Virus record (IMG/VR): IMGVR_UViG_3300044823_000222
Span: 1-40,782 of that record
Reading direction: 5' to 3' (one strand)
Length of the DNA: 40,782 bases
Origin: a virus
Shown here: positions 1 through 40,782 of the stretch, piece by piece
How positions within the stretch are numbered: the stretch's first letter is position 1
How the letters are laid out: every line of letters starts with the position of its first letter
The notes under the pieces: generated by a model
Told to the model about the DNA's origin: nothing
Seen by the model: only the letters and a program-made list of their open reading frames with translations
Databases searched by the model: none
Made by a program: the position numbers and the translations under genes

Positions 1-49
1 CCTCTACTCCACCCCCAACCGTTGGATTCGGGTCTGAAATCGCGCTACA

Positions 50-610
50 ATGCCGGCCAGTATGGCTAAACTTTTCGCAGGCGCCATTTTGCTGCTAGTG
101 CCGATAATTTGGTGGTGGTTAAGTCCATCCAATTCTCCACGGATAGTTGAAAAGCAGGGATTGTCCGCTGTTGAGAATCGCTATAACGATGAGAGAGCCA
201 AGGCACGGGCAGACTATGACGCTGGCAAGACAAACCTACCCACCTATCAAGGACAGCTTCAGGTAATCGAAACTAAAAAGATTGAAGAATCCCGTATCGA
301 GAAGGACCCATTTTCTGGCGGATGCCGCATGGATGATATCAGCGCCGGTGTTAACCGTACGTTGGACATCGGAACCGGGTGTTTGAACGGCGCAACGTTT
401 CATGTATGGCGCGGAGACCGAGCCAAGGTAAAGGTGGAAACATTGACGCCTGCTGGTTATGCCATGAACATGGGGGTGGAGTTTTCTACTGGCCGTCCTA
501 CGGACATTGCGAAACATTTAGGCGGCGAGTTTTGGGAATTTGAAGGTGATGTATTCTTCCTGCACAAGGCTCAAGGTGAACATTACATTTTGAAAGTAAC
601 GCGCCAGTAG
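50..610 (+). CDS. Membrane-anchored protein, unknown function
   Basis: I do not recognise this 186-residue protein. It has one hydrophobic segment at about residues 6-23 (start MPASMAKLFAGAILLLVPII), then a charged stretch rich in Lys, Glu and Arg, so it is probably a signal-anchored protein with most of its mass outside the membrane. Two cysteines in the middle (GGC and GTGC contexts) could form a disulphide. A second ATG at residue 5 (base 62) is an equally good start. It lies 8 bases before the next membrane-protein gene and two genes before a TraG-like ATPase, so a role at the envelope in DNA transfer is possible but is inference from context only. Confidence 0.6.
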   Translation: MPASMAKLFAGAILLLVPIIWWWLSPSNSPRIVEKQGLSAVENRYNDERAKARADYDAGKTNLPTYQGQLQVIETKKIEESRIEKDPFSGGCRMDDISAGVNRTLDIGTGCLNGATFHVWRGDRAKVKVETLTPAGYAMNMGVEFSTGRPTDIAKHLGGEFWEFEGDVFFLHKAQGEHYILKVTRQ

Positions 611-618
611 ATTATATT

Positions 619-1206
619 ATGGATGAGAAACTACGAAACACCTTGCTCTTCCTAGGCGTTGGCGCAGTGGTTCTGGCATTTGCGTGGCACTATACGCCTT
701 GGTGGGATAATACCAGACGGATATTGTTATTGTTCTTCTGTTCTCTCTGGGCACTTGTACTACTAGTCTATGCTTTACCTCTTTACCTGGAACTCCGTAA
801 AGTCCGAATCGGCTTAAAGCTTCAACGTCTTGCTGAAAAAGGGCAGTTGCTTGAGGCTAACACTAATTTATCCGTTCAGTCTACGAGGAGCGTCTTTCAG
901 CCTCAAACGGCCACTTTGGAAGAGCAAATCAGGCAGATGGTATTGCAGACCGCGCTGGCCGAAGGCCTACCCGCTGCCGCCATGGAACTTTACAAAACAG
1001 ACAGAATGACTAAGCTGTTAGATGTTGAAATTAGACGACAGATTATGAGGATGGAGCTGGACGCCGAGCGCGATAGAATGAATATGGGATTGAGTAAAGA
1101 CCGGCGAGGCGGAAAGATGAAGATTGACTTGCTTGAGGTTGCGGCTAAGGTAAAGAGAGAGCTTGATGGATATATACGAAAAGATGATACTGGGGCAGAG
1201 CCTTGA
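619..1206 (+). CDS. Two-pass membrane protein, unknown function
   Basis: This 195-residue protein has two predicted membrane helices near the N-terminus (about residues 8-27 and 35-57) joined by a short loop with a WWDNTRR turn, then about 135 residues of charged, helical soluble domain rich in Lys, Arg and Glu. It overlaps the start of the downstream ATPase gene by about 40 bases, which suggests translational coupling. Membrane partners encoded next to VirD4/TraG ATPases often dock or anchor them, so this is a candidate anchor for that ATPase. No family was recognised. Confidence 0.65.
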   Translation: MDEKLRNTLLFLGVGAVVLAFAWHYTPWWDNTRRILLLFFCSLWALVLLVYALPLYLELRKVRIGLKLQRLAEKGQLLEANTNLSVQSTRSVFQPQTATLEEQIRQMVLQTALAEGLPAAAMELYKTDRMTKLLDVEIRRQIMRMELDAERDRMNMGLSKDRRGGKMKIDLLEVAAKVKRELDGYIRKDDTGAEP

Positions 1207-2797
1207 TGAATTGACGAGGCTGCCAAGTATTGAAGAAACTGTATCCAAATTAGAGCAACAGATTTTATCTAATTATCCTTTACGGGTTTTGGGAATAGGC
1301 ACAGAGGGTGAAGTTCCTATTTCCGAAGAAGACCGCGAATCCCACATTCACGTTTTAGGTTCCCCAGGCGAAGGCAAATCCAAATTCCTTGAACTACTCT
1401 TACGGCAGGATATCGATAGCGGATATGGCGCCTGCCTGATAGACCCCTCCGATAATGGCGACACCTGCTACAAAGTCTTAAAGTACGCTATCCGTAAAGG
1501 CTACCAGAAGATTGTCCTCATAGACCCTCACGACTTCCGTACTTACGGCGTACCCTGCCTAAACCCAATCCACACCAAAGCGCCGGCCCCGGCCGTAGTC
1601 GGTAATCTGATGGACGCTATCCGTGTCCTGTGGGGACAGAAAGAGGGTTTTGAGACTCCCAGAATTAACAAATATCTTCCCGCACTTTTGACCGCCCTCC
1701 ACGCCGCAGGAATGACGTTGGCCGAAGCCCGATATTTTATGGCCAACTCGCCGCTGTACCGGCCAAGGCGCGAACGGATAGTTTCCCAGCTTGACCCATT
1801 CAGTCTACACCGCCAGCACCTTGAAGAAGCCTTTGCCACTCGCTTGAATTATGAAAGTTTCCAATCTACCGTAAACAGGTTACAGCCTTTCCTTGATCCG
1901 ACAATGGAGCTGATGTTTGGCTCCCAACAGGGTTTACACTTTCAAGATTTAGTTTCGCAAGGCTATTTGGTACTTGTGAACCTAGACCCCGAAGGAGTAT
2001 ATGGGCAGGAACACCAAAGGCTCTTGGGGACGATTATCATTAACGAAATTACCTATGCAATTAGTCGGCTCAGAAACGGCGGATGGCGCGGCGTCTATTA
2101 CCTTTACATTGACGAAGCCGGAGATTACGCAACTTCTAAGTTATCTTACATACTGGACAAAAAACGCAAATCAGGGCTCCGTCTTACCCTCTCACATCAG
2201 AGATTTGACCAGTTTAGTGATAAGGACGTATCAAGCGCCGTTTACGGTGGAACTAAAATTAAAGTCCTTTTCAACACCGCCTCCCGAGAAGACCGCGACA
2301 AAATGATACGGATGATGTACGGCGGCGAAGTTTCCGACAGGGAAGCCAGTTACGCTTTATCCCAGCTTAAGAAACAGCACGCAGTCATAAAGATTAACAA
2401 GATGCCTCCAGTGTCGATGAGGCTAACCGACGTTCCGGACGTTCAGATGTCTGCCAAAGACCTCAACGACTGGAAAGCCAAACATTATACTAACGCCTTC
2501 TACCGCCAAGCCAAGGCGGTAAGGGAAGAAATCAACAACAGATTTGCCATACGCACTCCGGCGCAACACGCGCCACACCCCAATCGCAGTCAAACTAATC
2601 AACAGCCTCAAGCTCCGAGAGATAACCCCCAAGGAACTATTGGACAGCCGAATGTACAGCCTAGCCCGAGAGAGGATACTCCAAGCCCTCCGAGAAAATC
2701 GGTTTTTGACAGTGTCCCAGATAGCGAAACTGTTCTACGGGATAAAAAGGAACGGAAAGCCGGCAAAGTCGTTCCCCCGCCAGCCGAGGCCGGGTGA
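1166..2797 (+). CDS. VirD4/TraG-like P-loop ATPase (type IV coupling-protein family)
   Basis: The protein carries a Walker A motif GSPGEGKS near residue 66 inside the context HVLGSPGEGKSKFLELLL, and a Walker B YLYIDEAGDY near residue 314 followed by a KKRKSGLRLTLSHQRFDQF segment. This arrangement is typical of HerA/TraG/VirD4 hexameric ATPases that recruit or pump DNA. The last 80 residues are Pro/Gln-rich and low in complexity (PHPNRSQTNQQPQAPRDN), a probable disordered tail. I chose the ATG at 1166; a TTG at 1163 directly precedes it. The 3' end overlaps the next gene by about 145 bases in another frame. In this family the protein sits at the inner membrane and feeds DNA to a transfer channel. 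No VirB4-like or other channel gene is visible here, so conjugation itself is unproven; mobilisation or DNA packaging or segregation are alternatives. Confidence 0.85.
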   Translation: MDIYEKMILGQSLDELTRLPSIEETVSKLEQQILSNYPLRVLGIGTEGEVPISEEDRESHIHVLGSPGEGKSKFLELLLRQDIDSGYGACLIDPSDNGDTCYKVLKYAIRKGYQKIVLIDPHDFRTYGVPCLNPIHTKAPAPAVVGNLMDAIRVLWGQKEGFETPRINKYLPALLTALHAAGMTLAEARYFMANSPLYRPRRERIVSQLDPFSLHRQHLEEAFATRLNYESFQSTVNRLQPFLDPTMELMFGSQQGLHFQDLVSQGYLVLVNLDPEGVYGQEHQRLLGTIIINEITYAISRLRNGGWRGVYYLYIDEAGDYATSKLSYILDKKRKSGLRLTLSHQRFDQFSDKDVSSAVYGGTKIKVLFNTASREDRDKMIRMMYGGEVSDREASYALSQLKKQHAVIKINKMPPVSMRLTDVPDVQMSAKDLNDWKAKHYTNAFYRQAKAVREEINNRFAIRTPAQHAPHPNRSQTNQQPQAPRDNPQGTIGQPNVQPSPREDTPSPPRKSVFDSVPDSETVLRDKKERKAGKVVPPPAEAG

Positions 2798-3434
2798 AAT
2801 CTACGACCGGCCGCCAGGCTACGACTCCGCCCTCCAGCAGGTAAAGAGAATGCAGGAGTACGGCGAACTCCAGTTTGTCCCGTGCAAGCTGAACGGCAAG
2901 GTTCTAACGAACCTCCAGTACCTGATAATGCTCCCCAAGGACAAGCTTTCCTATCAGAATTGGGCGCATGAGATTGACCGCGGGGATTTGTACGTCGCTT
3001 TCCACAAGACCGGCAGGCTCACAACGTGGCGCACCAAATGGGAACACGACGAGTGGATAGACTTTGCCAAACAGCACAAGGTACGCCCCGACAATATGAT
3101 GGAGCTTGAGGGTTTGGCTTTTTACTTCTTTATCGAGGTGGACAGGGGCAGCGAGTTTTGGAGCGATGAGCTGGATACCACGATAGAGAATTATGCAGGG
3201 CTGGCCGACAGTATGCCCCAGCACCCGTTTTATGTTCTTTTCACCCTACAGGTTCGGGCGGGTATGGACATTCGGGAGCGTGCCGCGGCTTTCCGCAGGA
3301 AGTTTGCCCAGCTTGGGCGGAAGCATAACTTTATGATTGCCCCGCACTCCTTTGTGGTGAAAGACCCGCTGGGGGAAGTGTGGGACGACTACCGCTCTAA
3401 CGAGCCTGTTTCTCTTACGAGCCTCTGTGGATAA
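2652..3434 (+). CDS. Replication-relaxation family protein
   Basis: From the ATG at 2652 the protein is 260 residues. It opens with an HTH-like segment (RILQALRENRFLTVSQIAKL, residues 8-27) and continues with the LQYLIML, YFFIEVDRGSE and VLFTLQVR strands typical of the replication-relaxation (Replic_Relax) family found on plasmids and integrative elements. An upstream in-frame ATG at 2544 would add 36 residues lying wholly over the ATPase tail and looks less likely. The large out-of-frame overlap with the ATPase gene suggests the two are translated together. In plasmids such proteins are linked to replication initiation or DNA relaxation; I infer the same here. Its TAA stop lies inside a perfect DnaA box. 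Confidence 0.75.
   Translation: MYSLARERILQALRENRFLTVSQIAKLFYGIKRNGKPAKSFPRQPRPGEIYDRPPGYDSALQQVKRMQEYGELQFVPCKLNGKVLTNLQYLIMLPKDKLSYQNWAHEIDRGDLYVAFHKTGRLTTWRTKWEHDEWIDFAKQHKVRPDNMMELEGLAFYFFIEVDRGSEFWSDELDTTIENYAGLADSMPQHPFYVLFTLQVRAGMDIRERAAAFRRKFAQLGRKHNFMIAPHSFVVKDPLGEVWDDYRSNEPVSLTSLCG
3426..3434 (-). promoter_or_regulatory. DnaA box (TTATCCACA on minus strand)
   Basis: A perfect 9-mer match to the consensus box. It contains the stop codon of the replication-relaxation gene. The box and its flank (TGTGGATAACTGATTTGC) recur exactly at 27103-27120. Confidence 0.55.
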
Positions 3435-3492
3435 CTGATTTGCCTTGGCCAATAGGCTTGATATGCTTAAAGGAGAGCATTAACAATATCTT

Positions 3493-3801
3493 ATGGAAAA
3501 GAAATTTTTAAAGTGTGGGTGTGCTGCTGCGGGCTCACATCGCAATGAGCATGACGGATTACCAAAGGGTCATCCGAGTTGTATGGTTCACGATTGTTGC
3601 GAGGTAGTTGCAGCTCCGAACCTAATTGGACGCACCGCCCGATGTGCCTATTTTGGCAAGGAAACTCGAAGGTCTGAATGCAGTAAGTGCGGTCTGGTCT
3701 GTACTTGTGAATGTGCGTCGACTATTGAACTGGCCTTTTTCAAGCATGACCCTGAGAAGCAGTTTGACGAGTTTTATTGCGGGTGTCATTCGTGGGATTA
3801 G
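3493..3801 (+). CDS. Cys-rich small protein, probable zinc binder
   Basis: A 102-residue protein with about 15 cysteines: KCGCAAAGSH at the start, a SCMVHDCC pair, CSKCGLVCTCEC near residue 70 and FYCGCHSWD at the end. The CxC and CxxC pairs plus nearby histidines suggest one or two zinc sites. No family was recognised. It is preceded by AAAGGAGAGC about 15 bases before the ATG. It stands alone between the replication-relaxation gene and a non-coding GC-rich stretch. It belongs to an unusually large set of Cys-rich small proteins in this window. Confidence 0.6.
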   Translation: MEKKFLKCGCAAAGSHRNEHDGLPKGHPSCMVHDCCEVVAAPNLIGRTARCAYFGKETRRSECSKCGLVCTCECASTIELAFFKHDPEKQFDEFYCGCHSWD

Positions 3802-4354
3802 CTGCCTAACGGCACTACACACGCTCACCCTACACAGACACTCGAACATATCCTTTTACGGTGTAACGTCTGTCTAGCCTTACGGCTTTGCTGGTTCAGC
3901 CCGCAAAAGCGGTCTGCTTGCTATTCCGCCTGCCTGCTCTCCGAGCAAGGCCATTTCTTTTCTCCTAACGGTTTCACCTGCCGGCTCAGTCGCTTACGCT
4001 CCAGAAAAGAAATGGCCTTGCTCACGCCGGCAGGACGGAATCTCGCCTCCGGCGGCTGCTTCCAGCGCCTGGCCGCTGCCGCTGGCCAGCTCTCAAAGAC
4101 GCCTCCGGCGACACGGCTACCCCCACATCTGTCTGCCGCTCCGCCGCCTTTGGTCGTTTCGCCTTCCGGCTCCACGGCCCGCTCGCTTCCAGCTCGCATA
4201 ACCCTCCCTTTTTTGTTTCTCCTGTTTGCCGCTTACTTGTGTACGGCTAAACGGTCAACTAGTTGCCGCTCATAGTATTGTGTCACAGGTGCGATTCAAA
4301 AGAAGAGAGGTAAGGTATAGTCAGAAGTAAGCAAGACTATTAAATTCGTGAGAT
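3802..4354. other. Non-coding stretch, GC-rich, with strong inverted repeats
   Basis: About 550 bases with no convincing gene. The open frames in it look like by-products of CCGGC-rich sequence. It holds the 21-bp inverted repeat at 3943-4023, a second inverted pair CCTGCCGG/CCGGCAGG, the pair CTGGCC/GGCCAG near 4069-4089, and a repeated CGCCTCCGGCG (about 4046 and 4100). Lying just after the TraG-like and replication-relaxation genes, it is a candidate transfer or replication origin; this is inference. Confidence 0.45.
3943..4023. repeat. Perfect 21-bp inverted repeat with 39-nt spacer
   Basis: The left arm (3943-3963) begins GAGCAAGGCC and the right arm (4003-4023) is its exact reverse complement ending GGCCTTGCTC. 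The spacer is 39 bases. An arm of this length can extrude as a cruciform or fold in RNA. There is no T-run after the right arm, so it is not a simple terminator. Confidence 0.85.
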
Positions 4355-4462
4355 ATGTACGAGCATTCCGATTGTTGCGGTGCGCCGGTCTTTGCCGGCG
4401 GTGACGATGATACAAACTATTGGGTTTGTATCGAGTGCGGAAATGCTTGTGATACTCACTAA
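4355..4462 (+). CDS. 35-residue zinc-ribbon microprotein
   Basis: A short frame reading MYEHSDCCGAPVF then WVCIECGNACDTH. The CCGAP...CxxCG spacing is that of a four-Cys zinc ribbon, seen in many tiny phage and plasmid proteins. The ATG follows a purine-poor leader without a strong ribosome site, so expression is uncertain. It lies between the inverted-repeat region and a stem-loop at 4525-4546. Confidence 0.5.
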   Translation: MYEHSDCCGAPVFAGGDDDTNYWVCIECGNACDTH

Positions 4463-4524
4463 AGGTCAAAGGTAGATAGTATAGTTTCGAAAGGTTTTCG
4501 AAGTTTGGAAACAGGGAACAGTTT

Positions 4525-4546
4525 CAGCCCCTCTGCATCGGGGCTG
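4525..4546 (+). terminator. GC-rich stem-loop, terminator-like
   Basis: CAGCCCC and GGGGCTG form a 7-bp stem around an 8-base loop, downstream of the zinc-ribbon microprotein. There is no long U-run after it, so it may instead be a processing or stability element. Confidence 0.4.
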
Positions 4547-4636
4547 TTGCTCGGCTGCACTCGCAACGTTATTTTCAATGTTAGTTTTTATAGAGAGAGA
4601 GTATAGCCTTTGACCGGGCTTTCCTTGTAGGAAAGC

Positions 4637-4701
4637 AGAGATTGAGATTGTTTGATTGGTTTGTTGTTTTGTGTGTTGTGTTGTGTGTGTATGTTTTTGG
4701 T
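4637..4701 (+). other. C-free G/T-rich tract in a gene-free stretch
   Basis: Sixty-five bases without a single C on the plus strand and few A, dominated by TTGTGTG-type steps. It sits in the 4463-4774 gap, where I see no other gene. Strand-asymmetric tracts like this can be easily melted or be pyrimidine-rich on the template strand. Confidence 0.6.
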
Positions 4702-4774
4702 CGGTTTAGTGTTGATAAGTTTTGCAGTAGTGTAGTTAGTTCAGGTTTTACGGCTGTTGTGAGAGGGGGTGGTT

Positions 4775-4984
4775 ATGTTAGATAATGATATTAAGAGTGT
4801 TAAAGTTGGCAGTTGTTGGAACGGTTCGTCTTTTGTCCCATTGGTCAGATTAAAAGGTAAGTGGCTTAACAGGTATGGCTATAGCGTTGGTACTACATTT
4901 AGAATTTTGCTAGATAATGATAACTCGATGATACTTGAGAAACTTAATCCGCCGGTAGTTCCGCGTGAAGTGTTGCCATTTTGA
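4775..4984 (+). CDS. Small hypothetical protein
   Basis: A 69-residue protein starting at the ATG at 4775, which has GAGAGGGGG five bases upstream; a GTG at 4769 overlaps that site and is a poorer start. The sequence (MLDNDIKSVKVGSCW...) has alternating short strands and no membrane segment, and could be a small beta-rich fold of the kind seen in plasmid-borne SpoVT/AbrB- or SymE-like regulators (KWLNRYGYSVGTTFRI resembles a SymE-type core). That likeness is weak and function stays open. It stands alone. Confidence 0.5.
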   Translation: MLDNDIKSVKVGSCWNGSSFVPLVRLKGKWLNRYGYSVGTTFRILLDNDNSMILEKLNPPVVPREVLPF

Positions 4985-5365
4985 CCATTAAACAAAAACA
5001 AATGCTGTACAATAACTATCGCTGGCGTCCTGTAGGAAAGCCCACCCTGACCTTTACACCCACCAGGCTATTGACTGTTCTTAAGATTTATGTATAGGTA
5101 GATAACCTGTAGAATAAGCGTAGGCAGAGATGGACCCGAGCAACTTAAAAGATTGGCAAGTAGCGCCGCTCGTATCCGGTTTCCTATTTTCCAGTAGCGT
5201 GGAGTCCTTAAATGGGCTTCCATCGGAATCACAAGTTAAGCCTTGTTTCCGGGTAGCATGGGAGTGTCTCTTGTGAGGCGAGTATAGTATCCTAGCACTC
5301 TGGAGTTTACTTTAGTCTGTCTCTGCCGCAATTGCTGAGACGTTTGATAATTAACTCTTAACTGT
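4985..5365. other. Intergenic stretch with one weak small frame
   Basis: About 380 bases separating the small gene at 4775 from the Cys-rich gene at 5366. Apart from the 48-residue frame at 5130 I see no gene, clear terminator or repeat. Confidence 0.4.
5130..5276 (+). CDS. Possible 48-residue protein
   Basis: A short frame starting MDPSNLKDWQVAPLVSGFLF and ending AWECLL. Composition looks protein-like, but the only upstream purines are GGCAGAG, very close to the ATG. No family was recognised. It could be chance. Confidence 0.25.
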   Translation: MDPSNLKDWQVAPLVSGFLFSSSVESLNGLPSESQVKPCFRVAWECLL

Positions 5366-5956
5366 ATGTTTGACTGGTTAAAAAGAAAAGCCGAATCGTC
5401 GCAAGGCGAGACGGCTAGAGCAAAGCTGGAAGGCTTGCTCAATGAAGGACTTGAATCTGCTCTTTGTGAGCATGATTGGTCTGGTAGCGGTGGGTGTTAT
5501 GTTTGCGCGAAGTGTCGGGCTAAAGCGCAAGCACCTGCTCCTTCGTCAGATACTCCGGATCTTGAATCGACTCTGGTAGCATTGGCATTTTACACCACAG
5601 ACGAGAAAGGAGAATGCTGGCGTTGTTTGCGGCCTCTTGATACTTGTTCCTGTCCGGTAGGTAGCACACGCCGCGAGCAAGTGTGGCAAGCAGTGTTGCC
5701 TGCTCTTCTGAAACACTCCAGCCGAATAGCGCGAGAGCGGGAAGACCGTACATCGCAAACTTCATCACGCAGAACGGCGACTCCACCAGATAAACGACGC
5801 GTAATGGCGCCAGGCCGAACGTACCGGCCAGAATCTCGGCCGAGCCAAACAGGAAGCGCGACTTCGGCAGGTTTTTCGGGAACAGATACTTCGGCTCTGT
5901 CTCGGGAACTATGGAGCGGCCTAAATAACCGAATAAAGCGCCGGCAGAATCCTTAA
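5366..5956 (+). CDS. Cys-motif protein; 3' two-thirds antisense to primase
   Basis: The first 52 residues look genuine: MFDWLKRKAE, an amphipathic helix, then CEHDWSGSGGCYVCAKCRAK, a four-Cys zinc-type site. From about base 5520 the frame runs antisense to the primase C-terminus, where the translation becomes Arg/Ser/Pro-rich and looks like a shadow. Either the true protein is carried this far by chance, or an original short gene lost its stop. No strong ribosome site is seen (TTAACTCTTAACTGTATG). Confidence 0.35.
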   Translation: MFDWLKRKAESSQGETARAKLEGLLNEGLESALCEHDWSGSGGCYVCAKCRAKAQAPAPSSDTPDLESTLVALAFYTTDEKGECWRCLRPLDTCSCPVGSTRREQVWQAVLPALLKHSSRIAREREDRTSQTSSRRTATPPDKRRVMAPGRTYRPESRPSQTGSATSAGFSGTDTSALSRELWSGLNNRIKRRQNP

Positions 5957-6455
5957 CCGGCAACATCACCCGCCCGCTGTACGCCGACTTGCGCGCGGGG
6001 TTGTGGTAGCAAAAGCAACCGTACTTCTCGCGGATGGCGGCGTCCGGTATGCGCTGTTCCAGCCACGGGCAGGGCACTTGGAACTTCTTCCAGGTGTCCT
6101 TTTCTAATGGCCGTAGAGCGCCAGCATTGGCTTCAGGCGAAGCGATGGCGGCCGGAGCCGGTATTTGTACCGCCTGGCCGACGAGGGGCTGTAGCAGCTC
6201 CACCGCGGCCTGAAAGCCGATGTTCTTGACCAGCTTCGTCAGGTCGATGGCGCCGGCACCCTTGGCACCGCAACTGAAGCAGTGGAATTTGCCGGAGTCG
6301 TGATAGGCGAAGCAGTTGTTGTTGGTTTTGGACTGGTGGATGGGGCAGTAGCCCTGCCAGTCCGTTTGACGGCGCTTGAACCGCGCCATGTCGATTCCGA
6401 GGGCGCTGGCAAGCGCTGGAAACGGCAATGCTCTGATGGACTCGTATTTGTCCAT
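5520..6455 (-). CDS. CHC2 zinc-finger/Toprim primase-like protein
   Basis: A 311-residue protein. Residues 37-62 hold the CHC2 zinc finger of DnaG-type primases (CPIH at 37-40, HCFSCG at 58-63, with Cys37, His40, Cys59 and Cys62 as ligands). A central part (PLEKDTWKKF..RIPDAAIREKYG) matches the linker of phage and plasmid primases. The C-terminal region from about residue 216 (VVYLVESPF) follows a Toprim pattern: the conserved Glu in VES, the GLPALALFGWSVSEEQ turn and YLPDRNKYQEAA, where the usual DxD is replaced by DRN. It ends with DPEYLTKEQ as in DnaG relatives. It is short, with no helicase domain, so it should make RNA primers with a separate helicase. The altered DxD may weaken catalysis. 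A 17-bp palindrome lies upstream of its start. Confidence 0.8.
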   Translation of the reverse strand: MDKYESIRALPFPALASALGIDMARFKRRQTDWQGYCPIHQSKTNNNCFAYHDSGKFHCFSCGAKGAGAIDLTKLVKNIGFQAAVELLQPLVGQAVQIPAPAAIASPEANAGALRPLEKDTWKKFQVPCPWLEQRIPDAAIREKYGCFCYHNPARKSAYSGRVMLPVKDSAGALFGYLGRSIVPETEPKYLFPKNLPKSRFLFGSAEILAGTFGLAPLRVVYLVESPFCVMKFAMYGLPALALFGWSVSEEQATLLATLARGVCYLPDRNKYQEAANNASILLSRLWCKMPMLPESIQDPEYLTKEQVLAL

Positions 6456-6472
6456 TGAATCCTCCTTGTGAA

Positions 6473-6489
6473 CTCAGGTCAGACCTGAG
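6473..6489. promoter_or_regulatory. 17-bp palindrome upstream of primase (operator candidate)
   Basis: CTCAGGTC-A-GACCTGAG is a perfect palindrome with a one-base centre, ending 18 bases before the primase start codon. Its size and position fit a dimeric repressor site controlling the primase. No DNA-binding partner can be assigned. Confidence 0.5.
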
Positions 6490-6645
6490 GGCGCAAGGAG
6501 TTTGGGTTATGTTTCAATAACTTACGAGGAATGCGGGCAAGTGATAACGAAGTATCTCACTCCAGTCAAGTCTTTGCAACATCTTTTTTAGGTTTTTTTT
6601 AAAAGGGATAGTTGGGAGATGGTGACTGGACTGTGAAAAGGATGT

Positions 6646-6789
6646 TTGAAGAGCGGAGATTCCGAGAAGAAGCGGGTCATAGCGATGGCAGCAGTGATAC
6701 TACTCATGCCCAAGGCCACAATCGAGATGGTGGATGGTTCCGCCACGTCTGATAAGACGCCGCAGCCGCCAAAAAGGTTTCAGGCCTGA
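6646..6789 (+). CDS. Possible 47-residue protein with TTG start
   Basis: A TTG start with AAAAGGA six bases upstream opens a 47-residue frame (LKSGDSEKKRVIAMAAVILL..., ending PPKRFQA) with a short hydrophobic patch. A perfect hairpin follows immediately. No family was recognised, and chance cannot be excluded. Confidence 0.25.
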   Translation: MKSGDSEKKRVIAMAAVILLMPKATIEMVDGSATSDKTPQPPKRFQA

Positions 6790-6793
6790 TTTT

Positions 6794-6814
6794 CCCCTTG
6801 CAAACGGCAAGGGG
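6794..6814 (+). promoter_or_regulatory. Hairpin CCCCTTGC/GCAAGGGG overlapping a ribosome site
   Basis: An 8-bp perfect stem with a 5-base loop. It follows TTTT and its right arm holds part of the GGGGAGGGGG purine tract before the ATG at 6833. It could end the upstream frame or hide the ribosome site of the membrane gene. Confidence 0.4.
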
Positions 6815-6832
6815 AGGGGGTACAAAGGCAAT

Positions 6833-7309
6833 ATGCTTGCACCGTGGGCCACTAAGCCCGAGATGATTCTGACGTATGTCTTGTTTCTCCTTGCAGCGCT
6901 GATTTCAGTCTATTCAAGTGCTATACGTCGATTCCTGGCAATTATTTTTACCGTCCCGCCAAAGAAGATCCGCAGCGCTTGGAAGGCATCTAACTTGGCA
7001 TGGTATCGAGCTAAACTTCTGGAACTTAATCGAAGGCATAATAATGGTTATGAATTGACCCTCTTTGTGGCTATGGAGGTTGCTAGGATGGGCATTAGCA
7101 CAGCTTTTGTTGTTGTCCTTTCCGGGCTTCTAGCATTAGGACTGTACCAACATCCTGAAATGTTGGATATACAGATTATTATCCTGTTCTCCCTTATTCC
7201 TTTCTTTTTAGTTCTTCCCCTTGGCGGAATCTATATTGAATGTCGGCGTCTTGTTAACTACGACGAGTATGTTAAGTATCTGGAAGAGAAGATAGCCGAG
7301 TTGAGCTAG
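6833..7309 (+). CDS. Membrane protein with three helices, unknown function
   Basis: From the ATG at 6833 (upstream purines AAGGGGAGGGGG) the protein has 158 residues. An upstream in-frame ATG at 6734 would add an Arg-rich stretch lying over the hairpin and is less likely. Hydrophobic segments are at about residues 11-33, 83-103 and 112-134, leaving a basic cytosolic loop (PPKKIRSAWKASNLAWYR) and an acidic C-terminal helix (NYDEYVKYLEEKIAEL). No family was recognised. It stands alone between gene-free stretches, a common position for lysogenic-conversion or exclusion genes; that role is only a suggestion. Confidence 0.6.
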   Translation: MLAPWATKPEMILTYVLFLLAALISVYSSAIRRFLAIIFTVPPKKIRSAWKASNLAWYRAKLLELNRRHNNGYELTLFVAMEVARMGISTAFVVVLSGLLALGLYQHPEMLDIQIIILFSLIPFFLVLPLGGIYIECRRLVNYDEYVKYLEEKIAELS

Positions 7310-7396
7310 TTAACGCCTTAATTGCTTTTGGTCGCGGTAGGCCGTGAACCCGTTAAATGATAGTTAGCCGCCCATTCAGAGATGAGTGGGGGAAGC

Positions 7397-7593
7397 CTAG
7401 ATTTGGCTTATAGCAAACTTCTTAAATATCTTCTCGGCTTCCTTGTTGTTGCCAGCTTCTTTTAAAGTTTCGTATTGCTAAATTGTTCGTCTGGCATAAC
7501 CCACGACATCGTATCCGCCCAAACTCCATACTCTGCTACATTTTTGTCGTGTTGACTTTGGCTAATAACACCTCCACAGATAAATCCGTTCAT
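7397..7593 (-). pseudogene. Frameshifted small gene, unknown function
   Basis: The minus strand reads MNGFICGGVISQSQHD...WADTMSWVMPDEQF and stops after 43 residues. In a neighbouring frame it continues QYETLKEAGNNKEAEKIFKK and ends ISQI just beyond. Both halves look protein-like, and the second has a helical TPR-like rhythm. One indel near 7475 would join them into a protein of about 65 residues. It may be a decayed gene or a sequencing error. The rest of the 7310-7664 gap holds nothing I can identify. Confidence 0.3.
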
Positions 7594-7664
7594 TGTCTTG
7601 GGCGGTAGGACGCCAGCCGTTTAAAGTTGTTGATTTTTGATGCGCAAGGCGCTATAACAGCGCC

Positions 7665-8072
7665 ATGACCATTGCTGTAGGGCTTTCAGCGGTGAAGACG
7701 GGCTTTGACCTGATCAAGAGCGTGCGTGAAATCGTCAAGCGCCAAGATTTCGACCCTGGCGAGGTCTCCGCCCGGTTACTGGAGTTGCAAGACTTAATGC
7801 TCGATGCTCGCACGGCATTGACCGATGCCGCGGATGAAAAGGTAAAGTTGGAAGTTCAAATCGGTGACTTGACGCGAATGGCTGATTTTGGCAGCGAGTT
7901 CAAATTTGTCGAAGGAGTATACTGGCGTGAAAAGTTTCCCTACTGTCCAGTTTGTTGGGACACTGAGAGGAAACCAACTCGTTTAGGTGGACCAGTTCAT
8001 CTTCCGGGGCAGGGCTACATATGGCAATGTCCGTTTCACAAGCCTCAGTATGTACTTCGGGGAATGCACTAA
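7665..8072 (+). CDS. Coiled-coil protein with C-terminal zinc ribbon
   Basis: A 135-residue protein. Residues 1-75 are helical and charged (FDLIKSVREIVKRQDFDPGE, then ELQDLMLDARTALTDAADEK) and probably form a coiled coil. The C-terminal part has CPVCWDTERKPTRL at about residue 95 and WQCPFHKPQ at about residue 123, a treble-clef-like CxxC...CPxH site. Proteins of this shape are widespread small orphans in bacterial genomes and mobile elements. Function is unknown. No strong ribosome site precedes the ATG (GCTATAACAGCGCC). Long gene-free DNA lies upstream. Confidence 0.55.
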   Translation: MTIAVGLSAVKTGFDLIKSVREIVKRQDFDPGEVSARLLELQDLMLDARTALTDAADEKVKLEVQIGDLTRMADFGSEFKFVEGVYWREKFPYCPVCWDTERKPTRLGGPVHLPGQGYIWQCPFHKPQYVLRGMH

Positions 8073-8106
8073 TTGTTTTCTCGCACTACTGGTGCCAGCC
8101 GTTTAG

Positions 8107-8289
8107 TTATAAATGGTATTCTCCGCAATCACAATTACACCCCGACCGGCGACATTCGCTTGTACATACGTGCCCGCAGTTTAACGCCTCCGTAAAATCT
8201 TCCAGCATATCCCTTAACACGCTTTCCGACATATCCATGTCCCGATAGTCGTGGGCGTAGACGCTGATTGTTTTTTGAGTGTGGTTCAT
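8107..8289 (-). CDS. Cys-rich 60-residue protein
   Basis: The minus frame reads MNHTQKTISVYAHDYRDMDM, then an acidic helix SESVLRDMLEDFTEAL and a dense Cys tail CGHVCTSECRRSGCNCDCGEY with seven cysteines, likely one or two zinc sites. The plus-strand frame opposite has no comparable features. A later Met (MSESVLRD) is an alternative start. A plus-strand promoter begins five bases beyond its start, so the gene is divergent from the frame at 8347. Confidence 0.55.
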   Translation of the reverse strand: MNHTQKTISVYAHDYRDMDMSESVLRDMLEDFTEALNCGHVCTSECRRSGCNCDCGEYHL

Positions 8290-8293
8290 ACAT

Positions 8294-8322
8294 TTGACAC
8301 TTTGTTAATTATCTGCTATGTT
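8294..8322 (+). promoter_or_regulatory. Sigma70-type promoter
   Basis: TTGACA (8294-8299), a 17-base spacer and TATGTT (8317-8322). It points to the small frame starting at the GTG at 8347. Confidence 0.6.
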
Positions 8323-8346
8323 TACCCTACCTTAATTGCTCTCACC

Positions 8347-8535
8347 GTGCAATTTGACCTAGCAAAATCCATCGTCTACAAAGAAGCCCGCAAGGGGAAA
8401 CGTTTTTCGTTGTCCCCTTTTGTTTTGTCTTACCTTAACGAGCAATTAGACCGATTACTAGCGAAACAAGCAGCACAGCAAGTATCCAGCGTCCCTCACG
8501 GTTTATCGGGTCAGGGTGAGGTAACGAGTGTGTGA
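8347..8535 (+). CDS. Small basic helical protein
   Basis: A GTG start just downstream of a good promoter opens a 62-residue frame (MQFDLAKSIVYKEARKGKRF, then SLSPFVLSYLNEQLDRLLAK). It is short, basic and helical, resembling ribbon-helix-helix or other small DNA-binding proteins, though no family was recognised. The longer frame from 8251 would begin upstream of the promoter and is rejected. Confidence 0.35.
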   Translation: MQFDLAKSIVYKEARKGKRFSLSPFVLSYLNEQLDRLLAKQAAQQVSSVPHGLSGQGEVTSV

Positions 8536-8577
8536 GCCGGCGCCAGCTTGTAGCCCCAGATTTAAGTGGTAGATGGT

Positions 8578-8751
8578 TCATACAGCCTCCATTTCCATTT
8601 CTTCCCTTACTTCGTCGGCGTCCTGTTGGCAGTAGTGGCAGTTAGCAGATGGATGACCTAGATGTAATTCGCGGTGTTCGTTCCAGTCTTTATCCGCCTG
8701 TAGTTCCTCCGCCTGGTTCTCTAAAATGATTGAGTTGATTGGATGTGACAT
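8578..8751 (-). CDS. 57-residue His/Cys small protein
   Basis: The minus strand encodes MSHPINSIILENQAEELQAD, then KDWNEHRELHLGHPSANCHY followed by CQQDADEVREEMEMEAV. The HLGHP..NCHYC cluster suggests a single zinc site, and the rest is acidic and helical. It is too short for most gene callers. No strong ribosome site is seen (reverse strand AACAACTTTATG). Similar tiny proteins occur in the early regions of phages; function is unknown. Confidence 0.5.
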   Translation of the reverse strand: MSHPINSIILENQAEELQADKDWNEHRELHLGHPSANCHYCQQDADEVREEMEMEAV

Positions 8752-8934
8752 AAAGTTGTTGATTAGTTGTTTTGTTAGGTTTAGGGCTAGTCAGCTCTAC
8801 TCCTGTTAAAATCTCCCGCTAGAGAGACAAACACCGTTTCAAACTGCGTCGCCCTATTCCTAACTTAAGTTTATCAAACCTACAGATAGCGTCAATAGGG
8901 CTTAAACATTGGGCTTTATCTACATTAGGCAAAG

Positions 8935-8943
8935 TTATCCACA
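8935..8943 (+). promoter_or_regulatory. DnaA box
   Basis: A perfect TTATCCACA, 17 bases before the first gene of the virion cassette. Confidence 0.55.
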
Positions 8944-8960
8944 GCTATATCAATAATTCT

Positions 8961-9137
8961 ATGAACGGCAGGCAATCTAAAAAGTTAAGGCAGTTGGCAA
9001 GACGGCAAGAGAACAAGCAGATGATTGAGATTATGGAGGAAACGCGCAGGAAACTGAACACGCTAGTTAAGCCGTCGCCCCGCTGGATACCGACAAAGGT
9101 GTGGCGAGGGATGGCTAAAGTATTTTTGAATATTTGA
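8961..9137 (+). CDS. Small basic protein preceding terminase
   Basis: A 58-residue, strongly basic frame: MNGRQSKKLRQLARRQENKQ, a helical middle MIEIMEETRRKL, and a Trp-containing tail PRWIPTKVWRGMAKVFLNI. It sits 13 bases before the small terminase gene, a place where uncultured phages often carry a similar basic microprotein. The basic helix suggests nucleic-acid binding. No strong ribosome site precedes the ATG; function unknown. Confidence 0.5.
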   Translation: MNGRQSKKLRQLARRQENKQMIEIMEETRRKLNTLVKPSPRWIPTKVWRGMAKVFLNI

Positions 9138-9150
9138 ATCTAACCAAACT

Positions 9151-9450
9151 ATGGCCAGAGGCGGAAAACGTGAAGGAGCAGGACGGAAGCCCGGCATCAA
9201 AGCAAAGATAGCCGAGGCGTATAACGAATTGCTTGCAAAGGAAGTTAACAAAGAAGGCTTGCCGATTATCCAAGCGTTAATCACGAAAGCCAAGACCGGC
9301 GACATCCCGGCAATCAAGGAACTGCATGACCGGCTGATGGGCAAGGCTCCCCAGCCATTCCAGGACGACGAGGGTAACGCCATTCTTCCATTCCAGCTAA
9401 TCGTTAAACAGCAGGGCAATGAACAAAGTCGAGGTGGAGCTATTCAGTAA
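9151..9450 (+). CDS. terS: Terminase small subunit-like protein
   Basis: A 99-residue protein beginning MARGGKREGAGRKPGIKAKI, the basic AT-hook-like opening of many small terminase subunits, followed by a helical core (AKTGDIPAIKELHDRLMGKA) matching the usual DNA-recognition region. Its end overlaps the start of the large terminase gene by 32 bases in another frame, as in many phage packaging operons. It should bind the packaging site on phage DNA and load the large subunit. Identity rests on the N-terminal motif and position rather than on conserved catalysis. Confidence 0.75.
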   Translation: MARGGKREGAGRKPGIKAKIAEAYNELLAKEVNKEGLPIIQALITKAKTGDIPAIKELHDRLMGKAPQPFQDDEGNAILPFQLIVKQQGNEQSRGGAIQ

Positions 9451-10636
9451 ACAGTTTGATGCGTTTCAGTTTTCTACACAGTTCGGCGCGGCAATCGCAG
9501 GCGTACAGAGCGGAAAGACGTTCATGGGCAGCCTGTGGGCCGGCAAGAAGATTAACGAATTCCCGGACAAAGACGGCATAATCGCTGCCCCTACTTACAA
9601 AATCCTCCAGCAGTCCACGCTTTCCAAGTTCTTTTCCAACTTTCCCACGCTTCACAAGTACTACAAGGAGAGCAAAGGCGTCATCGAGCTGCCGACCGGC
9701 GGCAACGTGTACGTCAGAAGCGCAGACCAGCCGTTTGGCTCCGAGGGTATTACCGCTTGGTGGGAGTGGCTGGACGAAGCCGGCCAGATGAGCAGGCTTG
9801 CTTGGACAGTCTACCGTTCCCGTATCGCTATGACCGGCGGCCAGCAGCTCATCACCACCACGCCATACGCCTTGAATTGGCTCTACACCGACTTCTACCT
9901 GCCGTGGCAGCGTAAGGAAGACCTTAATTACTCCTGTTTCACGTGGAAGAGCATTGAAAATCCGCACTTTCCCAAGGACTATTTCGAAGCCGAGAAGCGG
10001 CGCCTTTCCGAAGAAGAGTTTGCCAGGCGCTATTGCGGCGAGTTCACCAAGATGGAAGGGCTGGTATATGACCTACCTCAAGAGCAGATTATCCCGCCCA
10101 CTGACAAGCTGAATATCAGGGACGTAATTCTAGGACTGGACTTCGGTTTCCACAACCCATCGGCAGGCGTAGTCATCAAGGTTTCCAGCGACAACGTTTT
10201 CTACATCACGGATGAGTATTACCAATCAGGCAAGACGCAGGATGAGCTTGAGGACGAGCTAAAGACCTTACAACGCCAGACGCCTTATAGGCAGGTTTAT
10301 CCGGACCCGGCAGAACCCGACCGCATAGCCGCGATGAAGAAGCATGGCTTCTACGTCAAGGACGTGGATAAAAACGTAATGCTGGGCATAGACAAAGTAC
10401 GGGAACTGATACGCAAGAAACAGCTATTCGTTTTTAACACCTGTAAGAACACGCTTGATGAACTTAATTATTACCACTACGACGCAGAGAAACCAAAAGA
10501 AGAGCCGGTCAAAGAGAAAGACCACTTGATGGACGCGCTACGATACGCGCTTTACAACTATTCCGGCCGGCAAGTTATCCCGATGACAGTTCAGGTAGGA
10601 GGTATCGCTAAAACTTACCCGCAATTAGGCATCTAA
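9419..10636 (+). CDS. terL: Terminase large subunit
   Basis: The protein has a Walker A motif GVQSGKT at residues 28-34 and a Walker B WLDEAGQ with the acidic pair at 119-120, the ATPase half that drives DNA into the procapsid. The C-terminal half has LGLDFGFHNPSAGV near residue 240 and HLMDALRYALY near residue 370, the acidic positions of the RNase-H-like nuclease that cuts the concatemer. At 405 residues it is short for the family but has both halves. The ATG lies inside the small-subunit gene, so coupled translation is likely. The portal gene follows after nine bases. Confidence 0.92.
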   Translation: MNKVEVELFSKQFDAFQFSTQFGAAIAGVQSGKTFMGSLWAGKKINEFPDKDGIIAAPTYKILQQSTLSKFFSNFPTLHKYYKESKGVIELPTGGNVYVRSADQPFGSEGITAWWEWLDEAGQMSRLAWTVYRSRIAMTGGQQLITTTPYALNWLYTDFYLPWQRKEDLNYSCFTWKSIENPHFPKDYFEAEKRRLSEEEFARRYCGEFTKMEGLVYDLPQEQIIPPTDKLNIRDVILGLDFGFHNPSAGVVIKVSSDNVFYITDEYYQSGKTQDELEDELKTLQRQTPYRQVYPDPAEPDRIAAMKKHGFYVKDVDKNVMLGIDKVRELIRKKQLFVFNTCKNTLDELNYYHYDAEKPKEEPVKEKDHLMDALRYALYNYSGRQVIPMTVQVGGIAKTYPQLGI

Positions 10637-10645
10637 ACCAAACCA

Positions 10646-12379
10646 ATGAAACCCGTCGATTACTCGACAATTCCATACGATGACAATGAGCGCAGCGCTT
10701 TTAAGTTTAGGGAGCGCCGGCACCAGGAGTGGACGGACAACTACGAACTATACCGCAATAAAGTCATCATGAACCGCCTGACCCAGCGCCAGGCCGTCAA
10801 CATCCCGTTGATGAAAGAAACGCTAAAGACCATCCTTGCCAACACGGATGAGTTTCCGGCTATTGAGTACGAGGAATTGGGCAATGACAAGGATAAGGAA
10901 ATCCTATTCAATGAGGTTTGGAAAGATTACGTCATCCAAGACAAGCTGGAGCTGAAAGACATCGTTGACAAGAAGCAGGAATATCTTTACGGCCGCACAT
11001 GGCGGAAGCTGAACATCCGCAACGGCAAGATTGAAACCGAAATCAAAGAGCCTTTCGATATGCTGGTGGACAGGTACGTTGATCCGACAGACCTGGAAAC
11101 CGCCCACTACCTCATCGAGAGCGGCATTTTCCAGAGCCTTGACGAACTGGAGAGCAACCCGCTGGTGGACAAGCAGGCCTTAGACCGCCTCCGCATCTTC
11201 TACTCCGCTACCGATATGGGTTTGGTTCGTGCCGAGGAGGTCACCAAGTTGATGCTCGCCCGCAACCAGCGCCTCATTGACATGGGCGTGCCGGACATGA
11301 ACATGCCGATGCTTGGCCAGACCATGATTGAGCTGAAAGTCCACTACGTGAAGATTTACGACGAAGACGACGGCCAAGACCACATCCACGTTATTGTGCG
11401 CAGCGTGGGCGCTTTGGGCGGCTCACCTGGCGGTGAAATCTCTAACGGCTCCGAGGTTCTGTTTGGCAAGCCCTTAAAGGAACTCTTAGGCGTTGACTTT
11501 TACCCATTCGTGACGTGGGCTGACGACCCGGAGCGGAATGACTTCTACAGCGACGGCGTGGCTGATATTGTCCGCATACCCAACCAGGTGGTCAATGTTT
11601 GGTTTTCCCAGCTTGTGGAGAACCGGACTTTGCGCAACTTCGGTATGCACTTCTTTGACTCCACGGCCAATGAAAACTGGTCTCCGCAGGGCTGGACGCC
11701 TGAACCGTGGGGATTTTATCCGTTGCCCGGCAAACCACAAGACATTTTGCAAAGCATCGAAATCCCCCAGCTTGATGATTCCTTAAACGACATCGGGTTC
11801 ATCAAGGACATGGTGCAATCGGCAACAGCCGCCACCGCCGTTAAGCAGGGAATATCTGACAAGGGCGACCAGACGCTTGGCGAAGTGCAGCTTATGACTT
11901 CCGCGGCCAACGAGCGCATCACCTCCATCTCCAAATTTTATATGCTTGCCCAGCGGGAGTTTGGCTGGAAGTGGGCGCAGTTGATGATTGCCAACATGGA
12001 CAAACTGGATGAAGTCCAGGTCTACAAAAAATCGTTCAAAGGCAACTATTTTAAAAAGGCAATCAAGCCGGCTGATTGGAAAAGTGATGAGGGCTACACC
12101 TGCCGCGTGGTTTCTTCCGCCGAGCGGGAGCACGACGACATCAAGACATTACAGAAGTTCCAGGCCGTCGCCAGCCAGTTCCAGGGCAACCCGGCTATGG
12201 TTCGCATATATCAAGAGAAGATGCTTGACTTCCTTGGCCTTACCCCAGACCAGCAAAGCGAAGTGCTAAATGGTGAAAAGCAGAAGCAGACCGCCGCACT
12301 CAACGCGCCAGGCCAGCCGGGACAGCCGCAGCCAGGCCAGCCCCAGCCGACACCCGTACCACAATTAACCGCAGCATAA
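10646..12379 (+). CDS. Portal protein
   Basis: This 577-residue protein sits directly after the large terminase, the standard portal position. The body (FKFRERRHQEWTDNYELYRN, then a MLVDRYVDPTDLETAHYLIE segment and the later GISDKGDQTLGEVQLMTSAA) fits portal families of short-tailed and related phages, in which twelve copies form the ring for DNA entry and exit. The C-terminus is Gln/Pro-rich (PGQPGQPQPGQPQP), probably disordered. No protease or head-morphogenesis domain is fused. Function is inferred from position, size and sequence character. Confidence 0.85.
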   Translation: MKPVDYSTIPYDDNERSAFKFRERRHQEWTDNYELYRNKVIMNRLTQRQAVNIPLMKETLKTILANTDEFPAIEYEELGNDKDKEILFNEVWKDYVIQDKLELKDIVDKKQEYLYGRTWRKLNIRNGKIETEIKEPFDMLVDRYVDPTDLETAHYLIESGIFQSLDELESNPLVDKQALDRLRIFYSATDMGLVRAEEVTKLMLARNQRLIDMGVPDMNMPMLGQTMIELKVHYVKIYDEDDGQDHIHVIVRSVGALGGSPGGEISNGSEVLFGKPLKELLGVDFYPFVTWADDPERNDFYSDGVADIVRIPNQVVNVWFSQLVENRTLRNFGMHFFDSTANENWSPQGWTPEPWGFYPLPGKPQDILQSIEIPQLDDSLNDIGFIKDMVQSATAATAVKQGISDKGDQTLGEVQLMTSAANERITSISKFYMLAQREFGWKWAQLMIANMDKLDEVQVYKKSFKGNYFKKAIKPADWKSDEGYTCRVVSSAEREHDDIKTLQKFQAVASQFQGNPAMVRIYQEKMLDFLGLTPDQQSEVLNGEKQKQTAALNAPGQPGQPQPGQPQPTPVPQLTAA

Positions 12380-12380
12380 A

Positions 12381-12539
12381 ATGCAAGAACAACGTTTTAT
12401 CATTCGGAAGAAAGTAATGGCTAAGACTGTTGCCGAGGCTTTACGGAAAGAGAAGTCCGCGCCCGTCTATGAGGTTTGGGTCGATGAAGAGTGGTTAAAG
12501 CTACAAGATGAAGGACTTAAAAAGAAAATAGGATTTTGA
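12381..12539 (+). CDS. 52-residue small protein
   Basis: A short frame one base after the portal stop: MQEQRFIIRKKVMAKTVAEA, then YEVWVDEEWLKLQDEG and a KKKIGF end. Alternating strands and a helix suggest a compact fold. It is co-directional and tightly packed between the portal and the 113-residue gene (three bases downstream), which supports its being real. Function is unknown. Confidence 0.5.
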   Translation: MQEQRFIIRKKVMAKTVAEALRKEKSAPVYEVWVDEEWLKLQDEGLKKKIGF

Positions 12540-12542
12540 TTT

Positions 12543-12884
12543 ATGCCTGACAACCTTTTAGACAAAGCAGGATTGAAGTTTGAAGACCTCAACGCCGCCG
12601 AACGCGAAACCTACAATCAATGGCTGCAATCCTTATCCACCAACACGCTGACAGTCGGCTCCGTCCGTGATTACGTCCAGCAGATGAAAGACTCCGTGGA
12701 AGCCGAACTGGTAGCGTTCGTTGAGCCGAAGACTATATGGGATTTCCTTTTTAGGAGGAAGAAGGATGTTTACCTAACCGCCCGCCTCCGCAACTATATG
12801 CTGCTGCTTACATTCCTTACCGGCCCCGAGAAAGCCAAGAAAGCTTTGGAGCGGAGTTTAACCAATATCAAACCTAAGCATTAA
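12543..12884 (+). CDS. Hypothetical phage head-region protein
   Basis: A 113-residue helical protein (MPDNLLDKAGLKFEDLNAAE, then TVGSVRDYVQQMKDSVEAEL and FLFRRKKDVYLTARLRNYML). The pattern of helices and the place between portal and scaffold match small head-region orphans of many metagenomic phages. No domain was recognised. An internal AGGAGG occurs at a coding position and is probably coincidental. Confidence 0.65.
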   Translation: MPDNLLDKAGLKFEDLNAAERETYNQWLQSLSTNTLTVGSVRDYVQQMKDSVEAELVAFVEPKTIWDFLFRRKKDVYLTARLRNYMLLLTFLTGPEKAKKALERSLTNIKPKH

Positions 12885-12903
12885 CCATCGAAAGGACATT
12901 TAT

Positions 12904-13158
12904 ATGTCAGAAACATTTGAGGAAAAGCTGGAAGAACTTCGCAAGAAGCATCCCGGCTCAATCACCGAGCCAGACCGCGCATTCCTCACAGCACGGCGTT
13001 CGTATTTGCAGCCGCACGAATTAGAGGCATTCGGTATTGGCGAACCAACGACAGAACCGCAAGCCGAGGCCGAGCCTGAACTGATACCGGAAGATGAACC
13101 GGCGAAGCCAAAGAAGTCCAGGGCGAAAGCCAAAACGGAAGACGAGGCCGAAGAATAG
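12904..13158 (+). CDS. Small acidic hypothetical protein
   Basis: An 84-residue protein with GAAAGGAC ahead of the ATG. The first half is helical and charged (MSETFEEKLEELRKKHPGSI), followed by an acidic low-complexity stretch (EPQAEAEPELIPEDEP) and a short Lys-rich patch (AKPKKSRAKAKT). The composition looks disordered, like an assembly accessory or scaffold-associated protein. No family was recognised. Confidence 0.6.
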   Translation: MSETFEEKLEELRKKHPGSITEPDRAFLTARRSYLQPHELEAFGIGEPTTEPQAEAEPELIPEDEPAKPKKSRAKAKTEDEAEE

Positions 13159-13213
13159 TTTTACCTTAATAAGCCCAACCCCTTTTTAGGGACGGCATTC
13201 AAAAGGATAGTTT

Positions 13214-14020
13214 ATGCCAAATATCCCAACCCCTCCCGCAGGGACGGAAGAACTGGAACCGGTCACTCCACAAGCTGACCCGACAGGCAACGAACCTGTA
13301 ACGCCAGTGGCCGCGCCGGAACAGCCGGAAACGCCAATTGAAGAGCCAGAAGCGCCAACCGGGCAACAACCCGAAGCGCCGGCGGCTCCCGCACCTGCCG
13401 CGCCAGCCGTACCGAGCCTTGATGAAAGGTATCGGAACAGCTCCAGCGAGGCAATCATTCTGAACTCTAAGAATAAGAGTTTGGAAGACACCCTTACAAA
13501 ATTAACCAGCGAAGACACACCCACCGACCCAGAACTTCTCGCCGAGTATCCTGAGTACGCGCAGTACAATGCCGTTACCCAGAAGCTCATGCGCGAAACG
13601 CTTGGCAACAAGAAGCGCCAGATGCGCATCAACCTCACGCTCATTGAGCAGGAGGCGGAACGCAAATGGCAGGCTGACTTGCGAGGCATCACGCGCAAAC
13701 CGGAGTACTCTAGCCTCCGCCAAGACGAGAAGTTCGAGGAGTTCGTTTTCCAGCCTAAGCACAAGGGCGTTGACATCCAAACGCTCGCAGACGCCTACCT
13801 TGTAAGAACCGGCCGCGCGCAACCCGCAGCGGCACCCATCCCTCCGGCCAATCCTTCCCCGGCGCAGCCCTCACCAGGGCTACCGAGGGGCAGCGGCGGC
13901 ACGAGGACGCCGAACAAACCGGCGAAGATTACCTTGGAACAAGCCAAGGTAATTAGGGAAACCAACTACAAGGAATATATGCGCCTGGTCCGTGCCAATC
14001 TGATTGAAACCGAAGTTTAA
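13214..14020 (+). CDS. Probable scaffolding protein
   Basis: A 268-residue protein immediately before the major capsid gene. Residues 1-75 are almost entirely Pro, Ala, Glu and Thr (disordered), the middle is helical and charged (EAERKWQADLRGITRKPEYS, QDEKFEEFVFQPK), a second Pro-rich linker follows, and the end is a basic helix (LEQAKVIRETNYKEYMRLVR). A disordered and helical protein with a basic C-terminal helix just upstream of the capsid is the classic layout of scaffolds, whose C-terminus binds the capsid shell. No protease motif is seen. Called by position and architecture. Confidence 0.65.
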   Translation: MPNIPTPPAGTEELEPVTPQADPTGNEPVTPVAAPEQPETPIEEPEAPTGQQPEAPAAPAPAAPAVPSLDERYRNSSSEAIILNSKNKSLEDTLTKLTSEDTPTDPELLAEYPEYAQYNAVTQKLMRETLGNKKRQMRINLTLIEQEAERKWQADLRGITRKPEYSSLRQDEKFEEFVFQPKHKGVDIQTLADAYLVRTGRAQPAAAPIPPANPSPAQPSPGLPRGSGGTRTPNKPAKITLEQAKVIRETNYKEYMRLVRANLIETEV

Positions 14021-14066
14021 AAACCAAACTTCTCGGCTGTTTGTGTCCTAGCTCCCAACCACTTTT

Positions 14067-15176
14067 ATGGCATCAGCATACGGAACTAAGTTAGCGGAAG
14101 CATTTTCGCAGAAGCTTGTCAAAGCTATCTACGAATACGCTCCGATTGAGGAAGTGGTCAACCGGGATTACGAAGGCGAGATTGACGCTGTCGGCTCCAA
14201 GCTGAACATGCTCAACTTCACCCGTCTCTCGGAACAGACCTATACCGGGGCCAACCTCTCCCCGGATGACCTCACCGAGGTCAACAGCCAGTTAGTAATA
14301 AACCAGTTGAAATCTTTCTACTGGAGAGAAAAGACGCTTAACAAGTGGCAGAGCTACATCAAGGAACCGAAAGGCACTATCCTTGAGCAGACCGCTAACG
14401 AACGCCGGAAGAACATTATGAAGTTCTTGCTCGGCTTTTACACCGACGCGGCAGCCGGCAACTGGGTCGGCACCGACTACACAACCGGCACCGTCACCGT
14501 TGATGTGACCACCGGCGTTGTGACAGGCAGCAGCACCGTGTTTACCGCAGCCATGGTAGGACTTCCCTTTAAGGCAACCGGCCACACCAAGTGGTACCGG
14601 GTTGATACCTACACCAGCGCGACTGCCATCACCATTGTCAACGACACCGACGATGCCACAGCCGGATACGACGGCGGCGCTATCGGCGCTGGCGCAACTT
14701 ACACCATCCAGGCCGCTACCGTCAGAACGATTGATAACAGCACCGCGGGCATGTACCTGCTGGATATGGTTACCAGCCTCAAACAGGCTTTGGACGAAAA
14801 CGAAGTGCCCGATGAAGGCCGCGCTTTGTTCCTCCCTCCGGCCGGTATTACCGCCCTGTTGAAGGACTCCAAAATCAAGCTGAATGTGCCTGCCGCCTAT
14901 GAAGACCTCATAGTTAAAGGCATGGTCACGGAACTGGAAGGCTTCAAAGTCTTCAAAGTAAACCGCTTGACCGGTGATAATACTAACGGTTATCACGTTC
15001 TGGCTTGCCAGAGGAACTTCTTAACCTTTGCCGACAAAGCTTTGAACGTCGGAATGGAAGAAGACCTGATTGGAAACTTCGGATCAGCGTATAAGGATTT
15101 GTTCGTTTACGGCGCGAAAGTTGCCGATGAACGCCGCAAATTCGGCGCGACTGCATTCGTGAAGTTCACCGCCTAA
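14067..15176 (+). CDS. Major capsid protein with inserted beta domain
   Basis: A 369-residue protein between the scaffold-like gene and a strong terminator. The N-terminal part (MASAYGTKLAEAFSQKLVKA, then GEIDAVGSKLNMLNF) and the C-terminal part (GRALFLPPAGITALLKDS, then AYKDLFVYGAKVADERR) fit HK97-fold major capsid proteins such as those of P22-like phages. Residues about 133-215 look inserted: a Thr/Gly/Val-rich beta stretch (TGTVTVDVTTGVVTGSSTVF, later YRVDTYTSATAITIV), resembling an Ig-like or decoration domain on the capsid surface. A segment with the same pattern occurs in the structural protein at 18188. Confidence 0.85.
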   Translation: MASAYGTKLAEAFSQKLVKAIYEYAPIEEVVNRDYEGEIDAVGSKLNMLNFTRLSEQTYTGANLSPDDLTEVNSQLVINQLKSFYWREKTLNKWQSYIKEPKGTILEQTANERRKNIMKFLLGFYTDAAAGNWVGTDYTTGTVTVDVTTGVVTGSSTVFTAAMVGLPFKATGHTKWYRVDTYTSATAITIVNDTDDATAGYDGGAIGAGATYTIQAATVRTIDNSTAGMYLLDMVTSLKQALDENEVPDEGRALFLPPAGITALLKDSKIKLNVPAAYEDLIVKGMVTELEGFKVFKVNRLTGDNTNGYHVLACQRNFLTFADKALNVGMEEDLIGNFGSAYKDLFVYGAKVADERRKFGATAFVKFTA

Positions 15177-15183
15177 ACCTAAG

Positions 15184-15216
15184 ACCCCCGCTTGCCCACT
15201 GGTGGGCGGGGGTTTT
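15184..15216 (+). terminator. Rho-independent terminator after the capsid gene
   Basis: ACCCCCGC pairs with GCGGGGGT around an inner GCCCAC/GTGGGC stem, followed by TTTT. It probably sets the high capsid transcript level apart from downstream genes. Confidence 0.8.
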
Positions 15217-15239
15217 CCCTATCATTAAACCTCACTTTC

Positions 15240-15737
15240 ATGACTCGTATTAAATCAGTCAACTTCCCGAACACGGAAGATGAAGAGAAAGGCTTGTTTG
15301 ACAAGTTGCAACGGGCAGCCGTTACAGCGTTGTTAAACACCGGCGCTTTGGCAATCTCTGCCGGCACTTCGGCTTTGGCTAAGTTTGCCAACACCATCTA
15401 CTTTATGATTGACGGTCAGGTTTACAGTAAGACCACAGCGAATTGCGCCGCTTTGGCCGGCACCGTCACAGCCGCCAAATTCAACGTCTTCGTGTTCTCG
15501 GTGAATGCGGCTGGCACTCTAGCCACCCAGATGGGAACTGAAGCCGCGACTCTTGGCGGTGTAGTATTCCCGTCCGTCGCTGACGGCTACGTGGCGATTG
15601 GCTTCGTCATCATCAACCCGAGCGGCACCGGTAACTTCGTTGGCGGTTCTACCCCTTTGGATGACGCAACCGTTATCCCGAACGCCGCCTACGTCAACAC
15701 TGTCGGCGATTTCTTTCCGCAGTATTCCACCCTATAA
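15240..15737 (+). CDS. Putative structural protein, head or tail accessory
   Basis: Translation most likely starts at the ATG at 15240, just after the terminator, giving 165 residues; the longer frame from 15192 would cross the terminator stem. The protein is Ala/Gly/Val/Thr-rich (TGALAISAGTSALAKFANTI, later TLGGVVFPSVADGYVAIGFV) and reads as a beta-rich virion protein. The pattern fits small structural proteins placed after the capsid gene in uncultured short-tailed phages. A hairpin follows the stop. Exact role is unknown. Confidence 0.65.
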   Translation: MTRIKSVNFPNTEDEEKGLFDKLQRAAVTALLNTGALAISAGTSALAKFANTIYFMIDGQVYSKTTANCAALAGTVTAAKFNVFVFSVNAAGTLATQMGTEAATLGGVVFPSVADGYVAIGFVIINPSGTGNFVGGSTPLDDATVIPNAAYVNTVGDFFPQYSTL

Positions 15738-15743
15738 TTCCTA

Positions 15744-15766
15744 AACTCTGGGCTCTACCCAGAGTT
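15744..15766 (+). terminator. Stem-loop AACTCTGGG/CCCAGAGTT
   Basis: A perfect 9-bp stem with a 5-base loop right after the stop codon. There is no clear T-run, so it may act in RNA stability or as a partial terminator. Confidence 0.5.
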
Positions 15767-15795
15767 CGGGGCTTGAGAATTAACCTCTTAAACCA

Positions 15796-16422
15796 ATGTC
15801 TGATATCAAGACAAACATTCCTGTCCAGAGGAAACAAAGTTTCTGGATAAGACTTGTCAAATCGTTCCTCAAAACCCAGATTGGCAAGCACATCGCCTTT
15901 ACTTTAGGTATTAAGGGTTTTGACCGCGTAGGGTATAGCCTTATAAAGTTCAAAGGCTTCGACAAGAACGGCAACAAGGTTTACGCCAAACCGTCGCTGT
16001 TTCAGTTTTCGTACAACTCCCGCGTAAACAAAGGCGCGGCCTTGCAGGCTTCGTTAATGTCCGGCTCGGCTTTAGGTTCTTGTGCCTCGCCGTTGCCGCC
16101 AATCTACATTGCCTTATCCACGGCCAGCCTTACTCCAGCGTATGGCGACACCACTTTGGCTTCTGAAACGGTTGTGGCTGGTATTGCCCGCGCACTCGGG
16201 ACGGTGCAAAATTACGTGTCGCCAGGCACAGTCGTTGACGCCGCGGCCTCCTACGACATCTACAAGCAGTTCACCTTAACTGGCGCCGGCACCACGGTGG
16301 TGTCTTCGGCATTGTTTGACGCGGCCTCCACAGGGAATATGTTTGCCGAGGCGAACTTTGGAACGAGCGCGGTGATGGCTACGAACGACATACTTCAAGT
16401 CACATGGACCGTCAACATCTAG
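15796..16422 (+). CDS. Putative structural protein
   Basis: A 208-residue protein. Residues 1-80 are basic with hydrophobic stretches (FWIRLVKSFLKTQIGKHIAF), and the rest is a beta-rich, Ala/Thr/Ser-rich domain (PPIYIALSTASLTPAYGDTT, later SSALFDAASTGNMFAEANF). The second half matches a style of domain I associate with phage structural proteins carrying IALST..LTPA..DT motifs. It sits in the virion operon. Function is not known, and the basic N-terminal half may be a separate anchoring module. Confidence 0.6.
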   Translation: MSDIKTNIPVQRKQSFWIRLVKSFLKTQIGKHIAFTLGIKGFDRVGYSLIKFKGFDKNGNKVYAKPSLFQFSYNSRVNKGAALQASLMSGSALGSCASPLPPIYIALSTASLTPAYGDTTLASETVVAGIARALGTVQNYVSPGTVVDAAASYDIYKQFTLTGAGTTVVSSALFDAASTGNMFAEANFGTSAVMATNDILQVTWTVNI

Positions 16423-16478
16423 CTTAAGAGCTTCTTCTGCTTCTTATCTCTAAGAGGCAGGGATAAGACTGTAAAGTT

Positions 16479-18191
16479 ATGGCTATAGTAAGAGATTATA
16501 CCGGACCAGCTTCTTCTGATAATAGCACCTCCATTACCTTTTCCCATACCTGTACGGGAACGAATTTGCTATTGTTGGTAGGGGTAACTGTGAGAAATGG
16601 AGATAACATTGTTGGAGTTACTTACAATGGTACTGCAATGTCGCAATTGGTTAAAAAGTTATATACAGGAACCCAGACTGATGAAATTTATCTATACGGA
16701 TTGCTTAATCCAGCGACAGGAACACACAATGTAGTAATAACAAATACTTCGGCACTTCCAACTTATTACGCTTCAGTAAGCTATACCGGAGTTTTACAAT
16801 CGGGATTACCCGATGCGACAGCTTCTGTCCTTACAAACTCAAATCCTTGCACTACCACAATTACAACTGTTGCAAATAATTGTGCTGCCGTTTTGTATTC
16901 TTATAACAATAACGGAACATTGTCTGCTGGCACTAACCTAACCCAACTTACCAATTATGGTGCGGAGGCAATATTGGGAGAAAGTGCAACTCTGTCAATC
17001 AGTCCTGCTGGCAGTTACTCAATGTCAATGGGGGTTACAACAGATTATACCGGAGTTGTGATGGTATCAATTGCTCCAGTTGCTGGCACCACTTTTGCCC
17101 GAGCTGTTTCAGCTTCCGTATCCAACTCCGTGTCCCGTCTTGCAACCATAGCCAGAATTGGCACCTTAAAAAGAGCAGTTGCGGCTTCAGTGTCTAACGC
17201 CGTCAGCCGCCTGGCCGCCGCAGTTCGCAAAGTGACATTCATCAGAAAACCGTCGGCTTCCGTGTCAAATGCCGTGAGCCGGTTAGCGTCACTCGCTAAG
17301 AAACGCATCTTCCCAAAGACCGCCGCGGTTTCCGTGTCAAACGCGGTTTCACGCTTGGCTACCCTAGCAAGGACGGCCACGTTTAAGCGTAGTGCAGCCG
17401 CTTCGGTATCCAATACAGTTAGCCGTCTTGCGACTTTAGCCCGCAAGGTTACCTTTTTACGGAAAGTTGCCGCGACGGTATCAAACTCCGCAAGCCGTCT
17501 GGCAACTGTCGTTTGGACCCAAGTCAATATCTTTGCTCGGACTGCTTCGGTATCAGTCTCCAATGCGGCGTCCAGATTAGCTTCCTTAGTCAGGCTGGGC
17601 ACCTTTAAGCGCCCGGCTTCTGCTTCCACCAGCCGTTCGGCGTCAAGGTCTGCCACAGTCTCGAAACTGGGCTTGTACGCTCGGACTGCTTCGGCAGCGG
17701 TCTCAAATGCCGCCAGCAGATTAGCCACCGCGATTTGGAGCAAGAATAATGTTTTCGCTCGCGCCGTCTCGGTGACGGTTTCCAATTCCGCTTCACGCCT
17801 TGCGACACTGGCGCGCAGGATTACAATGGCTCGAAAGCCATCCGCCAGCGTGTCCAATTCAGCCGGGCGCCACGCAACAACCATCCGTAACGCCACCATG
17901 AAACGGCTCTCAGCAGTCTCTGTATCCAATGCCGTATCGAGATTGGCTACCGCCGTTCGTGGACGGGTGCTTGTGAGGACGGTTTCGGCGGCGGTGTCCA
18001 ATGCCGCCTCACGATTGGCAACATTAGCGCGCAGGATGACGTACATTCGCCTGTTCCTTGCAAGCGTTTCGAACGCAGCCAGCAGGTTTGCAAAACTTAG
18101 AGTCTTTCTAAACGGTTTGTTAAATATCTACAGCAACAAATACTCTAAGCGAAACACCTCTTACACTGATAAATATCATAAGCTCCAATGA
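16479..18191 (+). CDS. Virion-region protein with 14 SVSNAxSRLAT repeats
   Basis: A 570-residue protein in two parts. Residues 1-205 form a beta-rich domain (MAIVRDYTGPASSDNSTSIT, later YNGTAMSQLVKK) like carbohydrate-binding or adhesin-type domains. From residue 206 come 14 units of about 24 residues built on SxSVSNAxSRLATLxR plus a basic hydrophobic linker (for example KVTFIRKP), ending near residue 543. The tail is short and Lys/Tyr/Asn-rich. The repeats are conserved as protein but diverged as DNA, arguing for selection on the protein. They are strongly basic and suggest an amphipathic solenoid or a DNA- or membrane-binding rod. The stop overlaps the next gene (ATGA). It may be a tail fibre or internal protein; function is unknown. 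Confidence 0.7.
   Translation: MAIVRDYTGPASSDNSTSITFSHTCTGTNLLLLVGVTVRNGDNIVGVTYNGTAMSQLVKKLYTGTQTDEIYLYGLLNPATGTHNVVITNTSALPTYYASVSYTGVLQSGLPDATASVLTNSNPCTTTITTVANNCAAVLYSYNNNGTLSAGTNLTQLTNYGAEAILGESATLSISPAGSYSMSMGVTTDYTGVVMVSIAPVAGTTFARAVSASVSNSVSRLATIARIGTLKRAVAASVSNAVSRLAAAVRKVTFIRKPSASVSNAVSRLASLAKKRIFPKTAAVSVSNAVSRLATLARTATFKRSAAASVSNTVSRLATLARKVTFLRKVAATVSNSASRLATVVWTQVNIFARTASVSVSNAASRLASLVRLGTFKRPASASTSRSASRSATVSKLGLYARTASAAVSNAASRLATAIWSKNNVFARAVSVTVSNSASRLATLARRITMARKPSASVSNSAGRHATTIRNATMKRLSAVSVSNAVSRLATAVRGRVLVRTVSAAVSNAASRLATLARRMTYIRLFLASVSNAASRFAKLRVFLNGLLNIYSNKYSKRNTSYTDKYHKLQ
17094..18108 (+). repeat. 14 protein-level repeats of about 72 nt
   Basis: Each unit encodes the SVSNAxSRLAT core. 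Nucleotide identity between units is partial and codon choice differs, so these are old repeats, not a fresh tandem expansion. Units 6, 7, 9 and 10 carry a longer linker with a Trp or FAR element. Confidence 0.8.
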
Positions 18192-20089
18192 TTAAAGTAG
18201 AACCAATCCAAAACTTTGACGGCTTCGGCAGCGGGCAATCCCCGACTGAGTATTTTTATTCGCAGGGTATGGCGCGCACGCAGTTCGGTTTAACGCCCAA
18301 TTGGGTGATGGTTGATGAGGTTACGGTTGCCCAATTGGCAAACCTGGGCGTCATTAACTGGTTTGGAGCGAATGCCAGCAATGTGTTCGGACTTGATACG
18401 GCAGGCAAAGTCTATACCGCTAACAGCATATTGAACTGGAGCCAAACCTATACTCCCCTAGCCTCTTCCCACGGCAACGGCATGATTGTAGACCAAACAG
18501 GGCGGGTACTTGTGGCAGGCGACCGATACCTATCTAAGTGGGACGGATCAACCGCGGCTGTAACGGCAGGAACCGTCTGGTGCCAAAACACCAACGCTAA
18601 TGTCAACGGCACAAATACGAACTTTACCAGCGCGATGGTAGGTAAGCAGATGGTGATATCAGGCAACATATACACAATCGACTCTGTAACGAGCGCAACC
18701 CTGTTGGTGCTCACAACCCCTTTTAGCGGCTCAAACAACAACTACTCCTATACCATCTATATGGGCTCGACCGAGCAGTGGCAGGACTTCGGTTCGGGTT
18801 TCAGCACTACCGGACTTAGGCAAATGGATATCTATGAGGACTGGGTGGTTATTGCTAATCAAAACGCGATTGCTCTGCTCAATACCACGGATGACTCTTT
18901 CACTAATCAGGGAATGGCTTTACCTAGCGGCTACAATGTAGCAACACTCCGCGCCGGCCAGTCGGGCATTCTTGTAGGGGTAAACGCAAACGCAAGGGGC
19001 GCGATATTCCTTTGGGATGCGTATTCTAACGGCTCAATTTCCGAGTGGATTTGGTTTAACGCGAACATCAAGGCAATTATCCCAACCAATGAGGGGTATT
19101 TGGGATACTACGTCATCACCAGCCGCGGAATTTACCAAACGAACGGTTATGTGGTAACGCCTATTTACCAAGTGATGCCAGATGACCGAATCAACTATAG
19201 CTACATACTTGGCAGCCTTACGCCGAACAGCGTCGCTTTAATTGGCAAGTACCTGATGTTTTTTGGCGGCAGCAGTCTTACCCGGCATCGCCAAGGACTA
19301 TATCTTTTCAATACTGAAACCAAATGTTTTGAGTTTTCCCCAGTGTCCAACAACGTTCAGACCGGCCTTAACTTTGGCGGCATCTTTTACGATAGTTCCT
19401 TTAACATCCATATGTCGTACTATTCGCAACGTCCGTACACAACTGCGATTTGCCGGCTATTTAATGCGCCTCCCGTATCAGCTTATTACATCACCGAGCC
19501 AAAAGGCCTGGGTGATGGAAAAACTTCTTTCGCCAGTAACGAGAAAGCAGCCGACGCCGCGAAGTTTACCATTGTTGAGAACACAAGGGAATATGGTGTT
19601 GCAAGCAATACCTATTCGCTTGCCCTTAAAGTCTACAACTTTCAGCGGAGCCTCTGGTCATACGCTCAAACCGTTTCGGGGACTTCAGACAGTACGCACA
19701 TCACAGTTGACGGCACAATGCAGTCAGGCAGGTCGATAGCCCAAGTGGGGGACGAAATAACTATCCTTGAGGGTGTGAATGCCGGGCAAGTTACCCATAT
19801 CACCGCCATTGCTAATCAAGGGACGAGTGCGGAGACGTGGACGCTGAATACTTCTTTGCCTCACACCACAGAAGCCGTCGTCTATGTATCTGTTTCGCCG
19901 TTCAAGCTGGTGCAAACCTTTACCTTCTCCAATCTCGCCCAGCTTCGGGATGTGTATTTCGATATTAAAGGGAAATATAAAGGCAAGCGCTTCTTGTTAA
20001 AACTTCTGTTTACCAATATTGTCAATACGGAATTGGACATCACGGACGGCCAGTTTATCTATTCGGACCAAGGGCTAATAACTTCTTAA
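18188..20089 (+). CDS. Large structural protein, propeller-like, probable tail component
   Basis: A 633-residue protein whose ATG overlaps the stop of the repeat gene. It contains many short beta motifs with Gly, Asp and aromatic residues (GLDTAGKVYTANSILNW, IVDQTGRVLVAGDRYLSKWD, GIYQTNGYVVTPIYQV), spaced as in beta-propeller blades. An inserted Thr/Asn-rich stretch at about residues 130-195 (FTSAMVGKQMVISGNIYTID, then SVTSATLLVLTTPFSG) resembles the insert of the capsid protein. The C-terminal 120 residues are a further beta domain. Fibre and adaptor genes follow, so a tail hub or tube-like role fits a short-tailed phage; exact role is inferred. Confidence 0.65.
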   Translation: MIKVEPIQNFDGFGSGQSPTEYFYSQGMARTQFGLTPNWVMVDEVTVAQLANLGVINWFGANASNVFGLDTAGKVYTANSILNWSQTYTPLASSHGNGMIVDQTGRVLVAGDRYLSKWDGSTAAVTAGTVWCQNTNANVNGTNTNFTSAMVGKQMVISGNIYTIDSVTSATLLVLTTPFSGSNNNYSYTIYMGSTEQWQDFGSGFSTTGLRQMDIYEDWVVIANQNAIALLNTTDDSFTNQGMALPSGYNVATLRAGQSGILVGVNANARGAIFLWDAYSNGSISEWIWFNANIKAIIPTNEGYLGYYVITSRGIYQTNGYVVTPIYQVMPDDRINYSYILGSLTPNSVALIGKYLMFFGGSSLTRHRQGLYLFNTETKCFEFSPVSNNVQTGLNFGGIFYDSSFNIHMSYYSQRPYTTAICRLFNAPPVSAYYITEPKGLGDGKTSFASNEKAADAAKFTIVENTREYGVASNTYSLALKVYNFQRSLWSYAQTVSGTSDSTHITVDGTMQSGRSIAQVGDEITILEGVNAGQVTHITAIANQGTSAETWTLNTSLPHTTEAVVYVSVSPFKLVQTFTFSNLAQLRDVYFDIKGKYKGKRFLLKLLFTNIVNTELDITDGQFIYSDQGLITS

Positions 20090-20093
20090 CTTT

Positions 20094-20915
20094 ATGGATC
20101 AAGCGCAACTCGACCAAGAAGTCAAAAGCGGCAATGCTCAGTTTATCCAACCGCCACAGGAGCAACCTGTAACACCACCGCCTGATGACACGATGAACCA
20201 GTTTTTGGGTTTGCTTACTTCAATCCGCCAACCCCTACAGCCTCTAACCGCTGCACCAAGTTCCACTCCTAAGACGTTTCCCGACCAAATTCAGTTTGAA
20301 GACGATGGCACGATAAAATCGTTATGGCTATATATCAACAATGCCTGGCAGCAGTTTCTACCCGCATCTCCATTAACCTCTAGCGGGATAATAGCGGCTC
20401 TAGGATACACCCCAGAAGCTGCTCTGGGTTACACTCCGGAAAATCAGGCAAACAAAGTTACGGCCGTCACCGGCGCATCTGATACTAATTACCCATCCGA
20501 AAAGGCGGTCGCCACCTTTATTACGAATGCGGTAGCTTCAATGGCAGCCAGCAGTACAGTACTATTCGCAATCACTAGCTCTTACAGTAAAAGCTCCACT
20601 ACTCCCGTAAAGATGTTGGAGGTTACCTCTGTCTATCAAGGAACTGTGCGGGTGATTGTGCAGGCGGCTTATGGTTACTATTCCGGTAATGGGCATTATA
20701 GAATCTATATAAATGGGGTGGCTGCCGGTGCCCAGAAAGATTTTACTAATTCTGCTTATACTGGTTCGGATGATATCTCTGTTAAAGTTGGCGACAAGAT
20801 TCAACTCTACGTCTGGAGCGACAACGCTAGTTATAGTGTTCAAGTTTACCCTTATAGCGGCGGTAATACTTTCGCAGTTTGTGGCAGTTTATCATGGAAC
20901 TTTACATCATATTAA
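20094..20915 (+). CDS. Tail fibre-like protein
   Basis: A 273-residue protein beginning with a Gln/Pro-rich segment (QFIQPPQEQPVTPPPDD). Residues 100-120 hold the LGYTPEAALGYTPE repeat, a hallmark of phage tail fibres, followed by VTGASDTNYPSEKAVATFI, also a fibre-type motif. The C-terminal 130 residues are beta-rich (VRVIVQAAYGYYSGNGHYRI, later VKVGDKIQLYVWSDNASYSV) and may be the receptor-binding head. No chaperone gene is seen next to it. It likely acts on the virion exterior in host recognition. Confidence 0.7.
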   Translation: MDQAQLDQEVKSGNAQFIQPPQEQPVTPPPDDTMNQFLGLLTSIRQPLQPLTAAPSSTPKTFPDQIQFEDDGTIKSLWLYINNAWQQFLPASPLTSSGIIAALGYTPEAALGYTPENQANKVTAVTGASDTNYPSEKAVATFITNAVASMAASSTVLFAITSSYSKSSTTPVKMLEVTSVYQGTVRVIVQAAYGYYSGNGHYRIYINGVAAGAQKDFTNSAYTGSDDISVKVGDKIQLYVWSDNASYSVQVYPYSGGNTFAVCGSLSWNFTSY

Positions 20916-20935
20916 CTTATTAACCTTCAATTTCT

Positions 20936-21664
20936 ATGAACTTACTTGAGGCAAAACAAGCCCTTAGCCAAAAGTTGGATATTGACTACAGCGACGTAGC
21001 CAACAATGGCCTTTTCACCGATGCCGATTTAGGCCGCTACATCCAGGCAGCCTTGATCCGCGCTTGGGATTATAAACCGTGGCCGTTTACCCAAGGCGTA
21101 AAGACCGCCACTACGATTGCCAACACCGACTACTATGACCACCCGCAGGATTTGATGAACGGCAGCATCTATCTGTTGAAAGCAGGCGGCAAGGAATATA
21201 AGAAACTTCTGATTGAAGACTACCTCCGCTGGTTTGAACATAACGCAACCGACACCACCCGCTACTGGTCAGAGAACCAACTTTATATCTTTATCAACAA
21301 GAATGCCTACGCTCAGGGTGTTGATACGTTTGACTTGTATGGTAAGGCTTTGGCTCCGCATTTAAGTGCCACGACTGATTTGCTCCCTTTTTCCCCGACT
21401 ACCGACAACAGCGAATACAGTGGCAACGAAGTCATCATCCAGCTCGCTTATAGCGAGGCAATGGACAGCGAGAAGAAAAAGAACCCACAGGCAGCCGAGG
21501 TGGAGCGGAAGAAAGCCTACGATACTTTGCAGCTCCTTTGGAAACCCTTTGCCGACAGCAAGGCCTATCTCCAGCCGCAACGTCCGCTTTTCAATACCCC
21601 GAACTACTTCCCCGATTATCCGAACAGCAGGCAAACTCCTATCGGTAACTTTAATTGGCCTTAA
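20936..21664 (+). CDS. Head-to-tail adaptor-like protein
   Basis: A 242-residue helical protein (MNLLEAKQALSQKLDIDYSD, DADLGRYIQAALIRAWDYKP, and AYSEAMDSEKKKNPQAAEVE). Helical proteins of this length with an N-terminal NLLEAKQ helix and a Trp-rich middle are typical of the adaptors (P22 gp4-like family) that dock under the portal in short-tailed phages. The identification is by architecture and by its place in the structural operon, and supports the short-tail inference. Confidence 0.5.
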   Translation: MNLLEAKQALSQKLDIDYSDVANNGLFTDADLGRYIQAALIRAWDYKPWPFTQGVKTATTIANTDYYDHPQDLMNGSIYLLKAGGKEYKKLLIEDYLRWFEHNATDTTRYWSENQLYIFINKNAYAQGVDTFDLYGKALAPHLSATTDLLPFSPTTDNSEYSGNEVIIQLAYSEAMDSEKKKNPQAAEVERKKAYDTLQLLWKPFADSKAYLQPQRPLFNTPNYFPDYPNSRQTPIGNFNWP

Positions 21665-21683
21665 TCCTTAACGCTTTATCTCT

Positions 21684-23825
21684 ATGGCAAACATTTCAGT
21701 GGTGCCAGCAAATCAAAATCCTAATAACCTTTTGGGACCGAGCGCGAGCGTTCCGGCTGCTATTGGCGTTGCCCAAGCTGGAGGCGGGAGCCAGTCCGTA
21801 GGCAACATCCTACAGCCCGCTGGCGTCTCGACTATACCAGCACCCCAGAAAGTCGCCCCAGCGGCGCAAATCTCGCCTGTAGCGCAACCCCAGCAGCCTG
21901 CTCCGGCTCCTACACAACCGGCACAGACGTTCGCACTCGGGGATGGCAAGACCTACGACGTAAACGGCAATGAAGTTAATCCGGCACCCGCAACCGACCA
22001 GAACCAATCCATTGCCTCAGGCGCAGGTAAAGCGGGATTGTCTTTTGATGACCTCCAGAAAATCGCGCAGGCGAACGCCGCACTATCACCCGAGGAAATC
22101 GGAAACATCAGAACGGAGCTGGGAATACCGGCCACGCAGGCGGCAGCGTTTGCGCCACTTTCCGAAGGCACTGTTCAGTTTTACACCGACGCCTACAACC
22201 AGGCCGGTCTTGGCGACTTGAAGACTAAAATTATGGATTTGGCCGACCAAATAAACACTGCCAACAGCCAGTATACCGACGCGCAGGGACAGATAACCGA
22301 AAACCCGTTTCTCTCGGAAGCTTCACGCACACAACGCGCACAGCAGCTCTACCAAACAAACCTTAGCCGCATTTCGGATTTAGAAAACGCACAAAACCAG
22401 CTCAAAGACCTGTACACGCAAGGCTTAACCGAAGTCAATGGACTCGTTACGAAATACACCAACGACTTCCAAACGAACCGTGACCAGGCGGTAGCCAAAC
22501 TGAACTATTTGACCAGCTATGCCGAAAAGCTGGGTACCGCCGCGACGAACGTCAAAGCCCAGCAGGTCTACCGCTATATGCCGGATTACCTGAGTACCTA
22601 TGCTAAAACCGCTTCGTCAAAAACGACAATCGGCAGCCCATCACAAGGCCAATGGCAATGGAATCCCGATACCCAGACCTTTGACCAGGTCACGCCGCCT
22701 GGCGGCAACATCCAGCCGGTCACCACGCCGGAGGGGAACCTGGTTGGCTTCAACACGAGCACAGGCCAAACCACGCCGACGACTTCAGCTTCAACAACCA
22801 GCGGTTTCAGCAACCCGACACAAATCACCATTCCGCAATATTCTTCCAGCCAGCCTGATACCGTTCAGTATGCCTTCCAAAACAACAACCCCGGCAATTT
22901 GACATACGCCGGTCAGCAAGGAGCGGTGATGGGAGCAGGAGGCTTTGCCAAATTCGCCACGCCGCAGGACGGCTACAACGCTCTCATTAGCCAAGTCAAG
23001 CTCGACCAGAGCCGCGGCATGACCTTGGGTCAGTACATCACCAAGTATGCCCCGCCGACTTCCAACAACACCGCGCAATACATCCAGCAGGCTAGTACCG
23101 CTTTGGGAGTCAACGCTAATACATCTTTAGCCAGCATTGACCCGAACCAGATAGCGCAGTTCCAGGCGATGAAAGAAAGCGGCACTCAGATAGCCAGCTC
23201 ACAAGGTTTACAGGTAACGCAGGGATCAAATCAGGGCACAGTTCTGCCACCGATTGTTGCCAAATATTTAGAAACCTTGCCAAATGTACCAGGCAGCCAG
23301 TATATCAACACCGACCGCGTTGCCAGCACTCAACTACCGGCCGTTCAATCCCAAGCAGCAGGTAAAGTTCCCGTCCTTACCGGAACCGAAGTATCCGGGC
23401 TAAAGAATATTGATGTTATCTTCAAAGCATTAGATAACCTCAGCAACCTTTCAACCGAACTATTGGGCGGCGGAATTGGTGGCAGGATACAGGGCTTAGT
23501 CAGCAATCAAGCGCAGGCAATCGCCCAGACAGACCCCCGCTTTGCTCAGTTCCAATTGGCGCGCGACACAGCTATTAAAACCGTTCAGGCTTTAGCAGGC
23601 GGGGCAGGCTCTGGCTTGCGGTTGAACATGGGTGAAATTGACACGGCGGCCAGCAACTTGCCAAACATCACAGACAACATTGGCTATGCCACCGAGAAAA
23701 TCAACGGACTAAAACAGCTTCTTACCAACCAGCTCAATGAAACCTTGCCGGGGCTTATTACCACAGGAAGCCAGCAGACCGGCGGTTCAGTAGACCTTTC
23801 AGACCTTAACTTTACCCTACAATAA
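21684..23825 (+). CDS. Internal virion protein with lysozyme-like domain
   Basis: A 713-residue protein. The first 120 residues are Pro/Ala/Gln-rich and disordered. Residues about 170-310 are helical. Residues about 395-480 hold QNNNPGNLTYAGQQGAVMGA and GGFAKFATPQDGYNALISQV, then TLGQYITKYAPPTSNNTAQY, the pattern of virion-borne peptidoglycan-hydrolase domains (NNPGN, phase-locked FxxF..GY and YAPPxxN motifs). The C-terminal 230 residues are helical and Ala/Leu-rich with a GGGIGG turn. Such proteins locally digest the wall during DNA entry. The stop overlaps the start of the next gene by one base. Confidence 0.7.
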   Translation: MANISVVPANQNPNNLLGPSASVPAAIGVAQAGGGSQSVGNILQPAGVSTIPAPQKVAPAAQISPVAQPQQPAPAPTQPAQTFALGDGKTYDVNGNEVNPAPATDQNQSIASGAGKAGLSFDDLQKIAQANAALSPEEIGNIRTELGIPATQAAAFAPLSEGTVQFYTDAYNQAGLGDLKTKIMDLADQINTANSQYTDAQGQITENPFLSEASRTQRAQQLYQTNLSRISDLENAQNQLKDLYTQGLTEVNGLVTKYTNDFQTNRDQAVAKLNYLTSYAEKLGTAATNVKAQQVYRYMPDYLSTYAKTASSKTTIGSPSQGQWQWNPDTQTFDQVTPPGGNIQPVTTPEGNLVGFNTSTGQTTPTTSASTTSGFSNPTQITIPQYSSSQPDTVQYAFQNNNPGNLTYAGQQGAVMGAGGFAKFATPQDGYNALISQVKLDQSRGMTLGQYITKYAPPTSNNTAQYIQQASTALGVNANTSLASIDPNQIAQFQAMKESGTQIASSQGLQVTQGSNQGTVLPPIVAKYLETLPNVPGSQYINTDRVASTQLPAVQSQAAGKVPVLTGTEVSGLKNIDVIFKALDNLSNLSTELLGGGIGGRIQGLVSNQAQAIAQTDPRFAQFQLARDTAIKTVQALAGGAGSGLRLNMGEIDTAASNLPNITDNIGYATEKINGLKQLLTNQLNETLPGLITTGSQQTGGSVDLSDLNFTLQ

Positions 23826-25633
23826 TGCAATTATCTGTCGGACAACCAAATAGCGCGCCACAAGGCGGTTTGGCCGTAGCGCAGGCTCCAATCGGGATGC
23901 CGGCTACCCTTTCGGTTCAGCAGTCTCCCACGCCGCAAGTTGGCCAGCCTTTATCTTTGGGCAGCAATACTCCGATAGCAGTGCCACAACCGCAGCAGTC
24001 GCCTATCGTGGAAGCCATCAATACCGCAATGGAACGGGGAGCCAGCCCTGACCAGATTATCCAGAAGCTCGCACAATCTAATCCCGATAAGCAGACAGAA
24101 TTTCAGACAGCAATCCAGAGGGGAGCGCAGCCCCAAGACATTATCAACGAAGTCTTGAAGCAGAACGGTGGCCAGGCGACGGACACCACCGCCAACCAAA
24201 CACCAACACCGGAACAGCCGAAGTCGGTCATGGGGTACGTAGGAAATACCATTGGCGCAACCGGTACGCTCATCAAAAACGTGGCCGAGGGCTTGCTCAA
24301 TATCCTAAACACCAACCCAGACCAAAACACTGTAGTCAACGCCGCCAAAATCGTGGGCGGGTTGTTGCAAGAACCCGTTGCCCTTGCGACCGGCACAACT
24401 GTCAAGAACTCCACATTTGAGAACTTCATCAACAACATGTCTGACCGCTATGGCAGTTGGGATAAGTTTAAAGAAACGCTCTACAAGGATACGCCGGGCG
24501 TCCTCTTAGACCTGTCCACCGTCCTGGACCCGGCCGGTAAAGCCATTAGCGCGGTAGGTGAGGCCGGCGACTTGGCCAAAGTAACCGAGGCTGTCAGCAA
24601 GCTCTCGGAACCGGAAAGGGAAATTGCGGAAATTGGCGCAAAGTCCGCAGCTAAATTCAACCCTGGCCTGCTTACCAAAACTGGCAACGCAATATCCAGC
24701 GCGGCCGAAACTATCAATCCGATGAACGCCATCACCAAGCCCATTGACTGGGCTAAGGCTGGTTTGGAGAATCTTGCGCCAAAACTGGAAGAAGCAAATT
24801 TACGCCTCACCCCCACCCAGCAGGTTAACTATGCAAGCAAACTTGATGATGTAACCAACTATATAGCGAAAGAGATTCCGGTAGGCTCACCGCAGACGCG
24901 CTTTGACGCAATCACCCAAAAGGCTGCCGATATGGAAGACAAAGTACAAACCTTGCTGACACAGGATGCGAAAGATGTAACCGTTCCTCGCGATACCCTA
25001 TTGCAGCAGGTAGAAGGCTTGAAGTCCGAGTTCGGCGGAGAGCGGGATGCCCTCGAAATTGACAAGCAAATAGATGGATTCAAAATTCTGTTGGAAGCTA
25101 AATATCCTATTGATATTCCCGTGAGCGATTTGAACATCTTGAAACGCTCCACCTTTGAGAGCGCCTTTAACGCGGCCGGGACCAAGGTATCAGATGCGGT
25201 TGAATACAGGTTAGGCGATGTACTTTATGACAACTTAAAAACCGCCACGCAAGATGTTGGCGGGAAAACGCTTCAAGACCTAAATAAGGAATACAGCACA
25301 ATCATTACAGCAAAGAAGTTGCTCAAGGTGGCCATCGGCAGGCCTCAAGTCAACTTTGTAGACAGGCTTGTTACGGGCGCGGTGGGCGGTGTTATTGGAA
25401 ATACCTTTGGAGGACCCATTGGTGCGGCAGCCGGAGGTTTCATCGGCAAGACTGTTGCTGAACACGTTCCGATAACGGGCATCCGCAGCGTAGTTGGGAA
25501 AGTTGCCAGCAAAGCGGCTAAAATAGTCCCTACCGTTTCTCCCGAAGTTGCGCGAGGCGTCGGCGGAATGAGCCGTCTTTCAACATACTCCAAGACGCCC
25601 GCAAAACAGTCAAAACAACTAGGGAAGCGATAG
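23825..25633 (+). CDS. Internal or ejection-type virion protein
   Basis: A 602-residue protein whose start shares a base with the previous stop, so the two are translationally coupled. It opens with a Gln/Pro-rich stretch, then long Ala/Lys/Glu helices (KFNPGLLTKTGNAISSAAET; later DKVQTLLTQDAKDVTV), and near the C-terminus a Gly-rich hydrophobic stretch (VTGAVGGVIGNTFGGPIGAA) of the kind that inserts in membranes. Long helical proteins with one glycine-zipper membrane segment, encoded at the end of a structural operon, are typical of ejection proteins of short-tailed phages. No enzymatic motif is seen. Confidence 0.6.
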   Translation: MQLSVGQPNSAPQGGLAVAQAPIGMPATLSVQQSPTPQVGQPLSLGSNTPIAVPQPQQSPIVEAINTAMERGASPDQIIQKLAQSNPDKQTEFQTAIQRGAQPQDIINEVLKQNGGQATDTTANQTPTPEQPKSVMGYVGNTIGATGTLIKNVAEGLLNILNTNPDQNTVVNAAKIVGGLLQEPVALATGTTVKNSTFENFINNMSDRYGSWDKFKETLYKDTPGVLLDLSTVLDPAGKAISAVGEAGDLAKVTEAVSKLSEPEREIAEIGAKSAAKFNPGLLTKTGNAISSAAETINPMNAITKPIDWAKAGLENLAPKLEEANLRLTPTQQVNYASKLDDVTNYIAKEIPVGSPQTRFDAITQKAADMEDKVQTLLTQDAKDVTVPRDTLLQQVEGLKSEFGGERDALEIDKQIDGFKILLEAKYPIDIPVSDLNILKRSTFESAFNAAGTKVSDAVEYRLGDVLYDNLKTATQDVGGKTLQDLNKEYSTIITAKKLLKVAIGRPQVNFVDRLVTGAVGGVIGNTFGGPIGAAAGGFIGKTVAEHVPITGIRSVVGKVASKAAKIVPTVSPEVARGVGGMSRLSTYSKTPAKQSKQLGKR

Positions 25634-25673
25634 ATCCAAATATTACAGCCCCAACAAACAGGATAACAATCAT
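25530..25673 (-). CDS. Possible small membrane protein, antisense to ejection gene
   Basis: A 47-residue minus frame starting MIVILFVGAVIFGSIASLVV with AAAGGAG five bases before the ATG. The first 22 residues are a perfect-looking membrane helix and the tail is basic. About 100 bases lie antisense to the upstream gene, so it may be an accident, but the strong ribosome site is notable. Confidence 0.3.
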   Translation of the reverse strand: MIVILFVGAVIFGSIASLVVLTVLRASWSMLKDGSFRRRLAQLREKR

Positions 25674-25725
25674 TTAGCTCCTTTCACCCACACTTTAACC
25701 CTTAATCGATAACCCGTCAAATCGG

Positions 25726-25734
25726 TTATCCACA
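25726..25734 (+). promoter_or_regulatory. DnaA box
   Basis: A perfect TTATCCACA eight bases before the ATG at 25743, where a ribosome site would normally be. Confidence 0.5.
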
Positions 25735-25742
25735 AGCAACCT

Positions 25743-26204
25743 ATGTCCGACCAATTAACTGACCACGATGTTCTAACTACTCTCGTTGCAAACGTAACTA
25801 ACTTGGCTAAAAGCCAGGACGAATTTCGCAAGGAGATGAAAGAGAGTATCGATGACCTTAAAAACAACTATTCAAGCCGCATACAGGGGATAGAAGATTT
25901 TAAGAATAACGCGGACAAAGTCTTTGCGGCCAAGCACGACCAGGATGGTGTTAACGACGATTTGTATAAACAGGTAAACTCGCTTAAACAATGGCGGTCA
26001 TACACGGCCGGAGCATTGGCGATAGTCACGATAATAGTCCTACCTATCATGGCGTGGCTTGCCGTTTCCGTAGTCAATCATATCGCCGATGACAAAGCCA
26101 ACCAAGTAACTGTCCAACAAATTCAGAATACCTACAACGGACTTAATCAGACTCTTTCTACTTTACAGACTGAGATTCAAAATCACATTAACCAAAGCAA
26201 ATAA
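25743..26204 (+). CDS. Coiled-coil protein with one membrane helix, lysis-related candidate
   Basis: A 153-residue protein. Residues 1-80 form a charged coiled coil (DEFRKEMKESIDDLKNNYSS), residues about 88-112 are one membrane helix (AGALAIVTIIVLPIMAWLAV), and the rest is helical and Gln/Asn-rich. This layout resembles hemolysin XhlA or other membrane accessory proteins of phage lysis modules. It is followed after one base by a papain-like protease gene and later by the holin and lysozyme-like genes. A DnaA box overlaps its expected ribosome site. Function is inferred from layout only. Confidence 0.6.
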   Translation: MSDQLTDHDVLTTLVANVTNLAKSQDEFRKEMKESIDDLKNNYSSRIQGIEDFKNNADKVFAAKHDQDGVNDDLYKQVNSLKQWRSYTAGALAIVTIIVLPIMAWLAVSVVNHIADDKANQVTVQQIQNTYNGLNQTLSTLQTEIQNHINQSK

Positions 26205-26205
26205 T

Positions 26206-27099
26206 ATGATTGACCAACTTCCCAAAGGCGCTATCCCAGACGCCCCCGATAACCGAGACTTCGCCGCAGCTCCCTTTTTAGCGAGCCTGCCTGCCGTGGA
26301 CTGGAGCAAAGGTTCCGGCCTTCCCCGGCCGGCGCTCCGCGACCAGAATACTGCTGATGCTTGTGTAGCCCACGCCTGGAGTTATTACCACCAGCAGATT
26401 AAGGGTTTGGAGTTTTCCCGCCGTGACCTCTTTGCGCGCATCGCCCAAACATACGGAGCGCAGATCCGCGACGGCGGCGTCGCTATCGTAAACCAAGGTC
26501 AGCAAACCGAGGCTGAATTACCTGACCCCAATCCCGAAAACCCTGCCAATATGCGCGACAAGACCGGCCTTGATTTAGCCAAGGAGCGCGACGACCAGGA
26601 ACTGAACTCATTTGTCGTTCCAAACGACATCGATTCTACCGCCAAAGCCATTGCGGCTTATAAGGGCGTAGCCTTTGGTGTTCAGGGAACCAACGCAGGA
26701 TGGCAGGATATGGTCAACCCAAACCCACCCACCGCCGCGGAAATGGCCACAGCGGGACAGGCAAATAGCCCGCTATGGGGCCACGCCCTGTACGCCGTGG
26801 ACTTCCACATCCACAGCGACGGGCAAAAGTGCATAATCGCGGCCACGAGCTGGCCGAGCGCCGGAATCACCGAACATCATATCAGGCAAAATTATTTTAC
26901 ATCAGGCAACACTTTTTCGCCGTGGACCCTGATACCAAAGGAGCAACAAATGAACCAAGCAATAGTGGTGAAGTCTAAAACGTCACCACAAGTTTACATC
27001 TGCTACAAAGTACCGGATATGGATTGGTTGCAGAAGACTTGCAACATTCAGGCGATAGCTTACGACCCGGCAAACATTCCTGATTCCGACAGTTTGTAA
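26206..27099 (+). CDS. Papain-like (C1 family) cysteine protease
   Basis: A 297-residue protein. RDQNTADACVAHAWSYYH gives Gln47 and Cys53, the oxyanion-hole Gln and nucleophile of C1 peptidases. SPLWGHALYAVDFHIHSDGQ supplies the catalytic His near residue 192, and IIAATSWPSAG sits where NSWG normally lies, so the usual Asn is replaced by Thr. There is no signal peptide. The start PDAPDNRDFAAAP matches the D.RD prelude of bacterial C1 peptidases. It is the last gene of the structural operon. It could be a virion protease, a lysis aid or a host-protein degrading enzyme. The Asn replacement means activity needs proof. Confidence 0.7.
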   Translation: MIDQLPKGAIPDAPDNRDFAAAPFLASLPAVDWSKGSGLPRPALRDQNTADACVAHAWSYYHQQIKGLEFSRRDLFARIAQTYGAQIRDGGVAIVNQGQQTEAELPDPNPENPANMRDKTGLDLAKERDDQELNSFVVPNDIDSTAKAIAAYKGVAFGVQGTNAGWQDMVNPNPPTAAEMATAGQANSPLWGHALYAVDFHIHSDGQKCIIAATSWPSAGITEHHIRQNYFTSGNTFSPWTLIPKEQQMNQAIVVKSKTSPQVYICYKVPDMDWLQKTCNIQAIAYDPANIPDSDSL

Positions 27100-27102
27100 C
27101 AT

Positions 27103-27111
27103 TGTGGATAA
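27103..27111 (-). promoter_or_regulatory. DnaA box (minus strand)
   Basis: A perfect box three bases after the protease stop codon. It shares the 18-base sequence TGTGGATAACTGATTTGC with 3426-3443. Confidence 0.55.
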
Positions 27112-27187
27112 CTGATTTGCAAGTTTCCCCAAAAGGATTATATTTTAGTTAGCTAGCCTTTTTGACCTTTAGGCCAGCACTTTTACC

Positions 27188-27304
27188 GGAGGGGCAGGTT
27201 TTGTCTCCAGCCCAAATGGAGTCTTTGGTCCTAGCCCCTCCACCCCCTATTCGCTTTCAGATGACGCGCTCTTAAGAGATGAAGTCATAATCTCTTAATC
27301 GCGT
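27188..27304 (+). promoter_or_regulatory. Structured leader upstream of the DUF932 gene
   Basis: Three stems in order: GGAGGGGC (27188-27195) with GCCCCTCC (27234-27241), enclosing CTCCA/TGGAG (27205-27209, 27217-27221); then TTAAGAGAT (27272-27280) with ATCTCTTAA (27290-27298), extended outward by ACGCG/CGCGT across a small internal loop. The region spans most of the 27112-27352 gap. It may be an attenuator or ligand-sensing leader; no known riboswitch core was recognised. Confidence 0.5.
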
Positions 27305-27352
27305 GCCACCCGCAAGTGAATTGCGGAATTTGACTACTCCAAGGAGGAGATA

Positions 27353-28078
27353 TTGTCTGACGTTACTGTTACGCTCTGTTCGCAAACAAGAACGATTGGC
27401 CGGCAAGAGCTGGCACTCGTACCCTTTCCGCAATCCACGCTCACCCACAAAGTTGTGCCGCACCACGAGGTGGTAAACGCGCTCGTTGAAACTCTCGGTT
27501 TCCGGCACATCGGCGTTGTGAAAGACCAGTACGCCGTCTCCCGAGACGGTATGAAGCTATTCGGCACGATGGAACTGGAAACTACCAGCCATGGCGTACG
27601 CTTCGCTCTCGGCATCCGCAACAGCCACGACAAGAGCCTATCCCTCGGCATCACAGTAGGCTACAAAGTCCTGGTTTGTGACAATCTTAGTTTTTGGGGC
27701 GACTTCACCCCCGTGATGCGCAAGCACACCAAGAACTTCGAACTGCTTCCTGCTCTCGCATACGGCATTGACCAGATGCAGCGCAACTTCCAGCCGATGG
27801 TTGCCGACATCGAACGCTGGCAGGACAGCCAGCTCACCGACGTTGCCGCCCGCCTGCTCATCTACGAGGCGTTCATCGAGGGCACGCTGGACATTCCCCG
27901 CCACCTGGCCAGGCCGGTACACCAAGCCTACTTCAATCCCGCGCACGAGGAATTTGCGCCCCGCACCATGTGGAGCCTCCAGAACGGCTTTACCGAAACC
28001 TTCAAGCAGTTGGAGCCTATTCCGATGGTGAAGGCCACCAACGAACTCGCGGGCTGGTTTGCCGCCAAGCACCTGTAA
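27353..28078 (+). CDS. DUF932-family phage/plasmid protein
   Basis: A TTG start with a strong AAGGAGGA ribosome site five bases upstream; no ATG fits. The 241-residue protein has the DUF932 pattern: AVSRDGMKLFGTMELET, VRFALGIRNSHDKSLSLGIT, VGYKVLVCDNLSFWGDF and FELLPALAYGIDQMQRNFQP. Members occur in phages and plasmids and are often encoded near replication or defence genes; their biochemistry is unclear. It is preceded by a structured leader and followed by a hairpin. The strong ribosome site suggests high translation despite the TTG. Confidence 0.8.
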   Translation: MSDVTVTLCSQTRTIGRQELALVPFPQSTLTHKVVPHHEVVNALVETLGFRHIGVVKDQYAVSRDGMKLFGTMELETTSHGVRFALGIRNSHDKSLSLGITVGYKVLVCDNLSFWGDFTPVMRKHTKNFELLPALAYGIDQMQRNFQPMVADIERWQDSQLTDVAARLLIYEAFIEGTLDIPRHLARPVHQAYFNPAHEEFAPRTMWSLQNGFTETFKQLEPIPMVKATNELAGWFAAKHL

Positions 28079-28084
28079 CACCTT

Positions 28085-28110
28085 GGGGCGGCAGAAAAAA
28101 CCACCGCCCC
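28085..28110 (+). terminator. Hairpin GGGGCGG/CCGCCCC
   Basis: A 7-bp GC stem with an A-rich loop seven bases after the DUF932 stop. The following bases ACAACTTT are only weakly T-rich, so termination may be partial. Confidence 0.5.
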
Positions 28111-28118
28111 ACAACTTT

Positions 28119-28292
28119 ATGAAACATAGATATATTGTCCGCACATTTGTGGAAGCTAAAACACCGCAAGAAGCCCTTCGCTTAGCAAGGAAGATGAACC
28201 CTCACGAGGTGTATTTTGATACTGAAATTTGGAAGATGTCAGATTATGCTCTTAAAGAGAAAGAGCGCAAGATAGGCTTTAAGGAAAAATAG
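28119..28292 (+). CDS. 57-residue basic hypothetical protein
   Basis: The protein starts at the ATG at 28119 (MKHRYIVRTFVEAKTPQEAL) and ends with KERKIGFKEK; the longer frame from 28059 lies over the DUF932 end and hairpin. The fold looks beta-alpha-beta-like, as in small phage proteins with a TPQEALRLA core for which there is no assigned function. A terminator-like hairpin follows. Confidence 0.55.
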   Translation: MKHRYIVRTFVEAKTPQEALRLARKMNPHEVYFDTEIWKMSDYALKEKERKIGFKEK

Positions 28293-28336
28293 CCAGCTAA
28301 CCCTCCAGCCTACCCCTGGAGCAAAAATAAAAAGCT

Positions 28337-28367
28337 CCAAGCCTGCTCCGGCTTGAGCCGGGCTTGG
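28337..28367. terminator. Terminator-like hairpin
   Basis: CCAAGCC/GGCTTGG stem with an inner CCGGC/GCCGG stem. On the plus strand it is followed by GGGTTAG, on the minus strand by an AGCTTTTTATTTTTG T-rich stretch, so it works best for minus-strand transcripts or bidirectionally. Confidence 0.5.
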
Positions 28368-28497
28368 GGGTTAGCTCGATAATTCAATAACGGAAGCCCT
28401 GTACTTCCGTAATCCACCTAATAATTCACCGCTGGAAAACTTTGTCGGAGAACTGACGGAGGGCTGGCCAGACAAGACTACAAGCGACAAAACACAT

Positions 28498-28662
28498 ATG
28501 CGTGAAATCATCATCTTTGCTCTTACTTTTGGCGTTGCTTTTATTTGCGGGGCTTCTTTTGGTGAGTCCGTCGCATACGACCGAGCCACGAGACAGCTTT
28601 TTCGACAACCTGAGACTGCAACACCAAGCAAGTGTCGAGCGACACAAACACCAAAGTCTTAG
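28498..28662 (+). other. Alternative frame with N-terminal membrane helix over the lysin start
   Basis: An ATG frame of 54 residues (MREIIIFALTFGVAFICGAS...) begins four bases before the GTG of the lysozyme-like gene in the +1-offset frame. Both frames encode a hydrophobic helix, in part because T-rich codons are hydrophobic in either frame. Confidence 0.3.
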
Positions 28663-29014
28663 TCGGTTCTTTAAGTATTACCACTGTCCCGACATCGCTT
28701 ACCAACTCATTAACGACTTCCTATATGCCGCAGACAAAAACAATCTCGACTATCGAATTATACCCGCCGTGTTTCTCCAAGAGTCAAGCTGCGGGAAACA
28801 CTACCCAGAAGATACGAATAACGTACTCGGATGGGACAGTGCTAGAAAAACCTTTGCAACCATTCCTGAATGTATTGGTTTCGTGGCTGAACGGTTCGCA
28901 AATGGAAGATACTATCAAGGCAAAAGTCTAATCCAAAAACTTCTGGCTTATAATCCTAATCCCGCCTACGGCCCGAAGATTTTAAAACTAATGGCGGAGA
29001 TAGAAACTCAATAA
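28502..29014 (+). CDS. Lysozyme/transglycosylase-like enzyme with signal-anchor (endolysin candidate)
   Basis: A GTG start gives 170 residues. Residues 3-22 are a hydrophobic signal or anchor (SSSLLLLLALLLFAGLLLV). The soluble part has IIPAVFLQESSCGKHYPEDT, with Glu in the position of the catalytic acid of lysozyme-like transglycosylases, then NNVLGWDSARKTFATIPECI and AERFANGRYYQGKSLIQKLL, the typical end of the fold. It should cut peptidoglycan, probably in lysis, and the signal-anchor suggests export independent of the holin pore. The holin-like gene follows after one base. The start is uncertain because an ATG in another frame lies just upstream. Confidence 0.65.
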   Translation: MKSSSLLLLLALLLFAGLLLVSPSHTTEPRDSFFDNLRLQHQASVERHKHQSLSRFFKYYHCPDIAYQLINDFLYAADKNNLDYRIIPAVFLQESSCGKHYPEDTNNVLGWDSARKTFATIPECIGFVAERFANGRYYQGKSLIQKLLAYNPNPAYGPKILKLMAEIETQ

Positions 29015-29015
29015 T

Positions 29016-29237
29016 ATGCTCGCTAGATTCTTTATGAAGATAGTTCTGGCTTTCCGCTCCAAAACCTGCTGGGCGATTGCCACGTTCCTTCTCGCTCAGT
29101 TGCCGGCAATCAAAAACCAAGTGCCTCCAACCTGGCAGGCGGTGATTGATGTTGTCTTGGGGTTACTGGCTATGTACTTCCGAATGAACCCAAACCCAAC
29201 GCTGGATGCTTCTCTACAAGTAGTAAATCAACAGTAA
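29016..29237 (+). CDS. Holin-like small membrane protein
   Basis: A 73-residue protein with two hydrophobic segments, about residues 16-32 (SKTCWAIATFLLAQLPAI) and 42-56 (VIDVVLGLLAMYFR), a polar N-terminus and a polar tail (MNPNPTLDASLQVVNQQ). The SKTxWAI...P...AVIDVVLG..YFR pattern is common in phage holins next to lysozyme-like genes. It is packed one base after the enzyme gene and overlaps the next by one base. It should form the membrane lesion timing lysis. Confidence 0.65.
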   Translation: MLARFFMKIVLAFRSKTCWAIATFLLAQLPAIKNQVPPTWQAVIDVVLGLLAMYFRMNPNPTLDASLQVVNQQ

Positions 29238-29431
29238 TGCCAGTCGAAACAATCACCTGCATTTATTGCGGCGCAAGGCTGGCGCACCACCATCTGCCCC
29301 GCCACTATCAAACGAAATGCCTATGGCCATCTGGACAAAATGCCCCAAGCACCGAGCCAAATACGAACGAGGAAAAGGCTGCCCAAAATGTACCCCAGCC
29401 CCAAGATGCCAAAAGTGTGGGGCAGTCTTAA
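29237..29431 (+). CDS. Zinc-finger small protein A
   Basis: A 64-residue frame whose ATG overlaps the holin stop. It begins MPVETITCIYCGARLAHHHL and has CxxCGAxL...HYxxKC, a zinc-finger-like pattern. After residue about 30 the sequence turns Asn/Gln/Pro-rich and looks unlike a fold. A second frame overlaps it with a related finger. Confidence 0.4.
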   Translation: MPVETITCIYCGARLAHHHLPRHYQTKCLWPSGQNAPSTEPNTNEEKAAQNVPQPQDAKSVGQS

Positions 29432-29466
29432 GACGGCAGTTCGACCATTACGCCAAATGCCCGTAA
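29317..29466 (+). CDS. Zinc-finger small protein B
   Basis: From the ATG at 29317 or 29323 this frame reads MPMAIWTKCPKHRAKYERGK, then GCPKCTPAPRCQKCGAVLRR and FDHYAKCP. The CxxCGAxL...HYAKC finger echoes the one in the overlapping frame, and an extra CPKH/CPKC pair precedes it. It lies in the -1 frame relative to protein A. Either the two are overlapping genes or a frameshift joins them into one two-finger protein. Confidence 0.45.
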   Translation: MPMAIWTKCPKHRAKYERGKGCPKCTPAPRCQKCGAVLRRQFDHYAKCP

Positions 29467-29524
29467 AGCCCTGCTAGACGCCAAAATCTCCTCCAGGCGG
29501 GACGGAATCGTCCTGCCCTGAACA

Positions 29525-29580
29525 GAGAAGCCACCTGCCCGAACCAACGAATAGCAGTGAATGGCTTCTCCCTTTAGTAA
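29525..29580 (+). promoter_or_regulatory. Inverted repeat GAGAAGCCA/TGGCTTCTC
   Basis: A perfect 9-bp stem with a 38-base loop, ending three bases before the TTAGTAAGGAGG ribosome site of the next gene. A second short hairpin GGACG/CGTCC lies just upstream. Likely a terminator or attenuator. Confidence 0.5.
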
Positions 29581-29595
29581 GGAGGACCTTTATAA

Positions 29596-29757
29596 ATGAA
29601 GACTTGGGCGACCGAGAAGTCTGTCACGACTCTACGGCTTTGCCAAACCTGCAAGAAAGAAACGCCGCACGAAATTCACACAGGCGACGGTTGCCGTTGC
29701 TATGTGTGTGTTCCGTGCAAGCAACGGGCCGAGCTGTACGAGCAGAACAGGGACTGA
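29596..29757 (+). CDS. 53-residue zinc-ribbon protein
   Basis: The ATG has a strong AAGGAGG ribosome site. The protein begins MKTWATEKSVTTLRLCQTCK and holds CQTC, then GCRCYVCVPCKQRAE, enough for a zinc ribbon. It ends at TGA. The same reading frame stays open after that TGA through a second zinc-ribbon segment. No family was recognised beyond the zinc motif. Confidence 0.55.
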   Translation: MKTWATEKSVTTLRLCQTCKKETPHEIHTGDGCRCYVCVPCKQRAELYEQNRD

Positions 29758-29784
29758 TATGCGGTACTCACCGCAAAGGAGGCG

Positions 29785-29967
29785 ATTACGTCTATTCAAA
29801 TTGAGACGGTATACTGCCCGCATTGCCATCTGCGGACGCCGAACAAGAACAGGAAATGCACGCATTGCGGATCTGAAATCCACGCCGACCAAATGGAAGT
29901 AGCCCGCTTCGCGCACAAGGAGGTGATTCACATCTCACCGGCAATGGCCGGCGCCATCCCCAACTAG
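29785..29967 (+). CDS. Zinc-ribbon protein without AUG-type start
   Basis: The frame reads ITSIQIETVYCPHCHLRTPN then KNRKCTHCGSEIHADQ, a clear CxxC/CxxC zinc ribbon, and ends at TAG. A perfect AAGGAGG lies at 29776-29782, but no ATG, GTG or TTG follows in frame; ATT at 29785 or 29794, or ACG at 29788, are the only nearby options. The frame is also continuous with the 53-residue gene upstream across its TGA stop. A second AAGGAGGTGATT occurs inside the coding part. Start is therefore unresolved. Confidence 0.4.
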   Translation: MTSIQIETVYCPHCHLRTPNKNRKCTHCGSEIHADQMEVARFAHKEVIHISPAMAGAIPN

Positions 29968-30031
29968 CCGCTACGTTCTCCCGCCAGCTTCCCCGCAGTT
30001 GCAATTCCCGCCAAGGGCGCAAGTCCCATCC

Positions 30032-30065
30032 AGGCCGCATTATGTTTCGTGCGGCCTAAACTTTT
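30032..30065 (+). terminator. Terminator AGGCCGCA/TGCGGCCT
   Basis: An 8-bp GC-rich stem with a 10-base loop, followed by AAACTTTT. It closes the block of zinc-ribbon microproteins. Confidence 0.6.
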
Positions 30066-30094
30066 CCCTTGCAAACTAGTAAAGGAGTATGGTA

Positions 30095-30523
30095 ATGAAA
30101 GGTATGGCCACCGAAACTAAAGAAGTGAAGTCCAAGGCGCAACGCGCCAAAGAACTGAAAGAGAAGTACGAAGCCCTCATCGGCGAGGCTAAAGAAGAAC
30201 AACTGGCACTAGTCCAAACCGCCTTAACCGAACTGACAGGTATGGGGTTCGAGTACAAACTGGTAACGATGGACGAGTACCTCCGCCAGAATGCCCCCCA
30301 AATGCCAAAATCTGCCCCTAGGGCAACGAAAGCCGCCCCGAAGGCAAAGGAACCCGCACCTGGCCCATCGGCCAACTACGAGGCCGACAAGCATTGCCCC
30401 GTGTGCAAAGAGCAAGGTCACGATGGCAGGAAACATCGCCAGCACAAAGGGCCGTTCACGAACGAAGAACTGGCTGGGCTGGGCTTGCTGCCGCCGGAGC
30501 TTCCTATACCCGCTAAGGCATAA
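30095..30523 (+). CDS. Hypothetical protein with helical N-terminus and zinc-type C-terminus
   Basis: The ATG at 30095 has AAAGGAG seven bases upstream; the ATG at 30089 is too close to that site. The 142-residue protein opens with charged helices (AQRAKELKEKYEALIGEAKE), followed by a Pro/Ala/Lys linker (APRATKAAPKAKEPAPG) and a CPVCKEQGHDGRKHRQH segment, a Cys/His cluster likely to bind zinc. A bidirectional terminator follows. Function is unknown. Confidence 0.6.
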   Translation: MKGMATETKEVKSKAQRAKELKEKYEALIGEAKEEQLALVQTALTELTGMGFEYKLVTMDEYLRQNAPQMPKSAPRATKAAPKAKEPAPGPSANYEADKHCPVCKEQGHDGRKHRQHKGPFTNEELAGLGLLPPELPIPAKA

Positions 30524-30527
30524 CAAA

Positions 30528-30570
30528 AAGCCGAGAGGCGCTTTCCCCACGAGCGTCCCTCGGCTTCTCT
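30528..30570. terminator. Bidirectional terminator between convergent genes
   Basis: AAGCCGAG pairs with CTCGGCTT. The plus side is followed by CTCTTTAA and the minus side by TTTTTG, so it can end transcription from both convergent genes. Confidence 0.75.
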
Positions 30571-30972
30571 TTAATGATTCATCCACCCACATTGTGGGCA
30601 TACCGCCCATTCCTTATTTATCCAGTAAGCGCAGTTGTAGCACCGTCTAAAACCGCAATTCCTTTCCATATGCCACGAATGTTTTCCGTCCAGTCCAAGC
30701 ATGTGCCTTGCGGTTTCTGCTTTCGCCTGTGCCACTTCAGCCGCCTTGATGGAGTTGTAAATGTGTGTATCCGCCCGCTTGATTTGCATCCACAATCGCT
30801 TATAAGTCTTTTCGGACAGCCCCGTGTGCCGCCAATGGCGTTTGGGAGCCGGACTCTTCTTTTTCCGCCACTTGTTGGCTTTGCAGATGTCGCAGAACTT
30901 GCGCCGTCCGTTTGTACTATCGAACGTATTGGCGCATTTTGGCGTATGGCATTTTCGTTTGCGTAAAGGCAT
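30571..30972 (-). CDS. Multi-zinc-finger small protein
   Basis: A 133-residue protein. It begins MPLRKRKCHTPKCANTFDST and CDICKANKWRKKK, a basic zinc site, continues with a charged helix (HTGLSEKTYKRLWMQIKRAD), and ends with RCYNCAYWINKEWAVCPQCG, a second four-Cys ribbon. Two zinc modules joined by a helix suggest a nucleic-acid-binding protein. It is the last gene of a minus-strand cluster with the gp32-like and coiled-coil genes, so replication or recombination is a sensible context. No family was recognised. Confidence 0.6.
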   Translation of the reverse strand: MPLRKRKCHTPKCANTFDSTNGRRKFCDICKANKWRKKKSPAPKRHWRHTGLSEKTYKRLWMQIKRADTHIYNSIKAAEVAQAKAETARHMLGLDGKHSWHMERNCGFRRCYNCAYWINKEWAVCPQCGWMNH

Positions 30973-31016
30973 TTGAATGGGAGTCCGGCCCCCGACGAGG
31001 CCGAGCGTGTTATGGA

Positions 31017-31550
31017 TTATTTGAGGAAAGGCGGAGGAGTGGCCGGAGCCGGTGCGCCGTCAGAAAATGGCGCGGGTTCCGCGGCCTGGCCGTCCTGTTC
31101 TTTTAAGCCCTTGACGTAATCGGCAATGGAGCCCTTCTCACGAGCGGCGGCAATTTCTTCGCCGGTAATCTCCGTTCGGTTCGGGCTGGCCTGGACGTTG
31201 TACTCCACATTCATATTGCCGGCATTCTCGACTTTGATGTTCACGTCGTATGGCATCGGCATACCCTCGAACTTGTAGAACGGATCTTCTTCCAAGCTGG
31301 CAATCGCCTTGTAAATCACGTACGGCGCAAAATACGGTTTTACCTTGCCATCCTTGCGGTCGATGATGAACATGACGAATTTCTTAGTGACGCTCACCTT
31401 GCCGGTCTTTTGGTCTTTGTATTCGCTTTCGTGATAGACGCCTTCGGTCAACACGCGAATGATGTTGTTTCCGTTTGCGACTTTGAAGTATTCGCCTCCG
31501 CCCACTTTGCCGGACTCTTCGAGCTTCTTAAGATTTTCTAACATTGACAT
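31017..31550 (-). CDS. gp32-like single-stranded DNA-binding candidate
   Basis: A 177-residue protein. GEYFKVANGNNIIRVLTEGV is like the opening strand of phage ssDNA-binding proteins (the GxNxIRxL pattern), followed by KKFVMFIIDRKDGKVKPYFA. The C-terminus is acidic and low in complexity (EQDGQAAEPAPFSDGAP, ending TPPPFLK), as in ssDNA-binding proteins that recruit partners by their tail. It is the central gene of the minus cluster, 33 bases after the coiled-coil gene. It probably coats ssDNA during replication. I assign by pattern, not search; other OB-fold proteins are possible. Confidence 0.55.
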   Translation of the reverse strand: MSMLENLKKLEESGKVGGGEYFKVANGNNIIRVLTEGVYHESEYKDQKTGKVSVTKKFVMFIIDRKDGKVKPYFAPYVIYKAIASLEEDPFYKFEGMPMPYDVNIKVENAGNMNVEYNVQASPNRTEITGEEIAAAREKGSIADYVKGLKEQDGQAAEPAPFSDGAPAPATPPPFLK

Positions 31551-31583
31551 ATAGTTGATATTTCTAGCGCGAGATTGCGCTGG

Positions 31584-32003
31584 TTAATCTGTTGTTACTT
31601 TCCTGCGTTCCTCTTTGCCGCTTTCGCGGACAGAGAGATATTCCTTTTCCTGGATAGCCAGGCCGTCGATATCGGTCTTGCCCTCTTTGGCAATCTCTTT
31701 GGCGGCGCTGTTCCAGAACAAGTCATTGATGCTTTCGGAAACGTAATCCGTGAGCCCTTTCGCTTTTAGCGCGGCGACGGCTTTTGTTTCATCAAGCACC
31801 TGGACAGTCTTGCGGACCGCCCGCGTAACCGTGGCCTCTTGAAAGCGTTGAGATAAAACCCCAGCCTTCTTTAGCTCTTCGGTTATTTGGGTTTGTAGAG
31901 CGTCGCGCTTGGCCTTTAGCGGAGCGACAGCCTTTTCATAGGCTTCGTCGTAATCCGCAATTTGGCGGCGGCACTCCACAAGCTCCTTAACTTCGGCTTG
32001 CAT
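31584..32003 (-). CDS. Coiled-coil hypothetical protein
   Basis: A 139-residue protein: residues 1-55 are one long helix (MQAEVKELVECRRQIADYDE, then LKAKRDALQTQITEELKKAG), followed by a mixed domain (VTRAVRKTVQVLDETKAVAA, then LFWNSAAKEIAKEGKTDIDG). It is the first gene of the minus cluster, just before the ssDNA-binding candidate. Such helical proteins are often phage replication or recombination helpers, but no family was recognised. The start lies about 110 bases from a DnaA box in the divergent intergenic region. Confidence 0.6.
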   Translation of the reverse strand: MQAEVKELVECRRQIADYDEAYEKAVAPLKAKRDALQTQITEELKKAGVLSQRFQEATVTRAVRKTVQVLDETKAVAALKAKGLTDYVSESINDLFWNSAAKEIAKEGKTDIDGLAIQEKEYLSVRESGKEERRKVTTD

Positions 32004-32111
32004 ATTTGTGATGGTTGGTTTATAAAGTTGTCGGCCTTTACTATAGTTTGACAGGTTTTTTATATCTTGAAAAGACCCGCAAACATTGGGGTTTTGCTAC
32101 TTTGACGAAAG

Positions 32112-32120
32112 TTATCCACA
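32112..32120 (+). promoter_or_regulatory. DnaA box
   Basis: A perfect TTATCCACA in the divergent intergenic region between the minus replication-type cluster and the small plus gene at 32162. TTGAC occurs on each side of it. Confidence 0.55.
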
Positions 32121-32161
32121 GCGATTGACAGAGGGTGTACACTACTTCAAGGAGCGCTGCC

Positions 32162-32407
32162 ATGGTTTATATGAGATATAGTTTCTTTGACATTTTGGAG
32201 GAGACGATGGTTGTTCGGGATTCACCACGCTTAAAGCGTTTTGAAGACTTATCAGCAGCCAGAGCCTTTATAGCTCGAAAGGAAGAAGGTGGGAGGTTCT
32301 TGATTGATAAGGCAACACTCTTTCGTAAGGCGAAAGGGAAAGAACTTAAGCTAGTCTCCTATGTCAGGGATGAGAATAATGATCTCAAAGAAGTACCCTT
32401 AGTTTGA
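32162..32407 (+). CDS. Small hypothetical protein
   Basis: The ATG at 32162 has AAGGAG eight bases upstream and gives 81 residues; the GTG at 32135 is upstream of that site. The protein is beta-rich and basic (MVYMRYSFFDILEETMVVRD, then FLIDKATLFRKAKGKELKLV) with no cysteines. It is divergent from the ssDNA-binding cluster and next to the RNA island. No family was recognised. Confidence 0.5.
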   Translation: MVYMRYSFFDILEETMVVRDSPRLKRFEDLSAARAFIARKEEGGRFLIDKATLFRKAKGKELKLVSYVRDENNDLKEVPLV

Positions 32408-32413
32408 ACGGAC

Positions 32414-32441
32414 TTGACAGATTCTGTAGGCTTGCTATACT
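32414..32441 (+). promoter_or_regulatory. Strong sigma70-type promoter for a small RNA
   Basis: TTGACA (32414-32419), a 16-base spacer and TATACT (32436-32441). It begins right after the stop of the 81-residue gene and no frame with a ribosome site follows. Confidence 0.7.
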
Positions 32442-32447
32442 ACCCAC

Positions 32448-32533
32448 ACTTGCGAATCAGGAGCAGGTAAAGAACGTTTTTAAAAGGCGTCCAAGCCTGA
32501 TTCTTGGAAGCCCTCTAAAAGCGTTTTTTGTTT
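32448..32533 (+). ncRNA. Candidate small RNA with strong terminator
   Basis: From about 32448 an 85-nt transcript would end in a long hairpin: AACGTTTTTA (32474-32483) pairs with TAAAAGCGTT, enclosing GGC/GCC and CCAAG/CTTGG, then TTTTTTGTTT. A second option pairs AATCAGG with CCTGATT. No open frame of note is present. The two alternative foldings are typical of regulatory RNAs. Class unknown. Confidence 0.55.
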
Positions 32534-32690
32534 ACGCATGCTGACGTGCGGAATGCCATTAACGTAATGGCTGTGACCGTCCCAGAATAGCTACTGGGTT
32601 AACAGGGCGCAGGCCTCGACTCGAAGCGCTCGACCACACCGCCAGCAGCCGCAGACAAAAAACGCTTGAACATTCCAGACCCGATTGGCG
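32534..32690 (+). other. Hairpin-rich non-coding stretch
   Basis: It holds three near-perfect stem-loops in a row: CGCA/TGCG, GCCATTA/TAATGGC (loop ACG) and CCCAG/CTGGG. No gene is visible. It may be part of the RNA island or a protein-binding region. Confidence 0.45.
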
Positions 32691-32696
32691 TATACT
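32666..32696 (+). promoter_or_regulatory. Promoter candidate for the large structured RNA
   Basis: TATACT at 32691-32696 is a good -10; TTGAAC at 32666-32671 is a fair -35 with a long 19-base spacer. Transcription would start near 32703. Confidence 0.45.
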
Positions 32697-32702
32697 GTTG
32701 AC

Positions 32703-33239
32703 GGCGATTCTTCGCCACGGAGGTGTATTATGGGCCAGGCTTCTAACTGGCTAGTGAGACGCTTCCGGCTCCGATTGTGCAGGTAGTGGCACGGAAGCAT
32801 ACAGCCCGCGCCAGGGAACGAGCCAAGACTGCTACTTGCCGGCGCAGCCCCGCGGGGCGCCGCACTTGCAAGGGGGCACCCAAGCGAGCCAATTGTGAAA
32901 CCTGGCCGTCGGTCGAATGCGGGAGCCTGTCAGGCAGAACTTCGCTTCGCGACGAAGAGAAGTCTGAATGTACGACAACCTTTGGCCGCCGATAAGGGGT
33001 GGCTCGGTAGCGAAAAGCGAACGGGCAATATACGTGACCGCAAGGCCCGAAAAGTATGCCTTTAGGGATTCTGGGCGAACGTTTATTGAGACCGGCGCCA
33101 ATAAATCGTACCGAGTCCACCCTGAAATTAGATCTCCAAAAACCAATCACTCTTCCATGCAACTAAAGCCGACATCACACCCATACGAAACCAGCAACGC
33201 CACCCTGCGCCAGTAGCGCGGGCCGGCGTTTTTGTTTTT
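32703..33239 (+). ncRNA. Large structured non-coding RNA candidate (about 535 nt)
   Basis: Stems read directly: GGCGA/TCGCC with a UUCU loop (32703-32716); GCCAG/CTGGC (32734-32751); GCTTCC/GGAAGC enclosing GTGC/GCAC (32761-32798); GCGCC/GGCGC (32808-32845); a 10-bp hairpin with a GC mismatch (32939-32963); a long-range helix, 32997-33009 with 33109-33122, 13 bp with one bulged T, that encloses CGGGC/GCCCG (33022-33049) and TTTATTG/CAATAAA (33082-33105). It ends in a terminator: AACGCC/GGCGTT around GCGC/GCGC, then TTTTTGTTTTTG. Short frames inside clash with this pairing. Size and phage context recall GOLLD and ROOL RNAs, but I cannot match either. Confidence 0.55.
33196..33239 (+). terminator. 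Rho-independent terminator of the large RNA
   Basis: AACGCC and GGCGTT enclose GCGC/GCGC and are followed by a T-run broken by two G's. Confidence 0.7.
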
Positions 33240-33253
33240 GTACAATTTACCGC

Positions 33254-33475
33254 CAGCCGGCTATCAGCGAATCCGGCCAAACAACTTCGGCTGAAACCGT
33301 ATCGGATGCAGCTCCAGTCCCCGCTCTGTCCCGACCTGACAACGGGGGACCGTCATCTGCACCTGATCCGGCGAACGCGGCACAGTTGAGCAGACAACAA
33401 TTCAGGACACGAAAGGGACGCCCTGACTGCTTGCAACCAAACCGCTCGGCGGCGAAAAATATAGGTTTTCCTTGA
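33254..33475 (+). other. Open frame without a start codon
   Basis: From the CAG at 33254 the frame stays open for 73 codons and ends FRTRKGRPDCL...AAKNIGFP. It looks partly protein-like (SRQQFRTRKGRPDC) but has no ATG, GTG or TTG start and no ribosome site. It may be a remnant, or chance coding-like composition next to the RNA terminator. Confidence 0.2.
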
Positions 33476-33549
33476 AGCACACCGGGCATCTGACGGGGTG
33501 TAAAGGTCTGTTGTGTTCAAAACGGCGCGGTGGTAAAATTTGCGGCGAG

Positions 33550-34119
33550 ATGGACTCACTATCATTCATAATTGGGATTCTTTTTGCCGTTCCTCTGTCT
33601 ATTGTCGCGAACCTATTGACTCCGCGGGTAGCATTATGGTGGGCGCGGCGTTCGGAGGCAATTCCAAGAAAGCGCCTCGCTAGAATTGATTTTGAACTTA
33701 AGCGGATTACACACGTCGATGATAATCCCATTGATGTTTTGGCGCAGGTAGTGTCGATAGTTGCGCAGTTTGTCGCTGGGCTTGGATTTTGTGGTATGAC
33801 TGCCGCGGCGGCAATAATAACTTCATCAGATCAGGTTAGGTTAAGTCAAGTGGCGAAGATCTCTGGTTTCTCGCCTAAACTATTCCTCTACTCGTCTGCC
33901 ATCATATTTTTCATAACATTATTATCCTTTGTTTTCTGGGTAAGTGTTCGAATGGATATCTCTACACCTCTTAGCCTCTTGACTCGTGATAAGCGTGATG
34001 ATCTTAGATATCAGTTAACCTGTGAAAGAAACAATATTATTAAGAAGTATCCAGAACTACTGGCAACTGTGGATAACTCCGCTTTGAAATCAGAAACCTC
34101 AACAAAATTGCTATCTTGA
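33550..34119 (+). CDS. Membrane protein with three helices, unknown function
   Basis: The ATG at 33550 gives 189 residues; the earlier in-frame ATG at 33472 would add a Cys/Lys/Arg-rich stretch. Hydrophobic segments lie at about residues 3-22 (SLSFIIGILFAVPLSIVANL), 64-88 (VVSIVAQFVAGLGFCGMTAA) and 106-130 (LFLYSSAIIFFITLLSFVFW). The C-terminus is soluble and charged. It could be an exclusion or signalling protein of the element; no family recognised. Its stop overlaps the -35 of the next promoter, and a DnaA box lies in its last codons. Confidence 0.55.
   Translation: MDSLSFIIGILFAVPLSIVANLLTPRVALWWARRSEAIPRKRLARIDFELKRITHVDDNPIDVLAQVVSIVAQFVAGLGFCGMTAAAAIITSSDQVRLSQVAKISGFSPKLFLYSSAIIFFITLLSFVFWVSVRMDISTPLSLLTRDKRDDLRYQLTCERNNIIKKYPELLATVDNSALKSETSTKLLS
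34068..34076 (-). promoter_or_regulatory. DnaA box (minus strand) inside a coding region
   Basis: A perfect box read through in frame as TVDNS. It may be coincidence, but it is one of six in the window. Confidence 0.4.
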
Positions 34120-34143
34120 CCCGTTTTGTACGTTTGTCATAAT
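34116..34143 (+). promoter_or_regulatory. Strong promoter for the tRNA-like RNA
   Basis: TTGACC (34116-34121), a 16-base spacer and CATAAT (34138-34143). The predicted start, about seven bases on, falls at the GCGGGG that begins the tRNA-like element. Confidence 0.65.
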
Positions 34144-34149
34144 GAATAT

Positions 34150-34284
34150 GCGGGGACGTTCGCAAGGACAGACAGGCCGCGGCCACCCATAGTGTATAAG
34201 ACTTTACGCTTTATGGGTGGGTGGTCTGGATTCAGGAAATAGCTAATTCCTCCAGTCGCCGGTGCAAGTCCGGCACCCCGCACA
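34150..34284 (+). ncRNA. tRNA-like RNA with acceptor and T-arm but no normal tRNA body
   Basis: GCGGGG (34150-34155) pairs with CCCCGC (34276-34281), giving a six-pair acceptor (the seventh position is A-A). The 3' side directly follows a T-arm: GCCGG (34258-34262), loop TGCAAGT, CCGGC (34270-34274). TGCAAGT keeps the 7-base T-loop shape but has G where tRNA has psi. About 100 bases replace D-arm and anticodon arm: a long hairpin ACCCATA/TATGGGT with GTGTA/TACGC, and a second CTGG..AGGAA/TTCCT..CCAG. The 3' end is ACA, with no CCA. Full length, about 132-135 nt, fits neither a tRNA nor tmRNA. It could be a tRNA mimic, a processed leader or a Y-RNA-type molecule. Confidence 0.5.
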
Positions 34285-34801
34285 ATTAACTCTCACCTTT
34301 ACGAACAAATTCCTTTTCGACCGCGACCAGCGCGGCGCCCCCCTAGAAATCCTCATAGCCTCCCACCTCCATAACCTTGGGCTTCCTGTCGGCTATAATC
34401 CGGCCAGCGGTACGGACGACCCCAGCCGTGAGGATTATGACCTATATGTAGGCCAACCGGACAACAGCCCGCTACTTGTGGAAACTAAAATGGACTGGCA
34501 GAGCGGCATAACCGGCCGAATTTTCGTTGAAGAAAAGACCCTCCGCAATACCAAAGCCAGCAAGTTCATAGTTGGGCGTCTACTCTTAGATGTTTTTGAC
34601 ACCAAAACGTTAATCGCCCTATACGACGCAAAGGATAGGATTAGGAACCTTGACGGCGGATACTTTGAGCAGTATGTCTACAAGCACACCACAGGCGGCG
34701 ACCAAGCGAACAATATGGGGATGTTGCTTGATTGGAAAGTTTGCAAAGAACACTCCACGCCGTTTTGGCGGGTGGCTAAAGAATTAACGCAACAGCAATG
34801 A
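34262..34801 (+). CDS. PD-(D/E)XK-like nuclease candidate
   Basis: The frame starts at a GTG (34262) that lies inside the T-stem of the tRNA-like RNA; it is the only canonical start after an upstream TAA at 34244. The 179-residue protein has YNPASGTDDPSREDYDLYVG, then LLVETKMDWQSG, where Asp in DYDL and ExK in VETK match a PD-(D/E)XK nuclease core; GITGRIFVEEKTL follows as a likely next strand. The first 12 residues may not be part of the fold. The stop overlaps the HNH gene (ATGA), so the two are coupled. It may cut DNA during recombination or defence. Nuclease activity is unproven. Confidence 0.55.
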   Translation: MQVRHPAQLTLTFTNKFLFDRDQRGAPLEILIASHLHNLGLPVGYNPASGTDDPSREDYDLYVGQPDNSPLLVETKMDWQSGITGRIFVEEKTLRNTKASKFIVGRLLLDVFDTKTLIALYDAKDRIRNLDGGYFEQYVYKHTTGGDQANNMGMLLDWKVCKEHSTPFWRVAKELTQQQ

Positions 34802-35322
34802 AGGAACTTAAGAACTATCCGGGGTATTGGATTGACACGGAGGGAAATGTTGTTTCTACTCTTTCTCGTCCACGAGCCTTGGCGAGTGAGCCTCACCCTA
34901 TTGCCCGGTGGAAGAAGAACGGTTATTGGGCAGTGACCCTTTGCTTACCGCGGAAACACAATTCTCCAAAACGACGGCACGAATACGTCCATAGACTTGT
35001 CTTGGAGACGTTTGTCGGCTCTTGTTCGTTCGGCCAGCAATGTCTACATCGAAACGGCATCCGTTCGGATGACCGGCTGGAAAACCTCTATTGGGGAACC
35101 TGCCAGCAGAACCAGCTTGACCGCGTGGCTCACGGTACCGACCACCGAGGAGAAAAGCACCAGCTTCACAAGTTAACCCCGTCTGAGGTTTACCACATTA
35201 GAGGCTTGATTGCCGAGGGAGTTTTTCACGACGAGATTGCTCCAAGGTTTGGAATTCACAAATCTACGGTTTCCAAAATCGCCACACGAAATTCTTGGGC
35301 GTGGCTTAAGGAGGCCGCATGA
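34798..35322 (+). CDS. HNH endonuclease with NUMOD4 and HTH modules
   Basis: A 174-residue protein. The N-terminus (LKNYPGYWIDTEGNVVST) is like a NUMOD4 DNA-binding motif. The middle holds YVHRLVLETFVG, then QCLHRNGIRSDDRLENLYWG, the HNH signature with His in HR and HRN and Asn in LENL. The C-terminus (LTPSEVYHIRGLIAEGVFHD, then FGIHKSTVSKIA) is a helix-turn-helix. This set is typical of free-standing homing endonucleases in phages. Overlaps of four bases (ATGA) join it to the nuclease upstream and the NinB-like gene downstream. It probably cuts and spreads within phage genomes. Confidence 0.8.
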   Translation: MKELKNYPGYWIDTEGNVVSTLSRPRALASEPHPIARWKKNGYWAVTLCLPRKHNSPKRRHEYVHRLVLETFVGSCSFGQQCLHRNGIRSDDRLENLYWGTCQQNQLDRVAHGTDHRGEKHQLHKLTPSEVYHIRGLIAEGVFHDEIAPRFGIHKSTVSKIATRNSWAWLKEAA

Positions 35323-35729
35323 CCCCAGTTTTTCTCGGAACCATAAAAGAAGGGAAGCTCTTCCTTGACAAGACCGTCCAGTTTAAACAACACCTTCAGA
35401 CTTTTCCTACTGGTAAACGTGTTGAGGTGACAGTTGAGAGGTTGAAGCATCCCCGAAGCAATCAACAGAACAGATACTATTTCGGCGTGGTTGTCCACGA
35501 GATTGCCAAGCATACCGGCCACGAGCCGGAGCAGGTTCACGAACTGCTCAAGCAGATGTTCAGCCCGAAGTGGCACTACCCGGCTGGCCTGATTGGCGCC
35601 GCCGGCATACCGACCAGTACGACCCGTCTCGACACACTGGAGTTCACCGACTACATCGAGAAGTGCCGGTTGTGGGCGAACGAGTTTTTGGGGCTACAGA
35701 TTCCGTTGCCGGGAGAGGTTACGGTTTAG
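35319..35729 (+). CDS. NinB-like recombination protein
   Basis: A 136-residue protein with VEVTVERLKHPRSNQQNRYYFGVVVHEIAKHTG, where RSNQQNRYYF is the core of the NinB/recombination-mediator family, followed by EPEQVHELLKQMFSP, a common extension. The C-terminal part (TSTTRLDTLEFTDYIEKCRL) completes the fold. In lambda relatives NinB (Orf) binds ssDNA and supports Red recombination. Coupled start with the HNH gene. The assignment rests on the RSNQQNRYYF core and context. Confidence 0.7.
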   Translation: MTPVFLGTIKEGKLFLDKTVQFKQHLQTFPTGKRVEVTVERLKHPRSNQQNRYYFGVVVHEIAKHTGHEPEQVHELLKQMFSPKWHYPAGLIGAAGIPTSTTRLDTLEFTDYIEKCRLWANEFLGLQIPLPGEVTV

Positions 35730-35877
35730 GGCGTTTGAAAAAATACACCATAATGCCAGCTTCGTTTTTCACCACGCTGACCAACTCCCATCCTTGATCT
35801 CCCATCGTATTTAGGAACGCCTGGATTCCCGATGTCATCAATGACTCTGTCGCCCACTCATATTCCCATTTTTGCAT
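35719..35877 (-). CDS. DUF4177-like 52-residue protein
   Basis: The minus strand encodes MQKWEYEWATESLMTSGIQA, then FLNTMGDQGWELVSVVKNEA and an IMVYFFKRP end. WEYEW...LN..G..GWELVSV...YFFKRP is the DUF4177 pattern of small beta-rich proteins. It converges on, and overlaps by 11 bases, the NinB-like gene. Function of the family is unknown. No strong ribosome site is visible. Confidence 0.65.
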   Translation of the reverse strand: MQKWEYEWATESLMTSGIQAFLNTMGDQGWELVSVVKNEAGIMVYFFKRPKP

Positions 35878-35897
35878 AGCATTTTAATTCTACACCA

Positions 35898-36176
35898 ATG
35901 AATCCGAAAGCCGTCAAGCAGCTTGCCAATCAGCACGGCTGGCGGTTTGTGGGGCAATGGCCAGACCAGCTCATTTTGGAGTTCAAGAAGATGGCCGACA
36001 AGATTCTGGTGAACTGCGAGAAACGCAGGGTGACCACGATTGTATACCACAACAAGTTTAAGAGCAGGTTCGGCGCGACGCGGCTGATGCGGGAAGATGT
36101 AACGGACGAATTGCTGACAAGCATTTTTGAAAACCCCCGAGTCCACACGGACAAGGGAAGATATTTGAAGAATTAA
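35898..36176 (+). CDS. 92-residue protein, possible first half of a frameshift fusion
   Basis: The protein begins MNPKAVKQLANQHGWRFVGQ, with Trp-rich strands and a basic middle (NCEKRRVTTIVYHNKF), and ends with TDKGRYLKN. Its last 45 bases overlap the start of the VRR-NUC frame, which lies in the -1 frame. The reading frame crosses A_AAC_CCC at 36131-36137. It may act alone, or a share of ribosomes may pass into the nuclease frame to make a fusion. No family was recognised. Confidence 0.6.
   Translation: MNPKAVKQLANQHGWRFVGQWPDQLILEFKKMADKILVNCEKRRVTTIVYHNKFKSRFGATRLMREDVTDELLTSIFENPRVHTDKGRYLKN
36131..36152 (+). promoter_or_regulatory. Possible -1 frameshift site (A_AAC_CCC plus small hairpin)
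   Basis: The heptamer 36131-36137 fits X_XXY_YYZ in the frame of the 92-residue gene. The -1 frame opens exactly here: its TGA is at 36128-36130, right before the heptamer. A four-bp hairpin GTCC/GGAC with an ACAC loop starts three bases later; this is a weak stimulator. Confidence 0.45.
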
Positions 36177-36550
36177 CCACAACGGCCATTCTCGAACAAC
36201 ACATCCAAAAGCAAATCCTCGACTACCTACGCTTTCGCGGCATCCCCTGCTACAAGCACCAGAACGCCGGCATCTATCGTGACGGGCGTTACATTCCTAG
36301 CCACACCCGCGGCGTTTCAGATATCATCGGTTGCATTCCTAAGACGGGGCGCTATCTGGCAATCGAGGTAAAGCGGCCGGGTGGCAAGCCCACGGCCGAG
36401 CAGCAGCAGTTCATCGACACGATTAACGCGGCGGGAGGGTTGGCGTTTGTGGCCAGCAGTGTAGAAGAGTGTGAGCGGGGTTTGGCGGGACTTTCTCCTT
36501 TACCTCACGCTCAACATACGAAGGCAGCATACAAAGCGATGGCACCTTAA
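36131..36550 (+). CDS. VRR-NUC nuclease without canonical start
   Basis: The frame opens at 36131 and holds TAILEQHIQKQILDYLRFRG, CYKHQNAGIYRDGRYIPSHT, then RGVSDIIGCIPKTGRYLAIE and VKRPGGKPTAEQQQFIDTIN. The D in GVSD and ExK in AIEVK are the VRR-NUC (PD-(D/E)XK-related) core; phages encode such single-domain nucleases for recombination or branch cutting. No ATG, GTG or TTG precedes the domain; only ATA, ATT (36188) or ACG (36182) are available, or a -1 frameshift from the upstream gene. The last 40 residues are beyond the domain and run tail-to-tail over the minus gene. Confidence 0.6.
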   Translation, partial: KPPSPHGQGKIFEELTTTAILEQHIQKQILDYLRFRGIPCYKHQNAGIYRDGRYIPSHTRGVSDIIGCIPKTGRYLAIEVKRPGGKPTAEQQQFIDTINAAGGLAFVASSVEECERGLAGLSPLPHAQHTKAAYKAMAP

Positions 36551-37160
36551 ATACGTCTTCTCCATCTTTCGTGAACGTCCATTCAATACCAAACGGCAGA
36601 ATTGCTTCTGGCTGATCTTTGTACCAAGCCCTTATCTCGGGATAATCTGTTGTGTCTGCTAGGCTAAACATTCGGACACGGGCACCATTGATTTGTTTTA
36701 GAGGCGGTTGTTTCTTTGTGACGGTATATTCCAGAAAAGCATCTTCGACAATGCTGTAATAGATTCGTTCCAACGGAACCCAGCTTACATGAGCCTCCCA
36801 TTGCACAATGATGATCTTGAATTTGGCAAGGAATTCTCGTAGTTCTTTGATAAATCCCAAGAAGCCGCCTCTGTAGGTTAAGTCGTGGGGAAATTCTGGA
36901 GGTACTAAGACCCCATTTGATATCAAATTGTCAAATACTGCATCGGCACGCCGGAGTAGATCCGAAGCAAATCTCTTGCTCATCTTTGTGTGTAATACCC
37001 AATCGCAATGAAACTTCAATGTTTGGTATTTGTCGGACGAGCCTGTCCTTTCAAGGAGTTTCCTGATATCCGCTAATAGTGATTTCAGAAGCGACGCATT
37101 CAACGGCTGGGATAGAGCCGACTTTATGCTTAGAACCAGTTTTGCCTTACTATCCATCAT
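36423..37160 (-). CDS. Unknown protein coupled to a tyrosine recombinase
   Basis: A 245-residue protein. The N-terminal half is helical (KLVLSIKSALSQPLNASLLK, then KYQTLKFHCDWVLHTKMSKR), the middle is aromatic (KELREFLAKFKIIIVQWEAH), and the C-terminal half is mixed. Its start lies inside the recombinase stop (ATGA), so the two form an operon. The 3' end runs 128 bases into the VRR-NUC frame on the other strand, where its last residues (PAHTLLHCWPQTPTLPPR) look less ordered. A role in integration or immunity is suggested by position only. Confidence 0.55.
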   Translation of the reverse strand: MMDSKAKLVLSIKSALSQPLNASLLKSLLADIRKLLERTGSSDKYQTLKFHCDWVLHTKMSKRFASDLLRRADAVFDNLISNGVLVPPEFPHDLTYRGGFLGFIKELREFLAKFKIIIVQWEAHVSWVPLERIYYSIVEDAFLEYTVTKKQPPLKQINGARVRMFSLADTTDYPEIRAWYKDQPEAILPFGIEWTFTKDGEDVFKVPSLCMLPSYVEREVKEKVPPNPAHTLLHCWPQTPTLPPR

Positions 37161-38086
37161 CTTGACAGCAAGGATAGCCCATCGTGGACCCGTTGTAAAT
37201 CCTCAATCCCGAGGCTTCTGAGGTACCGCTCCGTCGTGCTGATGGAGGAGTGTCCCAGAATCCGCTGGAGGTAGTAGAGGTTTCCACCAGCCCGCAAATA
37301 ATTAACCGCAAACGAATGTCTCAACGTATGCCAAGAACAACGCACCCCCACAATTCCAGCCTTCCGGCACAAGACCTTGAAATCACGCTCCGAGTTCCGT
37401 ACACTCAACGCGGTTCCCGTGCTGGTGCAAAACACCCGCGCCTGCTGATGGTTGGCCATATACCGAAACAAGACCTTGCGCAGCTCAATGCTCACTGGTA
37501 CGAGTCGCTGTTTGTTGCCCTTGCCGTGAACAAGAAAAACGAGGTTGTCAAAGTCCACATCTTTGCGCGCCAAGCCCAGCAGCTCGCTTATCCGCATACC
37601 GGTGTCCAGCGCCACAAGCGCAATGGCGTGCGCGCGGATTTGGTTACGGCCGACGGGCTTCCAGTGTACAAGCTTGGCGACTTGCTCCCTGCTAAACGTC
37701 GCTAGGATTTTCTGCTCTTCTTTTAGACGGGGGATTTTGACTTCCAGCTTTGCCCACTTCCAGAATGCCCGCATATGCCGGAGGTAGCAGTTCACCGAGA
37801 TGGCCGACATCCGTTGCCGCAACTCTCCAATTCGTTCCATAATGGATTGGCGGGTGTTCACGGCACCGAAAGCGTTGAAGGCGCACTGGTACGAGATGAT
37901 GGTTTTTGGCGACACGTTTTGCAGGTATTTTCGCTCTTGCAGGAACTGTGCAGTCAGACGCTCAAAATCCGCTGCTTTGTCCGTAAGTTGTTGAAAAGAA
38001 GGCTGGCGTAGCTCAGTTGGTAGAGCATCTGATTTGTAATCAGAGGGTCGGGGGTTCAAATCCCTCCGCCAGCTCCATAAAATCAA
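37157..38086 (-). CDS. Tyrosine recombinase (XerC/D-like), 5' end overlaps tRNA-Thr
   Basis: The body carries the N-terminal SAM-like domain (FLQERKYLQNVSPKTIISYQ) and the catalytic domain with Arg in DTGMRISELL, His-x-x-Arg in WHTLRHSF, a GHSS pair and a Tyr in TTERYL, so it is a complete strand-exchange enzyme. The nominal N-terminus (MILWSWRRDLNPRPSDYK) is the antisense reading of the tRNA-Thr gene and is not real protein. No ATG follows the tRNA; GTG at 37915 falls inside the first domain. Its natural start may therefore have been replaced when the element integrated, or lies in the tRNA. Coupled to the unknown gene downstream. Confidence 0.8.
   Translation of the reverse strand: MILWSWRRDLNPRPSDYKSDALPTELRQPSFQQLTDKAADFERLTAQFLQERKYLQNVSPKTIISYQCAFNAFGAVNTRQSIMERIGELRQRMSAISVNCYLRHMRAFWKWAKLEVKIPRLKEEQKILATFSREQVAKLVHWKPVGRNQIRAHAIALVALDTGMRISELLGLARKDVDFDNLVFLVHGKGNKQRLVPVSIELRKVLFRYMANHQQARVFCTSTGTALSVRNSERDFKVLCRKAGIVGVRCSWHTLRHSFAVNYLRAGGNLYYLQRILGHSSISTTERYLRSLGIEDLQRVHDGLSLLSR
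38002..38077 (+). tRNA. tRNA-Thr (anticodon TGT)
   Basis: Acceptor GCTGGCG/CGCCAGC, D-arm GCTCAGTTGGTAGAGC, anticodon stem TCTGA/TCAGA with loop TTTGTAA, T-arm GGGGGTTCAAATCCCTC and an encoded CCA (76 nt in all). It lies between two tyrosine recombinases and is the probable attachment site for one or both elements. Confidence 0.95.
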
Positions 38087-38097
38087 TTACTTACGCG

Positions 38098-39363
38098 TCA
38101 ATTCAGATCCTGGAAACTCGGTTTGGTAGCAACGCTGGTAGCAACTGGTTCCGCAGGCTTCAAAATCGCATCCATCTGCTCGGCGGCTTCCTTTCGGAGC
38201 GCCGGCACCACATGCGAGTACAAGTTCATGGTGATGGCGATCTGGCTATGGCCGAGCAGATCCATCACCACCCGCTGGTGAACGCCCTGGGTGAGTAGGA
38301 GCGTCGCGGCCGTGTGCCTGAGGTCGTGAATCCGAATGTGATGCAGACCAGCAATCGCAAGAATCTGGCCGTACGCGCGTTCCAGGTTCCGGGGTTCGAG
38401 CGGCGTACCGATCCCGGTGGTGAACACGTAGTCTGATTCCTTCCATCTGGTCCCCGCCAAGCGGCGCTCCTGTTCCTGCATGGCGCGATGCTGTAGCAGA
38501 GCAGAGACGCACACCTGGGGAAGATTGATGGTCCGCCGGCTGGAGCGCTTCGGCTCCTTGAGGATCAGGCGCCCTTTTTTCTCTCCCGGCATTTTGACGC
38601 GTTGCAGCGCCAGCCGCACGGCGAGGGTGCCGCGTTCCAGGTCGATGGCCGACCATTGCAGAGCGAGCGCTTCTCCCTTCCTGAGTCCGAGCGCGAGCGC
38701 CGCGGTGAACAGGGCACCGAGCCTATGCTGCTTGGCGGCCTCGATCAATTTCTGCGCTTGCTCGGGCGTGTACGGCGCGATCTCGGCGTGTTCCGCTTTC
38801 GGGAAGTCCACCAAGAGCGCAACGTTTCGCGGCACCAGGTCGAGCATACAGGCGCGATCCAGAGCCATCCGCAGCACAACGAGGCAATAGCGAACCGTGG
38901 CGGCGGAAAGATGCCGCGGCGGGGGCGGCGGCTGCCCCTCGATGGCTTTTCTGACGCCCGGCCCGTTCTCCACAATGGCATCCAGCTTTGTCTGTTTCAG
39001 CCGTTGGACGTGGTGGGCCCCGAGCTTCCCGAGCGGAATTTCGCCGAGCGTCGGTATGAGGTGCAACCGGACCACGCCTTCGTAGCTAACGTAGGTGGGC
39101 GGTGAAACGTCGGCCTTCACCATGTTCAGCCAATCGTTCAGGAACTCGCCAACCGTCTGCTTCGCAGGGTTGATGTTGATCCCGCGTTGCCGGTCACGCA
39201 GTGCTGTGGTTAGTTCATCGGCGACCTCGTGTCGCGTGGCGGCCGTGAATACTTTGCGCTTGGGCTTGCCTTCGACATTCTTGCCGACAGTCACGGCCGC
39301 GCGCCAGCGGCCATCCTGCATTTTGTAGATCGAGCCTTCAGCGTTTCCGCGTCTCTTTGCCAT
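38098..39363 (-). CDS. int: Tyrosine integrase of the right-hand element
   Basis: A 421-residue integrase. The N-terminus (AKRRGNAEGSIYKMQDGRWR) is an AP2-like arm-binding domain, followed by a core-binding SAM-like domain (QTVGEFLNDWLNMVKADVSP) and a catalytic domain with Arg in LGLRKGEALAL, His-x-x-Arg in IHDLRHTAATL, GHSQ and a Tyr in MNLYSHV. Its stop is 21 bases from the 3' end of tRNA-Thr, the usual layout for an integrated element using the 3' end of a tRNA. It is GC-rich, unlike most of the window, and overlaps the next gene by 26 bases. Confidence 0.92.
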   Translation of the reverse strand: MAKRRGNAEGSIYKMQDGRWRAAVTVGKNVEGKPKRKVFTAATRHEVADELTTALRDRQRGININPAKQTVGEFLNDWLNMVKADVSPPTYVSYEGVVRLHLIPTLGEIPLGKLGAHHVQRLKQTKLDAIVENGPGVRKAIEGQPPPPPRHLSAATVRYCLVVLRMALDRACMLDLVPRNVALLVDFPKAEHAEIAPYTPEQAQKLIEAAKQHRLGALFTAALALGLRKGEALALQWSAIDLERGTLAVRLALQRVKMPGEKKGRLILKEPKRSSRRTINLPQVCVSALLQHRAMQEQERRLAGTRWKESDYVFTTGIGTPLEPRNLERAYGQILAIAGLHHIRIHDLRHTAATLLLTQGVHQRVVMDLLGHSQIAITMNLYSHVVPALRKEAAEQMDAILKPAEPVATSVATKPSFQDLN

Positions 39364-40297
39364 TGCGTGCTCTCCTGTATCGCCGCATCCGTTCTCTCAG
39401 ACTGCAACGATCATGAACCCTCTTTGCTTCCGTGTGGTTGGTGACATCCATCAGTTGTTCGCAGATTTCGCACCGCCTAATCTTCTTCGTTTTGGTCACA
39501 ATCTCCGCGAGTTGCATCCATAGGGCTGCCCGCAGATTGATTGGGCGGCTGTGGAGCTTCAGGTTTCCGACCGAATCGAGGCAGACGAATGTTGCCGAGT
39601 TCAAGGGCTGGAGATGGGAATTGAGCCGCTGAGCCAACCACACCTTGGCGAGTTCAAGAACATTTCTCGGCACCCGACCTTTCAACCCGCGAATGTGTTC
39701 TCGAACATCATCGAAGAGATGGTGGTCAACGAAGGGAGGGTCGCGGTTGAGAGTGCCGATTACGATTATTGACAGGTCGGATTCCCAAGACCTTAGGTCT
39801 TCTGTTTTTCCTGCATCAATCGCTTCCGACAGGTACAACAGAACGTCCATTTCTGACGCTTCCTCAAGCCACAGGCTTACAGGCTCATGTTGATACTCTG
39901 CGGTGCCACCAGCCAAAGCATCGGGGTACGGACCCGTGAACCAGACCGGCTCCTTACCGCAGATTCCGTGGACCCCTTTGAAGCCCATGTGAAGAGCACA
40001 CTCCCGCTCGCCCAGGAGTCCGAGAAAACCGTACCTATCTGCGAATGCCAGCGCATCATTCGCGTTATTTATTCTCGAGAATTTCAGGACGAGGTCGGTT
40101 TCCATCATCGGTTCGTAAGTTTCAACCTTGATCGGCTGCGATGGCACCAAGGAAATCGACGCTGAGGGTGCTTCAGGTGTTGCAGGCAATAACCTCATCG
40201 AGCCGGGGAATCGCAGCCACCTGAAACGGTCGTAGTACAGCGGGTCATCCGACCTTCCAGTAGTCATACGCGACTGTATACGCGAAATAGTTGTCAT
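39338..40297 (-). CDS. Zinc-finger protein of the integrase module
   Basis: A 319-residue protein of unknown family. The C-terminus carries RRCEICEQLMDVTNHTEAKR and HDRCSLRERMRRYRRAR, a CxxC...HxxC zinc finger plus a basic helix that looks DNA-binding and recalls CGNR-type C-terminal fingers. The body is mixed and has an acidic segment (SLWLEEASEMDVLLYLSEAI). A second start (MTTGRSDD, base 40267) would leave the direct repeats at 40266-40285 in the promoter zone. It lies between the integrase (26-base overlap) and a divergent excisionase-like gene, so control of integration is likely. Confidence 0.65.
   Translation of the reverse strand: MTTISRIQSRMTTGRSDDPLYYDRFRWLRFPGSMRLLPATPEAPSASISLVPSQPIKVETYEPMMETDLVLKFSRINNANDALAFADRYGFLGLLGERECALHMGFKGVHGICGKEPVWFTGPYPDALAGGTAEYQHEPVSLWLEEASEMDVLLYLSEAIDAGKTEDLRSWESDLSIIVIGTLNRDPPFVDHHLFDDVREHIRGLKGRVPRNVLELAKVWLAQRLNSHLQPLNSATFVCLDSVGNLKLHSRPINLRAALWMQLAEIVTKTKKIRRCEICEQLMDVTNHTEAKRVHDRCSLRERMRRYRRARNGKETRKR
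40266..40285. promoter_or_regulatory. Tandem 8-bp direct repeats (operator candidate)
   Basis: ATACGCGA occurs at 40266-40273 and 40278-40285, a 12-base period. It lies between or at the starts of the divergent integrase-module and excisionase-like genes. Confidence 0.5.
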
Positions 40298-40329
40298 TGT
40301 CCGTATATGAATAATGTACTCTTTAGTCT

Positions 40330-40617
40330 ATGGAGAAGCAAGAGAAACTTCTATTGCGGGGCACTGAAGTCGCGGAAGCGCTGAACATCAGCCGGGCCCT
40401 TGCCTATCGTTGGATGGCTGCCGGCATCCTGCCGGTCGTTAGGATGCCTCGCGGTCGCGCTGTACGAGTGCCGCAACAAGCCCTCATGCGCTGGATCGAA
40501 ACCCATACCGCGGGCGCCGTCGAAGGGGCGAATCCACCCGAACCGAAGCAACGGCAGCAAACGCGCCACCTCACTGATGAAACGCGCGAACGCGTACCTG
40601 ACGGTGGCCTCCGCTGA
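40330..40617 (+). CDS. xis: Excisionase/MerR-like helix-turn-helix protein
   Basis: A 95-residue protein whose residues 6-60 (LLRGTEVAEALNISRALAYR, then WMAAGILPVVRMPRGRAVRV) match the winged HTH of excisionases and MerR-like binders. PQQALMRWIETH completes the wing. The C-terminal 30 residues are polar and disordered. It is divergent from the zinc-finger/integrase operon, as is usual for directionality factors. It likely binds the attachment region or the ATACGCGA repeats. No clear promoter could be fixed. Confidence 0.75.
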   Translation: MEKQEKLLLRGTEVAEALNISRALAYRWMAAGILPVVRMPRGRAVRVPQQALMRWIETHTAGAVEGANPPEPKQRQQTRHLTDETRERVPDGGLR

Positions 40618-40710
40618 ACTGCCGACGTTTCGTAGGGGCCACGCGGTGCGGTGTACCGGCGCGAGCCCATCGATAGTGGATCGAGCCGGGGATGAATTCT
40701 GGAGTGACTG

Positions 40711-40782
40711 TGTGAGGATCAGCGGGGAGCCAAACCGTATTCGAATCTTCCACCACGGGCTGTTCCACCTGAGGGAGAAATG
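40711..40782 (+). CDS. Possible gene truncated at window end
   Basis: A GTG at 40711 with TGGAG upstream opens MRISGEPNRIRIFHHGLFHL and remains open to the end. The window also ends in GAGGGAGAAATG, which could be another start. Too short to judge. Confidence 0.25.

Follow-up and report, generated by a model that had tools for sequence, protein, structure and literature searches.

A large structured RNA, probably of a new noncoding family, in a putative accessory cassette of a temperate phage

GOLLD, ROOL and OLE are large ornate RNAs of bacteria and phages whose structures have been solved and whose functions are poorly understood (PMC12286853). In GOLLD and ROOL poorly conserved linkers or regions lie beside conserved cores, and both RNAs form cages (PMC12286853). 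Here we describe a locus in a virus record of 40,782 bases (the whole stretch of DNA that was analyzed, below called the window), which carries terminase, portal, capsid and tail genes. The interval 32703–33236 is best explained, judging from its sequence and that of one homologue on phage contig L014, as a gene for a noncoding RNA that is transcribed on its own; it would be an accessory cassette located within a temperate phage's early/recombination region. We assign a probability of about 0.9 to the view that the interval encodes a genuine structured noncoding RNA belonging to a new family. Its predicted parts are as follows, with positions in the window and z values from the consensus fold of the two copies.

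32703–33236, + strand: large structured RNA, ~534 nt, from sequence, fold, the homologue and the two-sequence consensus
32666–32696, + strand: putative sigma-70-type promoter, TTGAAC(A) resembling a −35, 18–19 nt spacer, TATACT as −10; same hexamers and spacing in L014 at 8623–8653
32703–32716, + strand: 5' hairpin GGCGA-TTCT-TCGCC, one T/C loop change in L014
32718–32767, + strand: P1 hairpin domain, CGGAGGTGT/ACGCTTCCG enclosing GGCCAG-GCTTCTAA-CTGGCT, pairs invariant
32730–32786, + strand: possible reading frame of 18 codons, MGQASNWLVRRFRLRLCR; L014 retains it apart from one R-to-K change
32771–32912, + strand: P2 (32771–32775/32908–32912), closing helix of the multi-branched part of the 5' domain, invariant
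32810–32906, + strand: four-way junction, z −3.0 (0/200 column shuffles), with compensatory changes
32810–32815/32901–32906, + strand: PA of the junction, never varies
32819–32838, + strand: P3 of the junction, 1 compensatory change
32840–32862, + strand: P4 of the junction, 3 compensatory changes across the hairpin
32865–32888, + strand: P5 of the junction, 1 compensatory change
32913–32980, + strand: variable region V1, sharing no fold with L014 (consensus energy 0)
32996–33123, + strand: P7 clamp helix (32996–33012/33106–33123), z −6.9
33013–33105, + strand: variable region V2, enclosed by the clamp and largely missing from L014
33124–33195, + strand: 3' tract rich in A and C, poor in G and mostly unpaired, in which CCCATACGAAACCAGCAACGCC is conserved, from composition and predicted unpaired probability
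33196–33236, + strand: intrinsic terminator with U tract, z −4.9

By inspection of the sequence the −10 hexamer TATACT lies at 32691–32696 and TTGAAC(A) at 32666–32672, which would place the start near 32703, and the terminator stem occupies 33196–33230 and is followed by a T run. A promoter of its own with this −10 and a classic terminator had been proposed in the initial annotation; both are present and both are kept in L014. We infer that the locus is transcribed and that its product works as a folded RNA.

The single homologue (L014, 8660–9107, 448 nt) was found by searching viral contigs with the protein encoded at 34262. The first ~250 and last ~145 bases of the two copies are 85% identical, and promoter, terminator and downstream protein gene are shared, while the interior differs: ~68 nt (V1) are unrelated and most of the clamp loop (V2) is missing in L014. 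The RNA is absent from two further phages, L010/L016 and L011/L015, in which the gene neighbourhood is the same, and thus behaves as an accessory cassette. BLASTN of both copies against phage and plasmid records gave no match. Exact searches of viral and genome contigs returned nothing for CTGGGCGAACGTTTATTGAGAC and GGGATTCTGGGCGAACGTT, and for CGAGTCCACCCTGAAA and CTTCTAACTGGCTAG only the contig of L014 (again as L024) plus chance matches. No homologue was detected by BLAST and a 5'-domain covariance model across the presumed host phylum, that of MAG G001 (380 genomes), nor by the model in 82 genomes of the order of this MAG, the genomes searched including no known positive; six BLAST matches at E<0.01 in the phylum genomes were 22–34 nt long and about as numerous as chance gives. 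As far as searched, the family is narrowly distributed, and collections outside these, metagenome contigs above all, may hold more.

Folded alone, the window copy reached an MFE of −208.3 kcal/mol (z −2.4, 2/100 shuffles as good) and its reverse strand scored similarly (z −2.7), so that folding of one sequence fixes no strand. The + strand was favoured by the single-sequence fold of L014 (z −2.2 vs −0.7) and by the two-sequence consensus (z −5.4 vs −3.3 for the − strand). When alignment columns were shuffled within conservation classes (n=200), no shuffle equalled the consensus folds of the 5' domain (z −3.6), the junction (−3.0), P7 (−6.9) or the terminator (−4.9). These strand values also bear on whether the region is a DNA-level element, that is an origin, recombination or packaging site with inverted repeats that are merely RNA-like. 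Such an element would suit the early region, the DnaA-box-like TTATCCACA at 32112 and the large inverted-repeat insert next door, but it is improbable, as a promoter and a terminator bracket the region, the + strand gives the better consensus, and relatives keep the neighbouring genes without the RNA, which is therefore not a required origin.

Each of the 58 pairs of the 5' domain (~210 nt) forms in the window copy as well as in L014, and paired cells amount to 100% as compared with 34–46% when the partner was slid as a control. Five compensatory double changes were found there (one in P3, three in the P4 hairpin, one in P5), on a structure that was derived from the same two-sequence alignment. 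With two copies the covariation is thin, 14 of 500 letter shuffles reaching the observed score. P1, P2 and PA never vary between the copies, and for P1 covariation neither supports nor contradicts the pairing. In the clamp core, 32996–33009 (GGGGTGGCTCGGTA) pairs with 33109–33123 (TACCGAGTCCACCCT) over ~13 bp with one bulged U, and the pairing of P7 is kept in L014 via one-sided changes, T-A to T-G and G-T to A-T. The full sets of base pairs predicted from each sequence by itself, when tested on the other copy, showed no excess of compensation, and whole single-sequence folds failed as predictors of the homologue; the compensation support is local to the named helices.

The initial annotation had drawn at least eight stems, and these fared differently. 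Its 13-bp long-range helix is present, with one bulge, and conserved in L014, and the terminator and the 5' domain are conserved as well; compensation is not in excess among the pairs drawn from a single sequence, and the smaller hairpins within the clamp and at 32913–32980 are not conserved, their sequence being absent from or unrelated in L014. Lack of covariation among homologues had been named as evidence against the stems; compensatory changes are seen, in what is a weak test with two sequences. Taken together, comparison of the two copies shows a predicted core fold (5' domain, clamp and terminator) conserved around variable linkers, and this core with its compensatory changes in L014 bears out the claim of a large structured RNA.

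No frame of at least 60 aa is conserved between the window and L014, which agrees with the earlier statement that no reading frame fits the pairing as far as long frames are concerned; the 18-codon frame, however, survives in L014 with its upstream GGAGGTG and spacing. The sole change in its 57 nt is non-synonymous and synonymous changes number 0, which argues for constraint on nucleotides rather than codons; a frame conserved with synonymous changes, as expected of protein-coding sequence, was not seen. The Shine-Dalgarno-like GGAGGTG lies inside P1, and CGCTTCCG could pair instead with a downstream CGGAAGC that is visible in the sequence, an arrangement suited to a dual-function or leader transcript in which the frame would give a small basic peptide and the remainder a controlling structured untranslated region. 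Frame, Shine-Dalgarno sequence and spacing are kept in L014 as that reading would have it. We nevertheless regard it as rather unlikely, given the absence of silent changes beside the one non-synonymous change, conservation that runs past the stop codon, and the many genes of this phage that show no Shine-Dalgarno sequence.

The 3' tract has an A+C content of 75% in the window copy and 78% in L014, and in predicted folds its mean unpaired probability is 0.55 and 0.67, respectively, as compared with 0.34 and 0.36 elsewhere. Although mostly unpaired in these folds, 22 nt of it are invariant between the copies. Small RNAs often keep conserved unpaired stretches next to the terminator, which this tract adjoins, and being C-rich, G-poor and little structured it also resembles a rut site. 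The RNA could therefore be a trans-acting base-pairing regulator or sponge, with the 5' domain as a stability element and the A/C-rich tract pairing with mRNAs or binding a Rho-like factor. This is possible but doubtful, since no convincing complementary site was found at the phage gene starts (best z −3.5, n=42 tested), nor any perfect 12-nt complement elsewhere in the phage.

A folded scaffold, acting alone, as a multimer or with protein, would be the most likely function, a tentative choice that we hold at somewhat less than even odds. The core (5' multi-branched domain and P7 clamp) would form the scaffold, from which two tolerant linkers project, and it would either assemble with its own copies, in the manner of GOLLD and ROOL, or bind a protein, for which the unpaired A/C-rich tract is a possible contact site. 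Both the scaffold and the new family are favoured by the conserved ends with an unrelated interior, by a core fold beyond shuffled controls together with five compensatory changes, and by the preferred + strand with conserved promoter and terminator; for the scaffold there is also the analogy with GOLLD and ROOL, in which poorly conserved linkers lie beside conserved cores. More specifically, the RNA might represent a new class of large phage RNAs that assemble with themselves into a cage or multimer, that have no sequence relationship to GOLLD or ROOL and that occur in phages of CPR-like bacteria with small genomes. Linkers that project from an assembly would be free to vary, and the P4 loop is a self-complementary CGCG in both copies although the stem changes, which would allow a loop-loop contact between copies. 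We consider this specific form unlikely.

To the left of the RNA, on the − strand, are genes for SSB-like and Gam-like proteins (weak matches), and the right-hand side carries a membrane-protein-like ORF, a conserved protein at 34262 (function unassigned), an HNH homing endonuclease, two integrases and tRNA-Thr. The HNH protein, 1.5 kb downstream, brings to mind an RNA that serves as guide or template, to an RNA-guided nuclease or to a reverse transcriptase, but it matches homing endonucleases and the proteins scanned contain no reverse transcriptase, IscB or TnpB domain, which makes this reading very improbable. The tRNA-Thr beside the integrase genes is probably an attachment site. At 37157–39363 two different tyrosine integrases flank it, and beyond it G+C rises to 0.56–0.61, which may mark a boundary with the host or with a second element. 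At the left end of the window (1163–3434) are a TrwB-like coupling protein and a Replic_Relax protein, partly shared with L004. Many genes of the phage lack a Shine-Dalgarno sequence, and several have TTAAC- or AACCA-like stretches before the ATG. Two genomes from a single order, which belongs to a group with genome sizes of 0.3–1.6 Mb, contain portal relatives, and this suggests a CPR-like, very small-genome bacterium as host; the relatives are distant (~42% identity) and one is on a 9.4-kb contig of a metagenome bin, so that this is a lead, not proof. Similarity of tRNA-Thr, tried as a host clue, was uninformative (at best 85% over a near-full gene).

Other structured elements lie within the same 1.1 kb as the large RNA. 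A small RNA candidate of ~90–130 nt with a TTGACA promoter (window 32414–32536; L014 8492–8625; L016 from 8699; L015 from 8872) is present in 4/4 phages with unrelated helix sequences, and a predicted pseudoknot joins a 5' strand to the terminator hairpin loop (shuffle p by length 0.0002–0.011; by energy L014 is weak, 0.095). The DnaA-box-like TTATCCACA (window 32112 and 8935; L014 7835; L016 8682; L011 6230) lies upstream of this small RNA in all four phages, directly before the promoter in L016 and L011. At 32519–32667 is a 148-bp inverted-repeat insert (z −4.2 as RNA, −4.4 as DNA) whose 28-nt arms are 82% complementary and which has inner hairpins, the central one being in none of the other loci compared. 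A second noncoding structured region (window 33245–33520; L016 9081–9419; L014 9112–9410) has a mean column identity of 94% between window and L016, with frame-breaking indels, and in L014 an unrelated structured sequence replaces it. These observations suggest that the locus is a place where these phages swap structured-RNA cassettes.

An unrelated family with a conserved core and variable linkers offers an independent case on whether this architecture, and multimer assembly, arose repeatedly. It also sits in phages of a poorly studied host group, at a locus that seems to serve for the exchange of structured-RNA cassettes between phages.

Searches with both copies against Rfam (4227 families, gathering and E≤10 thresholds) gave only two chance matches at E about 9, and none to OLE RNA. 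When run directly, the ROOL model (RF03087) gave no match at E≤10, as was also the case for 14 control genomes, with no positive control among them, and the GOLLD model (RF02032) gave none in the RNA and one 4.4-bit chance match elsewhere. Rfam, these direct models and BLAST thus all agree with the earlier view that the RNA cannot be placed in a known class. The likeness to GOLLD and ROOL that was noted with it holds for size, phage setting and architecture, but does not extend to membership by covariance model. OLE, at ~600 nt, is of similar size and highly structured, but is found mostly in Bacillota (PMC12054373) and is not a phage cassette. Like ROOL, a large and highly structured phage-borne RNA that lacks conservation in its internal linker (PMC12286853), the new RNA is large and structured and has variable interior parts; unlike ROOL it has a far narrower distribution as far as searched, and no sequence or stem correspondence between the two is known. 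GOLLD is phage-encoded, often beside tRNA genes, and here the RNA is in a phage, with a single tRNA-Thr 4.8 kb away beside integrase genes. Both are large structured phage RNAs with conserved and variable parts (PMC12286853), but in GOLLD the conserved part lies at the 3' end region, and in the present RNA most of the conserved structure falls in the 5' domain.
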